IMG/VR virus record: IMGVR_UViG_3300023115_000056 | Location: 1-35,573 of that record | DNA: 35,573 bases | Strand: one strand, 5' to 3' | Source: a virus | Shown here: positions 1 through 35,573 of the stretch, one piece after another | Numbering within the stretch: the first letter of the stretch is position 1 | Layout of the letters: each line of letters opens with the position of its first letter | Position numbers and translations under genes: made by a program | The notes under the pieces: model-generated | What the model was told of the DNA's origin: nothing | Database searches by the model: none | The model's input: only the letters and a program-made list of their open reading frames with translations

Positions 1-1
1 A

Positions 2-337
2 TTAATTGTTATCGTGTTTGATCCATTAGCTGTACTCATGTTAATTGCTGCAAACTGGTCATTAAAACATAATACACCAGTTGTACCTACATTAGGACCA
101 ATACAAAAAGCTGTATTAAGAGGCCCAACTAAAGAACCACTTGTAAAAAAGCCTCAAGCTGAAGTTCCAAAAGAACCAGTGAAGGAAACTCCAGCTAAAA
201 AACCTAAATTATTACGTAAACCTCTTAAGAGGAAGTGGTTACAAAAGGAGCCTGAAACGGCTCCTGAACCACGTAAACCATCACTAGAAATTTTCTCTGA
301 CGGTAAAAAGGCTTATAAGGATAAAGATTTATTATAA
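2..337 (+). CDS. C-terminal end of a membrane protein (5' partial)
   Basis: The reading frame is open to the left edge of the window, so the real start is probably outside; a GTG at 14 is the first internal candidate. The visible part begins with one hydrophobic segment (FDPLAVLMLIAANW) and continues into a Lys/Pro/Glu-rich tail of about 80 residues with repeated KEP/KKP motifs, probably cytoplasmic and disordered. A hydrophobic FDPLAV-type segment near the C-terminus occurs in long coiled-coil membrane proteins of marine T4-like phages (from memory), so this may be the end of such a protein. No function can be assigned. A late promoter overlaps its stop codon. Confidence 0.55.
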   Translation, partial: LIVIVFDPLAVLMLIAANWSLKHNTPVVPTLGPIQKAVLRGPTKEPLVKKPQAEVPKEPVKETPAKKPKLLRKPLKRKWLQKEPETAPEPRKPSLEIFSDGKKAYKDKDLL

Positions 338-340
338 ATA
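333..340 (+). promoter_or_regulatory. T4-type late promoter TATAAATA
   Basis: A perfect match to the T4 late promoter octamer, overlapping the preceding stop codon. It ends exactly 5 nt before the ATG at 346. In T4 the octamer spans about -13 to -6, so transcription would begin at the A of the ATG, giving a leaderless mRNA. It is the best candidate to drive the membrane/curli block downstream. Confidence 0.6.
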
Positions 341-345
341 GTAAT

Positions 346-624
346 ATGGGAGAGATATTTCAATTAATTGCTGATGTTGGGTTTCCTATTGCAGGCGCAT
401 GTGCTGCAGGATACTTTGTATTTTTAACAGTAAGGTTTATTCTTGAAGGAGTAACTGGTTCTGTTAAAGGAATGTCAGGAATCATCAAAGCACTTGATAA
501 AAGAGTTGCAGCAATGAATCATGATGTTATACGGATTGATACTAAAGTTAGTCACGCTTTAGGTATACCACCAGATTTAGATAGAATCGCTCGAGCAGAA
601 CAAAGTGATGCAAGAAGAGATTAA
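346..624 (+). CDS. Small single-TM membrane protein, paralogue of the gene at 721
   Basis: A 92-residue protein with a hydrophobic segment at residues 9-30 (GFPIAGACAAGYFVF) and an amphipathic, probably coiled-coil C-terminal half with charged residues. It aligns with the 91-residue protein at 721-996: both have GFPI, then GYFVF, then a (N)HDVIRI or NDLIRL motif and a KV near residue 70. The layout (short N-terminus, one TM, charged coil) resembles small BhlA/UviB-type holin-like proteins, but no family could be assigned. There is no Shine-Dalgarno site in front of the ATG; the late promoter octamer lies 5 nt upstream, suggesting a leaderless transcript. Confidence 0.75.
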   Translation: MGEIFQLIADVGFPIAGACAAGYFVFLTVRFILEGVTGSVKGMSGIIKALDKRVAAMNHDVIRIDTKVSHALGIPPDLDRIARAEQSDARRD

Positions 625-721
625 AAGATTGCCAAAAATGCTATATTATTGGTCACACGCTGACTTAATTAAAGCATTTATTTTAGGTACAATAATTGGA
701 TTTATTTTAGGGTATCTATAA
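608..721 (+). CDS. 37-residue single-TM protein
   Basis: A short ORF (starts MQEEIKRLPKMLYYW, ends in the hydrophobic LIKAFILGTIIGFILGYL) fills the space between the two paralogous membrane proteins. It overlaps the end of the first by 17 nt and its TAA shares one base with the ATG of the next gene at 721, the same TAATG junction seen between csgF, csgG and the curlin gene. An internal ATG at 638 is an alternative start. Function unknown; the C-terminal 18 residues form a probable membrane helix. Confidence 0.55.
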   Translation: MQEEIKRLPKMLYYWSHADLIKAFILGTIIGFILGYL

Positions 722-996
722 TGGACGCTATAGCAGATTTAATAGGTAAATATGGGTTTCCAATTGTTGCCGCAGGCGGATTAGGATATTTTGTATTCTA
801 TATTTGGAAATGGGTTACAGAAGAAATTGACCCGGTTATAAGTGAATCAAATAAAGTTTTAATTGAACTAATAGATCGTATTCGAATGCTAGATAATGAT
901 CTTATTAGACTCAATCAAAAAGTGAATGTTATTTTATCTTTACGGGAGAAAGAAAAAAAGGATGTTCACGATCAACAAAAAGATACTGATACTTAG
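721..996 (+). CDS. Small single-TM membrane protein, paralogue of the gene at 346
   Basis: A 91-residue protein: short N-terminus, TM segment at residues 12-30 (GFPIVAAGGLGYFVFYIW), then a charged helical tail with NDLIRL near residue 60 and a Lys/Asp-rich end. Clearly related to the protein at 346-624, so the pair looks like a tandem duplication with a tiny TM gene between. Its end overlaps the csgF reading frame by 35 nt. Position directly before csgF suggests co-transcription with the curli genes, but whether it acts with them (for example as inner-membrane partner) or is a holin-like protein cannot be told from sequence. Confidence 0.75.
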   Translation: MDAIADLIGKYGFPIVAAGGLGYFVFYIWKWVTEEIDPVISESNKVLIELIDRIRMLDNDLIRLNQKVNVILSLREKEKKDVHDQQKDTDT

Positions 997-1414
997 TATT
1001 CTTTCATGCAGCGTTTATGCTGAACCTCTAGATTTTACATTTAAAAGCCCGTCCTTTAATGGTAATGGGTATTCTGCTCATGTTCTTACAATTGAAAACT
1101 TAGAACATACTCGTCGTCAAGAAATAAAAGATAAGATTGAAGCAGAATTAGATAAAGCTAAACGTGAAGCCGAAGATACAAACTTAAATAAGTTTCTTAA
1201 TAACTTAGAATCACGTATCTATGCTCAAATTTCTCAAGACTTAGCAACAGCAATGTTTGCTGACGATGGATCTGCTCCTTCAAGTGGTACATTAAACTTT
1301 GAAGGTAATATTATCTATTGGAATAAAGACTCTACATCTATTAATCTTCAAGTAACTGATTTAACCGGTACAACTACATCATTAGCCATACCTCTCGGAG
1401 ATTTTACATTCTAA
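962..1414 (+). CDS. csgF: CsgF-like curli assembly protein
   Basis: A 150-residue secreted protein. The start is placed at 962 because it gives a good signal peptide (KKILILSILSCSVYA, cleavage before EPLDF) and a GGGAGA box lies upstream; the frame is open further back to an ATG at 926. The mature N-terminus carries FTFKSPSFNGNG, matching the CsgF pattern FxFxxPxFxG that in E. coli plugs into the CsgG channel. A helical middle (residues ~45-90) is followed by a C-terminal beta region ending SLAIPLGDFTF, as in CsgF. Expected role: periplasmic or outer-membrane partner of CsgG linking the pore to nucleation of curlin fibres. Overlaps csgG by one base (TAATG). Confidence 0.88.
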   Translation: MFTINKKILILSILSCSVYAEPLDFTFKSPSFNGNGYSAHVLTIENLEHTRRQEIKDKIEAELDKAKREAEDTNLNKFLNNLESRIYAQISQDLATAMFADDGSAPSSGTLNFEGNIIYWNKDSTSINLQVTDLTGTTTSLAIPLGDFTF

Positions 1415-2205
1415 TGAGAACGCTGATAATACTATTATTTGTAGTAATGGCATCTGGTTGTGCGACAAATCAGGCTATGAAAGGTGAATATGAACCAGCA
1501 ATGGTTGTTAGAGAAAACTTAGAAAAAGATTTTGATACTGTACCTGCCCCACAAAAAGGTAAAATTGCGGTTGCAGTATATAGTTTTGCAGATAAAACAG
1601 GACAAAGAAGACCTGCTCCTCCTGGTACAACAAGTTTTAGTACTGCAGTAACACAAGGGGCAGAAGCATTATTAATTAAGTCATTACAAGATGTAGGTAA
1701 ATCTCAATGGTTTGATGTTGTTGAAAGAGTAGGATTAGATAATCTACTTAAAGAAAGACAAATCATTAAACAAATGAGAGAAGCATATGAAGGATCTGAT
1801 GCTAAACCATTAATGCCTATGAAGTTTGCTGGTTTATTAGTAGAAGGTGGGATTGTAGGTTATGATTCAGCAACTAAAGAAGGTGGTGCAGCATATCGAA
1901 TGTTAGGTATTGGTCCACAAACACAATACAGTGAAGATATTATTACAGTAAGTTTGAGAGCAATAAGTGTTAATACCGGTGAGGTATTATGTTCAGTAAC
2001 TATAAAGAAAACAGTGTATTCAACAGCTGATAGTTTAGCAATATTAAAATTTTATGATTCAGGTACACAAGTTTTTGAATTTGAGTCTGGTTTAACTCTC
2101 AACGAACCAGCAACTCTAGCAGTTAAAGCCGCGATTGATTCAGCGGTAGTTGAGTTAATTAAAGAAGGCAAACGCAAAAACGTTTGGGATTATAAGGAAG
2201 AGTAA
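1414..2205 (+). CDS. csgG: CsgG-like outer-membrane curli secretion lipoprotein
   Basis: 263 residues, close to E. coli CsgG. It has a lipoprotein signal with lipobox ASGC (Cys16), then the CsgG core: VPAPQKGKIAVAVYSFADK, TGQ, FSTAVTQGAEALL, WFDVVERVGLDNLLKERQ, LLVEGGIVGYDS, TQYSEDIITVSLRAISVN, TGEVLCSV, FEFESGLTLNEP and NVWDY. CsgG forms the nonameric outer-membrane channel that exports curlin subunits. In the constriction loop the Phe (F75) is kept, the preceding Asn is Ser74 and the Tyr appears replaced, with two extra residues. Sits between csgF and the curlin gene with one-base overlaps on both sides. Periplasmic CsgE and CsgC are not seen in the window. Confidence 0.93.
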   Translation: MRTLIILLFVVMASGCATNQAMKGEYEPAMVVRENLEKDFDTVPAPQKGKIAVAVYSFADKTGQRRPAPPGTTSFSTAVTQGAEALLIKSLQDVGKSQWFDVVERVGLDNLLKERQIIKQMREAYEGSDAKPLMPMKFAGLLVEGGIVGYDSATKEGGAAYRMLGIGPQTQYSEDIITVSLRAISVNTGEVLCSVTIKKTVYSTADSLAILKFYDSGTQVFEFESGLTLNEPATLAVKAAIDSAVVELIKEGKRKNVWDYKEE

Positions 2206-2975
2206 TGAAAAACATAGTAAAACTTATGATGCTATTGTTGACTCCTACTTTGTTTGCTGCAGATAACTCGATCTATATTGATCAAGCAGGTGATAGTTCT
2301 AATATTAATATTACTCAAGATGGTGGTGGTAATCAAATCTATGATGTAACCTCAGGTTCTACGTCAACAGATTATGCTACACTGTCTGGTGATAGTCAAA
2401 CAATAGACATTGATCAAATAGGTGGTAGTAATGTGTTAAAGTTAGGCATTCAATCTACAGTATTATCTGGTGTTGGTGTTAACTTAACATATTTTATTAC
2501 TGGTTCAAATTCAGTTGCATCGTTAGATTTTAATGCTGACGGTCAAGGCACATTGGCTAACTTAGTATTTGATGTAACACAAACTGGAAGCTATAACGAT
2601 TTATTTGCTGATATACTTGGTTCAAATAATTCAGTAGTAGCAACAGCAACCGGTGGTAGTTACAATGACTTTAACTTTACAATTAATGCAGATGATGTTT
2701 CCGTTAATGCTGCAATCAGTGGAGGTGGTGGTAATACATTAACTACAAACCTAACAAGTGATTCAGGTTTAGTTGATGTAACTTCTGTTGGAGCATCAAA
2801 TACATTTAGTCTTACACAGTCTGGTGTAGGTGGAACTAACGGTCATGGTATAACATTGGATGTTACAGGTTCAAGTAACTCATTTACAACATCACAGAGT
2901 GGCGCAATTGATACAACTATTGACATTACATCGGTGGGTTCTAATAACACTTGGTCTATTACTACTTCTGATTAG
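2205..2975 (+). CDS. Curlin-repeat secreted protein (CsgA/CsgB-like)
   Basis: 256 residues with a signal peptide (cleavage near TLFA-ADNS). The mature start, IYIDQAGDSSNINITQDG, is a curlin-type repeat (pattern I-x-I-x-Q-x-G-x-x-N-x-x-x-I-x-Q). More degenerate repeats follow, e.g. QTIDIDQIGGSN, GSYNDLFADILGSNNS and SNTFSLTQSGVGG, in a Gly/Ser/Thr/Asn/Asp-rich, cysteine-free sequence expected to form a beta-solenoid/amyloid. It is the likely substrate of the CsgG pore encoded directly upstream and resembles the repeat region of the protein at 4038. Longer and less regular than E. coli CsgA/CsgB. Its 3' end overlaps the probable signal-peptide region of the FecR gene in another frame. Confidence 0.85.
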   Translation: MKNIVKLMMLLLTPTLFAADNSIYIDQAGDSSNINITQDGGGNQIYDVTSGSTSTDYATLSGDSQTIDIDQIGGSNVLKLGIQSTVLSGVGVNLTYFITGSNSVASLDFNADGQGTLANLVFDVTQTGSYNDLFADILGSNNSVVATATGGSYNDFNFTINADDVSVNAAISGGGGNTLTTNLTSDSGLVDVTSVGASNTFSLTQSGVGGTNGHGITLDVTGSSNSFTTSQSGAIDTTIDITSVGSNNTWSITTSD

Positions 2976-4041
2976 TACAACATTGTTGGGTGCTGTTGGT
3001 AAAATTACAAATCAACAGCACGATCCAGCAACAATTGAACGTCAAAAGAAAATTATAGACGGTGTTAAAGGCACTGGCGTCGAAATGAATGACTCACTTA
3101 AAACAGGTGAGGGCAAACTGGGTATTACATTTATTGATGATACTACAGTACAAATGACAGAGAATTCTAAACTTGTCATTGATGAATTTGTATATGATCC
3201 TAATCAAAAAGATGCCGGTAAGTTAGCAATTAAAGTAGCATCAGGGACAGCAAGATATGCAAGCGGGCAAATCGCAAAAAACGATCCTAGCAAAGTTAAA
3301 ATACAAACTCCAACAGCCACAGTTTCTGTACGTGGTACAGATTTTACTGCTACCGTTGGTGAACTTGGTGATAGCACTATTATTCTTTTACCTAGTTGTC
3401 CTGTAGGCTATAAGAAGATAGAAGAATGTACAGTTGGTGTTATTGATGTAGAAACAGGTGCTGGTACAGTAACACTAACAGAAGCATTTTCAGCAACAGT
3501 TGCTACTTACTATGAGAAACCACCTACTCCTCCGGTTAAATTAGACTTAACCGAAAATCAAATATCAAATTTACTTATCTTATCTAAACCAAAAGAATTA
3601 AGAGAAAATCAAAAAGAACAAATTACAATTAAAAGTGCTTTAGATGCAAACTTTCTTGATGTAGATAATTTAAATAATGAACTAGAAGCACAACAAAAGA
3701 ATCTATATGCTGATGCCCTTTCAGAGGATCTATTAGATAGAGATTTCTTACGTAATATATTAGATCTAATTAACTTACAATTAGTTAAAGCAGATGAAAG
3801 AAGATTAGCAGTTAAAAGAGGCGATGAATTATTACCTGACTATGATCCTGATGGACCAGTTAAAGCAACAGTTGATGGTATTGGTGTAACACTATGTATG
3901 GAAACTGGACCAAGTGATGTAAGTTGTGTTCGAACACCGACATCTCAAAATTCAACAATCATACAAACACAAGGTTCTGTGTCAATTACAAACAGGGTTA
4001 ACGATACCGGTACAACAATTATAGAAACTAATCAGAAATGA
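2920..4041 (+). CDS. Secreted FecR-domain protein
   Basis: About 373 residues from the TTG at 2920. The frame is open back to an ATG at 2860, and GTG 2899 is another option; none has a clear ribosome site. Start 2920 is preferred because it gives a compact signal peptide (HRWVLITLGLLLLL, then STTLLGA), so the gene overlaps the end of the curlin gene by 56 nt. The FecR domain is plain: FIDDTTVQMTENSKLVIDEF, then LAIKVASGTARYASGQIAK and the hallmark TPTATVSVRGTDF. The C-terminal half is helical and charged and ends in an NSTIIQTQGSVSITN stretch that looks like a curlin-type strand. No FecI-type sigma factor is nearby. FecR domains of this secreted type often accompany CHASE2 cyclases, as here, so a periplasmic sensing or scaffold role is possible. 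Confidence 0.82.
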   Translation: MTLHRWVLITLGLLLLLISTTLLGAVGKITNQQHDPATIERQKKIIDGVKGTGVEMNDSLKTGEGKLGITFIDDTTVQMTENSKLVIDEFVYDPNQKDAGKLAIKVASGTARYASGQIAKNDPSKVKIQTPTATVSVRGTDFTATVGELGDSTIILLPSCPVGYKKIEECTVGVIDVETGAGTVTLTEAFSATVATYYEKPPTPPVKLDLTENQISNLLILSKPKELRENQKEQITIKSALDANFLDVDNLNNELEAQQKNLYADALSEDLLDRDFLRNILDLINLQLVKADERRLAVKRGDELLPDYDPDGPVKATVDGIGVTLCMETGPSDVSCVRTPTSQNSTIIQTQGSVSITNRVNDTGTTIIETNQK

Positions 4042-5423
4042 GATACTTAATATTCATATTGATGTTTGTGTGTTCAACCGTATTGGCCATAACCTATAAT
4101 CCATATGGATCATCTGGATTGAATACCTCTTATAGTGGCAACTATGATGATGGATCTGTTGCTGTTAGTTTACCTTGGTCGGTGAGTTTTCTTGGCACCA
4201 GTTATAGCACAGCCTATGTTGGCACCAATGGATATGTCACGTTTGGGTCTGGCAATAGCACCTATTATAATTTTTCCGCATCAAATCCATCACAACCACA
4301 TATCGCAGTATATCCTGGCGACCGTAGATTATATACATTATATACTGGTGAGGTCAATGGTGGCACATCGTCTGCCTATTTTGTGATTAGGGTAGAGGGT
4401 GTTGATTATTCCAATGCCGCTATCACCCATGTCTATGAAATTCATTTTTATGCCAACCAAAGTTACTTTGATGTTATCTTTGTTGATGCTCCCTCCTCAG
4501 GAAATCAAAATGGTGGAACATCAGGCGTCAGCGATGGCACAACCTATGAATCAACCTTCACAGTTACAGAGGGAACTGCTATACGACTCAATCTTTCTGA
4601 TGGCAGTGAAGTATCAACAACATCAACATCTACCACAACTGGAACAAGTTCAGGTCCAACTTCAACACAGGCAACAAGACGATCAGAGGCTATAACACGC
4701 AGAGACAGTTATTATGATAATGGCATCTACATTGATCAAGCAGGATCAAATAATTCAATAACCATATTACAGGACAGCAGTGATAATCAGATCAGAGGTA
4801 TTGACCAACAACGAGCTAAGATGTGGGGAAATAACAATACCTATGATATCCGCCAGGGTGCTCCTACCACCACAGGTATTAACTTGATTGAACTCATGGT
4901 AGATGGCGATAGTAATAATTTAACACTGTTCCAAGATAGATTTGATGCTGGAACACCAGATTCAAGTGCTAGTGGTGATAATATATTAAGAATTGACATA
5001 GATGGTAATTCAAACACTGTAGCAACTAATCAACGAGGTGAAACAAATGCTGGTGGTCAATTTGGTGAGATTAATATTACTGGTGATTTAAATGATGTTA
5101 CAATGGTTCAGCGTTCAACTCTTTCTGAAACTGCGTTTATAGATATTACAGGAAATAGTAATGTTGTTGATTTACTACAACAGAATACTTCTAATGCAGT
5201 AGGTTCTACTAAGTTTGCTGATATTAAATTGACAGGAGATGGTCATACTGTTAACTTAACACAAGATGGTACAGGTGGACATCAAGCAACTATTGATCTA
5301 ACTTATGGTTCAGCGCCTTCAACTTTAAATTTAAATCAATTAGGTAGCACTAGTCAATCATTTTCACTAGAACAAACATGCTATACCTCAGGTGGATGTT
5401 CTACAACACTAACTCAACAATAA
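4038..5423 (+). CDS. Second curlin-repeat protein with an extra N-terminal beta domain
   Basis: 461 residues, starting in a 4-nt ATGA overlap with the FecR gene. Signal peptide to about residue 17 (FVCSTVLA). Residues ~18-185 form a separate domain with SFLGTSYSTAYVGTNGYVTF, then aromatic-rich strands, resembling nidogen-like extracellular beta domains. A Ser/Thr linker (~195-225) follows. Residues ~230-461 are curlin-type repeats: IYIDQAGSNNSITILQD, DGDSNNLTLFQD, DGNSNTVATNQRG, TGNSNVVDLLQQ, HTVNLTQDG. The first repeat closely matches that of the protein at 2205. Two Cys near the C-terminus (CYTSGGC) could form a disulphide. Possibly an adhesive or cap subunit of a curli-like fibre. Codons in the N-terminal part look richer in G/C than in the repeat part, suggesting a mosaic. 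Confidence 0.8.
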   Translation: MRYLIFILMFVCSTVLAITYNPYGSSGLNTSYSGNYDDGSVAVSLPWSVSFLGTSYSTAYVGTNGYVTFGSGNSTYYNFSASNPSQPHIAVYPGDRRLYTLYTGEVNGGTSSAYFVIRVEGVDYSNAAITHVYEIHFYANQSYFDVIFVDAPSSGNQNGGTSGVSDGTTYESTFTVTEGTAIRLNLSDGSEVSTTSTSTTTGTSSGPTSTQATRRSEAITRRDSYYDNGIYIDQAGSNNSITILQDSSDNQIRGIDQQRAKMWGNNNTYDIRQGAPTTTGINLIELMVDGDSNNLTLFQDRFDAGTPDSSASGDNILRIDIDGNSNTVATNQRGETNAGGQFGEINITGDLNDVTMVQRSTLSETAFIDITGNSNVVDLLQQNTSNAVGSTKFADIKLTGDGHTVNLTQDGTGGHQATIDLTYGSAPSTLNLNQLGSTSQSFSLEQTCYTSGGCSTTLTQQ

Positions 5424-5434
5424 ATAAATAAAAT

Positions 5435-7444
5435 ATGAAGAAGATACTACTCAGTCCTTGGTTAGCCTTAATTACTTTAGGCTTTATCTTATACATAAGA
5501 ATGCTTGATCCAACATTCGTTGAATCAATGAGATTAAGGTACTTTGATACTTTAATTGCAGGCAAAACTCCTACAGAAAATAATATCTATACTGTCAATA
5601 TTGATGAAGCAACGTTAGATAAGTATGGACAATTCCCATTTAAACGTGATATCTATGCAAAGATTATAGATGACTTATATCAAAGAAATGCTGGATTAGT
5701 TGTATTTAATATCTTAATGCCTGAAGCAGATCGACAAGGTGGTGATGCTAAACTGGCCGAAACACTTAACAAATATGGTAATGTTGTTTTATCAAATGCT
5801 CCCTCCGAAGTAACTAAAAATAATCCAAAAGCACCAGGTTCTGCAGTTATTAATGCACAGTTTTCTGATATGATTATCCAATATCCAGGCATTATAGCAA
5901 ATATACCTGAATTAGAAAATGCTGCGGCCGGTATTGGTATTACTAATATGCTATCTGAAATTGATGGTGTCAATCGAAGAATTCCATTAGTTATAACATA
6001 TAATGAAAAGATCTATCCAAGCTTATCACTCGAAACATTAAGAGTTGCAGTAGGTGATTCTACGGTACAAGTTAAATTGTTTGAAGGTGGTATAGAAAAG
6101 ATGAGGATACCTGCGGTTGGTCAATTATCAACTGATGCGCTAGGTCGAATATGGATAGATTATAGTCAAAAATCAAAATCATTTTCAGCAGTAGATTTAC
6201 CAAAAGACTTTGATGGTGGTATAGTTATTGTTGGAGTAACAGCAGCTGGTTTAGCTAATCCTTTACCAACTGCAATTGGTGGTCTATGGCCACACGATGT
6301 TCAGGCTGCAGTGATAGGAACACTTGCAAATGGTGTTAATATACAACGACCAGACTGGGCAGATGGAGCTGAGATACTTGCATGGTTAGTACTTGGCATT
6401 ATTGCGATATTTTTAACGAGGTGGAAACATGGTTACTTTGGTATTATTTTCATTGGGATTCTTATGTATTATAGTGGCAATACACTTTTTACACAATCCT
6501 CCACACTGGTCGATATATCTTACGGTATTTTGGCTCTTGCTATTGTATATCTACATAGCTATACTGTTAAATTCATAACAGAACTTAATCAAAAATTACA
6601 AATTAAGAAACAATTTGGTACATACTTATCACCAGCTCTTGTAGAAAAACTACAAAAGAATCCTGAGTTATTAAGACTTGGTGGTGAAAGAAGAGATCTA
6701 TCAATAATGTTTACTGATGTTCGAGGATTTACAACAATATCAGAACACTATGGAGATAACGTTGAAGGTTTAACCGAGATCATGAATCGATATATGACAG
6801 CAATGACTCAAAAGATATTAGATAATAATGGGACATTAGACAAATATATTGGTGATGCACAGATGGCATTTTGGAATGCACCATTAGATGATAATGATCA
6901 TGCGATTAATGCAGTTAAGACTGGTTTACAAATGTTAGGGGACTTAGATGAATTCAATCAAGAAATTTCTAAAGAAGGTATCCCACCATTCGGAATGGGA
7001 TTGGGCATTAATACCGGCAGTGTTATTGTTGGTAACATGGGTAGCAGTCAACGTTTTGACTATACTTGCCTCGGGGATGCGGTTAATCTAGCATCAAGAC
7101 TTGAAGGACAAAGTAAGACATATGGTGTTAGAATTATCCTTGGAGAAGGCACTGCAAAACTTGTAAAAGATAAATATACAGTAATAGAATTAGATACCAT
7201 TGCAGTTAAAGGTAAAACTGTAGGGGTTAAGGTATATACAATTGCTGACATAGCAGACATAACTGCTCATAAGAAATATTTAAGAGCATATTATGCAGGT
7301 CAATGGAATGCAGCAATTGTCATGATTCAACACTTAGTGAAAGCAAATTCTGAATTGAAACAATATTATACGAATATGCTCGAACGGTTGAATGAAGGTT
7401 GTCCTAAAGATTGGGACGGTACATATAAAGCAACAAGCAAATAA
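5435..7444 (+). CDS. CHASE2-class III adenylate/guanylate cyclase
   Basis: 669 residues, membrane-bound. N-terminal TM (residues ~8-22), then a periplasmic CHASE2 sensor domain (~25-300; NIYTVNIDEATLDKYGQFPF, GITNM..DGVNRRIPLV, IVIVGVTA), three TMs (~310-375), and a class III cyclase domain (~415-600). Catalytic residues are all present: metal-binding D428 in FTDVRGFT and D474 in DKYIGDAQMAFW, base-recognition K470 and T544 (DYTCLGD), and transition-state N551 and R555 (VNLASRLE). The Lys/Thr pair is typical of bacterial adenylate cyclases, so cAMP is the likely product. Last gene of the curli block, 12 nt after the second curlin gene, preceded by AT-rich AATAAATA at 5423-5430. A signalling cyclase is very unusual in a phage. 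Confidence 0.92.
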   Translation: MKKILLSPWLALITLGFILYIRMLDPTFVESMRLRYFDTLIAGKTPTENNIYTVNIDEATLDKYGQFPFKRDIYAKIIDDLYQRNAGLVVFNILMPEADRQGGDAKLAETLNKYGNVVLSNAPSEVTKNNPKAPGSAVINAQFSDMIIQYPGIIANIPELENAAAGIGITNMLSEIDGVNRRIPLVITYNEKIYPSLSLETLRVAVGDSTVQVKLFEGGIEKMRIPAVGQLSTDALGRIWIDYSQKSKSFSAVDLPKDFDGGIVIVGVTAAGLANPLPTAIGGLWPHDVQAAVIGTLANGVNIQRPDWADGAEILAWLVLGIIAIFLTRWKHGYFGIIFIGILMYYSGNTLFTQSSTLVDISYGILALAIVYLHSYTVKFITELNQKLQIKKQFGTYLSPALVEKLQKNPELLRLGGERRDLSIMFTDVRGFTTISEHYGDNVEGLTEIMNRYMTAMTQKILDNNGTLDKYIGDAQMAFWNAPLDDNDHAINAVKTGLQMLGDLDEFNQEISKEGIPPFGMGLGINTGSVIVGNMGSSQRFDYTCLGDAVNLASRLEGQSKTYGVRIILGEGTAKLVKDKYTVIELDTIAVKGKTVGVKVYTIADIADITAHKKYLRAYYAGQWNAAIVMIQHLVKANSELKQYYTNMLERLNEGCPKDWDGTYKATSK

Positions 7445-7456
7445 CGGGAGATTATT

Positions 7457-7789
7457 ATGGCTGAAGATGTAAAGGGGTTTCACCCAGCAGATACAAATGG
7501 TGATGGAGTAGTTTCACCTGAAGAACAAAAAATGTATCTGGAATTTAAACGAAAAGAATTAGAAGACCAAGATGCAATGAGAGATGCACAAAGAAACATG
7601 GCATGGTTTGCATTATTTGGTATGTTACTCTATCCATTTGCTGTTGTTCTTGCAGTATTATTAGGTTTAGATAGTGCAGCTAAAATCCTTGGTGATATGG
7701 CTGCAACATATTTTGTTTCTGTTGCTGCGATTGTAGCTGCATTCTTTGGTGGTCAAGCATTTGCTGCCAAGAAACCTGCTGCTAAATAA
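7457..7789 (+). CDS. EF-hand motif, two-TM membrane protein
   Basis: 110 residues. Residues 12-24 contain one EF-hand calcium loop (DTNGDGVVSPEE), followed by a charged helix (residues ~25-48) and two hydrophobic helices (WFALFGMLLYPFAVVLAVLL and FVSVAAIVAAFFGGQAF), ending with a short Lys/Ala tail. Good ribosome site (GGGAG) before the ATG. Small EF-hand membrane proteins of this design occur in marine T4-like phages, where the function is not known. It follows the cyclase gene by 12 nt and could be co-transcribed; a late promoter directly after it starts the next transcript. Confidence 0.8.
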   Translation: MAEDVKGFHPADTNGDGVVSPEEQKMYLEFKRKELEDQDAMRDAQRNMAWFALFGMLLYPFAVVLAVLLGLDSAAKILGDMAATYFVSVAAIVAAFFGGQAFAAKKPAAK

Positions 7790-7797
7790 TATAAATA
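7790..7797 (+). promoter_or_regulatory. T4-type late promoter TATAAATA
   Basis: A perfect late octamer just after the EF-hand gene. The predicted start is near 7803, leaving a leader of about 20 nt with an AAGGG ribosome site before the ATG at 7823, so this is a conventional late promoter. Confidence 0.65.
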
Positions 7798-7822
7798 AAC
7801 CTTTCAATGAAGGGTAATTATT

Positions 7823-7969
7823 ATGGCAAAGAAAACAAAATCAACAATTAAAGTAGCTCACGAACCAGTCTTTAAACGGACTTCTCAAGGTGGGCGTAAA
7901 CCAAAGATGCAGACTATGAATAAAAATAAGAAAGCATCTTTTAAAAAATATCGAGGACAGGGTAGATAG
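7823..7969 (+). CDS. Small basic conserved phage protein
   Basis: A 48-residue, very basic ORF (MAKKTKSTIKVAHEP... ending NKNKKASFKKYRGQGR). It has a good ribosome site (AAGGG, 9 nt upstream) and its own late promoter. The C-terminal pattern PKMQTMNKNKK...KKYRGQGR matches a small conserved protein of T4-like cyanophages, from memory. High Lys/Arg and no hydrophobic core suggest nucleic-acid binding or a virion component. The stop codon sits in the loop of a terminator hairpin. Confidence 0.8.
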   Translation: MAKKTKSTIKVAHEPVFKRTSQGGRKPKMQTMNKNKKASFKKYRGQGR

Positions 7970-7981
7970 TCTGCCCTGTTT
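7957..7981 (+). terminator. Hairpin terminator after the small basic gene
   Basis: The sequence forms a 10-bp stem, ACAGGGTAGA with TCTGCCCTGT (one G-U pair), around a 3-nt loop, followed by TTT. The 5' arm lies in the coding end of the small basic gene and the loop holds its TAG. The T-run is short, so termination may be partial. Confidence 0.6.
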
Positions 7982-7989
7982 CACCAACA

Positions 7990-8100
7990 ATGTTAATGAA
8001 AACACTAATTACGGCAGTTTGGTATGTTTTATTAATTATTAGTTTCTGGAAATTAATTGAATTCATCGCTGAATTCATCGCAAATATTATTGTACAATAA
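7990..8100 (+). CDS. Possible 36-residue TM protein
   Basis: A short ORF (MLMKTLITAVWYVLLIISFW, then KLIEFIAEFIANIIVQ) that would give a single hydrophobic helix followed by an amphipathic one. It starts 20 nt after the preceding stop codon with no convincing ribosome site, and its last codons contain the -35 box of the next promoter. An ATG at 7996 is an alternative start. Real small membrane genes of this size exist in T4-like phages, but support here is limited to composition and fit between signals. Confidence 0.4.
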   Translation: MLMKTLITAVWYVLLIISFWKLIEFIAEFIANIIVQ

Positions 8101-8119
8101 TTCATAATTTTGATATAAT
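8090..8119 (+). promoter_or_regulatory. Sigma70-like phage promoter, copy 1
   Basis: TTGTAC at 8090-8095, an 18-nt spacer ending TTGA, and TATAAT at 8114-8119. It belongs to a family of seven elements with the same boxes and spacing. With copy 2 it forms a tandem pair before the gene at 8238. The gap 8101-8237 otherwise holds two TGTTACAA direct repeats (8141-8148, 8152-8159). Confidence 0.65.
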
Positions 8120-8176
8120 ACTATTATATGTTAGTAATAGTGTTACAAATTTGTTACAATTTAATTACATAAAACT

Positions 8177-8206
8177 GTTTACATTAATTAGAAAACAGTA
8201 TATAAT
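8177..8206 (+). promoter_or_regulatory. Sigma70-like phage promoter, copy 2
   Basis: GTTTAC at 8177-8182, an 18-nt spacer starting ATTAATTAG, and TATAAT at 8201-8206. The -35 box departs from TTGTAC, but the ATTAATT after it is shared with copy 3. It would give a leader of about 24 nt with an AAAGGAG site before 8238. Confidence 0.6.
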
Positions 8207-8237
8207 GTATATAAATGGTAAACAAAGGAGATAGATT

Positions 8238-8531
8238 ATGAGTTTTAGTGCAAAAGAATCACTTAAATTTTATAAAAAATACAGTTATGATGAGCTTGTA
8301 ACTACACTATCAGATTATCATAAAGACGTATATGGTTTCCGTTTACGTATGAACGGTGAACCATTAAAAGAAATATTAAGACAATTATTATTCTTAGATA
8401 AGTACATGGCCGATCCACGTAATCGTGAAGAATTACAAGAAAGCGGTTGGATCTTTGATGAACCTATCAAAGAAGAAATAGTAGCATCCATGGATCCGCA
8501 CCCTTGGGGTCCTGGTTTTGGTGAAGAATAA
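8238..8531 (+). CDS. Conserved hypothetical phage protein
   Basis: 97 residues, soluble, mostly helical (YDELVTTLSDYHKDVYGFRL, MNGEPLKEILRQLLFL) with a Gly/Pro-rich acidic end (DPHPWGPGFGEE). Strong ribosome site (AAAGGAG) 7 nt before the ATG and two promoters upstream. The DYHKDVYGFR motif looks like a small protein seen in T4-like cyanophages, from memory; no function is known. Its stop codon overlaps the first stem of the RNA candidate downstream. Confidence 0.75.
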   Translation: MSFSAKESLKFYKKYSYDELVTTLSDYHKDVYGFRLRMNGEPLKEILRQLLFLDKYMADPRNREELQESGWIFDEPIKEEIVASMDPHPWGPGFGEE

Positions 8532-8618
8532 GTTCTGCGCCACTTAATACATATATGCGGACACTTCCTAGGACTGATTCCGCGGGTTAGACTCGACGGA
8601 GTCGTTGCAGAACTTTTT
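8530..8618 (+). ncRNA. Candidate structured RNA ending in a terminator
   Basis: The gap between two genes is unusually GC-rich and foldable. Outer stem P1: AAGTTCTGC (8530-8538) with GCAGAACTT (8607-8615), 9 perfect pairs, followed by a T-run (8614-8618). Inside are P3, GCGGA (8557-8561) with TCCGC (8579-8583), and P2, GACTC (8590-8594) with GAGTC (8599-8603) closed by a GACG loop. The P3 loop contains the palindrome TCCTAGGA. All frames are broken by stops. It is not a normal tRNA (no T-loop, no 7-nt anticodon loop). It could be a small phage RNA made from the promoters at 8090-8206 or a leader element of the gene at 8641. Function unknown. Confidence 0.5.
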
Positions 8619-8640
8619 ATTATTAACTTTGAGGTATATT

Positions 8641-8922
8641 ATGGAGAATTATGATTACACATCAAACGATTTTAAAGAACTACTTAAGGCTAAACTTAAC
8701 GAAAATGAAGTCGGCATTACTTTTACCAAAAGGGACGGATCTGAGAGAAGAATGCTCTGCACACTCTCAACTTCTAGAATTCCCAGAGAACATGTACCCC
8801 AAGGAACAGGAGATACCAGCACTGCTAAAACCTTTTCCGAAGAAGCGTTACGCGTCTTCGACACAGAAAAAGTAGCCTGGAGATCTTTTAGGTTCGATTC
8901 AATCAAATCAGTAACATTTTAA
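8641..8922 (+). CDS. Sm/SH3-fold WYL_2 (DUF2693)-like phage protein
   Basis: 93 residues; the frame is open back to 8605, but the ATG at 8641 with GAGG 8 nt upstream is the likely start. Core motifs GITFTKRDGSERRMLCTL, IPREHVPQG, and C-terminal VAWRSFRFDSIKSV match the small beta-barrel family common in T4-like cyanophages (WYL_2/DUF2693). These proteins resemble ligand- or nucleic-acid-binding Sm/SH3 barrels; a regulatory role is suspected but unproven. The stretch ~8770-8860 is somewhat richer in G/C than its neighbours. Confidence 0.7.
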   Translation: MENYDYTSNDFKELLKAKLNENEVGITFTKRDGSERRMLCTLSTSRIPREHVPQGTGDTSTAKTFSEEALRVFDTEKVAWRSFRFDSIKSVTF

Positions 8923-8945
8923 TTATGTTTATTACAGGAAATACT

Positions 8946-9197
8946 ATGCAATTATTAAGTGAAGATAAAAAGAAAATCAAAGAAGCTTTGCAAGAAGCAT
9001 CTAATTCATTATTACGTATTGATGCAGAACGTGATATGATCAAACATATAGTTGATGATCTACATGACAACTATAAAATTCCAAAGAAAACCATTAATAG
9101 AATGATTAAAGTTCATCATAAACAGAACTTTCAAGAAGAGGTTGCTGAACATGAAGAATTTGAGGTGATGTATCAAAATATTACTAAAGCCGAATAA
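8946..9197 (+). CDS. dsbA: DsbA-like dsDNA-binding protein (late transcription)
   Basis: 83 residues from the ATG at 8946, chosen because AGGAAA sits 6 nt upstream; the frame is open back to 8925. It matches T4 DsbA (89 residues) in length and pattern: LKEAS-like start, RIDAERDMIKHIVDDL, then KIPKKTINRMIKVHHKQNF and an acidic end EEVAEHEEFEVMY. T4 DsbA binds double-stranded DNA near late promoters and promotes late transcription. Its place before rnh and gp33 follows T4 order, with extra genes between. Fully helical, no membrane segments. Confidence 0.85.
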   Translation: MQLLSEDKKKIKEALQEASNSLLRIDAERDMIKHIVDDLHDNYKIPKKTINRMIKVHHKQNFQEEVAEHEEFEVMYQNITKAE

Positions 9198-9201
9198 ATT
9201 A

Positions 9202-9231
9202 TTGTACATTAATTCGTATTTGGTATATAAT
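9202..9231 (+). promoter_or_regulatory. Sigma70-like phage promoter, copy 3
   Basis: TTGTAC at 9202-9207, an 18-nt spacer (ATTAATTCG start) and TATAAT at 9226-9231, placed between dsbA and the gene at 9261. The leader would be about 23 nt and includes the GGGAG ribosome site. Confidence 0.7.
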
Positions 9232-9260
9232 AACTATATTATTAATTATGGGAGCAATTA

Positions 9261-10361
9261 ATGGCGTTATCTAAATCTAAAATACAGGCTATGACAAGCC
9301 GGCTCAAAAGCACGGCGTATATCACAGTCACTGAAGAAAACTATCAGTCAACACTAATGGCTGCACTGGGTCAATACAACCAAGTTGATGATAAAACATT
9401 GGCTAAAGCAGTTATCAACTATGTTAGAAAGACAGATAAAACAAAAGCATCTACATTATCAAAAGCAGCTAATTGGGAACTTGTTAGTGCAGGTAAACTC
9501 GTTATGATACTAGATGCTGGTGGTTATCTATCTGAAGATCACATGAATGTATTACAACAAACAATCAACAAAACATACGAAAAGTATTCACAAGTTATGA
9601 AGGAAGAGGCTAAAGATGATGTAGTAGAGTCTAAGCCTAAAGCTCCCGTTATATCGATTGATCAAAGAATCATCGATGCGGCTCGGACTCAAAGTGAGGA
9701 TATTGATTATGCCATTGATGAGTTTATCAATACCAAAGCTTCTTCCTTCTCCACTAAAGCATTCTTACTTAAAAATGGTACAAGCGGTGCTGTTGCTAAG
9801 AAGATTGCAGACTACTATGAATATCCTTTAAAAGAAGCACAGGAAGCTCTAGCTGGTGAATGTGAACAGCTTGTTGAAGGTTATTCTTTCTTTACTAAAG
9901 CAGAACTTAAAAAGTTTATTGCTTTCTTACAATCTATTGTAGATGAATGTCGACAGCATGCAGTTGTCGTTAAGAAACCTCGTGTAAGTAAACCTAAAGC
10001 ACCAGGCGTAATTGTCAAACGTATGAAATATTTAATTAAGTTTGATGAACTCAATATGAGATCTGTCGATCCTGCTACATTAGTTGGTGCTGATGTTGCT
10101 TATATCTATAATACAAAGAATAGAAAGTTATTTAAGTATGAAGCACAAGATACATCAGGGCTTACAGTAAAAGGTACAACAATTATTAATTATGCTATTA
10201 AAGCTTCTGAAGCTAAGACGATACGTAAACCTGAAGTCTTCTTTAAAGATTTAAAAGTAGCTAAACGTGAAATGAATAAACAGTTTAATGATTTGAAAAC
10301 TAAAGGCTCAGCTGTAAATGGTCGAGTAAATCAAGACTGCATAATACTAGGAGCATTCTAA
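9261..10361 (+). CDS. Conserved hypothetical protein upstream of rnh
   Basis: 366 residues, soluble, Lys-rich. The N-terminal ~110 residues are helical (TLAKAVINYVRKTDKTKAST); a linker (~120-135, KSKPKAP-like) and another at ~240 (KKPRVSKPKAPG) separate a middle helical domain from a C-terminal part with VGADVAYIYNTKNRKLFKYEA and ending NQDCIILGAF. Good GGGAG ribosome site and its own promoter. Its TAA overlaps the rnh ATG, so the two are translationally coupled. A gene of this size occurs next to rnh in some T4-like cyanophages, from memory, but not in T4. DNA metabolism is a guess from position. Confidence 0.7.
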   Translation: MALSKSKIQAMTSRLKSTAYITVTEENYQSTLMAALGQYNQVDDKTLAKAVINYVRKTDKTKASTLSKAANWELVSAGKLVMILDAGGYLSEDHMNVLQQTINKTYEKYSQVMKEEAKDDVVESKPKAPVISIDQRIIDAARTQSEDIDYAIDEFINTKASSFSTKAFLLKNGTSGAVAKKIADYYEYPLKEAQEALAGECEQLVEGYSFFTKAELKKFIAFLQSIVDECRQHAVVVKKPRVSKPKAPGVIVKRMKYLIKFDELNMRSVDPATLVGADVAYIYNTKNRKLFKYEAQDTSGLTVKGTTIINYAIKASEAKTIRKPEVFFKDLKVAKREMNKQFNDLKTKGSAVNGRVNQDCIILGAF

Positions 10362-11257
10362 TGATTATACTTGACTATAGTCAAATCGCTTTATCAAATA
10401 TATTACCGTTTCAAAAAGAAATAAAATATAATACACCCGAACAAACAGTTGATTTGATCCGTCATGCGACAATCTCTACCATTAAATCATATAAAAAGAA
10501 ATACGCTCCCGAATATGGTGATGTAGTTATTGCGTGTGACGGTAAATCATACTGGCGTAGAGATGCTTTTCCTAATTATAAAGCAATGCGTAAAGTTAAT
10601 CGAGAAAAATCTGACTTAGATTGGAAACTTATCTTTGATACTCTATCACAAATAAGAGAAGATCTTAAAGAACATTTTCCATATAAGGTTGTACATGTAG
10701 ATAAAGCAGAAGCTGATGATGTCATTGCAGCTTTAGTTAAATATAGTCAAGAGAATGAATTATTAACTGAAGGTTTATTTGAAGAACCACAAAAAATATT
10801 AATTGTTTCTTCTGATAAAGACTTTATACAGTTACAAAAGAATAAGAATGTTAGACAATGGTCTCCAATGCAAAAGAAATTCATTGAGTCCAGTCAAAAA
10901 GAAATTGATGAATATATTGTTACACATATTGTTAAAGGCGATAGTGGTGATGGTATACCAAATATCCTTAGTAAAGATGATGTATTCATTAATCAAGAAA
11001 GACAAAAGCCAGTGATGAAGAAAAGATTGGCTGAGTTTTATGAACAAGGTATAGATGCTTGTCGTACTGATGAGGAAAAAAGAAACTATCAACGTAATAT
11101 TATGTTAGTAAACTTTGATTATATACCTAAAGAAGTTCGTGATAATATCATACAGGAATACACTAATTGTAAACCACAAGGTGATAAGATGAAAATCATG
11201 GACTATTTAATTAAAAATAAATGTCGTTTATTACTTGACGATATCGAGGAGTTTTAA
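10361..11257 (+). CDS. rnh: RNase H / 5'-3' exonuclease (T4 Rnh, FEN family)
   Basis: 298 residues, close to T4 RNase H (305). Flap-nuclease family acidic residues are visible: D5 in MIILDYSQ, D60 in VIACDGKSYWRR, then KAEADDVIAALV and IVSSDKDFIQL, followed by the GDSGDGIPN helix-turn that binds DNA. It removes RNA primers and flaps from lagging-strand fragments, working with gp32 encoded further on. Starts in a one-base overlap with the preceding gene with an AGGAG site 10 nt upstream. The next gene begins immediately after its stop codon. Confidence 0.92.
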   Translation: MIILDYSQIALSNILPFQKEIKYNTPEQTVDLIRHATISTIKSYKKKYAPEYGDVVIACDGKSYWRRDAFPNYKAMRKVNREKSDLDWKLIFDTLSQIREDLKEHFPYKVVHVDKAEADDVIAALVKYSQENELLTEGLFEEPQKILIVSSDKDFIQLQKNKNVRQWSPMQKKFIESSQKEIDEYIVTHIVKGDSGDGIPNILSKDDVFINQERQKPVMKKRLAEFYEQGIDACRTDEEKRNYQRNIMLVNFDYIPKEVRDNIIQEYTNCKPQGDKMKIMDYLIKNKCRLLLDDIEEF

Positions 11258-11674
11258 ATGAAATACATAACTGAAGTATTAGAAGAAATTAATTCTGATC
11301 CTAAAGTCATTGAACAATATAAAACAGATATGGCATTGAAGATATTATTTGAATATGCTTTTATTCCAGAAAATAAAATGGATTTACCTGCTGGCGATCC
11401 TCCATACAAACCTGATGCTGCACCAATTGGTATGTCACCAGCAAACTTACGTATGGAAATGAAAAAGCTATATGTATTTAAAAGAGAAGATCTTAAACCA
11501 ATTAAAAGAGAACAGTTGTTTATTGATCTACTAGAGAATGTACATCCTGAAGAAGCTAAGTTATTAATAGCTGTTAAAGATCAGAAGCTATCTAAACTTT
11601 ATAAGAAAGTAACACGTAAAATTGTTGAAGGCGCAGGTTTAATACCTCCACTGCCTAAAAAAGAAAGTGCATAA
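11258..11674 (+). CDS. Conserved phage protein, DUF6433-like
   Basis: 138 residues starting directly after the rnh stop codon, with a GAGGAG site 7 nt upstream. Helical N-terminus (MKYITEVLEEINSDPKVIEQY), a Pro-rich middle (DLPAGDPPYKPDAAPIGMSPANL) and a Lys-rich helical C-terminus (AKLLIAVKDQKLSKLYKKVT, ending GLIPPLPKKES). This pattern is shared with a family in T4-like cyanophages that I recall as DUF6433, usually near rnh. Function unknown; the position suggests a replication or late-transcription accessory. Confidence 0.7.
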   Translation: MKYITEVLEEINSDPKVIEQYKTDMALKILFEYAFIPENKMDLPAGDPPYKPDAAPIGMSPANLRMEMKKLYVFKREDLKPIKREQLFIDLLENVHPEEAKLLIAVKDQKLSKLYKKVTRKIVEGAGLIPPLPKKESA

Positions 11675-11704
11675 TTGTACATTAAATAACTTTTTTGATA
11701 TAAT
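11675..11704 (+). promoter_or_regulatory. Sigma70-like phage promoter, copy 4 (leaderless)
   Basis: TTGTAC at 11675-11680, an 18-nt spacer ending TTGA and TATAAT at 11699-11704. The ATG of the next gene is 6 nt beyond the -10 box, so a normal start point coincides with the ATG and no Shine-Dalgarno can be present in the mRNA. Confidence 0.7.
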
Positions 11705-11710
11705 TATATT

Positions 11711-12268
11711 ATGAATATTTTTTACTTACATGAAAACCCACAAATATGTGCGCAATATCATGTTGACAAACACTGTGTTAAAATGATTGTTGAAACATGT
11801 CAACTTTTATCTACTGCTCATAGGTATCTTGATGGCAATGAAATAGTCGGACATACGAGAACTGGTAGAAAAGCAAAGCGCTGGGTTCTACCTGATTCAC
11901 GTGAAACTCAGCTCTATCATGCTACACATATTAATCATCCATCAACAGTATGGACAAGACAATCAAAAGCAAATTACTTATGGTTACATTCATTATTAAT
12001 GGAATTGCTTAAGGAATATACTTATCGTTATGAAAAACAACATAAGTGTACAGTACTAGCCGAAGCTCTTAAGACTCCTCCAACTAATATTGCTGATGTA
12101 CCATTTACAGAACCTACTCCAGCCATGCCAGATGAGTATAAAATAGCTGGTAATTCAATACAATCTTACCATAATTACTATAATGGTGAGAAGCAAAGAA
12201 TGTTTAATTGGAAGAAAAGGCAAGCTCCTTCGTTTATAAATAACTATAATATATTATCAAAGGAATAA
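11711..12268 (+). CDS. Pyrimidine-dimer DNA glycosylase-like protein
   Basis: 185 residues. The N-terminus MNIFYLHENPQICAQYHVDKH followed by VKMIVETCQLLSTAHRYLDG, then ATHINHPSTVWTRQS, KEYTYRYEKQHK, FTEPTPAMPDEYK and SYHNYYNGEKQRMFNWKKR, is a pattern conserved in many phage proteins annotated as pyrimidine-dimer glycosylase-like (Pyr_excise). T4 DenV itself is shorter and quite different, so DNA repair is a family-level guess. No ribosome site is present; the promoter TATAAT lies 6 nt before the ATG, predicting a leaderless message. A TATAAATA late element lies within its 3' end. Confidence 0.6.
   Translation: MNIFYLHENPQICAQYHVDKHCVKMIVETCQLLSTAHRYLDGNEIVGHTRTGRKAKRWVLPDSRETQLYHATHINHPSTVWTRQSKANYLWLHSLLMELLKEYTYRYEKQHKCTVLAEALKTPPTNIADVPFTEPTPAMPDEYKIAGNSIQSYHNYYNGEKQRMFNWKKRQAPSFINNYNILSKE
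12235..12242 (+). promoter_or_regulatory. Possible late promoter inside the end of the glycosylase-like gene
   Basis: A TATAAATA octamer whose predicted start (~12248) gives a 22-nt leader with an AAAGGA site for the gene at 12270. It lies in coding sequence, so chance is possible in this AT-rich DNA. Confidence 0.4.
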
Positions 12269-12269
12269 T

Positions 12270-12512
12270 ATGCCTTTATATGATTTTAAAGATACAAACA
12301 CAGGTGAAGTATTCGAGAAGTTTATGAGTATTGCATCTAAAGAAGAGTATTTAAAAGATAATCCACACATAGAATCAGTACTTGGTTCTAACCCATTGAT
12401 AGATCCTGTAAGACTAGGTGTCCGTAAAACAGACCAAGGTTTCAAGGAAGTCATGCAAAAAATCCACGCTAGATCACCAGGATCAGAACTCAATAAAACA
12501 TTCAATACGTAA
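12270..12512 (+). CDS. FmdB-like small protein lacking zinc cysteines
   Basis: 80 residues with AAAGGA before the ATG. The start MPLYDFKDTNTGEVFEKFMS resembles the first strand-turn of FmdB-type zinc-ribbon proteins (MPxYxFxCxxCGxxFE), but the cysteines are replaced (DTNTG). The rest, SKEEYLKDNPHIESVL and QGFKEVMQKIHARSPGSE, matches a small protein common in T4-like marine phages. Without cysteines it should not bind zinc. It sits 8 nt before phoH and is probably co-expressed with it. Function unknown. Confidence 0.75.
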   Translation: MPLYDFKDTNTGEVFEKFMSIASKEEYLKDNPHIESVLGSNPLIDPVRLGVRKTDQGFKEVMQKIHARSPGSELNKTFNT

Positions 12513-12520
12513 GGAGCTAT

Positions 12521-13267
12521 ATGGCTAGACGTAAGGCAGCGTCTCACCCGGAAGGTGTTACGCAACCACAAAAAAGTAATTCATTGACAATTAAACCCGA
12601 TATGCTAGTAAAGATTGATCCATTAACTGAGAACCAAAAAAAGTTCTTTGATGCCTATAAGTTAGGTAGTTACTTTATAGCGCTACATGGGGTTGCAGGT
12701 ACAGGTAAAACATTCTGTGCCTTTTATAAAGCAATAGAAGAAGTATTAGATAAAGGTAATTTCTTTAAAAAGATTATTATTGTAAGATCTGCGGTACAAT
12801 CTAGGGATATGGGTCATTTACCTGGAGATGTTGCTGAGAAGATGGAAATCTATCAACAACCATATAAACAGATTTGTGAAACTTTATTTGGTCGGTCAGA
12901 TGCTTACCAAAGATTAGAAGAACAAGGATACGTTAAGTTTATATCTACATCATTTATTCGTGGTATGTCATTTGATGACGCTATCATTATTGTAGATGAA
13001 ATGCAGAATATGAACTTTGAAGAGATAGACACTGTCATGACACGAGTCGGTTATAGATCGAAAATCATGTGGTGCGGTGACTATAGGCAAACAGATTTAA
13101 GGAAGGCGAATGATAAATCTGGCTTGCTTAAATTTTTCGATATTGCTCAACATATGCAGTCGTTTGAGCGTATTGAATTTACAGTAGACGATATTGTAAG
13201 ATCTAGTTTAGTTAAAGATTATATTACAGCTAAACTAAGATATGAAGATCTCGTTGAAGAACATTAA
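12521..13267 (+). CDS. phoH: PhoH-like ATPase
   Basis: 248 residues, P-loop NTPase. Walker A GVAGTGKT at residues 57-64 and Walker B IIIVDEMQN at 155-163; between them IIIVRSAVQSRDMGHLPGD, and after them CGDYRQTDL and the sensor-like FTVDDIVRSSLVKDYI, all typical of the PhoH helicase-like family. Phage phoH is very common in marine myoviruses; the name comes from a phosphate-starvation gene of E. coli, but its role in phages is unsettled. AAGGAG lies 6 nt upstream of the ATG. Confidence 0.93.
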   Translation: MARRKAASHPEGVTQPQKSNSLTIKPDMLVKIDPLTENQKKFFDAYKLGSYFIALHGVAGTGKTFCAFYKAIEEVLDKGNFFKKIIIVRSAVQSRDMGHLPGDVAEKMEIYQQPYKQICETLFGRSDAYQRLEEQGYVKFISTSFIRGMSFDDAIIIVDEMQNMNFEEIDTVMTRVGYRSKIMWCGDYRQTDLRKANDKSGLLKFFDIAQHMQSFERIEFTVDDIVRSSLVKDYITAKLRYEDLVEEH

Positions 13268-13277
13268 GGAGAAACTT

Positions 13278-13463
13278 ATGGACGGTTTATTAACAATGGT
13301 CATGGATTGGGCAAAAGCTCGTTGGGCCGAAAGAACATCATGGGATGGCGCTGCGCTAATTGCTGTAGGTGTATTAGCACTAGTTGCTCACCCTCTTGTT
13401 CATGTAGCAGCTTGGGCAGCCATTGTCTGGGGTGCATGGACATTATGGAAAAAAGAAAAATAA
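13278..13463 (+). CDS. Small two-TM protein, holin candidate
   Basis: 61 residues from the ATG at 13278 (AAGGAG upstream; a longer frame starts at 13242 inside phoH). After an amphipathic start (MDGLLTMVMDWAKARWAER) there are two short hydrophobic segments (ALIAVGVLALVAHPLV and VAAWAAIVWGAWTLW) and a basic tail KKEK. The same small protein is frequent in marine T4-like phages, from memory. Size, topology and its position 11 nt before an endolysin gene make it a holin candidate, which is inference only. Confidence 0.7.
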   Translation: MDGLLTMVMDWAKARWAERTSWDGAALIAVGVLALVAHPLVHVAAWAAIVWGAWTLWKKEK

Positions 13464-13474
13464 GGGAGTAAAAG

Positions 13475-14113
13475 ATGTCATTTGAATTCGATTTCACACA
13501 AGCAAAACTAGAGGACCTTTTGAAGGGAAACAAAGAAGTGTCATCTTGGCATGAAGCAATGGTTGAATACTTTCCTAAATTCGAGATTACTACAGCTCCA
13601 AGAGTTGCGGCATTCATTGCGCAGTGTGGACACGAATCAAGGAATTTTACTGTACTCACAGAAAACTTGAACTACTCGGCCGAAGCATTAGATAAAATAT
13701 TTCCAAAGTATTTTAAAAATGCTGGCCGAGATGCTCAAGAATACCATAGACAACCAGAAAAAATTGCCAATGTAATCTATGCTAATCGTATGGGTAATGG
13801 TGATACAGAATCTGGAGATGGTTGGTTCTATAGAGGAAGAGGCCCAATCCAATTAACTGGTAAGGATAACTATACAAACTTTGCTAATGATTTCTTTGAT
13901 GATCCTGAAACAGTTATGGATGATCCTGATCTACTATGTGACCACATACCAACCGCTTTATTAGCTGCTATTTGGTTCTGGAACAAGAATGGACTAAATA
14001 AGTATGCTGATGAAAAAGATATTAAAGGTATGACAAAGAGGATCAATGGTGGATATATTGGTTTAGAAGATAGAATCAAGCACTATGATCATGCTATGGA
14101 AATCTTAGGATAA
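13475..14113 (+). CDS. Glycoside hydrolase family 19 endolysin
   Basis: 212 residues. GH19 (chitinase/lysozyme-like) signatures: FIAQCGHESRNFTVLTENLN, with the likely catalytic Glu at 54 and a second Glu at 63; then ANRMGNGDTESGDGWFYRGR followed by GPIQLTGKDNY, the most conserved block; and TKRINGGYIGLEDR near the end. Expected to cleave the glycan strands of peptidoglycan at the end of infection. No signal peptide, so release would need a holin; the small membrane protein directly upstream and the lipoprotein directly downstream suggest a lysis cassette. GGGAG ribosome site. Confidence 0.9.
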   Translation: MSFEFDFTQAKLEDLLKGNKEVSSWHEAMVEYFPKFEITTAPRVAAFIAQCGHESRNFTVLTENLNYSAEALDKIFPKYFKNAGRDAQEYHRQPEKIANVIYANRMGNGDTESGDGWFYRGRGPIQLTGKDNYTNFANDFFDDPETVMDDPDLLCDHIPTALLAAIWFWNKNGLNKYADEKDIKGMTKRINGGYIGLEDRIKHYDHAMEILG

Positions 14114-14116
14114 TAA

Positions 14117-14326
14117 ATGTTAAAACATAACGATGGTTTAAGACCAATAAGTATTGGTTTATTACTAATACTTGCAGTTTTACTATTAACCAGTTGTGAT
14201 AAGGCTGAAGAGCCGGTAGTACTAGAAACTGAAGAAATAGTAATCACACCAGAGGACACCGGTGATGATACTAAATATACTGAAGATGGAAGAAAGTTAC
14301 CTACTTTAAAGAAAAAATATCAATAA
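14117..14326 (+). CDS. Small lipoprotein, possible outer-membrane spanin
   Basis: 69 residues: hydrophobic signal segment ending in lipobox LLTSC (Cys27), then a short acidic mature part (VVLETEEIVITPEDTGDD) and a basic end LPTLKKKYQ. It begins 3 nt after the endolysin stop with AGGA upstream. A lipoprotein of this size next to an endolysin could be the outer-membrane half of a spanin; it lacks the proline richness of Rz1 and no inner-membrane partner was recognised, so a different lipoprotein role (e.g. immunity) is also possible. Confidence 0.7.
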   Translation: MLKHNDGLRPISIGLLLILAVLLLTSCDKAEEPVVLETEEIVITPEDTGDDTKYTEDGRKLPTLKKKYQ

Positions 14327-14330
14327 AGTA

Positions 14331-14360
14331 GTGTACTTTAATTCGTAACTATGATATAAT
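14331..14360 (+). promoter_or_regulatory. Sigma70-like phage promoter, copy 5 (near-leaderless)
   Basis: GTGTAC at 14331-14336, an 18-nt spacer ending ATGA and TATAAT at 14355-14360. The ATG at 14370 follows after 9 nt, leaving at most about 3 nt of leader, and no ribosome site precedes that gene. Confidence 0.65.
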
Positions 14361-14369
14361 ATCTATATA

Positions 14370-15017
14370 ATGAAGAATTTTATACATCATGAATACCCTG
14401 TGATCAAACGTATTGATACCGATAATGGTAGATTATACGAAGTTCCAAATGGGAATCGTTACCCATCCGTTACGACTGTAACCGGCAAATTAAACGAAGC
14501 TGCAATTAAAGCATGGCGAGATCGCGTTGGTGAAGACGAAGCGAATCGTATATCGAACAGAGCAGCGAGTAGAGGTACTCAGATCCATGAACTATGTGAA
14601 TCCTTTCTCAAAGGCGAGCCTCTACAAGTTGATATGTTTAACCATGATATGTGGACATCTTTGAAACCTCATGTTGATAAGATTGATAACATACATGCGT
14701 TAGAAAATATGTTGTATACTGATAAGCTTGAAATGGCTGGTACGGTAGATTGTATCGGTGAATATGATGGTGAACTATCTGTCATCGACTTTAAGACTGC
14801 AAAACGTCCTAAAGAAGAATCTAAGATTGAAAATTATTTCATTCAGGCTACAGCTTACTCTCTAATGTTTGAAGAGATGTACGGGATTAAAATACCTAAT
14901 ATAGTTATATTAGTCGGCGTGGATGATGAACTGCCGCAGGTATTTAAAAAGAAACGTAAAGATTATATACAAAAGCTAGTTAAATTGCGTTTAAACGTAA
15001 AAAACAATGTACTTTAA
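14370..15017 (+). CDS. PD-(D/E)XK nuclease (RecB/Cas4-like exonuclease)
   Basis: 215 residues. Nuclease core: SRGTQIHELCESFLKG (His73 region), AGTVDCIGEYDGELSVIDFK with D127 and D140/K142 as metal and catalytic residues, then YFIQATAYSLMFEE carrying the Gln-containing helix motif. Similar single-domain exonucleases occur in T4-like cyanophages and act in DNA repair, recombination or host DNA breakdown. The gene has no Shine-Dalgarno site; its promoter lies only 9 nt upstream. The next promoter (15007) overlaps its last codons. Confidence 0.85.
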   Translation: MKNFIHHEYPVIKRIDTDNGRLYEVPNGNRYPSVTTVTGKLNEAAIKAWRDRVGEDEANRISNRAASRGTQIHELCESFLKGEPLQVDMFNHDMWTSLKPHVDKIDNIHALENMLYTDKLEMAGTVDCIGEYDGELSVIDFKTAKRPKEESKIENYFIQATAYSLMFEEMYGIKIPNIVILVGVDDELPQVFKKKRKDYIQKLVKLRLNVKNNVL

Positions 15018-15036
15018 TTAGTATCTTTGATATAAT
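15007..15036 (+). promoter_or_regulatory. Sigma70-like phage promoter, copy 6
   Basis: ATGTAC at 15007-15012 (inside the end of the nuclease gene), an 18-nt spacer ending TTGA and TATAAT at 15031-15036. It would give a leader of about 13 nt with the AAGGAAG site before 15056. Confidence 0.65.
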
Positions 15037-15055
15037 ACTAAATAAGGAAGTAACT

Positions 15056-15601
15056 ATGAAACCAAGAGTTATTGTACTTGCAATTTTTATTTTATTTGTT
15101 TTATCGATAGCAATCTTTGAAACAGAACCAGATGCTAAAACATCATATCAAGAAGACCAGATAATACGATATTCTCAACTTGATGAATCAGATCGAAGAC
15201 AAGTTGAGTGTTTGGCACAGAATATATATTACGAAGCTAGAGGTGAAAGCGAAGACGGACACATTGCTATAGCTCTCGTAACAATGAATCGATCTTTAAG
15301 TAAACTATATCCTGATGATGTATGTCATGTTGTTAGAGAAAAGCTTGGAAAAACCTGTCAATTTACATGGTGGTGCGATCCAAATCTAAGAAGTAAAGCG
15401 ACAACATACAATTATACAAAATTAGAAAGAAAAGTATATGATGATATTAGGGAACTCGCATTACATTTATATGTCAATCGAGATAATATAGAAGACTTGA
15501 CTGGAGGTGCAATCTTTTATCATGCTAACTACGTTAACCCACGTTGGAAGTATAAAAAGACAGCACAAATAGGAAAACATATTTTTTATAAAAGAAAGTA
15601 G
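15056..15601 (+). CDS. SleB/CwlJ-type cell wall hydrolase with signal anchor
   Basis: 181 residues. N-terminal hydrophobic segment (VIVLAIFILFVLSIAIF) acts as a signal anchor or uncleaved signal. The hydrolase domain (~45-178) has LAQNIYYEARGESEDGHIAI with the conserved Glu60/Glu64, then IALVTMNR, DVCHVV, CQFTWWCD and GGAIFYHANYVNPRW, as in the SleB/CwlJ (Hydrolase_2) family of peptidoglycan-cleaving enzymes. A membrane-exported muralytic enzyme could act in lysis alongside the cytoplasmic GH19 enzyme. AAGGAAG ribosome site and its own promoter. Confidence 0.88.
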   Translation: MKPRVIVLAIFILFVLSIAIFETEPDAKTSYQEDQIIRYSQLDESDRRQVECLAQNIYYEARGESEDGHIAIALVTMNRSLSKLYPDDVCHVVREKLGKTCQFTWWCDPNLRSKATTYNYTKLERKVYDDIRELALHLYVNRDNIEDLTGGAIFYHANYVNPRWKYKKTAQIGKHIFYKRK

Positions 15602-15609
15602 GAGTTTAA

Positions 15610-16218
15610 ATGGAAAACGAAGATGTAGTGACGACGAACCTACTCAACAATCTTACTAATAACGTTCATATCAATGCAGTAACATCTTCAGTGACAACAC
15701 ATGAAGTATTCCTTGATATGGATATTGAAGATCCACATAAGTATCGAAATCTTATTTCATTGCTTATCAATGCCCAAGCTAATGATCGTATTCATTTATA
15801 CATCAATAGTAATGGTGGAAATTTAGATACTGCAATAGCAATCATTAATGCTATGATGGTTTGTCAAGCAGAGATAACAGGATTTTTAATGGGTGCATGC
15901 CATAGTGCTGCTTCTATTATATCAATGTATTGTCATAATATACATGTATTTGAAACAGCGTATATGATGATACACACTGCATCTTTTGGTAACTTTGGTA
16001 ACACAACAACTGTGAAGACTCAAACAGACTTTACTGTTGAACAAGTTGAGAAGTTATTGGATGATGCTTATAGAGGTTTCTTAGATAAGAAAGAATTAAA
16101 CGAAGTGAAACAAGGTATTGAACTTTGGTATGATTCTGAAGAAATTCGTAAGAGACTTAAAAAGCGGGTAGCGATCTTAGATGCTGAAGAAAAGAAAGCT
16201 GTCAAAAAATTAAAATAA
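15610..16218 (+). CDS. ClpP-like serine protease
   Basis: 202 residues with ClpP/crotonase fold motifs: IHLYINSNGGNLDTAIAIIN, then GACHSAASIISMYC with the nucleophile Ser99, and AYMMIHTASFGNFG with His122; the acidic residue lies later. The C-terminal 60 residues are charged and helical, different from host ClpP. T4-like marine phages commonly carry such a protein; it may degrade host or phage proteins or act in head maturation, which cannot be decided here. AGGAG site directly before the ATG. Confidence 0.85.
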   Translation: MENEDVVTTNLLNNLTNNVHINAVTSSVTTHEVFLDMDIEDPHKYRNLISLLINAQANDRIHLYINSNGGNLDTAIAIINAMMVCQAEITGFLMGACHSAASIISMYCHNIHVFETAYMMIHTASFGNFGNTTTVKTQTDFTVEQVEKLLDDAYRGFLDKKELNEVKQGIELWYDSEEIRKRLKKRVAILDAEEKKAVKKLK

Positions 16219-16232
16219 AAGGTAGGAATATT

Positions 16233-16382
16233 ATGAGTGAATTGAGTGTTAAAACTGTACAGAATGGTTTTATTGTTACTGATGTAGATCTTGGTGAAGA
16301 GTATATCTTTACTAAAGAGTTTCAAGTGATTAGATTTTTAAAAGAAAGATTTAAAGCAGTGAATGGAGCTGCAAATGACTAA
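16233..16382 (+). CDS. Small hypothetical protein
   Basis: 49 residues (MSELSVKTVQNGFIVTDVDL..., ending RFKAVNGAAND). It has an AGGA site 7 nt before the ATG and its end overlaps the next gene by 8 nt, both favouring a real gene. The sequence looks like a short beta-hairpin followed by a helix (FQVIRFLKERFKAV). No family recognised. Confidence 0.65.
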   Translation: MSELSVKTVQNGFIVTDVDLGEEYIFTKEFQVIRFLKERFKAVNGAAND

Positions 16383-16629
16383 ACTATTAGCAGACCTCTA
16401 CCGTAGAAAAGAAGTAAAGAAATTAGAAGTTATTAAAGAAGGTTTAGTAGTTCGTAAAGCAGAACTCGATAACTTCTTTGAAGAATACCTAGAATTATTT
16501 GATGAAAAGATGAGTGCTATTGAAGATCAATCTCATCCTATATGGAAAGCATATAAGGTAAGATATAAAGAATGGCAAAAAATCAATAGTGACTTAAAAC
16601 TTGCTAACTACTATATGGGAATGGTTTAA
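16375..16629 (+). CDS. Small helical protein before gene 33
   Basis: 84 residues from the ATG at 16375, preferred because GGAG lies 6 nt upstream; an ATG at 16363 is in frame. Highly charged and helical (YRRKEVKKLEVIKEGLVVRK, ELDNFFEEYLELFDEKM). No family recognised. Overlaps the preceding gene by 8 nt and gene 33 by one base, so it belongs to the 33-59 operon. Confidence 0.75.
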   Translation: MTKLLADLYRRKEVKKLEVIKEGLVVRKAELDNFFEEYLELFDEKMSAIEDQSHPIWKAYKVRYKEWQKINSDLKLANYYMGMV

Positions 16630-16856
16630 TGCAAGGCAAAATGTTTAAAAATACTCAAGAGTTTGCTATCTATATTGATGGCATTGTATCAGAAACAGGC
16701 ATGACCCACATGGAAGCTGTGCTAAAATACTGTGAAGAAAACTTTATTGATCCAGAAGATATAAGTTCTATGGTGAATAAAGCTTTAAAGCAAAAGATTG
16801 CTGTGAATATGATGGATGAAAACATGCTACCAAAACGGGCCAGGCTTGATGTATGA
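16629..16856 (+). CDS. 33: Late transcription co-activator gp33
   Basis: 75 residues, a shorter relative of T4 gp33 (112). Shared pattern: an IV..TGMTHMEAVLKYCEEN block (T4: FGMSYLEATTAFLEEN), then IDPEDISSMVNKALKQKI and MMDENMLPK ending RARLDV (T4: DENLLRP...NTLDF). gp33 bridges RNA polymerase and the gp45 sliding clamp to activate late promoters such as those found in this window. The T4 N-terminal extension is missing. A start at the ATG at 16641 (AAGG upstream) is also possible. Gene order 33-59-32 is that of T4. Confidence 0.85.
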   Translation: MQGKMFKNTQEFAIYIDGIVSETGMTHMEAVLKYCEENFIDPEDISSMVNKALKQKIAVNMMDENMLPKRARLDV

Positions 16857-17458
16857 CAGGGTTTAAAGCTTTTAGATATTATATTGCATTAAAACTACAT
16901 TTTACAAAAGACAAATTTAACGTATTCGAAAATAAAGGTCATATTAAAGGATCTTATTCAGCATTCGAAGCACGAAACGATAAATACTTATTTGAGAAAC
17001 TCGCAAGAAAGTTTCCAAAAGACCAAGATATCATACAGTTCATTGTATCTAATCTTTCTATCGGTAACGATAATATCATATATGGTATGGAAGAAGCCGA
17101 AGAGAATTATATACAATGGCAAAAAAGAAAGCAAAGTATTACACAAACCTTTCTAAATGATATAAATACTATACAATTAGAATCTGAGAAGAATAATTAT
17201 AATTTAGATCAGATAATTAATTGTACATTAAATCAGTTTCCGGTTATAATAAAACTATATCTTGGAAAATTGATATGTATGGAATCAATTGTTATATTAA
17301 ATGATTTCGTACCAATGATAGCTAGATGGAAGGAAGAGCCATCATTGATGTTACTAGAGAATGATATATTACGTATTGAAAAGCTCAAAGGCTTTGTCAA
17401 ATACAATCGTGATAAGATTGAGAAACAAGTTAATGAATTTCTTACGACAATATATTAA
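16853..17458 (+). CDS. 59: Helicase loader gp59
   Basis: 201 residues (T4 gp59: 217), all-helical and basic. Features in common with T4: FRYYIALKLHFTKDKFNVFE near the start (T4: YKLYLMIKQH...YDVIKY), ARNDKYLFEKLARKFPKD, IIQFIVSNL, a middle Trp/Lys-rich helix, and a C-terminal lysine-rich helix. gp59 loads the gp41 helicase onto gp32-covered DNA. Starts in an ATGA overlap with gene 33. Two promoter-like elements, a late octamer at 17161 and sigma70-like copy 7 at 17221, lie inside the gene and probably serve gene 32. Confidence 0.87.
   Translation: MTGFKAFRYYIALKLHFTKDKFNVFENKGHIKGSYSAFEARNDKYLFEKLARKFPKDQDIIQFIVSNLSIGNDNIIYGMEEAEENYIQWQKRKQSITQTFLNDINTIQLESEKNNYNLDQIINCTLNQFPVIIKLYLGKLICMESIVILNDFVPMIARWKEEPSLMLLENDILRIEKLKGFVKYNRDKIEKQVNEFLTTIY
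17161..17168 (+). promoter_or_regulatory. Possible late promoter inside gene 59
   Basis: A perfect TATAAATA in coding sequence, about 320 nt before gene 32 in the same direction. It could add late expression of gp32, but an octamer this AT-rich can also occur by chance. Confidence 0.35.
17221..17250 (+). promoter_or_regulatory. Sigma70-like phage promoter, copy 7 (inside gene 59)
   Basis: TTGTAC at 17221-17226, an 18-nt spacer starting ATTAAATCAG and TATAAT at 17245-17250, matching the other six in boxes and exact spacing. It is the only copy deep inside a gene and would give gene 32 its own transcript with a leader of about 235 nt. Confidence 0.6.
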
Positions 17459-17490
17459 GATTAATACTACGCAAATACTAAGGAAATACT

Positions 17491-18423
17491 ATGGATATTA
17501 ATACGTTACGACAATCCCGCAATCAAGACTTCAGTCAGATCTCATCTGCATTTGAATCTATCGCAAACCCAGGTCAGCAATCAAGTAATTCATATGAAGA
17601 TAGCCGTATCTGGAAACCAACACCTGATAAAGCAGGTAATGCTACTGCAACAATCCGCTTCTTACCAAAACATCCTGATGATGAATTACCATGGGTAAAA
17701 GTATTCTCACATGGTTTCCAAGGCCCTACTGGTCGTTGGTACATTGAGAATTCTTTGACAACTCTAGGTGAAAATGATCCAGTTGGTGAATTGAACTCTA
17801 AGTTATGGAACTCTGGTGTAGAAGCTAATAAAGAAATTGCAAGAAAACAAAAACGTAGATTACATTTCTACTCTAATGTTTTAGTTCTTGCTGATCCTGC
17901 AAACCCAGAAAATGAAGGTAAAGTTATGATCTTTAGATATGGTAAACGTATCTTTGATAAGATTATGGATAAAGCTAAACCTACATTTGAAGATGAGAAA
18001 CCTGTAAATGTATTTGATTTATGGGAAGGCGCTAACTTTAAACTTAGAATGAAAAAAGTTGAAGGTTATCCTAACTATGATTCATCATCTTTCTCAGAGC
18101 CTGTATCAGTTGCTCCGTCAGATGAACAAATCTTAGAAATTGTTAATCAACAATATAGACTAGGAGAATTCCTAGATCGTAAGAACTTCAAATCATATGA
18201 AGAACTTAAAACTAAACTTGATCAAGTACTCAGTGGAGATGGTGGCGTAGCTGCTTCTGCTTCTGATTTAGTACAAGAAGATATACCATCACAACCAGCT
18301 CCAGAATATAGAGCAGCTCCTGCTCCTGAACCTGTAGCTTCGGCAGCACCTGAACCCTCACTCAGTTCAGATGATGACGATGATGTAATGAGTTATTTTC
18401 AAAAGATAGCGGATCAAGACTAA
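17491..18423 (+). CDS. 32: Single-stranded DNA-binding protein gp32
   Basis: 310 residues (T4 gp32: 301). N-terminal basic B region, OB-fold core with SRIWKPTPDKAGNATATIRF, LPWVKVFSHGFQGPTGRWYI, NSKLWNSGVEANKEIARKQK, KVMIFRYGKRIFDKI and VNVFDLWEGANFKLRM, then a Pro/Ala linker and an acidic C-terminal tail (SSDDDDDVMSYFQKIADQD) that recruits partner proteins. The T4 zinc-binding cysteines (CPVC) are absent: the equivalent stretch reads NDPVGELNSK. It coats single-stranded DNA in replication and recombination with Rnh and gp59. AAGGAA ribosome site; promoters lie inside gene 59. Confidence 0.93.
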   Translation: MDINTLRQSRNQDFSQISSAFESIANPGQQSSNSYEDSRIWKPTPDKAGNATATIRFLPKHPDDELPWVKVFSHGFQGPTGRWYIENSLTTLGENDPVGELNSKLWNSGVEANKEIARKQKRRLHFYSNVLVLADPANPENEGKVMIFRYGKRIFDKIMDKAKPTFEDEKPVNVFDLWEGANFKLRMKKVEGYPNYDSSSFSEPVSVAPSDEQILEIVNQQYRLGEFLDRKNFKSYEELKTKLDQVLSGDGGVAASASDLVQEDIPSQPAPEYRAAPAPEPVASAAPEPSLSSDDDDDVMSYFQKIADQD

Positions 18424-18424
18424 G

Positions 18425-18449
18425 AAAAAGGGGCTTCGGCCCCTTTCTT
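18425..18449. terminator. Bidirectional terminator between gene 32 and the - strand tail genes
   Basis: AAAGGGGC (18427-18434) and GCCCCTTT (18439-18446) form an 8-bp stem with a stable TTCG loop. On the + strand it is followed by CTTATT, on the - strand by a TTTTTCTT run, so it can stop transcription of the two convergent units. Confidence 0.9.
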
Positions 18450-18450
18450 A

Positions 18451-20415
18451 TTAAAACGATGATGCTGCAGATTCCATCATCCAGTTTCCTTTATAGTATG
18501 CTGAAACTGTATTATCATTATTTCTAACCTGTGGTCTAATAAAGTTATTAGATGTTTGAGTACTTATATTAGTATTTGTTGGAGCATTAATATTTGTACC
18601 GCCTCCACCTTTGCCTGAATTTCTATCATAATCTGATATTTGTTTACTTGTATCTGAAACTACATCTCCAGTTTTTGCATCATATACAACACCTCTTTTC
18701 ATAATATATTCGCCTGGAGGAAGATCTTTCATTTTTTCTCTCAAACTCAAGCGTCTTTCATCAATCATTTGTCTGCGTTGAGACTTATTATTTTTTCTAG
18801 TAGCAGCTACTGCTCCAGCAGGATCGGCAGATTTTGCTATATCTCCTGCTGCAACTACTTGTTCTTCAACGTGTTCACTATCAACATCATCAAATCCACC
18901 CATTCCACGGGCAAGTTTTTCCATACCAACACCAGCTTTTTCTAGGTCTGGACCTAATGCTGCAATTTCTTGTAAGTTTTCTACAGTAGATTTTTGACCA
19001 GTCACTGCTCTAAATAAACCACCAACAAGATTAGTTACCCCTGCTACAGCTTCACCGGCACTAAATGCTATTAAGCCTGCAGCAATTGCACCAAGACCTA
19101 GACCAACTGCCATCATATTTCCAGCATCTAATACAGATAGTCTTTCGATAGATTCTACTATCTTATCCATAAATCCTGTAATTGCACCAGCTATTGTTGT
19201 AATCAAATCAGTAATGACTCCACCAATACGGACAATCATTTCTGGAATACCTTTAATAAATTCTATGAATACACTTCCCAACATTTTAACTACATCAGAT
19301 AATACTGGGGCCAGTTTTTCCATGAATGGAGCCATATAACCTAATGCTTTACCGATACCCATAAACGCTAATGTTAAAGCACCTAAACCTAATAAGACTG
19401 GAGGAGCAGCCAATGCTGCTAATGCAGGTACCATAGCCAATATACCTTGTGCTAATCCTTGGCCAATTGATTTTGCAAGTATTCCTAAACCTTTTCCTAA
19501 TCCAGCAATACCTTTACCTAAAAATCCTAATCCTGCTCCAATTCCTTTAAGTAATCCACCTCCTTTAGGTGTATCTTCTCCGCCACCGGTTGCACTTGAA
19601 CCACCTGTATTTTCAACAATTTGTTCTAATAGTTTTGTTTGATCATCACGGGATTTTATATCTTCTCGTTCTTTTTCAGATAATCCTTTACTATCCTTTT
19701 TGCCCTCTTTAATATTTTCTTTTTGTTTTTCTTTAGATTCAAAAGCTGTTAAAGATGTCATTTTTGCTAATGCATTTAATTTTTTACCACGACCACCTTT
19801 CTTTTCAGCAGCTTTTTGTGCAGTCTCTTCATCAATACCATTATCCATCATAAACTGCTTATCTTTTTCAATAGCACCTTCTAATTTTGCTTGTTCTCTT
19901 CTTGTTGCTTGTTCTTTAGCGGCTTCTCCTCTTAATTGGAAACCTTGTTTTAATTTATTGAAAACACCTTTTACTTCAGGTACTTCACCAGCCATAACTC
20001 TGGCTTTAATTCTATCGGTACGTGCTTTTCGAGCTTCAAAGGCTTGGTCTATTATACCACCGCCTCCTTGTTTAACAATTCCAGTTTTATCTAAGAATCC
20101 TCGAGGAGTTAAAAAGTTAGCAACGCCGCTGACTGCCCCGCCAACGCCACGCTTAACAGCGCCACCTATATTTCCAGCAATAGTATTATGAACTTTTCTT
20201 TCTCTTTGTTCATCTAATATTGTTCTATTTTGCTTTGTTATAGTTTCTTTAAAGTCGCCTGCAGCAATCTTTTTGAGTTCTTTGGTTATTTCTTTATCAG
20301 ACATACCTTTAGAACGCAAGTCTTTTGAAAGCTTATCATTGACTTTTGTTTGTGATTCAATAGCCTTTGTTTGCTTTTCTGAATGCTGTAATAACTTTTG
20401 TAGTATTTCTTTCAT
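18451..20415 (-). CDS. Tape measure-like / baseplate hub tail-length protein
   Basis: 654 residues. N-terminal ~60 residues are charged coiled coil; a Gly-rich region precedes a basic helical part (~130-250). Residues ~275-350 are Gly/Ala-rich and hydrophobic (GLGFLGKGIAGLGKGLGILA, AMVPALAALAAPPVLLGLGA), followed by further hydrophobic helices to ~450, typical of tape measure proteins that span the tail tube and later insert in the host membrane. The C-terminus is Asn/Thr-rich (NINAPTNTNISTQT). At ~1.5 A per residue it predicts a T4-like tail of about 100 nm. It takes the place of T4 gp29. Its ATG overlaps the stop of the gp26 frameshift extension, the classical chaperone-then-tape-measure order. 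Confidence 0.75.
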   Translation of the reverse strand: MKEILQKLLQHSEKQTKAIESQTKVNDKLSKDLRSKGMSDKEITKELKKIAAGDFKETITKQNRTILDEQRERKVHNTIAGNIGGAVKRGVGGAVSGVANFLTPRGFLDKTGIVKQGGGGIIDQAFEARKARTDRIKARVMAGEVPEVKGVFNKLKQGFQLRGEAAKEQATRREQAKLEGAIEKDKQFMMDNGIDEETAQKAAEKKGGRGKKLNALAKMTSLTAFESKEKQKENIKEGKKDSKGLSEKEREDIKSRDDQTKLLEQIVENTGGSSATGGGEDTPKGGGLLKGIGAGLGFLGKGIAGLGKGLGILAKSIGQGLAQGILAMVPALAALAAPPVLLGLGALTLAFMGIGKALGYMAPFMEKLAPVLSDVVKMLGSVFIEFIKGIPEMIVRIGGVITDLITTIAGAITGFMDKIVESIERLSVLDAGNMMAVGLGLGAIAAGLIAFSAGEAVAGVTNLVGGLFRAVTGQKSTVENLQEIAALGPDLEKAGVGMEKLARGMGGFDDVDSEHVEEQVVAAGDIAKSADPAGAVAATRKNNKSQRRQMIDERRLSLREKMKDLPPGEYIMKRGVVYDAKTGDVVSDTSKQISDYDRNSGKGGGGTNINAPTNTNISTQTSNNFIRPQVRNNDNTVSAYYKGNWMMESAASSF

Positions 20416-20597
20416 TAAGATTTACTTTCTCTCTTTTGTTTCTCTTCTTCTAAGAATTGTATAAGCATAGCAACGTAGATTTCCCTCTCAAAAGGCATCA
20501 TATTTTCTATATCAGCTAATGAATAGTTATGATGCTGCATTAATGCAAAGTTTGTTTTATAGTAGTTCTGCAAACTCTCATGAGAGAGATTTATTAA
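20415..20597 (-). CDS. -1 frame extension of gp26 (tail assembly chaperone T-like part)
   Basis: A 60-codon frame with no good start, lying -1 to gp26 and entered from the T8 run at the gp26 stop. Protein: LINLSHESLQNYYKTNFALM, then QHHNYSLADIENMMPFEREI and YVAMLIQFLEEEKQKRESKS. The motifs LADIENMMPFEREIY and a charged helical end look like the T part of G/GT-type tail assembly chaperones, and similar small frames after gp26 occur in T4-like marine phages, from memory. The only internal ATG (20538-20540) has no ribosome site. A slip at the T8 would yield a 297-residue gp26 fusion. The TAA overlaps the ATG of the tape measure-like gene by one base. Confidence 0.7.
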   Translation of the reverse strand, partial: LINLSHESLQNYYKTNFALMQHHNYSLADIENMMPFEREIYVAMLIQFLEEEKQKRESKS

Positions 20598-21307
20598 AAA
20601 AAACTTTCAAGCCCTCTTAGTGTTTTATTATGTTCTTTATTACAAACTGGACACTTATATTGTATTGAATGTTCTAGCACTGGCATTGTATCAAAGAATT
20701 CTCTAATTTTTCCAAACTGTTCACCAGTTAAATTATTTAAAAATTCCATTGTTTCTGCTTTTGGTTGTTCTTTAATATGAAATACTTCATCACTATTATA
20801 TACTGTATCAATACACTTAGCTATTACATCAAACACTTTTTCATAATCATTTTCTTCAGCATTTTCTAATTCTTTTATAATATCTATTGTTGGATATTTC
20901 ATTACAACGCCAACATCATCAAACAATTTAATATTACTATTGTGCTTTTCATTCTTAGTAACATTTAACTTAGTTAAGTCTATATTAACAACTGAAACAG
21001 CTTTATCATCAGTACATGTATCACATTGTAATGTTAAATCAATGATTTCACCTACAGATTTTGATCTTAATTGTACAAAAATGTACTCAATATCAAATGT
21101 TGCTAGTGAATCAACATCTATTTCTTGTTTAACACAAGACTTAATTACTTCTTTAATAGAACTTAGCATTACACCTGGATCTTCTGATTGCTGAGCAATC
21201 AATAGTGCTTTTTCTTCTTTTATTAAGAATGGTCTAAATTCTACTTCTTTTCCAGTTGATGGCACCGTTAATTTATAAATTGGTGCTGTATTCATAGGCA
21301 AAGCCAT
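20594..21307 (-). CDS. 26: Baseplate hub assembly protein gp26
   Basis: 237 residues, T4 gp26 (T4_baseplate) family. Conserved start: PMNTAPIYKLTVPSTGKEVE, FRPFLIKEEKALLIA, followed by CDTCTDD and, near the end, YKCPVCNKEHNKTL, two Cys pairs that could bind a metal. Helical C-terminal half with QFGKIREFFDTMPVLEH. Acts in baseplate hub or tape measure assembly. AAGGAG ribosome site. It ends GLESFF with codons AGT TTT TTT TAA TAA, creating an 8-T run at the stop codon, from which a -1 shift would continue into a conserved-looking 60-residue extension. Confidence 0.85.
   Translation of the reverse strand: MALPMNTAPIYKLTVPSTGKEVEFRPFLIKEEKALLIAQQSEDPGVMLSSIKEVIKSCVKQEIDVDSLATFDIEYIFVQLRSKSVGEIIDLTLQCDTCTDDKAVSVVNIDLTKLNVTKNEKHNSNIKLFDDVGVVMKYPTIDIIKELENAEENDYEKVFDVIAKCIDTVYNSDEVFHIKEQPKAETMEFLNNLTGEQFGKIREFFDTMPVLEHSIQYKCPVCNKEHNKTLRGLESFF
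20596..20603 (-). promoter_or_regulatory. Probable -1 ribosomal frameshift site (T8)
   Basis: Eight T's on the - strand span AGT TTT TTT TAA at the end of gene 26. Re-pairing both TTT codons one base back avoids the double stop TAATAA and enters the open 60-codon frame. No downstream stimulatory hairpin was identified by eye. Confidence 0.65.
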
Positions 21308-21310
21308 GAT

Positions 21311-21742
21311 CTATTCTCCTTTATTATCTAAATCATTAAGTAGTTTATTCAACTCACTTGTACTACCTACAAAGATAGCATTGTTATTAGTAACACCTTC
21401 TTTCTTTTCAGAACCTTTAGGGTTATCTAACTTTTGCTTCTTATCATGTAGGCTAAGCAACTGTTCATTCACATCAGCTAGTTGCTTGATTAAGTTACCA
21501 ACAACCTCAAACGCTCTAGGGTGTTCAGATTGTTTAGCAATCTCTAATGCATTCATTAATGCATCTTGTCCTTGAACTAATAAGCCGTGAAGATTATCAC
21601 GAGACCTATCATAATCAAAGTCAATATTCTCTTCTATCTTTTTAGACTTAGGTGGTAACACCGATCCGTCTTTCTTTATAACCTCTGTCTTATCCATTGG
21701 TTCTACATCGAACACTTTAGACAGATTTTCATCAGTACTCAT
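21311..21742 (-). CDS. 16: Terminase small subunit gp16
   Basis: 143 residues (T4 gp16: 164). Pattern shared with T4: an acidic N-terminus, DYDRSRDNLHGLLVQGQDAL (T4: DYGVVRRNMHFQQQ), AKQSEHPRAFEVVGNLIKQL (T4: ADSPRHMEVFATLMGQM), LLSLHDKKQKL and C-terminal NNAIFVGSTSELNKLL (T4: NATVFMGSPTELMDEI). It forms the ring that helps the large terminase gp17 recognise and cut concatemeric DNA for packaging. It lies on the - strand between baseplate genes rather than next to gene 17. AGAGG ribosome site. Confidence 0.88.
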   Translation of the reverse strand: MSTDENLSKVFDVEPMDKTEVIKKDGSVLPPKSKKIEENIDFDYDRSRDNLHGLLVQGQDALMNALEIAKQSEHPRAFEVVGNLIKQLADVNEQLLSLHDKKQKLDNPKGSEKKEGVTNNNAIFVGSTSELNKLLNDLDNKGE

Positions 21743-21754
21743 AATATACCTCTA

Positions 21755-22465
21755 TTAAAATCTATATGAAGCTCCAGATAACTTATGTCCTCCTAATTCA
21801 GGAGTTACACTATTACTGTTATAGTCACCTTGAAAGGAGTTAAAATCATTAAAATAATTTGTTGGTAATTTCATTGAATCACCTAAAAATCCTGCAAATA
21901 ATTTTTCAAAGAATCCTCTATTATCTGGATATTGAACTGTGTCTGTTGATAAGGCTGAAGTCCAATACTTATATTGTAATGTAACGTTTAATTTCATAAC
22001 ATCACGATTTGACGCATCTAATTGAATAGGACCAATATCTTTCAAATACGCTTCATGTAATGTAACCATATATCTTGTATTATCATATATATCAAAGATA
22101 GTTATAGTAACATCTCTAGTATAATCTACATAATATCCTGTTTCTCTACTGTATGTATCTATGATTGAACCTTGCCAATCATCAAATAATCTTTTAACAT
22201 GCATTGAGTTATCAACATAAAATGTCATTGATACTGGTTGAAATAGTTTTTCATATGGCATTTCTCTTACTTCACCATATGTTAATGCAGGACTGGTACC
22301 AATTGTTACTCCCGGCATAGAAACTGAATCACAGAATAATAATACTTTTTGTAAATCGACTGCACTACTCATACCAGGTGGCGAAGGTATATTAACCATA
22401 TACCTATTATTACGCATTAATCCTTCGCTTTTTATCTGTGCTATAAAGTCATTTAACTTTGCCAT
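21755..22465 (-). CDS. 54: gp54-like baseplate-tail tube initiator
   Basis: 236 residues. The start, LNDFIAQIKSEGLMRNNRYM, and the following FCDSVSMPGVTI, YGEVREMPYEKLFQPVSMTF, HVKRLFDDWQGSII, YVDYTRDVTITIFD, EAYLKDIGPIQLD and LNVTLQYKYW follow the tail-tube fold shared by T4 gp19, gp48 and gp54 (T4 gp54: RNNMFSCVF, KMPENRLSY, PLVISFRMD, TFDVTFAYRV). It would form the first ring on the baseplate from which the tube grows. Shorter than T4 gp54 (320); a tail tube-like paralogue is the alternative. AAGAGG ribosome site. Confidence 0.72.
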   Translation of the reverse strand: MAKLNDFIAQIKSEGLMRNNRYMVNIPSPPGMSSAVDLQKVLLFCDSVSMPGVTIGTSPALTYGEVREMPYEKLFQPVSMTFYVDNSMHVKRLFDDWQGSIIDTYSRETGYYVDYTRDVTITIFDIYDNTRYMVTLHEAYLKDIGPIQLDASNRDVMKLNVTLQYKYWTSALSTDTVQYPDNRGFFEKLFAGFLGDSMKLPTNYFNDFNSFQGDYNSNSVTPELGGHKLSGASYRF

Positions 22466-22466
22466 A

Positions 22467-23042
22467 TTAACCTCTTAATGAGTCTTGCCAGACTTTTTGT
22501 TTGTTTGATCCAACAAATTGTTCAACCGGTAATAACATTGCGGTTGCCCAATCATTTGCAGGAATTAATTTTAATTGTGTTTTTACATGATTTGCAAGAT
22601 ACTTCTTAACACAAGGCTGTGCTAGTTTATATCGTGAAACTCCGTCAATAAGACTCCAAGAATATTTTAATCGAGTGGTTTCATCCATGCTTTTATTACT
22701 TGCAAAATCCATTAATCTTTGTAATAGCATTACTCTCATTTGATATGGCAAATAATGCATATTTAAACCTGTAAATCCTGTAGAATCCTTTGAAAAAGGA
22801 AAAACTAAAGGAAACATATCATAATACGGTAAAGTTTCTTTATGTTTTGGATCATATAGAAACATATATAACTTACCCGGCATAGGTCTAGATGTCAATT
22901 CTCCACCTCTCATAACTTTTTGAGGAGTTGGTTGCTGAGTACCTAGTAATCTAGCCTGTTGTTGAAACCAATTACGTGATTTTTTAGCCGCAGAAGCTAA
23001 ATCGTATTGATTTTTACTAAAAATGTCTTTTAAATCTGCCAT
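22467..23042 (-). CDS. Conserved T4-like virion assembly protein
   Basis: 191 residues from the ATG at 23042 (the frame extends to 23069, but MADLKDIF is the likely start). After a basic helical N-terminus come MPGKLYMFLYDPKHKETLPY, YDMFPLVFPFSKDSTGFTGL, NMHYLPYQMRVMLLQRLMDF and ANDWATAMLLPVEQFVG. The DPK..TLPYYD.FPLVFPF block is widely conserved in T4-like marine phages next to gp4, from memory, but I cannot give a T4 gene number. Late octamer TATAAATA lies exactly 5 nt before the ATG and there is no ribosome site, predicting a leaderless mRNA. Confidence 0.7.
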   Translation of the reverse strand: MADLKDIFSKNQYDLASAAKKSRNWFQQQARLLGTQQPTPQKVMRGGELTSRPMPGKLYMFLYDPKHKETLPYYDMFPLVFPFSKDSTGFTGLNMHYLPYQMRVMLLQRLMDFASNKSMDETTRLKYSWSLIDGVSRYKLAQPCVKKYLANHVKTQLKLIPANDWATAMLLPVEQFVGSNKQKVWQDSLRG

Positions 23043-23047
23043 AATAT

Positions 23048-23055
23048 TATTTATA
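23048..23055 (-). promoter_or_regulatory. T4-type late promoter on the - strand (leaderless)
   Basis: Reads TATAAATA on the - strand, 5 nt before the ATG at 23042, so the predicted transcript starts at the A of the ATG. The arrangement TATAAATAATATTATGG is nearly identical to that before gp25 on the + strand. Confidence 0.6.
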
Positions 23056-23058
23056 TGC

Positions 23059-23493
23059 TTATATACCAAGTTCTCGTTCTGTTATTATTTTAAATTCATA
23101 CCCTCGGTCTTTACACCATTCCTCTGCAGCCTTCCATTTTGATTGATTTTTAACAAATGTTAAGGATTCAGTAATAAATCGTTTAGTTTTGCGGCCAGGA
23201 TACTCAGGAGGTTTAGTTTGAGCGTGTGGTTTAATTTCTACGATATAAGTCTTAATAGAACCATCAGTTTGTTTCACTTTTATCCTAAAATCTACAAAAT
23301 AACGATGTATTCTATTATCTGTGTGACACCGATAAGGTATAATTGTTTCTTCTGATGACCATTTAACGATTGCAGGGTTACGATCACACCATAAGGCGAA
23401 ACGAGTTTCCCAACTTGATCTCATAATAATACTTGTTGGGTCACCTTCGTACTTCTCAGGATAAATTGGTTTGTAACGTCTTTTATGATACAT
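23059..23493 (-). CDS. 4: Head completion protein gp4
   Basis: 144 residues (T4 gp4: ~150). T4 pattern is clear: YPEKYEGDPTSIIMRSSWET (T4: ISKYRGDPKKITYRSNWEK), FALWCDRNPAIVKWSSEETI, IPYRC, HRYFVDFRIK, YIVEIKPHAQTKPP and TKRFITESLTFVKNQSKWKA, ending RGYEFKIITEREL. The fold is nuclease-like (E..IPY, D, EIKP). In T4 it is needed to finish and stabilise filled heads before tail joining. AAGGA sits close to the ATG. An AATAAATA late-like element overlaps the opposite-strand gp48 promoter. Confidence 0.88.
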   Translation of the reverse strand: MYHKRRYKPIYPEKYEGDPTSIIMRSSWETRFALWCDRNPAIVKWSSEETIIPYRCHTDNRIHRYFVDFRIKVKQTDGSIKTYIVEIKPHAQTKPPEYPGRKTKRFITESLTFVKNQSKWKAAEEWCKDRGYEFKIITERELGI

Positions 23494-23501
23494 ATTCCTT
23501 A

Positions 23502-23509
23502 TATTTATT
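23502..23509 (-). promoter_or_regulatory. Late-like element AATAAATA before gp4
   Basis: A one-mismatch late octamer on the - strand, giving a predicted start about 3 nt before the gp4 ATG. It shares one base with the + strand late promoter at 23509, so the 48-nt gap 23494-23541 would act as a divergent late promoter region. Confidence 0.4.
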
Positions 23510-23516
23510 ATAAATA
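23509..23516 (+). promoter_or_regulatory. T4-type late promoter before gp48
   Basis: A perfect TATAAATA on the + strand. The predicted start near 23522 leaves a 20-nt leader with AGGAAA before the ATG at 23542, a conventional late promoter for the 48-53-27-5 block. Confidence 0.7.
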
Positions 23517-23541
23517 ATATAAAGACTTTTTAGGAAATAGA

Positions 23542-24741
23542 ATGGCATTACAAGATATTGGAAAAAAGGCAAAAGATGTTGCTAGCTCTGTAGGAAAGAA
23601 TGTTTCTGAAACGTGGAAAGAAGCAAGAAAAAACGCATCAGACTCTACATCTACGCCATTATATGATTTACAAAATACACAATCAACTTATGATAACAAG
23701 TATGAAGTAAGCAATCATTCATATCCAGAAGATATTGAAGGCCATAGTGATGAATATGGTCATAACTATGTTGTATTCTATATTAATGTTTCTGAAGATT
23801 CTAGATTAGTAAAAGACGCAGATAGAAATAATGAAAAGCTTTTTGTTGAAGATGTTCCACCAAGAATTGTTTCTGAATCTACCGCACAAGTTCAAAGAGG
23901 AACTGCTGGGCAAGCAGACGCATATGCTATAGCACCTGCTGCAGCAAAAGGTATAGCAGGTTCTGGATTACTTAAAGTATTAACAGGAAGTGGTGAAGTG
24001 AGTGCTGCTACACTAGGTCTTACAGCAGTTGGCACTGGAGCTGTTGCACTTTCTGCATCAAATTTCCAGAATAAAACACGCAGATTAAAAACAGCAATTA
24101 AATTGCATATGCCTAATCAATTAAATATTAGATATAGCGCAAACTATCAAGAAGAAGAAGTTTTAGATGATGCATTAATAGGCACATTAGGCCAAGCTGG
24201 AGCTGGAATGTTATTTGGTGCTGAAAATGAAGCTAAAGATACGCAAGACAAGGAACTAACAAATAAATTTGCATCAGGTATTGCTGCATTTGCATTGCAA
24301 AAAGATATGCCCGGTGGTAAAATGCTACAACGATTAGGAAGAATTGCACCTAACCCTCGTAAAGAACAATTATTTAAAAGTGTAGATGTTAGAACATTTC
24401 AAATTGATTATCAATTTTTTCCACGTTCACCTACAGAAATGAAGAATGTCCAAAATATTATATATCAATTAAAATTTCATATGCACCCAGAATATAAAGA
24501 TGCAAATGCGTTTTTGTATGTTTATCCTTCTGAATTTGATGTTGTTTATTATCATGGTAATCAAGAAAATCCTAATATTCATAAACATACGTCTTGTGTA
24601 TTAACAGAACTGAATGTTAATTACACACCTCAAGGAAGATTTAATTCATTCCCTGGCGGTGCACCGACTCAAGTTAATGTTGTTATGACATTTAGAGAAC
24701 TTCTACCACTTACAAAAGAAACAATTAAAGGTGGCTTATAA
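23542..24741 (+). CDS. 48: Baseplate tail tube cap gp48
   Basis: 399 residues (T4 gp48: 364). N-terminal helix (DIGKKAKDVASSVGKNV), then YGHNYVVFYINVSEDSRLV, a Gly/Ala-rich hydrophobic insert (~130-170), IKLHMPNQLNIRYSANYQEE, VDVRTFQIDYQFFPRSPTEM, IIYQLKFHMHPEYKD, VYPSEFDVVYYH, SCVLTELNVNYTPQGRFNSF and QVNVVMTFRELLPLTKE, the tube-fold signature of gp48. It caps the baseplate hub under the tail tube with gp54. Ends in a TAATG overlap with gene 53. Confidence 0.85.
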   Translation: MALQDIGKKAKDVASSVGKNVSETWKEARKNASDSTSTPLYDLQNTQSTYDNKYEVSNHSYPEDIEGHSDEYGHNYVVFYINVSEDSRLVKDADRNNEKLFVEDVPPRIVSESTAQVQRGTAGQADAYAIAPAAAKGIAGSGLLKVLTGSGEVSAATLGLTAVGTGAVALSASNFQNKTRRLKTAIKLHMPNQLNIRYSANYQEEEVLDDALIGTLGQAGAGMLFGAENEAKDTQDKELTNKFASGIAAFALQKDMPGGKMLQRLGRIAPNPRKEQLFKSVDVRTFQIDYQFFPRSPTEMKNVQNIIYQLKFHMHPEYKDANAFLYVYPSEFDVVYYHGNQENPNIHKHTSCVLTELNVNYTPQGRFNSFPGGAPTQVNVVMTFRELLPLTKETIKGGL

Positions 24742-25235
24742 TGTATTTTAAAAAGTTTCCAAAATTTTTATATGATTTTAAAATAAATGGTGAGGATAAA
24801 TATTTTTTAGTAAAAGATATTACACAGAATGTACGTGTAAGAAAAGAAATACTTGAAAATATTACGTTATATGATGAATATGATATTAGAGATGGTGAAA
24901 CACCAGAAATTATAGCAGAAAAAGTTTATGGTTCAGCAACATATCATTGGGTTATAATGTTATGTAATCAACGTTACGATTATATTAATGACTTTCCTTT
25001 ATCATCATATAACTTAGAGCAACATATTACTGAAAAATATGGAGCAGGAAATGAATATAATATTCACCATTATATTGATTCAAATGGAAACATAGTAGAT
25101 TCTTCAAATGCTGAAGCAACTTCTGTTTCTAACTATGATTATGAAACTTCAGAAAATGAAAAGAAAAGAAGAATTAAATTAATTGCTCCAGAATTATTAC
25201 AAACAATTCTAAAGAATTTTAAAGATAGTATATAA
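24741..25235 (+). CDS. 53: Baseplate wedge protein gp53
   Basis: 164 residues (T4 gp53: 196). Start YFKKFPKFLYDF, then VRVRKEILENITLYDEYDIR, GETPEIIAEKVYGSATYHWV and IMLCNQRYDYINDFPLSSYN: the LysM-like pattern 'DGETPE.IA...YG....HW' is typical of gp53. It joins the baseplate wedges to each other. Overlaps gene 48 and the gp27 gene by one base each (TAATG), so all three are translationally coupled. Confidence 0.9.
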   Translation: MYFKKFPKFLYDFKINGEDKYFLVKDITQNVRVRKEILENITLYDEYDIRDGETPEIIAEKVYGSATYHWVIMLCNQRYDYINDFPLSSYNLEQHITEKYGAGNEYNIHHYIDSNGNIVDSSNAEATSVSNYDYETSENEKKRRIKLIAPELLQTILKNFKDSI

Positions 25236-26521
25236 TGAAAAATGATGAAGTAATACGCTTTGCCGGCGATATTAACATTGACAAAGCTGAAATTATCACC
25301 GCAAAAGGCTTTTCACAAGATGTCAAAAACCAAGTAATGGCGATTGAATTTTATGAAGATATGTTTGCTCCATTCATATCTGGAATTGCTGTTATTCGAG
25401 AAACCTTAGATTACACAAACCTTTTCCCACTTATCGGTGAGGAATATATTACCTTTACGCTTAGAACTCCTTCATTTGAAGATAAAGGCATGATTATTGA
25501 TGAGCAGTTTGTTATTACTAAAGTTAAAAATAGAACAAAGGCTGGCGAAAGAAATTTATTATATGAAATCCATTTTATGTCAAGAGAAGCATTAGTTGAT
25601 GTAAACAAAAAGGTAAGTAAAGCTTTTGAAGGAAAAATTACAGATCTTGCTCAAAGTTTTATTAAAGATAAACTACATGGTTTAGAATCTAATAAAGATG
25701 TTTATTTTGATGAATCAGCAAATGGAACTAAGTATATTTCTAACTATTGGTCACCAGTAACAAATCTAAATTATCTTTCTCAACTTGCAAAAAATACAAT
25801 TGATGCATCAGATTATTTATTTTTTGAAAATAGAAGAGGTTTTAACTTTTTATCAATATCAACATTATATGGTGGTAGCGTTAAACAAAACTTTATTTCT
25901 GATGGATATTTCAGAAAAGTCAATAAAGATGGTTCTGCAACTCGAGACGTGTTTGAAGAATATAGAAGAATTACTAGTATAGATGTTCCAGTATTGTATG
26001 ATTATATTGATCGTGCAAAATCAGGTATGATGGGATCTAGACAGATTAAACATGATCTAGTAACTAAAAAGTACACAGTTAAAAACTTTGATATGTTAGA
26101 TGATTATGATAATTTTCCTCATTTAAATAATTTTCCTCCGGTTTCATCAAACAGTATAAGAAGATCTGTACAAAAATTATTTAATTCAAAATCACATTAC
26201 GGAACATTTAATGGTTATAAAGATGTAACTGCTAGTAGAAGTATACAACAAAGAATATCACAAATTAATTTAGCACAACTAAATAAAGTTCAGATCACTG
26301 TACCAGGAAGAACAGACTATACTGTTGGAGATAAAGTATATTTAGAATTAACAAAAAATGCTCCTATAAAAATGAAAGATGATGAAGATGAAACTATAGA
26401 TAAGATTTTATCTGGAAATTATATTATAAGCTCATTAAATCATTTTATTACAAGAGAAAATCATGAATGTGTAATGGAACTTATTAAAGATTCCTATTTG
26501 TTAGATTTGGATAAAGAATAA
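25235..26521 (+). CDS. 27: Baseplate hub protein gp27
   Basis: 428 residues (T4 gp27: 391). N-terminal beta domain with RFAGDINIDKAEIITAKG, VMAIEFYEDMFAPFISGIAV; middle with NYWSPVTNLNYLSQLAKNTI and DYLFFENRRGFNFLSISTLY; C-terminal VQITVPGRTDYTVGDKVYLE and NYIISSLNHFITRENHECVM, as in hub proteins of contractile tails (gp27/GpD type). It forms the trimeric torus of the hub that binds the gp5 spike. Next gene is gp5, the usual order. No ribosome site of note; coupled to gene 53. Confidence 0.85.
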   Translation: MKNDEVIRFAGDINIDKAEIITAKGFSQDVKNQVMAIEFYEDMFAPFISGIAVIRETLDYTNLFPLIGEEYITFTLRTPSFEDKGMIIDEQFVITKVKNRTKAGERNLLYEIHFMSREALVDVNKKVSKAFEGKITDLAQSFIKDKLHGLESNKDVYFDESANGTKYISNYWSPVTNLNYLSQLAKNTIDASDYLFFENRRGFNFLSISTLYGGSVKQNFISDGYFRKVNKDGSATRDVFEEYRRITSIDVPVLYDYIDRAKSGMMGSRQIKHDLVTKKYTVKNFDMLDDYDNFPHLNNFPPVSSNSIRRSVQKLFNSKSHYGTFNGYKDVTASRSIQQRISQINLAQLNKVQITVPGRTDYTVGDKVYLELTKNAPIKMKDDEDETIDKILSGNYIISSLNHFITRENHECVMELIKDSYLLDLDKE

Positions 26522-26523
26522 TT

Positions 26524-28761
26524 ATGATGAAATTATATACAGGCGTTGTTGAAAATAGACAAGATCCTTTTAAACTAGGACGGTGTCAAGTACGTGTTGT
26601 TGGTTTACATACACATGATAAAACTTACATTAAAACAGAAGATTTGCCTTGGGCATATCCTTTACAACCAGTTACATCAGCAGGAATTTCTGGAATAGGA
26701 CATTCTCCATTAGGTCCAGTTGAAGGATCTTGGGTTATTGTTATGTTCAGAGATCAATATGAACAACAACCTATTATTGTTGGTACAATTGGCGGTATAC
26801 CTCAAGAAGATGGTGCAATAGATGATGATGATACTGAAATGATTCTTAAGGAAGATGGTTATCTTCCAGGAACAGATGAACAAACTCTGTCAACAAAAAA
26901 GGGTGATCTTTTTAAAAATACATCAGGTCCACTAGCAGAAGAATCAACTGGTTTAGCAGCAGCATCCTCATTTACTACTTCTTCACAAACTGCAAATGAA
27001 TTAACAGGCTCAGTTTCTTATCAAGACGTTAAACTTGCAGCTGCAGAAGCAAAAGTAAAAAGCCAAGTTAAATCTGACATAACGCAATCAATGTTTGATT
27101 CTCTTGTTTCATTAGAATATAATAAAGCAGGAGCATTAGATAGTTCATCGATTGTATCAGATCTTAATAATAATGATTATCTTGCTGCAGCAACTGGATT
27201 TGCTGAAGAAGCAAAAGTTAATGGTGAAATTGATCAAGGTGAATTAAGAAAACGCCTAGCAGAGAAAGATAAGTTTATTGCTGAGGGCATTCCAGGGCCC
27301 ACAGGTGATCTTGTTCCAGTTAAAGCAGCTATACCTACAGTCGATTCTAGTACAACTGCGTCAGGTCAATTAGATAATGGCCTTAAAATGGTATTTGGGT
27401 TTAGAGATCCTAATGGCAAATATCCTCTTTATAAATTTGAACCAGATACAAATAAACTTGCAAGACATGAAGATATAAAGAAAACAATTGTTCGTAAGAA
27501 AGAATTAACAAGAACAAAAGGCGTAGTAACTGCATTTAATGTAACATGGGATCAATCACCTATACCATACAATGCAACATACCCATATAACCATGTTTAT
27601 CAATCAGAATCTGGTCATGTATTCGAATTTGATGATACAAAACATTCAGAACGTATTCATCTCTATCATACAAAAGGTACATTCTTTGAGATAGATTCAA
27701 ATGGCACTAAAGTAGAAAAGATTGTTGGTGATAACTATGAAATACTAGAACGTAACGATTATGTTTATGTTAAAGGTTCAGGTAATATTACTATCGATGG
27801 TAATTGGAATGTTAAAGTTAATAATGATACAAATATTGAAGTTATGGGTAATGCTAAAACGCATGTTCATGGTAGCATGGAAACATCAGTACTTGGTTCA
27901 TATAAAGTTAAAGCCGCAAGTATTAATTTAGAAGCACATGGCGGTAACGTTGATATGACAGCGTCAGGTAATATTGCAGGTGATGCAACACGTATTGACT
28001 TTAACAGTGGAGTTGCGGTATCTTCAGGATTAACAACACCATTAGCATATGATCCAGTTATGCCATCATTTAAAGAATTACAAGTGATTACTCGAGGTGT
28101 AGAAGCTGCTGCTCACTATGAAACACCAGAAGAAGGTGATCCTACTGCATACATTGCTAAACGTATTAATGAAGGTACATTAGATCCAGAACAACAAAAT
28201 TATGGTACTACACAAAAAACATGTGCAGTTACAAGAAATAGTGTTACAGCACTGCCTCAATCATGTGCCATTATTAATGGCCTTGAAAAGTTTACACCAG
28301 ATTTATATTTAACTAAGCACTTTACATTAAGTGCATTAACAAAGAATGGTTCACGTATGCCTAAACCTCAACAAGGTTTAACAGAAAATGAAATCGTATG
28401 TAATCTAAAAGGCTTATGTGAAAACGTATTAGAACCACTTGCTGAATTATATCCTAATATGGTCATTACATCTGGCTTTAGAAGACCGGGCGATGTAAGA
28501 GGATCAAGTGCTACATCACAACATTATCTAGGTCAAGCTGCAGATATCGTCATACCAGGATTTAGTAGAGAACAACACTATGAAGCAGCATGTCAATTAG
28601 CTAAAATGGTACCGTATGACCAAATACTTTTAGAATATTCTGGTAAAAATACTGTATGGATTCATGTATCATTTAAATATACAGCAAATCGATTTAATGC
28701 ATTTACAATGAGGGATCACAAACGCGTTTCAAGTAATGGACAGTTTGTATTAATTACGTAA
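26524..28761 (+). CDS. 5: gp5-like baseplate spike with degenerate lysozyme and M15 peptidase domains
   Basis: 745 residues. Residues 1-95: gp5 OB fold (YTGVVENRQDPFKLGRCQVR, GSWVIVMFRDQYEQQPIIVG). Residues ~175-255 look like only the C-terminal lobe of a GH24 lysozyme (ITQSMFDSLVSLEYNKAG, NNNDYLAAATGF, GELRKRLAEKDKF); the catalytic N-lobe is missing. Residues ~320-500: gp5 C-terminal domain and triple beta-helix (GSGNITIDGNWNVKVNNDTN, HVHGSMETSVLGSYKVKAAS). Residues ~590-745: peptidase M15-type domain with SGFRRPGDVRG, SQHYLGQAADI and WIHVSFKY giving His/Asp/His zinc ligands. The enzyme that opens peptidoglycan at injection thus appears to be a peptidase at the C-terminus. Confidence 0.88.
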   Translation: MMKLYTGVVENRQDPFKLGRCQVRVVGLHTHDKTYIKTEDLPWAYPLQPVTSAGISGIGHSPLGPVEGSWVIVMFRDQYEQQPIIVGTIGGIPQEDGAIDDDDTEMILKEDGYLPGTDEQTLSTKKGDLFKNTSGPLAEESTGLAAASSFTTSSQTANELTGSVSYQDVKLAAAEAKVKSQVKSDITQSMFDSLVSLEYNKAGALDSSSIVSDLNNNDYLAAATGFAEEAKVNGEIDQGELRKRLAEKDKFIAEGIPGPTGDLVPVKAAIPTVDSSTTASGQLDNGLKMVFGFRDPNGKYPLYKFEPDTNKLARHEDIKKTIVRKKELTRTKGVVTAFNVTWDQSPIPYNATYPYNHVYQSESGHVFEFDDTKHSERIHLYHTKGTFFEIDSNGTKVEKIVGDNYEILERNDYVYVKGSGNITIDGNWNVKVNNDTNIEVMGNAKTHVHGSMETSVLGSYKVKAASINLEAHGGNVDMTASGNIAGDATRIDFNSGVAVSSGLTTPLAYDPVMPSFKELQVITRGVEAAAHYETPEEGDPTAYIAKRINEGTLDPEQQNYGTTQKTCAVTRNSVTALPQSCAIINGLEKFTPDLYLTKHFTLSALTKNGSRMPKPQQGLTENEIVCNLKGLCENVLEPLAELYPNMVITSGFRRPGDVRGSSATSQHYLGQAADIVIPGFSREQHYEAACQLAKMVPYDQILLEYSGKNTVWIHVSFKYTANRFNAFTMRDHKRVSSNGQFVLIT

Positions 28762-29267
28762 TGGCTTGGTCACCGTTATCTTCATTATTAGGCAGCATTA
28801 ATGAAAGAGAATTATTTAATTATAATATTACTTATTATAATGAATTAACATCTGAATTTGAGCCAGTTACAATAACTGCTTCAACACCAGACAGCGGTGT
28901 TACAGTATCAAGCAATACAATTAGTGGTCAATTTCTTGATGCATTTGATGAATTAATACAATACAGAACAAAACAAGATACTTTTGTAGAAGTATATGAT
29001 TGGGCAGAAATAAACCGAAATGAATTATATGGTGTATATTATTTTAGAGCTGATACAACATTAGTTAGAACATATACATACACCGCAACATCTACTACAT
29101 CAAGTCAAACATATACAATTGATGTAGAAAATGATTGGGATTATAATAAGTTAAAACTATTACAATACGTTAATCCATCTGGATTAATAGTAACATGGAA
29201 AAATAATTCTAATACTATTTTGCCATGGAATAATGACAATAATGAAACTGTAGGGTGGGAAACATGA
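28761..29267 (+). CDS. Hypothetical tail/baseplate protein
   Basis: 168 residues beginning in a TAATG overlap with gp5. Mostly beta: YNITYYNELTSEFEPVTITA, then Thr-rich strands (TYTYTATSTTSSQTYTID) and a Trp/Asn-rich end (VTWKNNSNTILPWNNDNN). No domain recognised. Position between gp5 and fibre genes with overlaps on both sides suggests a virion part, perhaps a fibre connector. Confidence 0.7.
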   Translation: MAWSPLSSLLGSINERELFNYNITYYNELTSEFEPVTITASTPDSGVTVSSNTISGQFLDAFDELIQYRTKQDTFVEVYDWAEINRNELYGVYYFRADTTLVRTYTYTATSTTSSQTYTIDVENDWDYNKLKLLQYVNPSGLIVTWKNNSNTILPWNNDNNETVGWET

Positions 29268-29821
29268 GTGTACCAAATACTTTTGCTGCAAGAACTGGTT
29301 CAATACCTCTTGCAGATTTAGATGAAAATTTTACAAGTTTAGACACAAATAAACTAGACAAAACTGGTAGTGCAACATTATCAGGAAATTTAACTATTAC
29401 TGGTGATTTAACTGTTAATGGAACTCAAAATATTATTAATACAACTGATTTAGCAGTTGAAGATAATATGATTTATTTAAATAGTGAATCAACAGTGGCA
29501 AACCCAGATTTTGGTATTGCTGGTAATTATAATGATGGTACATATCAACATGCAGGTTTATTTAGAGATGCCAGTGATGGATATTGGAAATTTTATGATA
29601 GCTATACTCCAGAACCAGATGCATCTGCATTTATTGATACAACGCATACATCGTATAGTTCAGCACCATTACAAGTATCAACTGTTAAATTAAATAATTG
29701 GACAATTACAGAATCAGGCGGTGTACTATATTTTGCTACAGGTGGTACAAATAAAATGAAACTAGATGCTTCAGGAAATTTAACTGTAACTGGTGATGTG
29801 ACTGCATTTGGAACTGTTTAA
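29264..29821 (+). CDS. Tail fibre/structural protein with repeat-type beta strands
   Basis: 185 residues from the ATG at 29264 (ATGA overlap with the previous stop; GGGTGGG upstream). N-terminus SVPNTFAARTGSIPLADLDE, NFTSLDTNKL, then ATLSGNLTITGDLTVNGTQN, a motif repeated at the C-terminus as ASGNLTVTGDVTAFGT. The centre has LAVEDNMIYLNSES, PDFGIAGNYNDGTYQHAGLF and DGYWKFYDS, a block shared by fibre proteins of marine T4-like phages. Likely a fibre or baseplate-attached spike subunit. Confidence 0.78.
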   Translation: MSVPNTFAARTGSIPLADLDENFTSLDTNKLDKTGSATLSGNLTITGDLTVNGTQNIINTTDLAVEDNMIYLNSESTVANPDFGIAGNYNDGTYQHAGLFRDASDGYWKFYDSYTPEPDASAFIDTTHTSYSSAPLQVSTVKLNNWTITESGGVLYFATGGTNKMKLDASGNLTVTGDVTAFGTV

Positions 29822-30753
29822 TGGCTTTACAATCTTCAGGTCAAATATCATTAAAGAATATTGCTGACGAATTTGGAGATGCTGCACCTCATTCAATGAG
29901 TGAATTTTACAGTGCTGCTGCTGGAGTTCCTGCATCAGGACAAATTAAACATAGCAATTTTTATGGTAAAGCTTCTACTAAATCAGTATCAATTACTGTA
30001 TATGGTGCTAGTGGTGGATCAAATGGAGGAAACGATGCAGGTGGCCAAGGCGGTACTGTCGTATGGAATGGAACAATGTCACCTGGTACTGTGCTAACTA
30101 TGTATGTTGCTCGAGCAGGAACAAACGGAAATAATCAGGGTAGAGCTGGCGGTGGAGGCGGAGGAGCTTCTGCTGTATTAATTGGTAGCACTTTAATTGC
30201 TATTGGCGGTGGAGGCGGAGGAGCTGGCGCAGACGGAATAAATAATGCATCAACATATGGTGGCGCTGGGGGTGCTGATACTGGACAAAGTGGCGGAAAT
30301 AACTTAAATCACGTTGGAGCCGCGTATGGTGGCGGTGGAGGTACACAAAGCGGTGTGGGTGGCGGTGGTTCAGGTTCACGAGGAACAGGTAATTCTGGCT
30401 CTGGAAGAAATGGTGGTAATGGTATATTTTCAGGTAATAATGGAACATTTGCAGGCGGTTGGGGATATGGTACTGGTGGTAATGGTTATTTAGATCTTGG
30501 TGATGGAGGATCTGGAGGGGGTGGTGCTGGATACTTTGGTGCAGGATCAGGTGGTAGAAATGCTTCAGGAGCAGGCGGCGGAGGAGGTTCTAATTATAGA
30601 AGGACTTCAAGTATGCCAACCGGAGTAACATATATATCATCTACTACAACACGAGGTGGTAGAAGCGGAAATGGGCAAATTATAGTTACTGTTGATGGTG
30701 TATCAACAACATATAATTACGTATCAAATACAACACAAACGAGAACAATTTAA
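29821..30753 (+). CDS. Glycine-rich tail fibre adhesin
   Basis: 310 residues. N-terminal ~50 residues (MALQSSGQISLKNIADEFGD, PHSMSEFYSA, GQIKHSNFYGK) form the attachment motif found at the start of many marine phage tail proteins. Residues ~55-310 are very rich in Gly with many runs (GGGGGGAS, IAIGGGGGGAGADG, GGGGTQSG), resembling the polyglycine receptor-binding tips of T-even gp38 adhesins (e.g. phage S16) and other Gly-rich host-recognition proteins. Probable receptor-binding protein. It overlaps both neighbours by one base. The high G content of the Gly codons makes this the most GC-rich gene in the block. Confidence 0.75.
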   Translation: MALQSSGQISLKNIADEFGDAAPHSMSEFYSAAAGVPASGQIKHSNFYGKASTKSVSITVYGASGGSNGGNDAGGQGGTVVWNGTMSPGTVLTMYVARAGTNGNNQGRAGGGGGGASAVLIGSTLIAIGGGGGGAGADGINNASTYGGAGGADTGQSGGNNLNHVGAAYGGGGGTQSGVGGGGSGSRGTGNSGSGRNGGNGIFSGNNGTFAGGWGYGTGGNGYLDLGDGGSGGGGAGYFGAGSGGRNASGAGGGGGSNYRRTSSMPTGVTYISSTTTRGGRSGNGQIIVTVDGVSTTYNYVSNTTQTRTI

Positions 30754-31037
30754 TGCCAGCAGTTACACGATTAGGAGATATATGTTCAGGTCATGGGTGT
30801 TATCCACCTAGGGTTAATGATGAAGCAAGTACTAATGTATTTGTGAATGGTATTGGTGTACATCGAGAAGGTGATCACTGGGTAACACATTGTTGTGGTC
30901 CTTCTTGTCATGATTCTGTATTAGCAAAAGGATCAGATACAGTATTTGTTAATGGTATACCTGCAGCTAGAATTGGTGATCAAGTTGCATGTGGATCTAT
31001 TGCAGCACAAGGTTCACCAAGCGTATTTTTCGGTTAA
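30753..31037 (+). CDS. PAAR-motif spike tip protein
   Basis: 94 residues. Two PAAR-type repeats with GxxxxxG turns (VTRLGDICSGHGCYPPRVND, VNGIGVHREGDHW, VNGIPAARIGDQVACG) and conserved Cys/His residues (CSGHGC, THCCGPSCH) that can bind a metal ion at the apex. PAAR proteins (gp5.4 in T4) sharpen the tip of the gp5 spike for membrane piercing. It starts in a TAATG overlap with the adhesin gene and ends 19 nt before gp25. Confidence 0.9.
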   Translation: MPAVTRLGDICSGHGCYPPRVNDEASTNVFVNGIGVHREGDHWVTHCCGPSCHDSVLAKGSDTVFVNGIPAARIGDQVACGSIAAQGSPSVFFG

Positions 31038-31043
31038 AAGGCT

Positions 31044-31051
31044 TATAAATA
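31044..31051 (+). promoter_or_regulatory. T4-type late promoter before gp25 (leaderless)
   Basis: A perfect TATAAATA, exactly 5 nt before the gp25 ATG at 31057 (TATAAATAATACTATGG). An AAAGG sits 15 nt upstream of the ATG, too far to act and outside the predicted transcript. Confidence 0.6.
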
Positions 31052-31056
31052 ATACT

Positions 31057-31449
31057 ATGGCAAGGAATACAAGAACATTTTCAGACTTTGATTTTAACTT
31101 TACTAAGCATCCAGCAACGTATGATGTGGCTATGAAGTATGACGAAGAAGCAATTAAAGCTTCAGTTCGTAACCTCGTTTTAACTCAAAACTATGAGAGA
31201 CCATTTCATTCAGAAATAGGTTCACAGATAAGAGGATTACTATTTGAACCTTCTGGTCCTATGCTTAATGTAATGTTAAAAAGAGCAATTGAAGATACAA
31301 TTATAAATTTTGAACCTAGAGTTGTATTAGATGATGTACTTGTAAATGTTCAACCAGATGAATATACAGTTTCGGTTAGCATCTATTTCACAATAATAAA
31401 TACAAATAGACCTATAGAGGTTGACTTAATTCTTACGAGAACACGATAA
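31057..31449 (+). CDS. 25: Baseplate wedge protein gp25
   Basis: 130 residues from the ATG at 31057 (T4 gp25: 132); a longer frame opens inside the PAAR gene but is not used. Motifs: TFSDFDFNFTKHPATYDVAM, SVRNLVLTQNYERPFHSEIG with the conserved ERPF block, and RVVLDDVLVNVQPDEYTVSV. gp25 joins gp6 and gp53 and helps nucleate the sheath. It overlaps gene 6 by one base (TAATG). The late promoter abuts the start codon. Confidence 0.93.
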   Translation: MARNTRTFSDFDFNFTKHPATYDVAMKYDEEAIKASVRNLVLTQNYERPFHSEIGSQIRGLLFEPSGPMLNVMLKRAIEDTIINFEPRVVLDDVLVNVQPDEYTVSVSIYFTIINTNRPIEVDLILTRTR

Positions 31450-33302
31450 TGGCACATTATACGAATAGGAAAATACAAACATCAGAATTAGATTTTGATG
31501 CAATTAAAGCAAATATAAAAGAATATTTACAAGGCCAAGATACTTTTAGAGATTATGACTTTGAAGGATCTAGTCTTTCAATTCTTTTAGATGTTCTTGC
31601 TTATAACACCCATTACAATGCTCTATATACTAACTTAGCGGTTAATGAATCATTTTTAGATTCAGCCAGCAAGCGATCAAGCATCGTTTCACGAGCAAAA
31701 GAAATTGGGTATATTCCTCATTCTGCAACTGGTGCTATAGCAAAAATTAATGTTGTTGTTTCTAATACTACAACAACTCCTGCTTCATTAACAATTCCTG
31801 CATATCAACCATTTCAAGCAACAATAGATGGATCAACATATAATTTTTATAATACTGAAGCCGCGGTTGCTTCACTTTCAGGATCAACATATACATTTGC
31901 TGATATAGAAATTAAAGAAGGTATACCACTACAATTTAAATATACTGTTACTGATGGTGTAAAATACATTATACCAAATCAAAATGTTGATTTAAGCACA
32001 GTAAGAGTTAGAGTTCAAGAAAATTCAGCAAGTGCCTCATTTGAAACATTTGTTCGTCAAGACGAATTATTAGATTTAAATGAAACTTCTAAAATATTCT
32101 TTATTAAAGAAATAGAAAATCAATTGTATGAATTAGAGTTTGGTAATGATGTTATTGGTAAAGCCCTTGCTAATGGTAATGTTGTTACGATTTCATACAT
32201 GACAACAAATAAAACAGAAGCAAATGGTGCTCGAGTATTTTCATATCAAGGTGCCACGCTTTTAGGTGGAAATGTTGCTGTAACAACAACGTTAGGAGCA
32301 ACCGGTGGTACAGATGTAGAAGATATTGAATCAATAAGATACAATGCACCAAGATATTATACAGCACAAAATAGAGCTGTTACAACCGAAGATTATAAAG
32401 CAACAATTTATAGATCATATCCTGATGCTCAAACAATTAATGTATGGGGTGGAGAAGATAACATTCCTGCACAATATGGTAAAGTGTTTATTTCAATTAA
32501 ACCTGAAACAACAAACGCTTTAACAGCAGCACAAAAAGATTTGATCATTACAGAAATATTAAAGAATAAGAACGTTGTATCTATTACGCCAGAAATTGTT
32601 GACCCAGAATATATTAATTTAGAAGTAACAACAACAGTTTATTATAATCCTAATCTTACAACACGCGCATTAAGTGATATTAAAGATCTTGTCATACAAA
32701 CAATTAAAGATTATAATGATGATCATTTAGAATCATTTACCGGAATATTTAAATATTCTAATCTGTCTAGAAATATTGATGATACCGAAGATTCAATACT
32801 AAGTAATATTACAACAATTAAATTACATCGAGAAGTAGAAGTTCGATATAATAGTAATACAACATATGAAATTAATTTAGGTAACCCAATCTATCATTCA
32901 GGAGTTCCTGAACAATCTGTTTCAACACACGGATTTATGATTGCAGGTTATGATCAAATGATGTACATCGAAGATTTTCCAAATTCTGATGATCAAACAG
33001 GCTATTTAAGATTGTATTACATTGAAAACGATATTAAAAACTATATTCGTGATTTTGGTGAAATTGACTATGATACAGGTTATATTAAAATGAATGAAAT
33101 AGAAATTACTGGTATCGATACTTCAGCAAGCCCTTCTTTTGAATTTATTATTAAACCACAATCAAATGATGTAGCATCTATAAGAAATCAATTAGTACAA
33201 ATACCTGATAACAATATATTTGTTAATGTAATTGCTGATAAAGTAGCACAAGGAGATCAAGCAGGTAATTCTAATTACATATTTACATCGAGCAGAAATT
33301 AA
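31449..33302 (+). CDS. 6: Baseplate wedge protein gp6
   Basis: 617 residues (T4 gp6: 660), J-family baseplate protein. N-terminal signature SELDFDAIKANIKEYLQGQD, FEGSSLSILLDVLAYNTHYN, NESFLDSASKRSSIVSRAKE, IGYIPHSATGA; middle RYNAPRYYTAQNRAVTTEDY, INVWGGEDN; C-terminal part with LVQIPDNNIFVNV. gp6 forms the continuous iris-like ring of the baseplate. Coupled to gp25; the next gene begins 3 nt after its stop. Confidence 0.93.
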   Translation: MAHYTNRKIQTSELDFDAIKANIKEYLQGQDTFRDYDFEGSSLSILLDVLAYNTHYNALYTNLAVNESFLDSASKRSSIVSRAKEIGYIPHSATGAIAKINVVVSNTTTTPASLTIPAYQPFQATIDGSTYNFYNTEAAVASLSGSTYTFADIEIKEGIPLQFKYTVTDGVKYIIPNQNVDLSTVRVRVQENSASASFETFVRQDELLDLNETSKIFFIKEIENQLYELEFGNDVIGKALANGNVVTISYMTTNKTEANGARVFSYQGATLLGGNVAVTTTLGATGGTDVEDIESIRYNAPRYYTAQNRAVTTEDYKATIYRSYPDAQTINVWGGEDNIPAQYGKVFISIKPETTNALTAAQKDLIITEILKNKNVVSITPEIVDPEYINLEVTTTVYYNPNLTTRALSDIKDLVIQTIKDYNDDHLESFTGIFKYSNLSRNIDDTEDSILSNITTIKLHREVEVRYNSNTTYEINLGNPIYHSGVPEQSVSTHGFMIAGYDQMMYIEDFPNSDDQTGYLRLYYIENDIKNYIRDFGEIDYDTGYIKMNEIEITGIDTSASPSFEFIIKPQSNDVASIRNQLVQIPDNNIFVNVIADKVAQGDQAGNSNYIFTSSRN

Positions 33303-33305
33303 TAG

Positions 33306-34841
33306 ATGAGTGATATTAAGTTAAAAAGTGTAGTATCTAAACAGGTACCTGAGTTCGTACGATCAGACTATCCAATATTTGTAGAATTCTTAAAAGGATA
33401 TTACGAATGGTTAGATCAACACGAACGAAGAGATCTACTTGAATTAAGAGATATTGATACTACTCTTGATGAGTATGTAGAATATTTTAGAAGAGAACTT
33501 GATATACTCGGCGGTACTAGTTATCCATTTATCGATAAAAGATTATTTTTAAGAAAGATTAAACCTTTATTTAAATCAAAAGGTACAGAGTCTTCTTATA
33601 AGTTTTTATTTAAAATATTATTTAATAAAGTTGCAGATATTTCGTATCCTTGGAATTCTGTACTTAAGGCATCTGATGGTCGTTGGAACCAAGAGATGTC
33701 ATTGTTTATTGACATTACTTCTGGTGATGCAAATACATTACCTGGAAATCGAATTGTTGTTAGTGGTACTAATGTTTCAATTAATGTATTTGTAACTCGT
33801 GTTAAACATGTACAAGATGGTGTATACGAAGTATTCATAGATAAAAACTTCTTCGGTACAATTGAAACTAATTACACAATTAATTTTAATGGTATTACCG
33901 GTAATATTATACCAACATCAACTAAAGCAACAATTATAAGACCTGGTGAAGGATTTAAGATTGGTGATTTGATTGAAGGTACTACTATATCTGCCGGTAA
34001 AACGATTACTCAATTATTAAAAGTAACAAGTGTAGATTCAAATGGTGGTATTACTGGTGTTGTTAATATACGATTTGGTGCTGGTTATGAGAATGATTTT
34101 TTCTTATTAACATCTAAATCAACGATTGATGTTTCTGGATCTACTTTTACTTTAGATAAAGGTGTTACAAGACAATATTCTTTACCTGATAATTCTATCA
34201 TTGAAAAATATCAAGAATATGGTTATGCATTAACACCTAATTATTCTGCAACTTCTTATGGTGAAGCAACATATGTAGGTACAATTATACAACAATTCTT
34301 TGAAGAAACTGGCATTGGTCAAAACGAAGAAACAAATTTTGCACTAATCCAATTTGAAATTGGTGCTGTTGCAAAATATCAAGGGTATTATTCTACTAAT
34401 GATAGTTTCCTTGACGATGATATGTTTATTCAAGATAGTCGATTCTATCAAAAATATTCATATCTTATTACAGTTGATGAAAATTTAGAAAAATATAAAT
34501 CAATTGCTAAATCATATTTACATCCAGCTGGTACAGCGTTATTTGGTGAATATCAAATACAGAATAACTTTGTAGCTGGGATTGAAGGAAGTATTGAACT
34601 TGCTGAATGGGTATCGAAGGCTACATTTACGTTAATAAATACTACTATACCTACAGACTACACTTATGCTACAGATAATGGTGGTTTAATTAAAGTTGAA
34701 CCTTATGATTTAGAATTCTATGTAATACCTGAAGAAGATTATAACCCACCAGGAATGTTAACATTCTATGGTGATGGAAGAAATATGTTAGAATCAGATA
34801 TAACCGTTTCTGATTCAGATCCAATAACAACGGTAACTTAG
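33306..34841 (+). CDS. Baseplate wedge-associated structural protein
   Basis: 511 residues. N-terminal ~110 residues are helical and conserved in cyanomyophage baseplate proteins: VPEFVRSDYPIFVEFLKGYY, EWLDQHERRDLLELRDIDTT, FKSKGTESSYKFLFKILFNK. The rest is beta-rich with IRPGEGFKIGDLIEG, VNIRFGAGYENDFFLL, FEIGAVAKYQGYYSTNDSFL and YLITVDENLEKYKSIAKSYL followed by HPAGTALFG. It follows gp6 where T4 has gp7, but clear gp7 similarity is not visible, so it is called by position and pattern only. AATAG precedes the ATG with no strong ribosome site. Confidence 0.72.
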   Translation: MSDIKLKSVVSKQVPEFVRSDYPIFVEFLKGYYEWLDQHERRDLLELRDIDTTLDEYVEYFRRELDILGGTSYPFIDKRLFLRKIKPLFKSKGTESSYKFLFKILFNKVADISYPWNSVLKASDGRWNQEMSLFIDITSGDANTLPGNRIVVSGTNVSINVFVTRVKHVQDGVYEVFIDKNFFGTIETNYTINFNGITGNIIPTSTKATIIRPGEGFKIGDLIEGTTISAGKTITQLLKVTSVDSNGGITGVVNIRFGAGYENDFFLLTSKSTIDVSGSTFTLDKGVTRQYSLPDNSIIEKYQEYGYALTPNYSATSYGEATYVGTIIQQFFEETGIGQNEETNFALIQFEIGAVAKYQGYYSTNDSFLDDDMFIQDSRFYQKYSYLITVDENLEKYKSIAKSYLHPAGTALFGEYQIQNNFVAGIEGSIELAEWVSKATFTLINTTIPTDYTYATDNGGLIKVEPYDLEFYVIPEEDYNPPGMLTFYGDGRNMLESDITVSDSDPITTVT

Positions 34842-34849
34842 GAGTAAAC

Positions 34850-35557
34850 ATGTTAAAAGATAGTATTAAATTGACAGGGCGTTTGTCAATTAAAAAATAC
34901 GATAAAGAAGGTAAAGTGAACTATGAAAAAGAAGTTCCTAACCTCGTCGTAACGTCAGGAAAGGAATTCATTGCTCAGCGTTTATGTAATAATGACTTTG
35001 ATTTTATGAGTCATATGGCTGTTGGTGATGATGCATCGACTGCTGCAGTTAATCAAACTGCACTTCAAAACGAATTAGCTCGAGTTGCTGTATCAAGTGC
35101 TACACCTTCTGGTGTATCTGCAACATTTAATGCATCATTCGGAGCTGGCGTAGGTACAGGCGCTTTAGTTGAAGCTGGTATCTTTAATGCTGCAGCATCA
35201 GCCGTTAAAACATTTGACGGTGATAATGATGTTGATGATGCGAGTGATAATATAACAATTAGTTCACATGGATTTACAACTGCAGATAAAGTAACATATA
35301 CAGATGGTGGTAACGTTGCTATTAGCGGTTTATCTGATGGTGGTACATACTATGTTATTGTTGTTGATTCAAATACAATCCAACTTGCAGCTTCAGAATC
35401 AAACGCAAATGCTGGAACACAGATAAATATTACAGGTACAAGTGGTACTGGTCATAAGTTAACTGCCGGTACTATGCTATGTAGAACAACATTCCCTGTT
35501 ATTAATAAATCATCTACAGAAACTGTAGCAATTTCTTGGGTGATTACTGTAGGATAA
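34850..35557 (+). CDS. Structural protein with inserted beta domain
   Basis: 235 residues with a good GGAG site. N-terminus LTGRLSIKKYDKEGKVNYEK, EVPNLVVTSGKEFIAQRL, MAVGDDASTAA, then NASFGAGVGTGALVEAGIF and, at the very end, MLCRTTFPVINKSSTETVAI SWVITVG together make a compact phage structural fold. Between them, residues ~118-205 (ITISSHGFTTADKVTYTDGG, ISGLSDGGTYYVIVVDSNTI, QLAASESNANAG) form an Ig-like/beta-sandwich module seen in other marine phage virion proteins. Likely a baseplate or fibre-associated part; exact role unknown. Confidence 0.7.
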   Translation: MLKDSIKLTGRLSIKKYDKEGKVNYEKEVPNLVVTSGKEFIAQRLCNNDFDFMSHMAVGDDASTAAVNQTALQNELARVAVSSATPSGVSATFNASFGAGVGTGALVEAGIFNAAASAVKTFDGDNDVDDASDNITISSHGFTTADKVTYTDGGNVAISGLSDGGTYYVIVVDSNTIQLAASESNANAGTQINITGTSGTGHKLTAGTMLCRTTFPVINKSSTETVAISWVITVG

Positions 35558-35561
35558 TTAA

Positions 35562-35573
35562 ATGGCTTCATCA
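35562..35573 (+). CDS. Start of a further structural gene (3' partial)
   Basis: An ATG with AGGA 8 nt upstream, 4 nt after the previous stop codon; only MASS is visible before the window ends. Position suggests another virion gene of the same operon. Confidence 0.45.

Follow-up and report, generated by a model that had tools for sequence, protein, structure and literature searches.

Why phages of the most abundant bacteria in the ocean should carry curli genes has been debated since 2020, and the proposals made so far are sibling capture, exclusion, lysis and nutrient uptake. Clusters with CsgF and CsgG were described in pelagimyophages (Zaragoza-Solas 2020, PMC7029224), and the full gene order, including FecR and a cyclase, was reported for podo- and myoviral pelagiphages, with the module found at every one of the 65 GOV2.0 stations and detected in marine metatranscriptomes (Wittmers et al. 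2022, PMC9599517). A role in lysis was proposed for the csg cluster of Melnitz, infections with which showed no clumping in culture (Buchholz 2022, PMC9004378). We addressed the question through a module of this kind on a 35,573-nt (35.6-kb) viral contig from a virus of bacteria, the whole of which is called the window here; its putatively sugar-binding, exchangeable curlin heads and the curli-specific tail of its FecR protein make the function concretely testable.

The module occupies positions 346-7444, with all genes on the + strand. It begins with small membrane protein A (346-624; 92 aa, a single hydrophobic stretch followed by a probable coiled coil) and its paralogue B (721-996); the 37-aa membrane ORF between them (608-721), read from the sequence and coupled to B through TAATG, is missing in the close relative L005 and is therefore probably not essential. 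Then come csgF (962-1414), csgG (1414-2205), the gene for curlin 1 (2205-2975), fecR (2899-4041), the gene for curlin 2 (4038-5423) and that for a CHASE2 sensor joined to a class III nucleotide cyclase (5435-7444). A small EF-hand-like membrane protein encoded downstream of the cyclase (7457-7789; weak EF-hand match) is present in six loci only, and is probably not a core part of the module. Most neighbouring genes overlap by 1 nt or 4 nt, csgF and fecR start further back, inside B and curlin 1 respectively, and there is one 11-nt gap; the tight packing described in a first-pass annotation of this DNA thus holds for the 1- and 4-nt overlaps and the longer FecR overlap, but not for the cyclase, which begins 11 nt past curlin 2. 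For the module genes, comparison of the window with its two closest relatives gave dN/dS values of about 0-0.25, which we take as purifying selection and, together with the recurrence of the core order in other viral contigs, as a sign that the arrangement is beyond chance.

The core proteins were assigned from profile matches. CsgG, an outer-membrane lipoprotein (lipobox ASGC), matches PF03783 at 1.2e-49 (169 bits against a cut-off of 20.8), and its residues 1-261 align with the solved CsgG at 4e-51; CsgF, which has a signal peptide, matches PF10614 at 3.5e-13 (50.3 bits against a cut-off of 25.8) and phrog_35372 at 1.4e-56, with no match in a phmmer search against the PDB. Curlin 1, the candidate fibre subunit, lies above the Pfam cut-off for Curlin_rpt (PF07012, 4.7e-5), and signal peptides were read by eye on both curlins. 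The locus therefore contains the parts of a type VIII (curli) secretion system, namely a CsgG lipoprotein pore, a CsgF plug and curlin-repeat subunits with signal peptides; by analogy with the family, CsgF would act as plug or chaperone of the CsgG pore, and the two would together form a pore in the outer membrane. The FecR domain (PF04773, 8.3e-10) and the cyclase (CHASE2 PF05226, 1.5e-40; Guanylate_cyc PF00211, 6.9e-20) are equally recognizable. The annotation had listed CsgF, CsgG, two curlin-repeat proteins, FecR and the CHASE2 cyclase as one module, with small membrane proteins in front, a late promoter at 333 and no CsgE. Pfam confirms this content, for curlin 2 by way of its family; the small proteins are the paralogues A and B, a T4-type late promoter element, TATAAATA, lies at 333-340 on the + strand, and CsgE had no match among 19 phage records.

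The gene set itself was already known, and what is new here is its anatomy. FecR and the cyclase, presented by the annotation as additions to the known clusters, had been reported by Wittmers et al. (2022, PMC9599517) and occur in HTVC008M and Melnitz. The pelagiphage T8SS module of that paper consists of one or more short genes labelled 'HK', CsgF, CsgG, CsgA/B, FecR, a second CsgA/B and an adenylate cyclase, and the window has the same order, short gene(s)-csgF-csgG-curlin-fecR-curlin-cyclase. HTVC008M and the Methylophilales phage Melnitz likewise have two small genes first, the cyclase last and the same order between; they differ from the window in that CsgG and the cyclase share only 38-44% protein identity, and in the Melnitz cyclase Ser replaces the catalytic Asn. 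With the E. coli curli genes (csgBAC/csgDEFG) the window has CsgG, CsgF and curlin repeats in common, whereas a plain and a headed curlin stand in for CsgA/CsgB, FecR and the CHASE2 cyclase are extra, and CsgE was not found. The anatomy newly reported here comprises the exchangeable heads on curlin 2 and the curlin-like tail on FecR; the main text of PMC9599517 contains no PA14, lectin or adhesin heads and no jumbo phages, and the sections of that paper available to us do not mention a curlin-like FecR tail.

The small genes at the front match the 'HK' of PMC9599517 in position. Both products belong to phrog_18771 (A, 3.6e-33; B, 4.1e-35), and the name 'histidine kinase' given to these genes in that paper is rejected here, as proteins of 91-92 aa have no kinase domain: Pfam gave no HisKA or HATPase match for B and its relatives even at an E-value of 10, nor for A at 0.1. 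Where a locus has a single csgF, a full-length cyclase and sufficient upstream sequence, it usually has at least two genes of this kind (55 of 60 loci), either upstream or on the opposite strand. A reverse search with A alone recovered 80 loci, 76 of which contain csg, fecR or cyclase genes, the remaining four being short or ending near the gene; among the counted loci longer than 18 kb, module genes were present in 37 of 37. The pair is strictly linked to the module, and this corrected view of it, with linkage and without a kinase domain, is an addition to PMC9599517. Its products would be an obligatory inner-membrane partner of the system.

The promoter element shows a similar association with the start of the module. 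In 23 of 68 same-strand related loci TATAAATA lies in the 150 bp that precede the first small gene, compared to 0.66 expected from local motif density, and its commonest distance to the ATG of that gene is 12-14 nt; the exact element is missing from many of the remaining same-strand loci, and across the window as a whole it is not over-represented (7 found, 8 expected). From the geometry of T4 promoters, the transcript is predicted to start at or adjoining the ATG of A and would be nearly leaderless.

Late expression and the strict linkage of A and B both agree with the proposal that a gated CsgG:CsgF pore and small holin-like proteins time lysis (Buchholz 2022, PMC9004378), as does the weak similarity of A and B to holin phrog_4898 (7e-5 to 2e-4); among nine members of the B family, the holin phrog was matched by eight, and YvrJ weakly by five (best 0.27, below the cut-off). 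However, the holin similarity lies under curated thresholds, an outer-membrane pore alone does not depolarise the inner membrane, and lysis control has no need of two curlins with signal peptides, of exchangeable lectin heads or of a curlin-tailed FecR protein. We regard it as quite unlikely.

Curlin 2 is composed of a signal peptide, an N-terminal head (about 4074-4625) and a curlin-type C-terminal part, which AF2 modelled as a regular beta-solenoid (residues 221-461). The window's own copy lies below the Pfam cut-off for Curlin_rpt (0.085), and the repeat is matched by 23 of 40 members of its family. The beta-solenoid model likewise resembles tailspikes, which would favour an assignment of the repeat proteins to the usual tail fibres or tailspikes of phages, an outcome that the first-pass annotation had itself named as damaging to the curli interpretation; Foldseek with curlin 2 returned nothing at E <= 0.001. 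The Sec signal peptides on both proteins, the curlin repeats detected by Pfam across the family and the fixed positions of the two genes flanking fecR argue against such an identity, which we reject and consider extremely improbable.

The heads of curlin 2 are diverse. Among the 40 members PA14 (7/40), F5/8 type C (6/40) and GLEYA (3/40) domains are found, as well as others, and some modules of the family have a headless curlin 2 or none at all; the head in the window matched no Pfam family and gave a low-confidence model, and by eye it looks nidogen-like. Three relatives (L003, L004 and L005) are 94-96% identical to the window at 719-4073 and 91-95% identical past 4626, and in all three the alignment is lost exactly at 4074-4625; in L003 the head is of the PA14 type. 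Within curlin 2, identity is 99% for the tails and about 42% for the heads, and a second lineage shows the same exchange (L054 versus L058: tail 85%, head 26%). On their domain assignments the heads appear to be of carbohydrate-binding or adhesin types, swapped between phages that are otherwise about 95% identical, and sugar-binding domains exchanged in this way point to ligands that change and not to a role as a pore.

The second anatomical peculiarity lies in the FecR protein. Its frame is open from 2854, and GTG 2899, the start that fits the relatives, is most likely the true one, so that fecR and curlin 1 overlap by 77 nt. Many relatives likewise have a start codon at -76 from the curlin stop, and the last curlin repeat would thus encode the FecR signal peptide in an alternative frame. 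An AF2 model (mean pLDDT 83.6) shows, in order, a signal/TM helix, the FecR domain, a helical linker and a C-terminal beta unit of six strands, which are about 11 residues apart as in curlin 2 (pLDDT about 90). By structure the FecR domain matches BDI_1681 (Z about 14) and the cell-surface signalling domain of PupR (Z 15.3). A weaker match, over 73 of 76 residues with Z 6.6 and rmsd 2.3, was to a domain for anchoring at the cell surface (5ix9), which we take to be an RTX-adhesin anchor; a Z below 8 may reflect a common arrangement only.

The C-terminal motif 'xIxIxQ' occurs in 48 of 57 phage FecR clusters and 53 of 99 curlins, compared to 12 of 1428 other ORFs; related sequences among those counted are not independent. 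None of 43 FecR proteins encoded beside CHASE2 cyclases in loci without curli has this ending, and of the 44 FecR matches next to CHASE2 cyclases in bacteria it is present in L109 alone, which carries curli. Profile comparison of the FecR tail with curlin by hhalign was weak and non-significant (probability 2-7%, P 0.005-0.02), so the argument for the tail draws on the motif counts and on the AF2 model. Given this and the non-independence of the sequences, we treat a curlin-like tail specific to curli modules as a strong hint, not as proof.

The FecR fold and the failure to find CsgE, the gate, in the 19 phage records would suit the option raised in PMC9599517 of nutrient import, with an ungated CsgG pore and FecR as an iron-citrate regulator serving siderophore or cofactor uptake. 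While the window protein shares its fold with the FecR/PupR anti-sigma regulators, it begins directly with the signal/TM helix and has no cytoplasmic anti-sigma domain before it, no sigma factor or TonB receptor was seen beside fecR in the module, and the tail is curlin-like, all of which differ from those regulators or from such a role; nutrient import is very unlikely.

The catalytic residues of the cyclase are intact. Residues D428, K470, D474, T544, N551 and R555 are all present, that is, the two metal Asp, the substrate Lys/Thr and the transition-state Asn/Arg of class III enzymes, and ATP is the substrate predicted from the Lys/Thr pair. Among 91 relatives D428, K470 and D474 are invariant; N551 is kept in 85, the other six, including Melnitz, having Ser instead. 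A cyclic-nucleotide effector within the phage was considered and rejected: neither a cNMP-binding domain (PF00027) nor PycTM (PF18967) was found in the 19 phage records, several of which are fragments, and a host receptor is therefore implied. PycTM does adjoin the Caulobacteraceae module L109, but the near-identical module L205 is without it, and a link to Pycsar was dropped.

Taken together, we favour a late surface fibre with variable adhesin heads, in which FecR acts as anchor or nucleator and as sensor for the cyclase, and which confers adhesion, be it for host capture or for exclusion; we put the probability of this reading at about one half. Curlin 1 would be exported to make the body of the fibre, and curlin 2 would co-assemble through its curlin-type C-terminal half and display the exchangeable lectin-like head. 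The N-terminus of FecR would be an anchor in the periplasm or inner membrane; with a curlin-like strand at its other end, the protein most likely serves to seed or anchor the fibre, much as CsgB does, and it may also report the state of the fibre to the CHASE2 domain, and the cyclic nucleotide made by the cyclase could act on the host receptor. The surface of the host would become adhesive late in infection, and infected cells or their remains would stick to further hosts or particles, or be masked against competing phages. Cultures infected with Melnitz did not clump, so adhesion may depend on a suitable partner surface. Adhesion fits the heads, the curlins and the FecR tail jointly, whereas a lysis pore fits CsgG/CsgF, perhaps A and B too, and no other part. 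The evidence favours adhesion over lysis, although what the system is for is unproven. The secretion-plus-signalling system within one late module that the annotation envisaged is supported, and of the functions it offered, fibres fit best.

More specifically, the tail of a periplasmic FecR anchor could seed amyloid at CsgG:CsgF, with strain or occupancy read by CHASE2 so as to switch the cyclase, a proposal we hold tentatively and with less than even confidence. If true, and with lectin heads exchanged as rapidly as they seem to be, this would be a diversifying adhesive fibre, built by a phage to catch the next host. An adhesive fibre would also mean that a virus makes infected cells sticky, which bears on aggregation and on finding hosts in dilute water. 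Superinfection exclusion, proposed in PMC9599517, draws on the same anatomy: fibres covering the infected cell would stop or trap its competitors among phages, with the heads as decoys or glycan masks, and exchangeable heads suit an arms race. Exclusion and adhesion cannot be separated by sequence, but late expression is late for exclusion, and the heads look like sugar-binding adhesins and not like receptor mimics; we see exclusion as an unlikely alternative.

The fibre proposed here would span pelagiphage-like and jumbo T4-type phages. Scanning IMG/VR with CsgG and with the cyclase yielded 105 matches. In the loci concerned csgF-csgG-curlin-fecR is a nearly invariant core, an order that dozens of independent viral contigs repeat; curlin 2 and the cyclase come immediately after it or are a few kb off, sometimes inverted. 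The gene order that the annotation proposed to seek in related phages, and whose absence it would have counted against the module, is thus widespread. Its pelagimyophage label is only approximate: the gp6-like baseplate protein of the window shares about 41% identity with its counterparts in the Pelagibacter phages HTVC008M and Mosig, indicating a T4-like phage that has no closely related isolate, and the window's cyclase is 38-39% identical to those of HTVC008M and Melnitz, compared to 54-69% for viral contigs of up to 344 kb. Some carriers of the module encode a T4-type portal on contigs 229-344 kb long; these jumbo-size carriers extend the module beyond the pelagiphages of the cited papers.

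The closest cellular cyclases are alphaproteobacterial, and many are encoded directly downstream of large FecR-domain proteins. With the window these pairs share a FecR-domain protein upstream of a homologous CHASE2 cyclase; they differ in having an adhesin in place of curli (laminin-G, cadherin and weak RTX domains in the example scanned) and no curlin-like FecR C-terminus; if our reading is true, what FecR-CHASE2 pairs, which are common in alphaproteobacteria, respond to may be the state of a fibre or adhesin on the cell surface. Among 20 alphaproteobacterial csgF loci examined, fecR and the cyclase accompany csgF in two, both from Caulobacteraceae and both with the order csgF-csgG-curlin-curlin-fecR-cyclase. 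These loci cluster with phage lineages in the CsgG tree and in the cyclase tree, the latter including no other bacterial rows, and because they group in this way transfer may have gone in either direction, so that a bacterial ancestor of the module, though considered, was not adopted. The two loci nevertheless represent at least two exceptions to the view that these genes do not occur within bacterial T8SS operons.

Near-identical csgF-csgG-curlin-curlin-fecR-cyclase modules are found in two Caulobacteraceae genomes (loci L109 and L205), where their chromosomal surroundings differ. Both group with the phage copies, and a transfer of the module from phage to cell is possible. Downstream of the CHASE2 cyclase, the L109 module also carries a gene matching PycTM, a Pycsar effector family (12497-13090; 8.8e-25); this gene is absent from L205. 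OR851715.1 (L029), a 1.5-kb record labelled “Salmonella phage” that encodes a CsgG, is probably host or contaminant DNA, because in the tree its branch adjoins the cellular alphaproteobacterial CsgGs.

The curli module is present together with a diverged T4 portal on four jumbo-sized viral contigs of 230-344 kb (L047, L059, L063, and L080); among the papers searched, none dealt with jumbo phages with curli.

In six of the cyclases (L012, L013, L014, L015, L026, and L028) the catalytic Asn is replaced by Ser and the substrate Thr by Asp, residue changes which may lower their activity. The C-terminal tail of the cyclase (profile positions ~560-663) is also encoded as a separate protein of 100-130 aa, mostly directly upstream of csgF (L006, 6766-7143; L063, 4643-5011; L080, 2529-2942; and about 20 further loci).

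Within the window, a 37-aa hydrophobic ORF (608-721, + strand) lies between the two small membrane-protein genes and is translationally coupled; it is absent from the close relative L005. Judged by eye, the products of 13475-14113 (GH19-like) and 15056-15601 (SleB-like) are probable cell-wall hydrolases, and the short protein encoded at 30753-31037, similarly assessed, looks like a PAAR-type tail-spike tip.

Follow-up and report, generated by a model that had tools for sequence, protein, structure and literature searches.

In phages, the destruction of signalling nucleotides is better known than their synthesis. The gene at positions 5435 to 7444 (plus strand) of the window, that is, of the whole 35,573-nt stretch of virus DNA analysed here, raises the question of what a phage might do with a membrane sensor that is predicted to make one. 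The gene starts with ATG and encodes a protein of 669 aa, described in an initial annotation as an adenylate cyclase with a CHASE2 sensor and a transmembrane bundle. The HMM searches proposed there both gave matches, to CHASE2 (PF05226; E 1.5e-40, residues 16–323, 139.9 bits against a cut-off of 26.3) and to Guanylate_cyc (PF00211; E 6.9e-20, residues 421–603, 71.8 bits against a cut-off of 21.9). The full-length AlphaFold2 model (mean pLDDT 87, pTM 0.61) showed in order a helix (residues 8–24), an alpha/beta domain, three helices (309–327, 333–355 and 362–394) and a cyclase fold. On the plus strand, we assign a predicted first transmembrane helix to 5456–5506 (residues 8–24; a helix in the model and hydrophobic by reading), a predicted periplasmic CHASE2 sensor domain to 5513–6349 (residues 27–305), a predicted transmembrane bundle of three helices with linker to 6359–6616 (residues 309–394) and the class III catalytic domain to 6680–7249 (residues 416–605). 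This is the layout of a CHASE2 receptor, with an N-terminal transmembrane helix, CHASE2, three transmembrane helices and an output domain in a predicted membrane topology.

Modelled alone, the CHASE2 domain reached pLDDT 92.8 and pTM 0.90. It had no clear fold match in the PDB (best Foldseek E 0.28, VIA Z 5.2), despite which we do not claim a new fold. The catalytic domain, recognizable by its conserved residues, superposed on that of Pseudomonas aeruginosa CyaB (3r5g; VIA Z 23.1, rmsd 2.1) with 38% identity over 188 aligned residues; the sensor half of CyaB presumably differs from that of the window cyclase. Judged from sequence and model, the product of 5435–7444 is confirmed as a transmembrane-CHASE2-three-transmembrane-class III cyclase protein, and this phage membrane sensor is very probably a producer of cAMP.

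All six class III catalytic residues that the initial annotation had listed (D428, K470, D474, T544, N551 and R555) were found intact at these positions when aligned with solved class III cyclases, and no substituted active site appeared in that alignment. We take D428 and D474 to be the metal-binding aspartates, K470 and T544 the purine pair, and N551 and R555 the transition-state residues. The K470/T544 pair suggests ATP as the substrate. We then compared phage relatives from IMG/VR, where scans gave at least 598, 302 and at least 585 candidate stretches encoding relatives, and kept the best 80 of each. These relatives fall into three clades, A (the window's clade), B and C. Among the best rows of each scan, D428, K470, D474, N551 and R555 were all kept in 243/244 phage rows (A, 80/80; B, 84/84; C, 79/80), the lone exception being a clade C sequence that ends at a contig edge. 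Position 544 is T in 80/80 clade A rows and S in clades B and C. At least 99% identity was seen in 52/188 scored columns of the cyclase domain versus 17/271 of the CHASE2 domain, which indicates that the output is conserved while the sensor diverges and that the catalytic pattern does not reflect general conservation alone. An active site that is intact and conserved across the phage relatives argues for an enzyme kept by selection.

The initial annotation had also coupled the cyclase to FecR and curlin genes, and these do lie directly upstream, all on the plus strand and with Pfam matches. The cluster begins with two small one-helix, holin-like proteins, s2 at 346–624 (phrog_18771, 3.6e-33; holin phrog_4898, 2.4e-4) and its paralogue s3 at 721–996 (phrog_18771 and phrog_4898 across members). 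They are followed by CsgF at 926–1414 (PF10614, 4.6e-13), the outer-membrane curli pore CsgG at 1414–2205 (PF03783, 1.2e-49), a curlin-repeat protein and candidate fibre subunit at 2205–2975 (PF07012, 4.7e-5), a FecR-domain protein at 2860–4041 (PF04773, 8.3e-10; secretion signal by reading only), a second curlin-like repeat protein at 4038–5423 and the cyclase. The FecR gene has several in-frame starts and probably begins nearer 2920 than 2860. The second curlin-like protein matched Pfam weakly (Curlin_rpt, E 0.085, two stretches); many relatives have a homologue at the same place.

Downstream of the cyclase lie genes for DsbA, RNase H, PhoH, a GH19 endolysin-like protein, a ClpP-like protein, SSB and T4-like tail and baseplate proteins (PhoH and ClpP by reading). 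Judged by its genes, the window comes from a T4-like phage; the virus record is only 35.6 kb and so covers no more than part of the genome. Bacterial contamination was rejected, as the cluster is flanked by genes for T4-like tail and baseplate proteins, SSB and DsbA, and 98%-identical contigs carry the cyclase together with the DsbA, RNase H and PhoH genes. By the baseplate protein, the nearest named phages are Pelagibacter and Methylophilales phages (~40%); a closer match within IMG/VR (62%) comes from a record that names no host.

The window holds several other features. A small protein encoded at 7457–7789 combines two predicted membrane helices with a loop resembling an EF-hand (EF-hand_5, E 0.0022). 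We set it aside as a partner of the cyclase, since its homologue adjoins the tape-measure gene in phages HTVC008M and Melnitz. Two lysis candidates lie near the cluster: the GH19 chitinase-like endolysin at 13475–14113 (5.5e-8), and at 15056–15601 a gene that, by reading only, would encode a cell-wall hydrolase of the SleB kind. A pyrimidine dimer DNA glycosylase-like protein at 11711–12268 scored slightly under the Pfam cut-off (22.1 versus 23 bits), and a glycine-rich protein at 29821–30753 has a GC content of 0.45 versus about 0.33, with strong GC skew. An Rfam search of the 35,573-nt window gave no match. The proposal that the cyclase acts late in infection found no support: the late-promoter-like motif ATAAATA occurs 18 times where 27.8 are expected. 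With a count below chance, we dropped the T4-type late promoter reading as uninformative on timing.

Is this arrangement new? A tblastn search of 50,697 phage records gave eight matches, six of which cover at least 80% of the query. These six, at 38–39% identity, come from Melnitz (four isolates) and HTVC008M (two records). Both HTVC008M (NC_020484) and the Methylophilales phage Melnitz (MZ577097) have the window's gene order from s2 and s3 through CsgF, CsgG, curlin, FecR and curlin to the cyclase. The HTVC008M cyclase (39% identity over 83% of the query) belongs to a separate clade and lacks the C-terminal tail of the window cyclase. That of Melnitz (38% identity over 99%), which was scored apart from the 244-row set, differs from it in having D at position 544 and S at 551, and from these residues the cyclase of this one cultured relative may be weakened. 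An uncultured Caudovirales protein (A0A6J5RWB7, COG4252) matched the fold over the whole length (TM 0.91) at 49% identity to the window cyclase. The other two tblastn records are named as Acinetobacter phage, and their match is confined to the cyclase domain. One of these, L084 (CAKLQH020000011; Acinetobacter phage MD-2021a), carries chromosomal genes such as mfd, hscA and iscS on either side of the match and is likely mislabelled bacterial DNA. A record of 1499 bases named Salmonella phage S.Kent 1-2-1 (OR851715.1) encodes a CsgG-like protein with 40.9% identity to the window's.

The clusters themselves have been described. Wittmers et al. 2022 report pelagiphage curli (T8SS) clusters that include FecR and adenylate cyclase in podo- and myophages, give CsgD, CsgE and CsgC as absent in pelagiphages, and present trees that place the phage cluster genes near alphaproteobacteria (PMC9599517). 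Zaragoza-Solas et al. report a curli operon in pelagimyophages (PMC7029224), Buchholz et al. discuss CsgGF in Melnitz (PMC9004378) and csgG is listed in marine phages (PMC7003362). A search of the Buchholz (PMC9004378) and Wittmers (PMC9599517) papers did not turn up the term CHASE2. The phage CHASE2-cyclase is thus less novel than the initial annotation had supposed: it is already annotated in HTVC008M and Melnitz, clusters of curli, FecR and cyclase genes are published (PMC9599517) and IMG/VR holds hundreds of relatives. The window cyclase cluster is a further case of the published pelagiphage curli-FecR-cyclase kind, in a little-described clade.

To place this clade, two trees were computed, both quick searches with SH-aLRT support only. 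After a redundancy filter, the first took in 33 of 82 long phage rows and 51 of 80 bacterial rows, to which the window, Melnitz and HTVC008M were added; the second used the rows of the first thinned to every second or third. In the first, unrooted tree (36 phage and 51 bacterial rows), a branch with SH-aLRT 100 separates all phage rows from the bacterial ones. In the second, a branch with support 96 unites clades B and C. Judged from these sequences, the window clade is large and separate from HTVC008M and Melnitz. Clade A, represented by the best 80 of at least 598 stretches, includes contigs of 229–344 kb; of the four clade A contigs above 229 kb that we tried, three have a terminase. Four very large phage contigs of 265–344 kb (L036, L053, L032 and L060) carry curli-FecR-cyclase clusters but match the window's T4-like baseplate protein only weakly. 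The clade B records tried gave no match for the baseplate protein or terminase (PF03237). The 137.6 kb contig of L251 in clade B has PHROGs for DNA polymerase, clamp loader, baseplate and virion proteins, and for this contig only is the phage nature of clade B settled.

The genes upstream of the cyclase differ between the clades. We counted neighbourhoods at loci with at least 2.5 kb upstream, which left out 15/80 (A), 63/80 (B) and 43/80 (C). FecR lies upstream on the same strand at 57/65 (A), 11/17 (B) and 36/37 (C) loci. The exporter in clade C is curli only (37/37). Clade A has curli only at 54/65 loci, type I secretion at none and neither at 11/65, a count of same-strand upstream genes that includes several loci with curli genes on the opposite strand. 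In clade B, type I genes only were found at 12/17 loci, curli only at 3/17 and neither at 2/17. At L197, for example, the order is FecR, OEP, ABC-like, HlyD, cyclase, s2 and s3. The L197 contig is binned with an alphaproteobacterial genome, and we rejected L195/L197 as a bacterial match because it looks like phage DNA in a MAG. At L251, Pfam names FecR with cadherin, OEP and HlyD, and the FecR protein has 1696 aa with cadherin domains. A type I system and a giant FecR(-cadherin) gene thus precede a CHASE2 cyclase with s2/s3 at L197 and at loci in the range L205–L284 (e.g. L251, 1578–12222). At L207, a type I cluster with cyclase adjoins a curli cluster in the opposite orientation, behind which stands a second, different and shorter CHASE2 cyclase (548 aa), and L270 shows a similar pattern in a locus that is cut off; in both, the second cyclase lies divergently from its curli cluster. 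The sequences indicate that clade B, a sister phage clade, has kept the cyclase and s2/s3 while a type I system with giant FecR replaces curli. This is new as far as our searches show; no paper describing a phage cluster of type I, FecR and cyclase genes turned up, either directly or under neighbouring subjects, with subscription papers mostly outside the coverage.

The s2/s3 genes accompany the cluster even where it is inverted, and both were present at 50/76 (A), 68/80 (B) and 19/68 (C) loci with enough flank. All 24 members examined matched phrog_18771 (unknown), 15/24 matched the holin phrog_4898 (best 7.2e-5) and 9/24 the Pfam family YvrJ (best 0.0044). Among these 24 there was no match to a kinase domain or to a Pfam holin family. 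Wittmers et al. place one or two histidine kinases before CsgF in podovirus clusters (PMC9599517). That 'histidine kinase' may be the holin-like s2/s3 pair, with the label at fault rather than the gene, a suggestion that is new as far as our searches show. The frequent presence of s2/s3 and their holin matches also bear on a reading in which s2/s3, exporter and cyclase form an envelope monitor whose cAMP delays or triggers lysis, and a lysis role for CsgGF has been proposed by Buchholz et al. (PMC9004378). However, the holin match is weak and lacks a counterpart in the Pfam holin families, and cAMP-controlled phage lysis was not found in the literature examined; we consider such lysis timing quite unlikely.

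Where might the cassette come from? Scanning genome contigs with the single cyclase protein gave no relative; scanning with the alignment gave alphaproteobacterial relatives at 32–37% identity. Of 570 bacterial rows we used the best 80, most of them alphaproteobacterial. Among loci from this set with at least 1.5 kb upstream, FecR lies immediately upstream in 25/72, a strict count that may miss giant FecR genes, which can exceed the 8 kb flank. The giant-FecR profile matched at 31/80 loci of the best 80, HlyD at 25/80 and at least two type I genes at 14/80, while the CsgF, CsgG, curlin, s2 and s3 profiles matched at 0/80. CsgG was found in 0/24 of the cyclase-bearing bacterial genomes, in a search that had no positive control. 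Across the class, 32/385 genomes matched CsgG, five of them strongly, and these five have neither FecR nor cyclase within about 20 kb. A plasmid search gave 579 records with weaker matches, mostly rhizobial. From FecR at 25/72, HlyD at 25/80 and curli at 0/80 among the best 80 of 570, we read FecR with type I genes as the bacterial setting; the curli linkage appears to be a phage combination, as far as the sampled loci go. That FecR and type I genes, not curli, lie beside alphaproteobacterial cyclases is, as far as our searches show, new.

The phylogeny that had been proposed for finding the donor lineage names no donor species, as the bacterial rows (best 80 of 570) form one side of the branch. 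The alphaproteobacterial relatives would fit a bacterial FecR-CHASE2 cyclase segment that is carried along with the curli genes and has no function in infection. Against such a passenger stand the deep split between phage and bacterial cyclases (SH-aLRT 100) and the catalytic residues kept in nearly all phage rows (243/244), and we find it scarcely credible.

We propose that the cyclase, a putative phage-borne transmembrane adenylyl cyclase, is the output arm of a sensor of surface export, a reading that we hold to be evenly balanced but the likeliest of those considered. The phage would make a fibre or adhesin together with an outer-membrane exporter, here CsgG/CsgF and curlin-like proteins and in relatives a type I exporter and a giant FecR protein. 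A periplasmic FecR protein would report the state of export to the CHASE2 domain, which would lift or impose a block on the cytoplasmic cyclase dimer. cAMP would then rise, and a host cAMP receptor, or an undescribed one, would alter host physiology during infection. The domains, the conserved active site, the FecR-cyclase linkage, the exporter swap and the bacterial FecR/type I linkage can be read from the sequences at hand; we infer the ATP specificity, the contact between FecR and CHASE2, the receptor, what the signal is and whether it activates or represses. That the cyclase would sense fibres is strengthened by the exporter swap. Somewhat more tentatively, the sensor may be portable: FecR, CHASE2 cyclase and s2/s3 would stay constant, the exporter would be exchangeable (curli type VIII versus type I giant FecR adhesins) and cAMP would report surfaced fibres.

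FecR-domain proteins work in periplasmic signalling, as established for E. coli FecR. The chain from phage exporter through FecR to CHASE2 is drawn by analogy with the cyclases CyaD1, CyaD2 and CyaK of Sinorhizobium meliloti, which share the CHASE2-cyclase architecture with the window cyclase and have a FecR-domain gene near cyaD1. They differ from it in being chromosomal or on a megaplasmid and in sensing plant signals. In one report, a protein signal perceived via an outer-membrane beta-barrel leads the CHASE2 cyclases of S. meliloti to raise cAMP (PMC13001267). In another, the FecR-domain gene smc02177 lies near cyaD1 (smc02176), a CyaD1 construct without CHASE2 makes cAMP constitutively, and the FecR-domain gene is dispensable for perceiving the known plant signal (PMC5498481), which counts against the exporter-FecR-CHASE2 chain. 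A Burkholderia operon of FecR-LysM and CHASE2-kinase genes is tied to biofilm (PMC5192318). Further points against the export-sensing reading are the minority of bacterial loci with adjacent FecR by the strict count, the 11/65 clade A loci with no exporter upstream on the same strand, the D544/S551 of Melnitz and the divergently placed second cyclase of L207/L270.

A cNMP-binding domain (PF00027) was found in 0/21 phage records, with a control that was positive in 10/14 genomes; this, which is new as far as our searches show, is another point against the export-sensing reading. A host receptor therefore probably reads the signal. The count of 0/21, like the intact active site, would also suit a cAMP source, constitutive or envelope-gated, that would rewire host metabolism via a host Crp-like receptor and share no more than expression with the curli and FecR genes, the more so as cAMP-Crp is generally known to govern much of bacterial metabolism. 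However, all three phage clades keep the sensor half, and the cyclase still has FecR and an exporter beside it where one exporter type has given way to the other, so we regard a purely metabolic source as unlikely. Pycsar defence, in which a pyrimidine cyclase has an adjacent effector, uses cyclases of the same broad family, and phage cAMP could in principle compete with or mistune such host cyclic-nucleotide defence; a large periplasmic sensor and a linkage to fibre export would not be expected for that task, which makes anti-defence very improbable.

If the export-sensing reading is true, a widespread phage family would make cAMP via a membrane sensor and thereby run a phage-written signalling circuit in infected cells. 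For specialists, the new element would be one cyclase sensor with exchangeable exporters, which rests on IMG/VR loci outside the window. The exporter swap amounts to a natural experiment: any part that persists beside the cyclase despite a change of fibre is likely to be the core of the sensor. In this way, what the puzzling curli clusters do for phages can be put to the test.

Follow-up and report, generated by a model that had tools for sequence, protein, structure and literature searches.

How might the open −1 frame that follows gene 26 of this uncultured virus be translated? The window, i.e., the whole 35,573-nt stretch of DNA analyzed here (IMG/VR virus record IMGVR_UViG_3300023115_000056), carries gene 26 on its minus strand, and the 3′ end of the gene reads GAA AGT TTT TTT TAA TAA. 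A first reading of the letters alone (the sequence-only reading) had pointed out this ending with its T8 run, a 60-codon continuation in the −1 frame and a one-base overlap of the continuation with a tape measure-like gene, and had proposed a programmed −1 frameshift. The ending, the continuation and the overlap are all present. The features of the junction are as follows.

20594..21307, minus strand: gene 26, frame 0, 237 amino acids, predicted short tail assembly chaperone (TAC-N) (PF12322, phrog_150, AlphaFold2)
20597..20603, minus strand: slippery heptamer T_TTT_TTT, read from the sequence; T_TTT_TTN stands in register in 74/77 distinct relatives
20594..20596, minus strand: frame-0 stop codon TAA, immediately 3′ of the heptamer, read from the sequence
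20415..20597, minus strand: −1 frame extension (putative TAC-C), 60 post-slip codons and a stop (phrog_634, 655 phage records, pN/pS)
18451..20415, minus strand: tape-measure-like ORF, 654 amino acids (phrog_6090, tail length tape measure, E 2.9e-4; HTVC008M, P-SSM2 and other phages have it at the same position)
20575..20586, minus strand: weak 3′ hairpin candidate with the palindrome CTCTCATGAGAG, some 10 nt past the heptamer (fold z)

The T8 run (20603-20596) consists of the heptamer plus the T of the TAA stop, and no other A or T homopolymer in the window reaches 8 nt. The open −1 frame spans 20606 to 20415, and a fusion through it would have 297 residues, the 60 post-slip codons being translated as LINLSHESLQNYYKTNFALMQHHNYSLADIENMMPFEREIYVAMLIQFLEEEKQKRESKS. 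The last A of the extension stop (20417-20415) doubles as the A of the tape-measure-like ATG. The match of this ORF to phrog_6090 is weak, and its position agrees with that in relatives. A single PF12322 gene is found in the 35.6-kb record, which is a fragment. Gene 26 and the tail tube gene are separated by a small terminase-like gene (21311-21742; phrog_445, E 1.4e-36). The −1 frame was said to have no usable start, and this is borne out in the window: the first TTG is codon 10 and the first ATG is codon 21, neither has a Shine-Dalgarno match, and starting at the ATG would remove the conserved segment LSHESLxNYY.

Conservation of the extension and of the heptamer

Homologues of the extension were found by tblastn in 655 phage records with identity up to 64%, and the window extension falls in phrog_634 (E 3.3e-28). 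Conservation begins at the first post-slip codons. Among closely related pairs the pN/pS of the extension is 0.154, and the differences at positions 3, 1 and 2 of the −1-frame codons number 1359, 605 and 291, an excess of third-position changes; the gp26 frame over the same stretch has a mean of 6.6 stops. The protein-like character ascribed to the −1 frame is thereby confirmed. In S-RSM4, P-SSM2, S-PM2, Melnitz and HTVC008M the annotation treats the extension as a "gp51" gene of its own with 44 to 57 amino acids and with starts that vary among phages, and in ACG-2014j, S-CAM1 and Aeromonas AS-szw it is left unannotated. The unannotated AS-szw extension (L094, 2001-2177) comes with T_TTT_TTC. 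The window extension is homologous to the short cyanophage "gp51" and to the C-terminus of T4 gp51 and, as judged by comparison of sequences, it is a real coding sequence.

The comparison covers 77 distinct gp26 junctions, taken from named isolates and from contigs of IMG/VR. T_TTT_TTN stands in register in 74 of them, its last base being C in 45, T in 28 and G in 1. In all 74 loci the −1 frame holds the extension, the heptamer precedes the gp26 stop by 0 to 24 nt, the first Phe codon is TTT, and the codon before both Phe codons ends in T (AGT, GAT, TCT, AAT or GGT). The heptamer is expected in 38% of cases per locus from each gene's own codon usage; since the loci share ancestry, the product of these expectations is not a probability. 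The pattern is far beyond chance because homologues occur in 655 records, the pN/pS is 0.15 and the heptamer is kept at 74/77 junctions. The three junctions with no heptamer belong to Vibrio D507 (L098) and two Ackermannviridae, Vibrio BX-1 (L100) and CBA120 (L101), and a TAATG overlap occurs in two of the three. At least in BX-1 and CBA120 the reading apparently goes on in the −1 frame, and re-initiation or another slip site may be used in these three phages.

Elements capable of stimulating slippage were sought on both sides of the heptamer. Relative to dinucleotide shuffles, the 45 nt that begin 10 nt from the first base of the heptamer have a mean fold z of −1.36 among the relatives, with 31% below −2, vs means of −0.70 to 0.22 at eleven other offsets. 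The hairpin CTCTCATGAGAG of the window has a fold z of −2.2 (value for L001, identical in sequence), and it is broken in L004, a relative of 91% identity. A shared alignable 3′ stem was not found by RNAalifold, the pair probabilities being spread over registers. A 3′ RNA structure is therefore likely for many lineages, with S-PM2, P-SSM2 and S-N03 as the strongest cases, while the hairpin of the window phage is a weak candidate. On the 5′ side, GGAGGG or GAGGG lies about 9-10 nt before the heptamer in many relatives. A Shine-Dalgarno-like stimulator was not adopted, as the motif is not clearly above codon usage in a synonymous-codon control (median p 0.125, 15/74 at ≤0.05).

A second junction in the window was also considered for frameshifting. 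The exonuclease gene (14370-15017) ends with the in-frame heptamers T_TTA_AAC and A_AAA_AAC (14990-15017), and an open −1 frame runs from its end into an endolysin-like gene (15056-15601). This candidate was rejected because the endolysin-like gene has its own AAGGAAG ribosome site, and the heptamers there are probably due to chance. A gene for a ClpP-like ATP-dependent protease (15610-16218; phrog_1827, E 3e-52) adjoins the endolysin-like gene.

Predicted fold of gp26 and the two T4 homologues

The window gp26 belongs to PF12322 (E 5.5e-64, 216 bits vs the curated cut-off of 24.5) and also matches phrog_150. It is about 42% identical to the nearest isolates, and the phage collection yielded no near-identical isolate. 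Sequence comparison found no match of gp26 to solved structures. An AlphaFold2 model built from a 39-sequence alignment has a mean pLDDT of 87.8. Its best PDB structural matches are 3fgx (Z 7.8), the HK97 TAC 2ob9 (Z 7.7) and YqbN 3klu (Z 7.5), all within gp26 residues 1-95, the alignment to 2ob9 spanning residues 1-85, and the next match drops to Z 4.6. A Z of 7.7 is middling if taken alone, and Foldseek gives the model against 2ob9 a probability of 0.84 but an E of 0.75. The model thus lends moderate support to a chaperone fold in the N-terminal domain. The predicted fold over this part is the same as that of the HK97 TAC and YqbN, whereas gp26 has about 150 additional residues and two Cys pairs. 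The modeling supports the view of gp26 as a tail assembly chaperone to which a C-terminal part, bearing these pairs, is added. The pairs, C95xxC98 and C219xxC222, lie outside the chaperone-like domain and could bind zinc.

In T4, both gp26 and gp51 are assigned to PF12322 by hmmscan, which also puts the gp51 C-terminus and the window extension into one family, phrog_634. Similarly, the extension profile matches the 50 C-terminal residues of gp51 from T4, Proteus phiP4-3 and Aeromonas 50AhydR13PP. The T4-type gp26 and gp51 cluster in the family tree (99/97), in which the branches are long. Since both proteins are PF12322 members and gp51 carries the extension in frame, T4 makes the short and the long form from two genes: gp26 corresponds to the short form, and gp51, with the same C-terminal domain, to the long form. 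Unlike the single locus of the window, genes 26 and 51 of T4 are separate, on opposite strands, and have no slip heptamer; in T4 gene 26 the heptamer position is taken by GAG TTC TTT. It seems, from these comparisons, that T4 swapped the frameshift for a gene duplication. The one-gene frameshift arrangement is kept elsewhere in Straboviridae, in Vibrio PVA23 (Schizotequatrovirus) and Aeromonas AS-szw (Ceceduovirus).

Probable frameshifting and rival explanations

A programmed −1 ribosomal frameshift that yields a long form of the tail assembly chaperone is very likely, because a conserved heptamer, a coding extension with no start, RNA folding, the predicted fold and the homology to T4 gp26 and gp51 speak for it; from these we infer the slippage itself. 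The sequence-only reading had taken gp26 for a tail chaperone with a minor form of 297 residues, and this agrees with the conservation, the lack of an extension start signal, the 3′ RNA structure in relatives and the fold match. The majority of ribosomes would stop at the TAA after the T-run, which would make the 237-residue TAC-N the major product. In a minority, the two tRNA-Phe paired with TTT_TTT in the P and A sites would slip back one base on T_TTT_TTT, after which both could re-pair perfectly, and the slipped ribosomes would translate 60 further codons into a 297-residue TAC-NC, presumably a minor product. By analogy with gpG/gpGT of lambda, many short copies may coat the tape-measure protein, the product of the next gene downstream, and a few long copies may recruit tail tube subunits via the extra domain. 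Several observations count against frameshifting, namely that the heptamer of the window ends in U where most relatives have C, that the 3′ hairpin of the window is weak and not common to the 91% identical L004, that the Shine-Dalgarno-like motif on the 5′ side does not exceed what codon usage gives, and that the fold match has a middling Z and a Foldseek E of 0.75.

Alternatively, the extension can be regarded as a separate small gene, the cyanophage "gp51", translated either from a start codon that belongs to it or by ribosomes that re-initiate past the gp26 stop. It is annotated in this way in P-SSM2, S-PM2, S-RSM4, HTVC008M and others. An ATG lies within six codons of the slip in 30/74 relatives, which makes coupled re-initiation possible, and the three heptamer-less phages, two of them with TAATG, also fit this explanation. 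Nevertheless, the annotated starts (44 to 57 amino acids) are inconsistent between phages, and the first 25 codons of the 74 extensions have no candidate start with a Shine-Dalgarno energy of −6 or lower; the median for early extension ATGs is 0.8 kcal/mol, vs −6.2 for the gp26 start. In the window itself only the TTG at codon 10 and the ATG at codon 21 are available, the latter at the cost of LSHESLxNYY. A separate gene would also leave the conserved heptamer unexplained, and we consider it improbable. Loss of the T-run in relatives, or an extension standing as an independent gene with its own ribosome site, was named by the sequence-only reading as evidence that would overturn the frameshift; the run is kept at 74/77 loci, and the annotated versions of the extension have no ribosome site.

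The long form could also arise from slippage of RNA polymerase on the T8 run, as one extra U leads to the same frame, and T8 is found in near relatives as well as in the window, where it is the sole run of its kind. In 45/74 distinct relatives, however, the arrangement is kept with only TTTTTTC, in which a T6 is short for such slippage, and the codon register is always that of a ribosomal heptamer; polymerase slippage is thus very improbable. A homopolymer of 8 is likewise a frequent place of indel errors in sequencing, and the split could then reflect an error or a decayed frame in what is truly a single in-frame fusion. This is almost certainly not the case, since identical or near-identical junctions were recovered from independent metagenomes (L001-L005) and the same split with TTTTTTC is seen in finished isolate genomes. 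Ribosomal frameshifting is accordingly the explanation retained below.

Comparison with T4 and with known chaperone frameshifts

According to Atkins et al. (2016, PMC5009743), frameshifting of the lambda G/GT type is conserved in the long-tailed phages "except T4". The sequence-only reading had likewise stated that T4 is not usually considered to have the G/GT arrangement. This stands for T4 itself, which has no slip site because the two forms lie in two genes, 26 and 51; it does not stand for T4-like phages in general, in which such genes have already been reported (Vladimirov et al. 2022). The PRFect paper (PMC10885494) mentions that some T4-like phages have two genes, one short and one longer and fused, in place of frameshifting, and PMC12846349 cites Vladimirov et al. 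on polyT slip sites in T4-like TAC-N genes. The finding made here is therefore an independent recognition of a published phenomenon. A study by Vladimirov, Gautam and Davidson, in Virology of 2022 (566:9-15), reportedly concluded that several T4-like groups seem to have conserved the frameshift and that T4 relies on genes 26 and 51.

The apparent exception of T4 is simply explained if genes 26 and 51 supply both forms as separate genes. Sullivan et al. (2010, PMC3037559) reported that gp51 of cyanophages and marine vibriophages is without its first 200 residues, and that Aeh1 is without gp51. Frameshifting would explain the shortened gp51 of the cyanophages and marine vibriophages. If the AS-szw group is Aeh1-like, as we assume, frameshifting probably explains the gp51 reported missing in Aeh1 as well. 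The short cyanophage "gp51" genes, whether annotated or omitted, as in ACG-2014j, S-CAM1 and Aeromonas AS-szw, would be the frameshifted half of one gene, and one annotation rule could correct hundreds of phage genomes. We suggest, tentatively and with somewhat less than even confidence, that frameshifting is ancestral in the chaperones of T4-like phages, aided by a 3′ stem-loop that varies with lineage, and that the T4 type replaced it via duplication. If true, the replacement would allow a direct comparison of systems with one gene and with two. Both the 3′ folding signal and the retention of frameshifting by Straboviridae that are not of the T4 type (Schizotequatrovirus, Ceceduovirus) may be undescribed so far.

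The locus shows the marks by which a frameshifted tail assembly chaperone can be recognized: a slip heptamer (T_TTT_TTT in the window, T_TTT_TTN at 74/77 loci), a conserved −1 C-terminal domain with no start of its own, a predicted chaperone fold with moderate support, and a place directly before the tape measure gene, with a one-base overlap and a weak phrog_6090 match. It resembles lambda gpG/gpGT in arrangement, a short chaperone and a −1 long form just upstream of the tape measure gene. In lambda the slip heptamer is different and gpG is shorter. The lambda-type G/GT strategy appears to occur widely in T4-like phages, in marine ones and in several from land. As cited in PMC10885494 and PMC12846349, the frameshifted T4-like chaperones of Vladimirov et al. 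share with the window the gene family, the short and long forms, the poly-T slip site and the position before the tape measure gene, and the window differs in no point of principle, being from an uncultured lineage with T_TTT_TTT and a stop immediately after it. Frameshifting of the chaperone gene is a known and well-conserved phenomenon, and the window phage is almost certainly a further, unannotated and uncultured member of those that have it.
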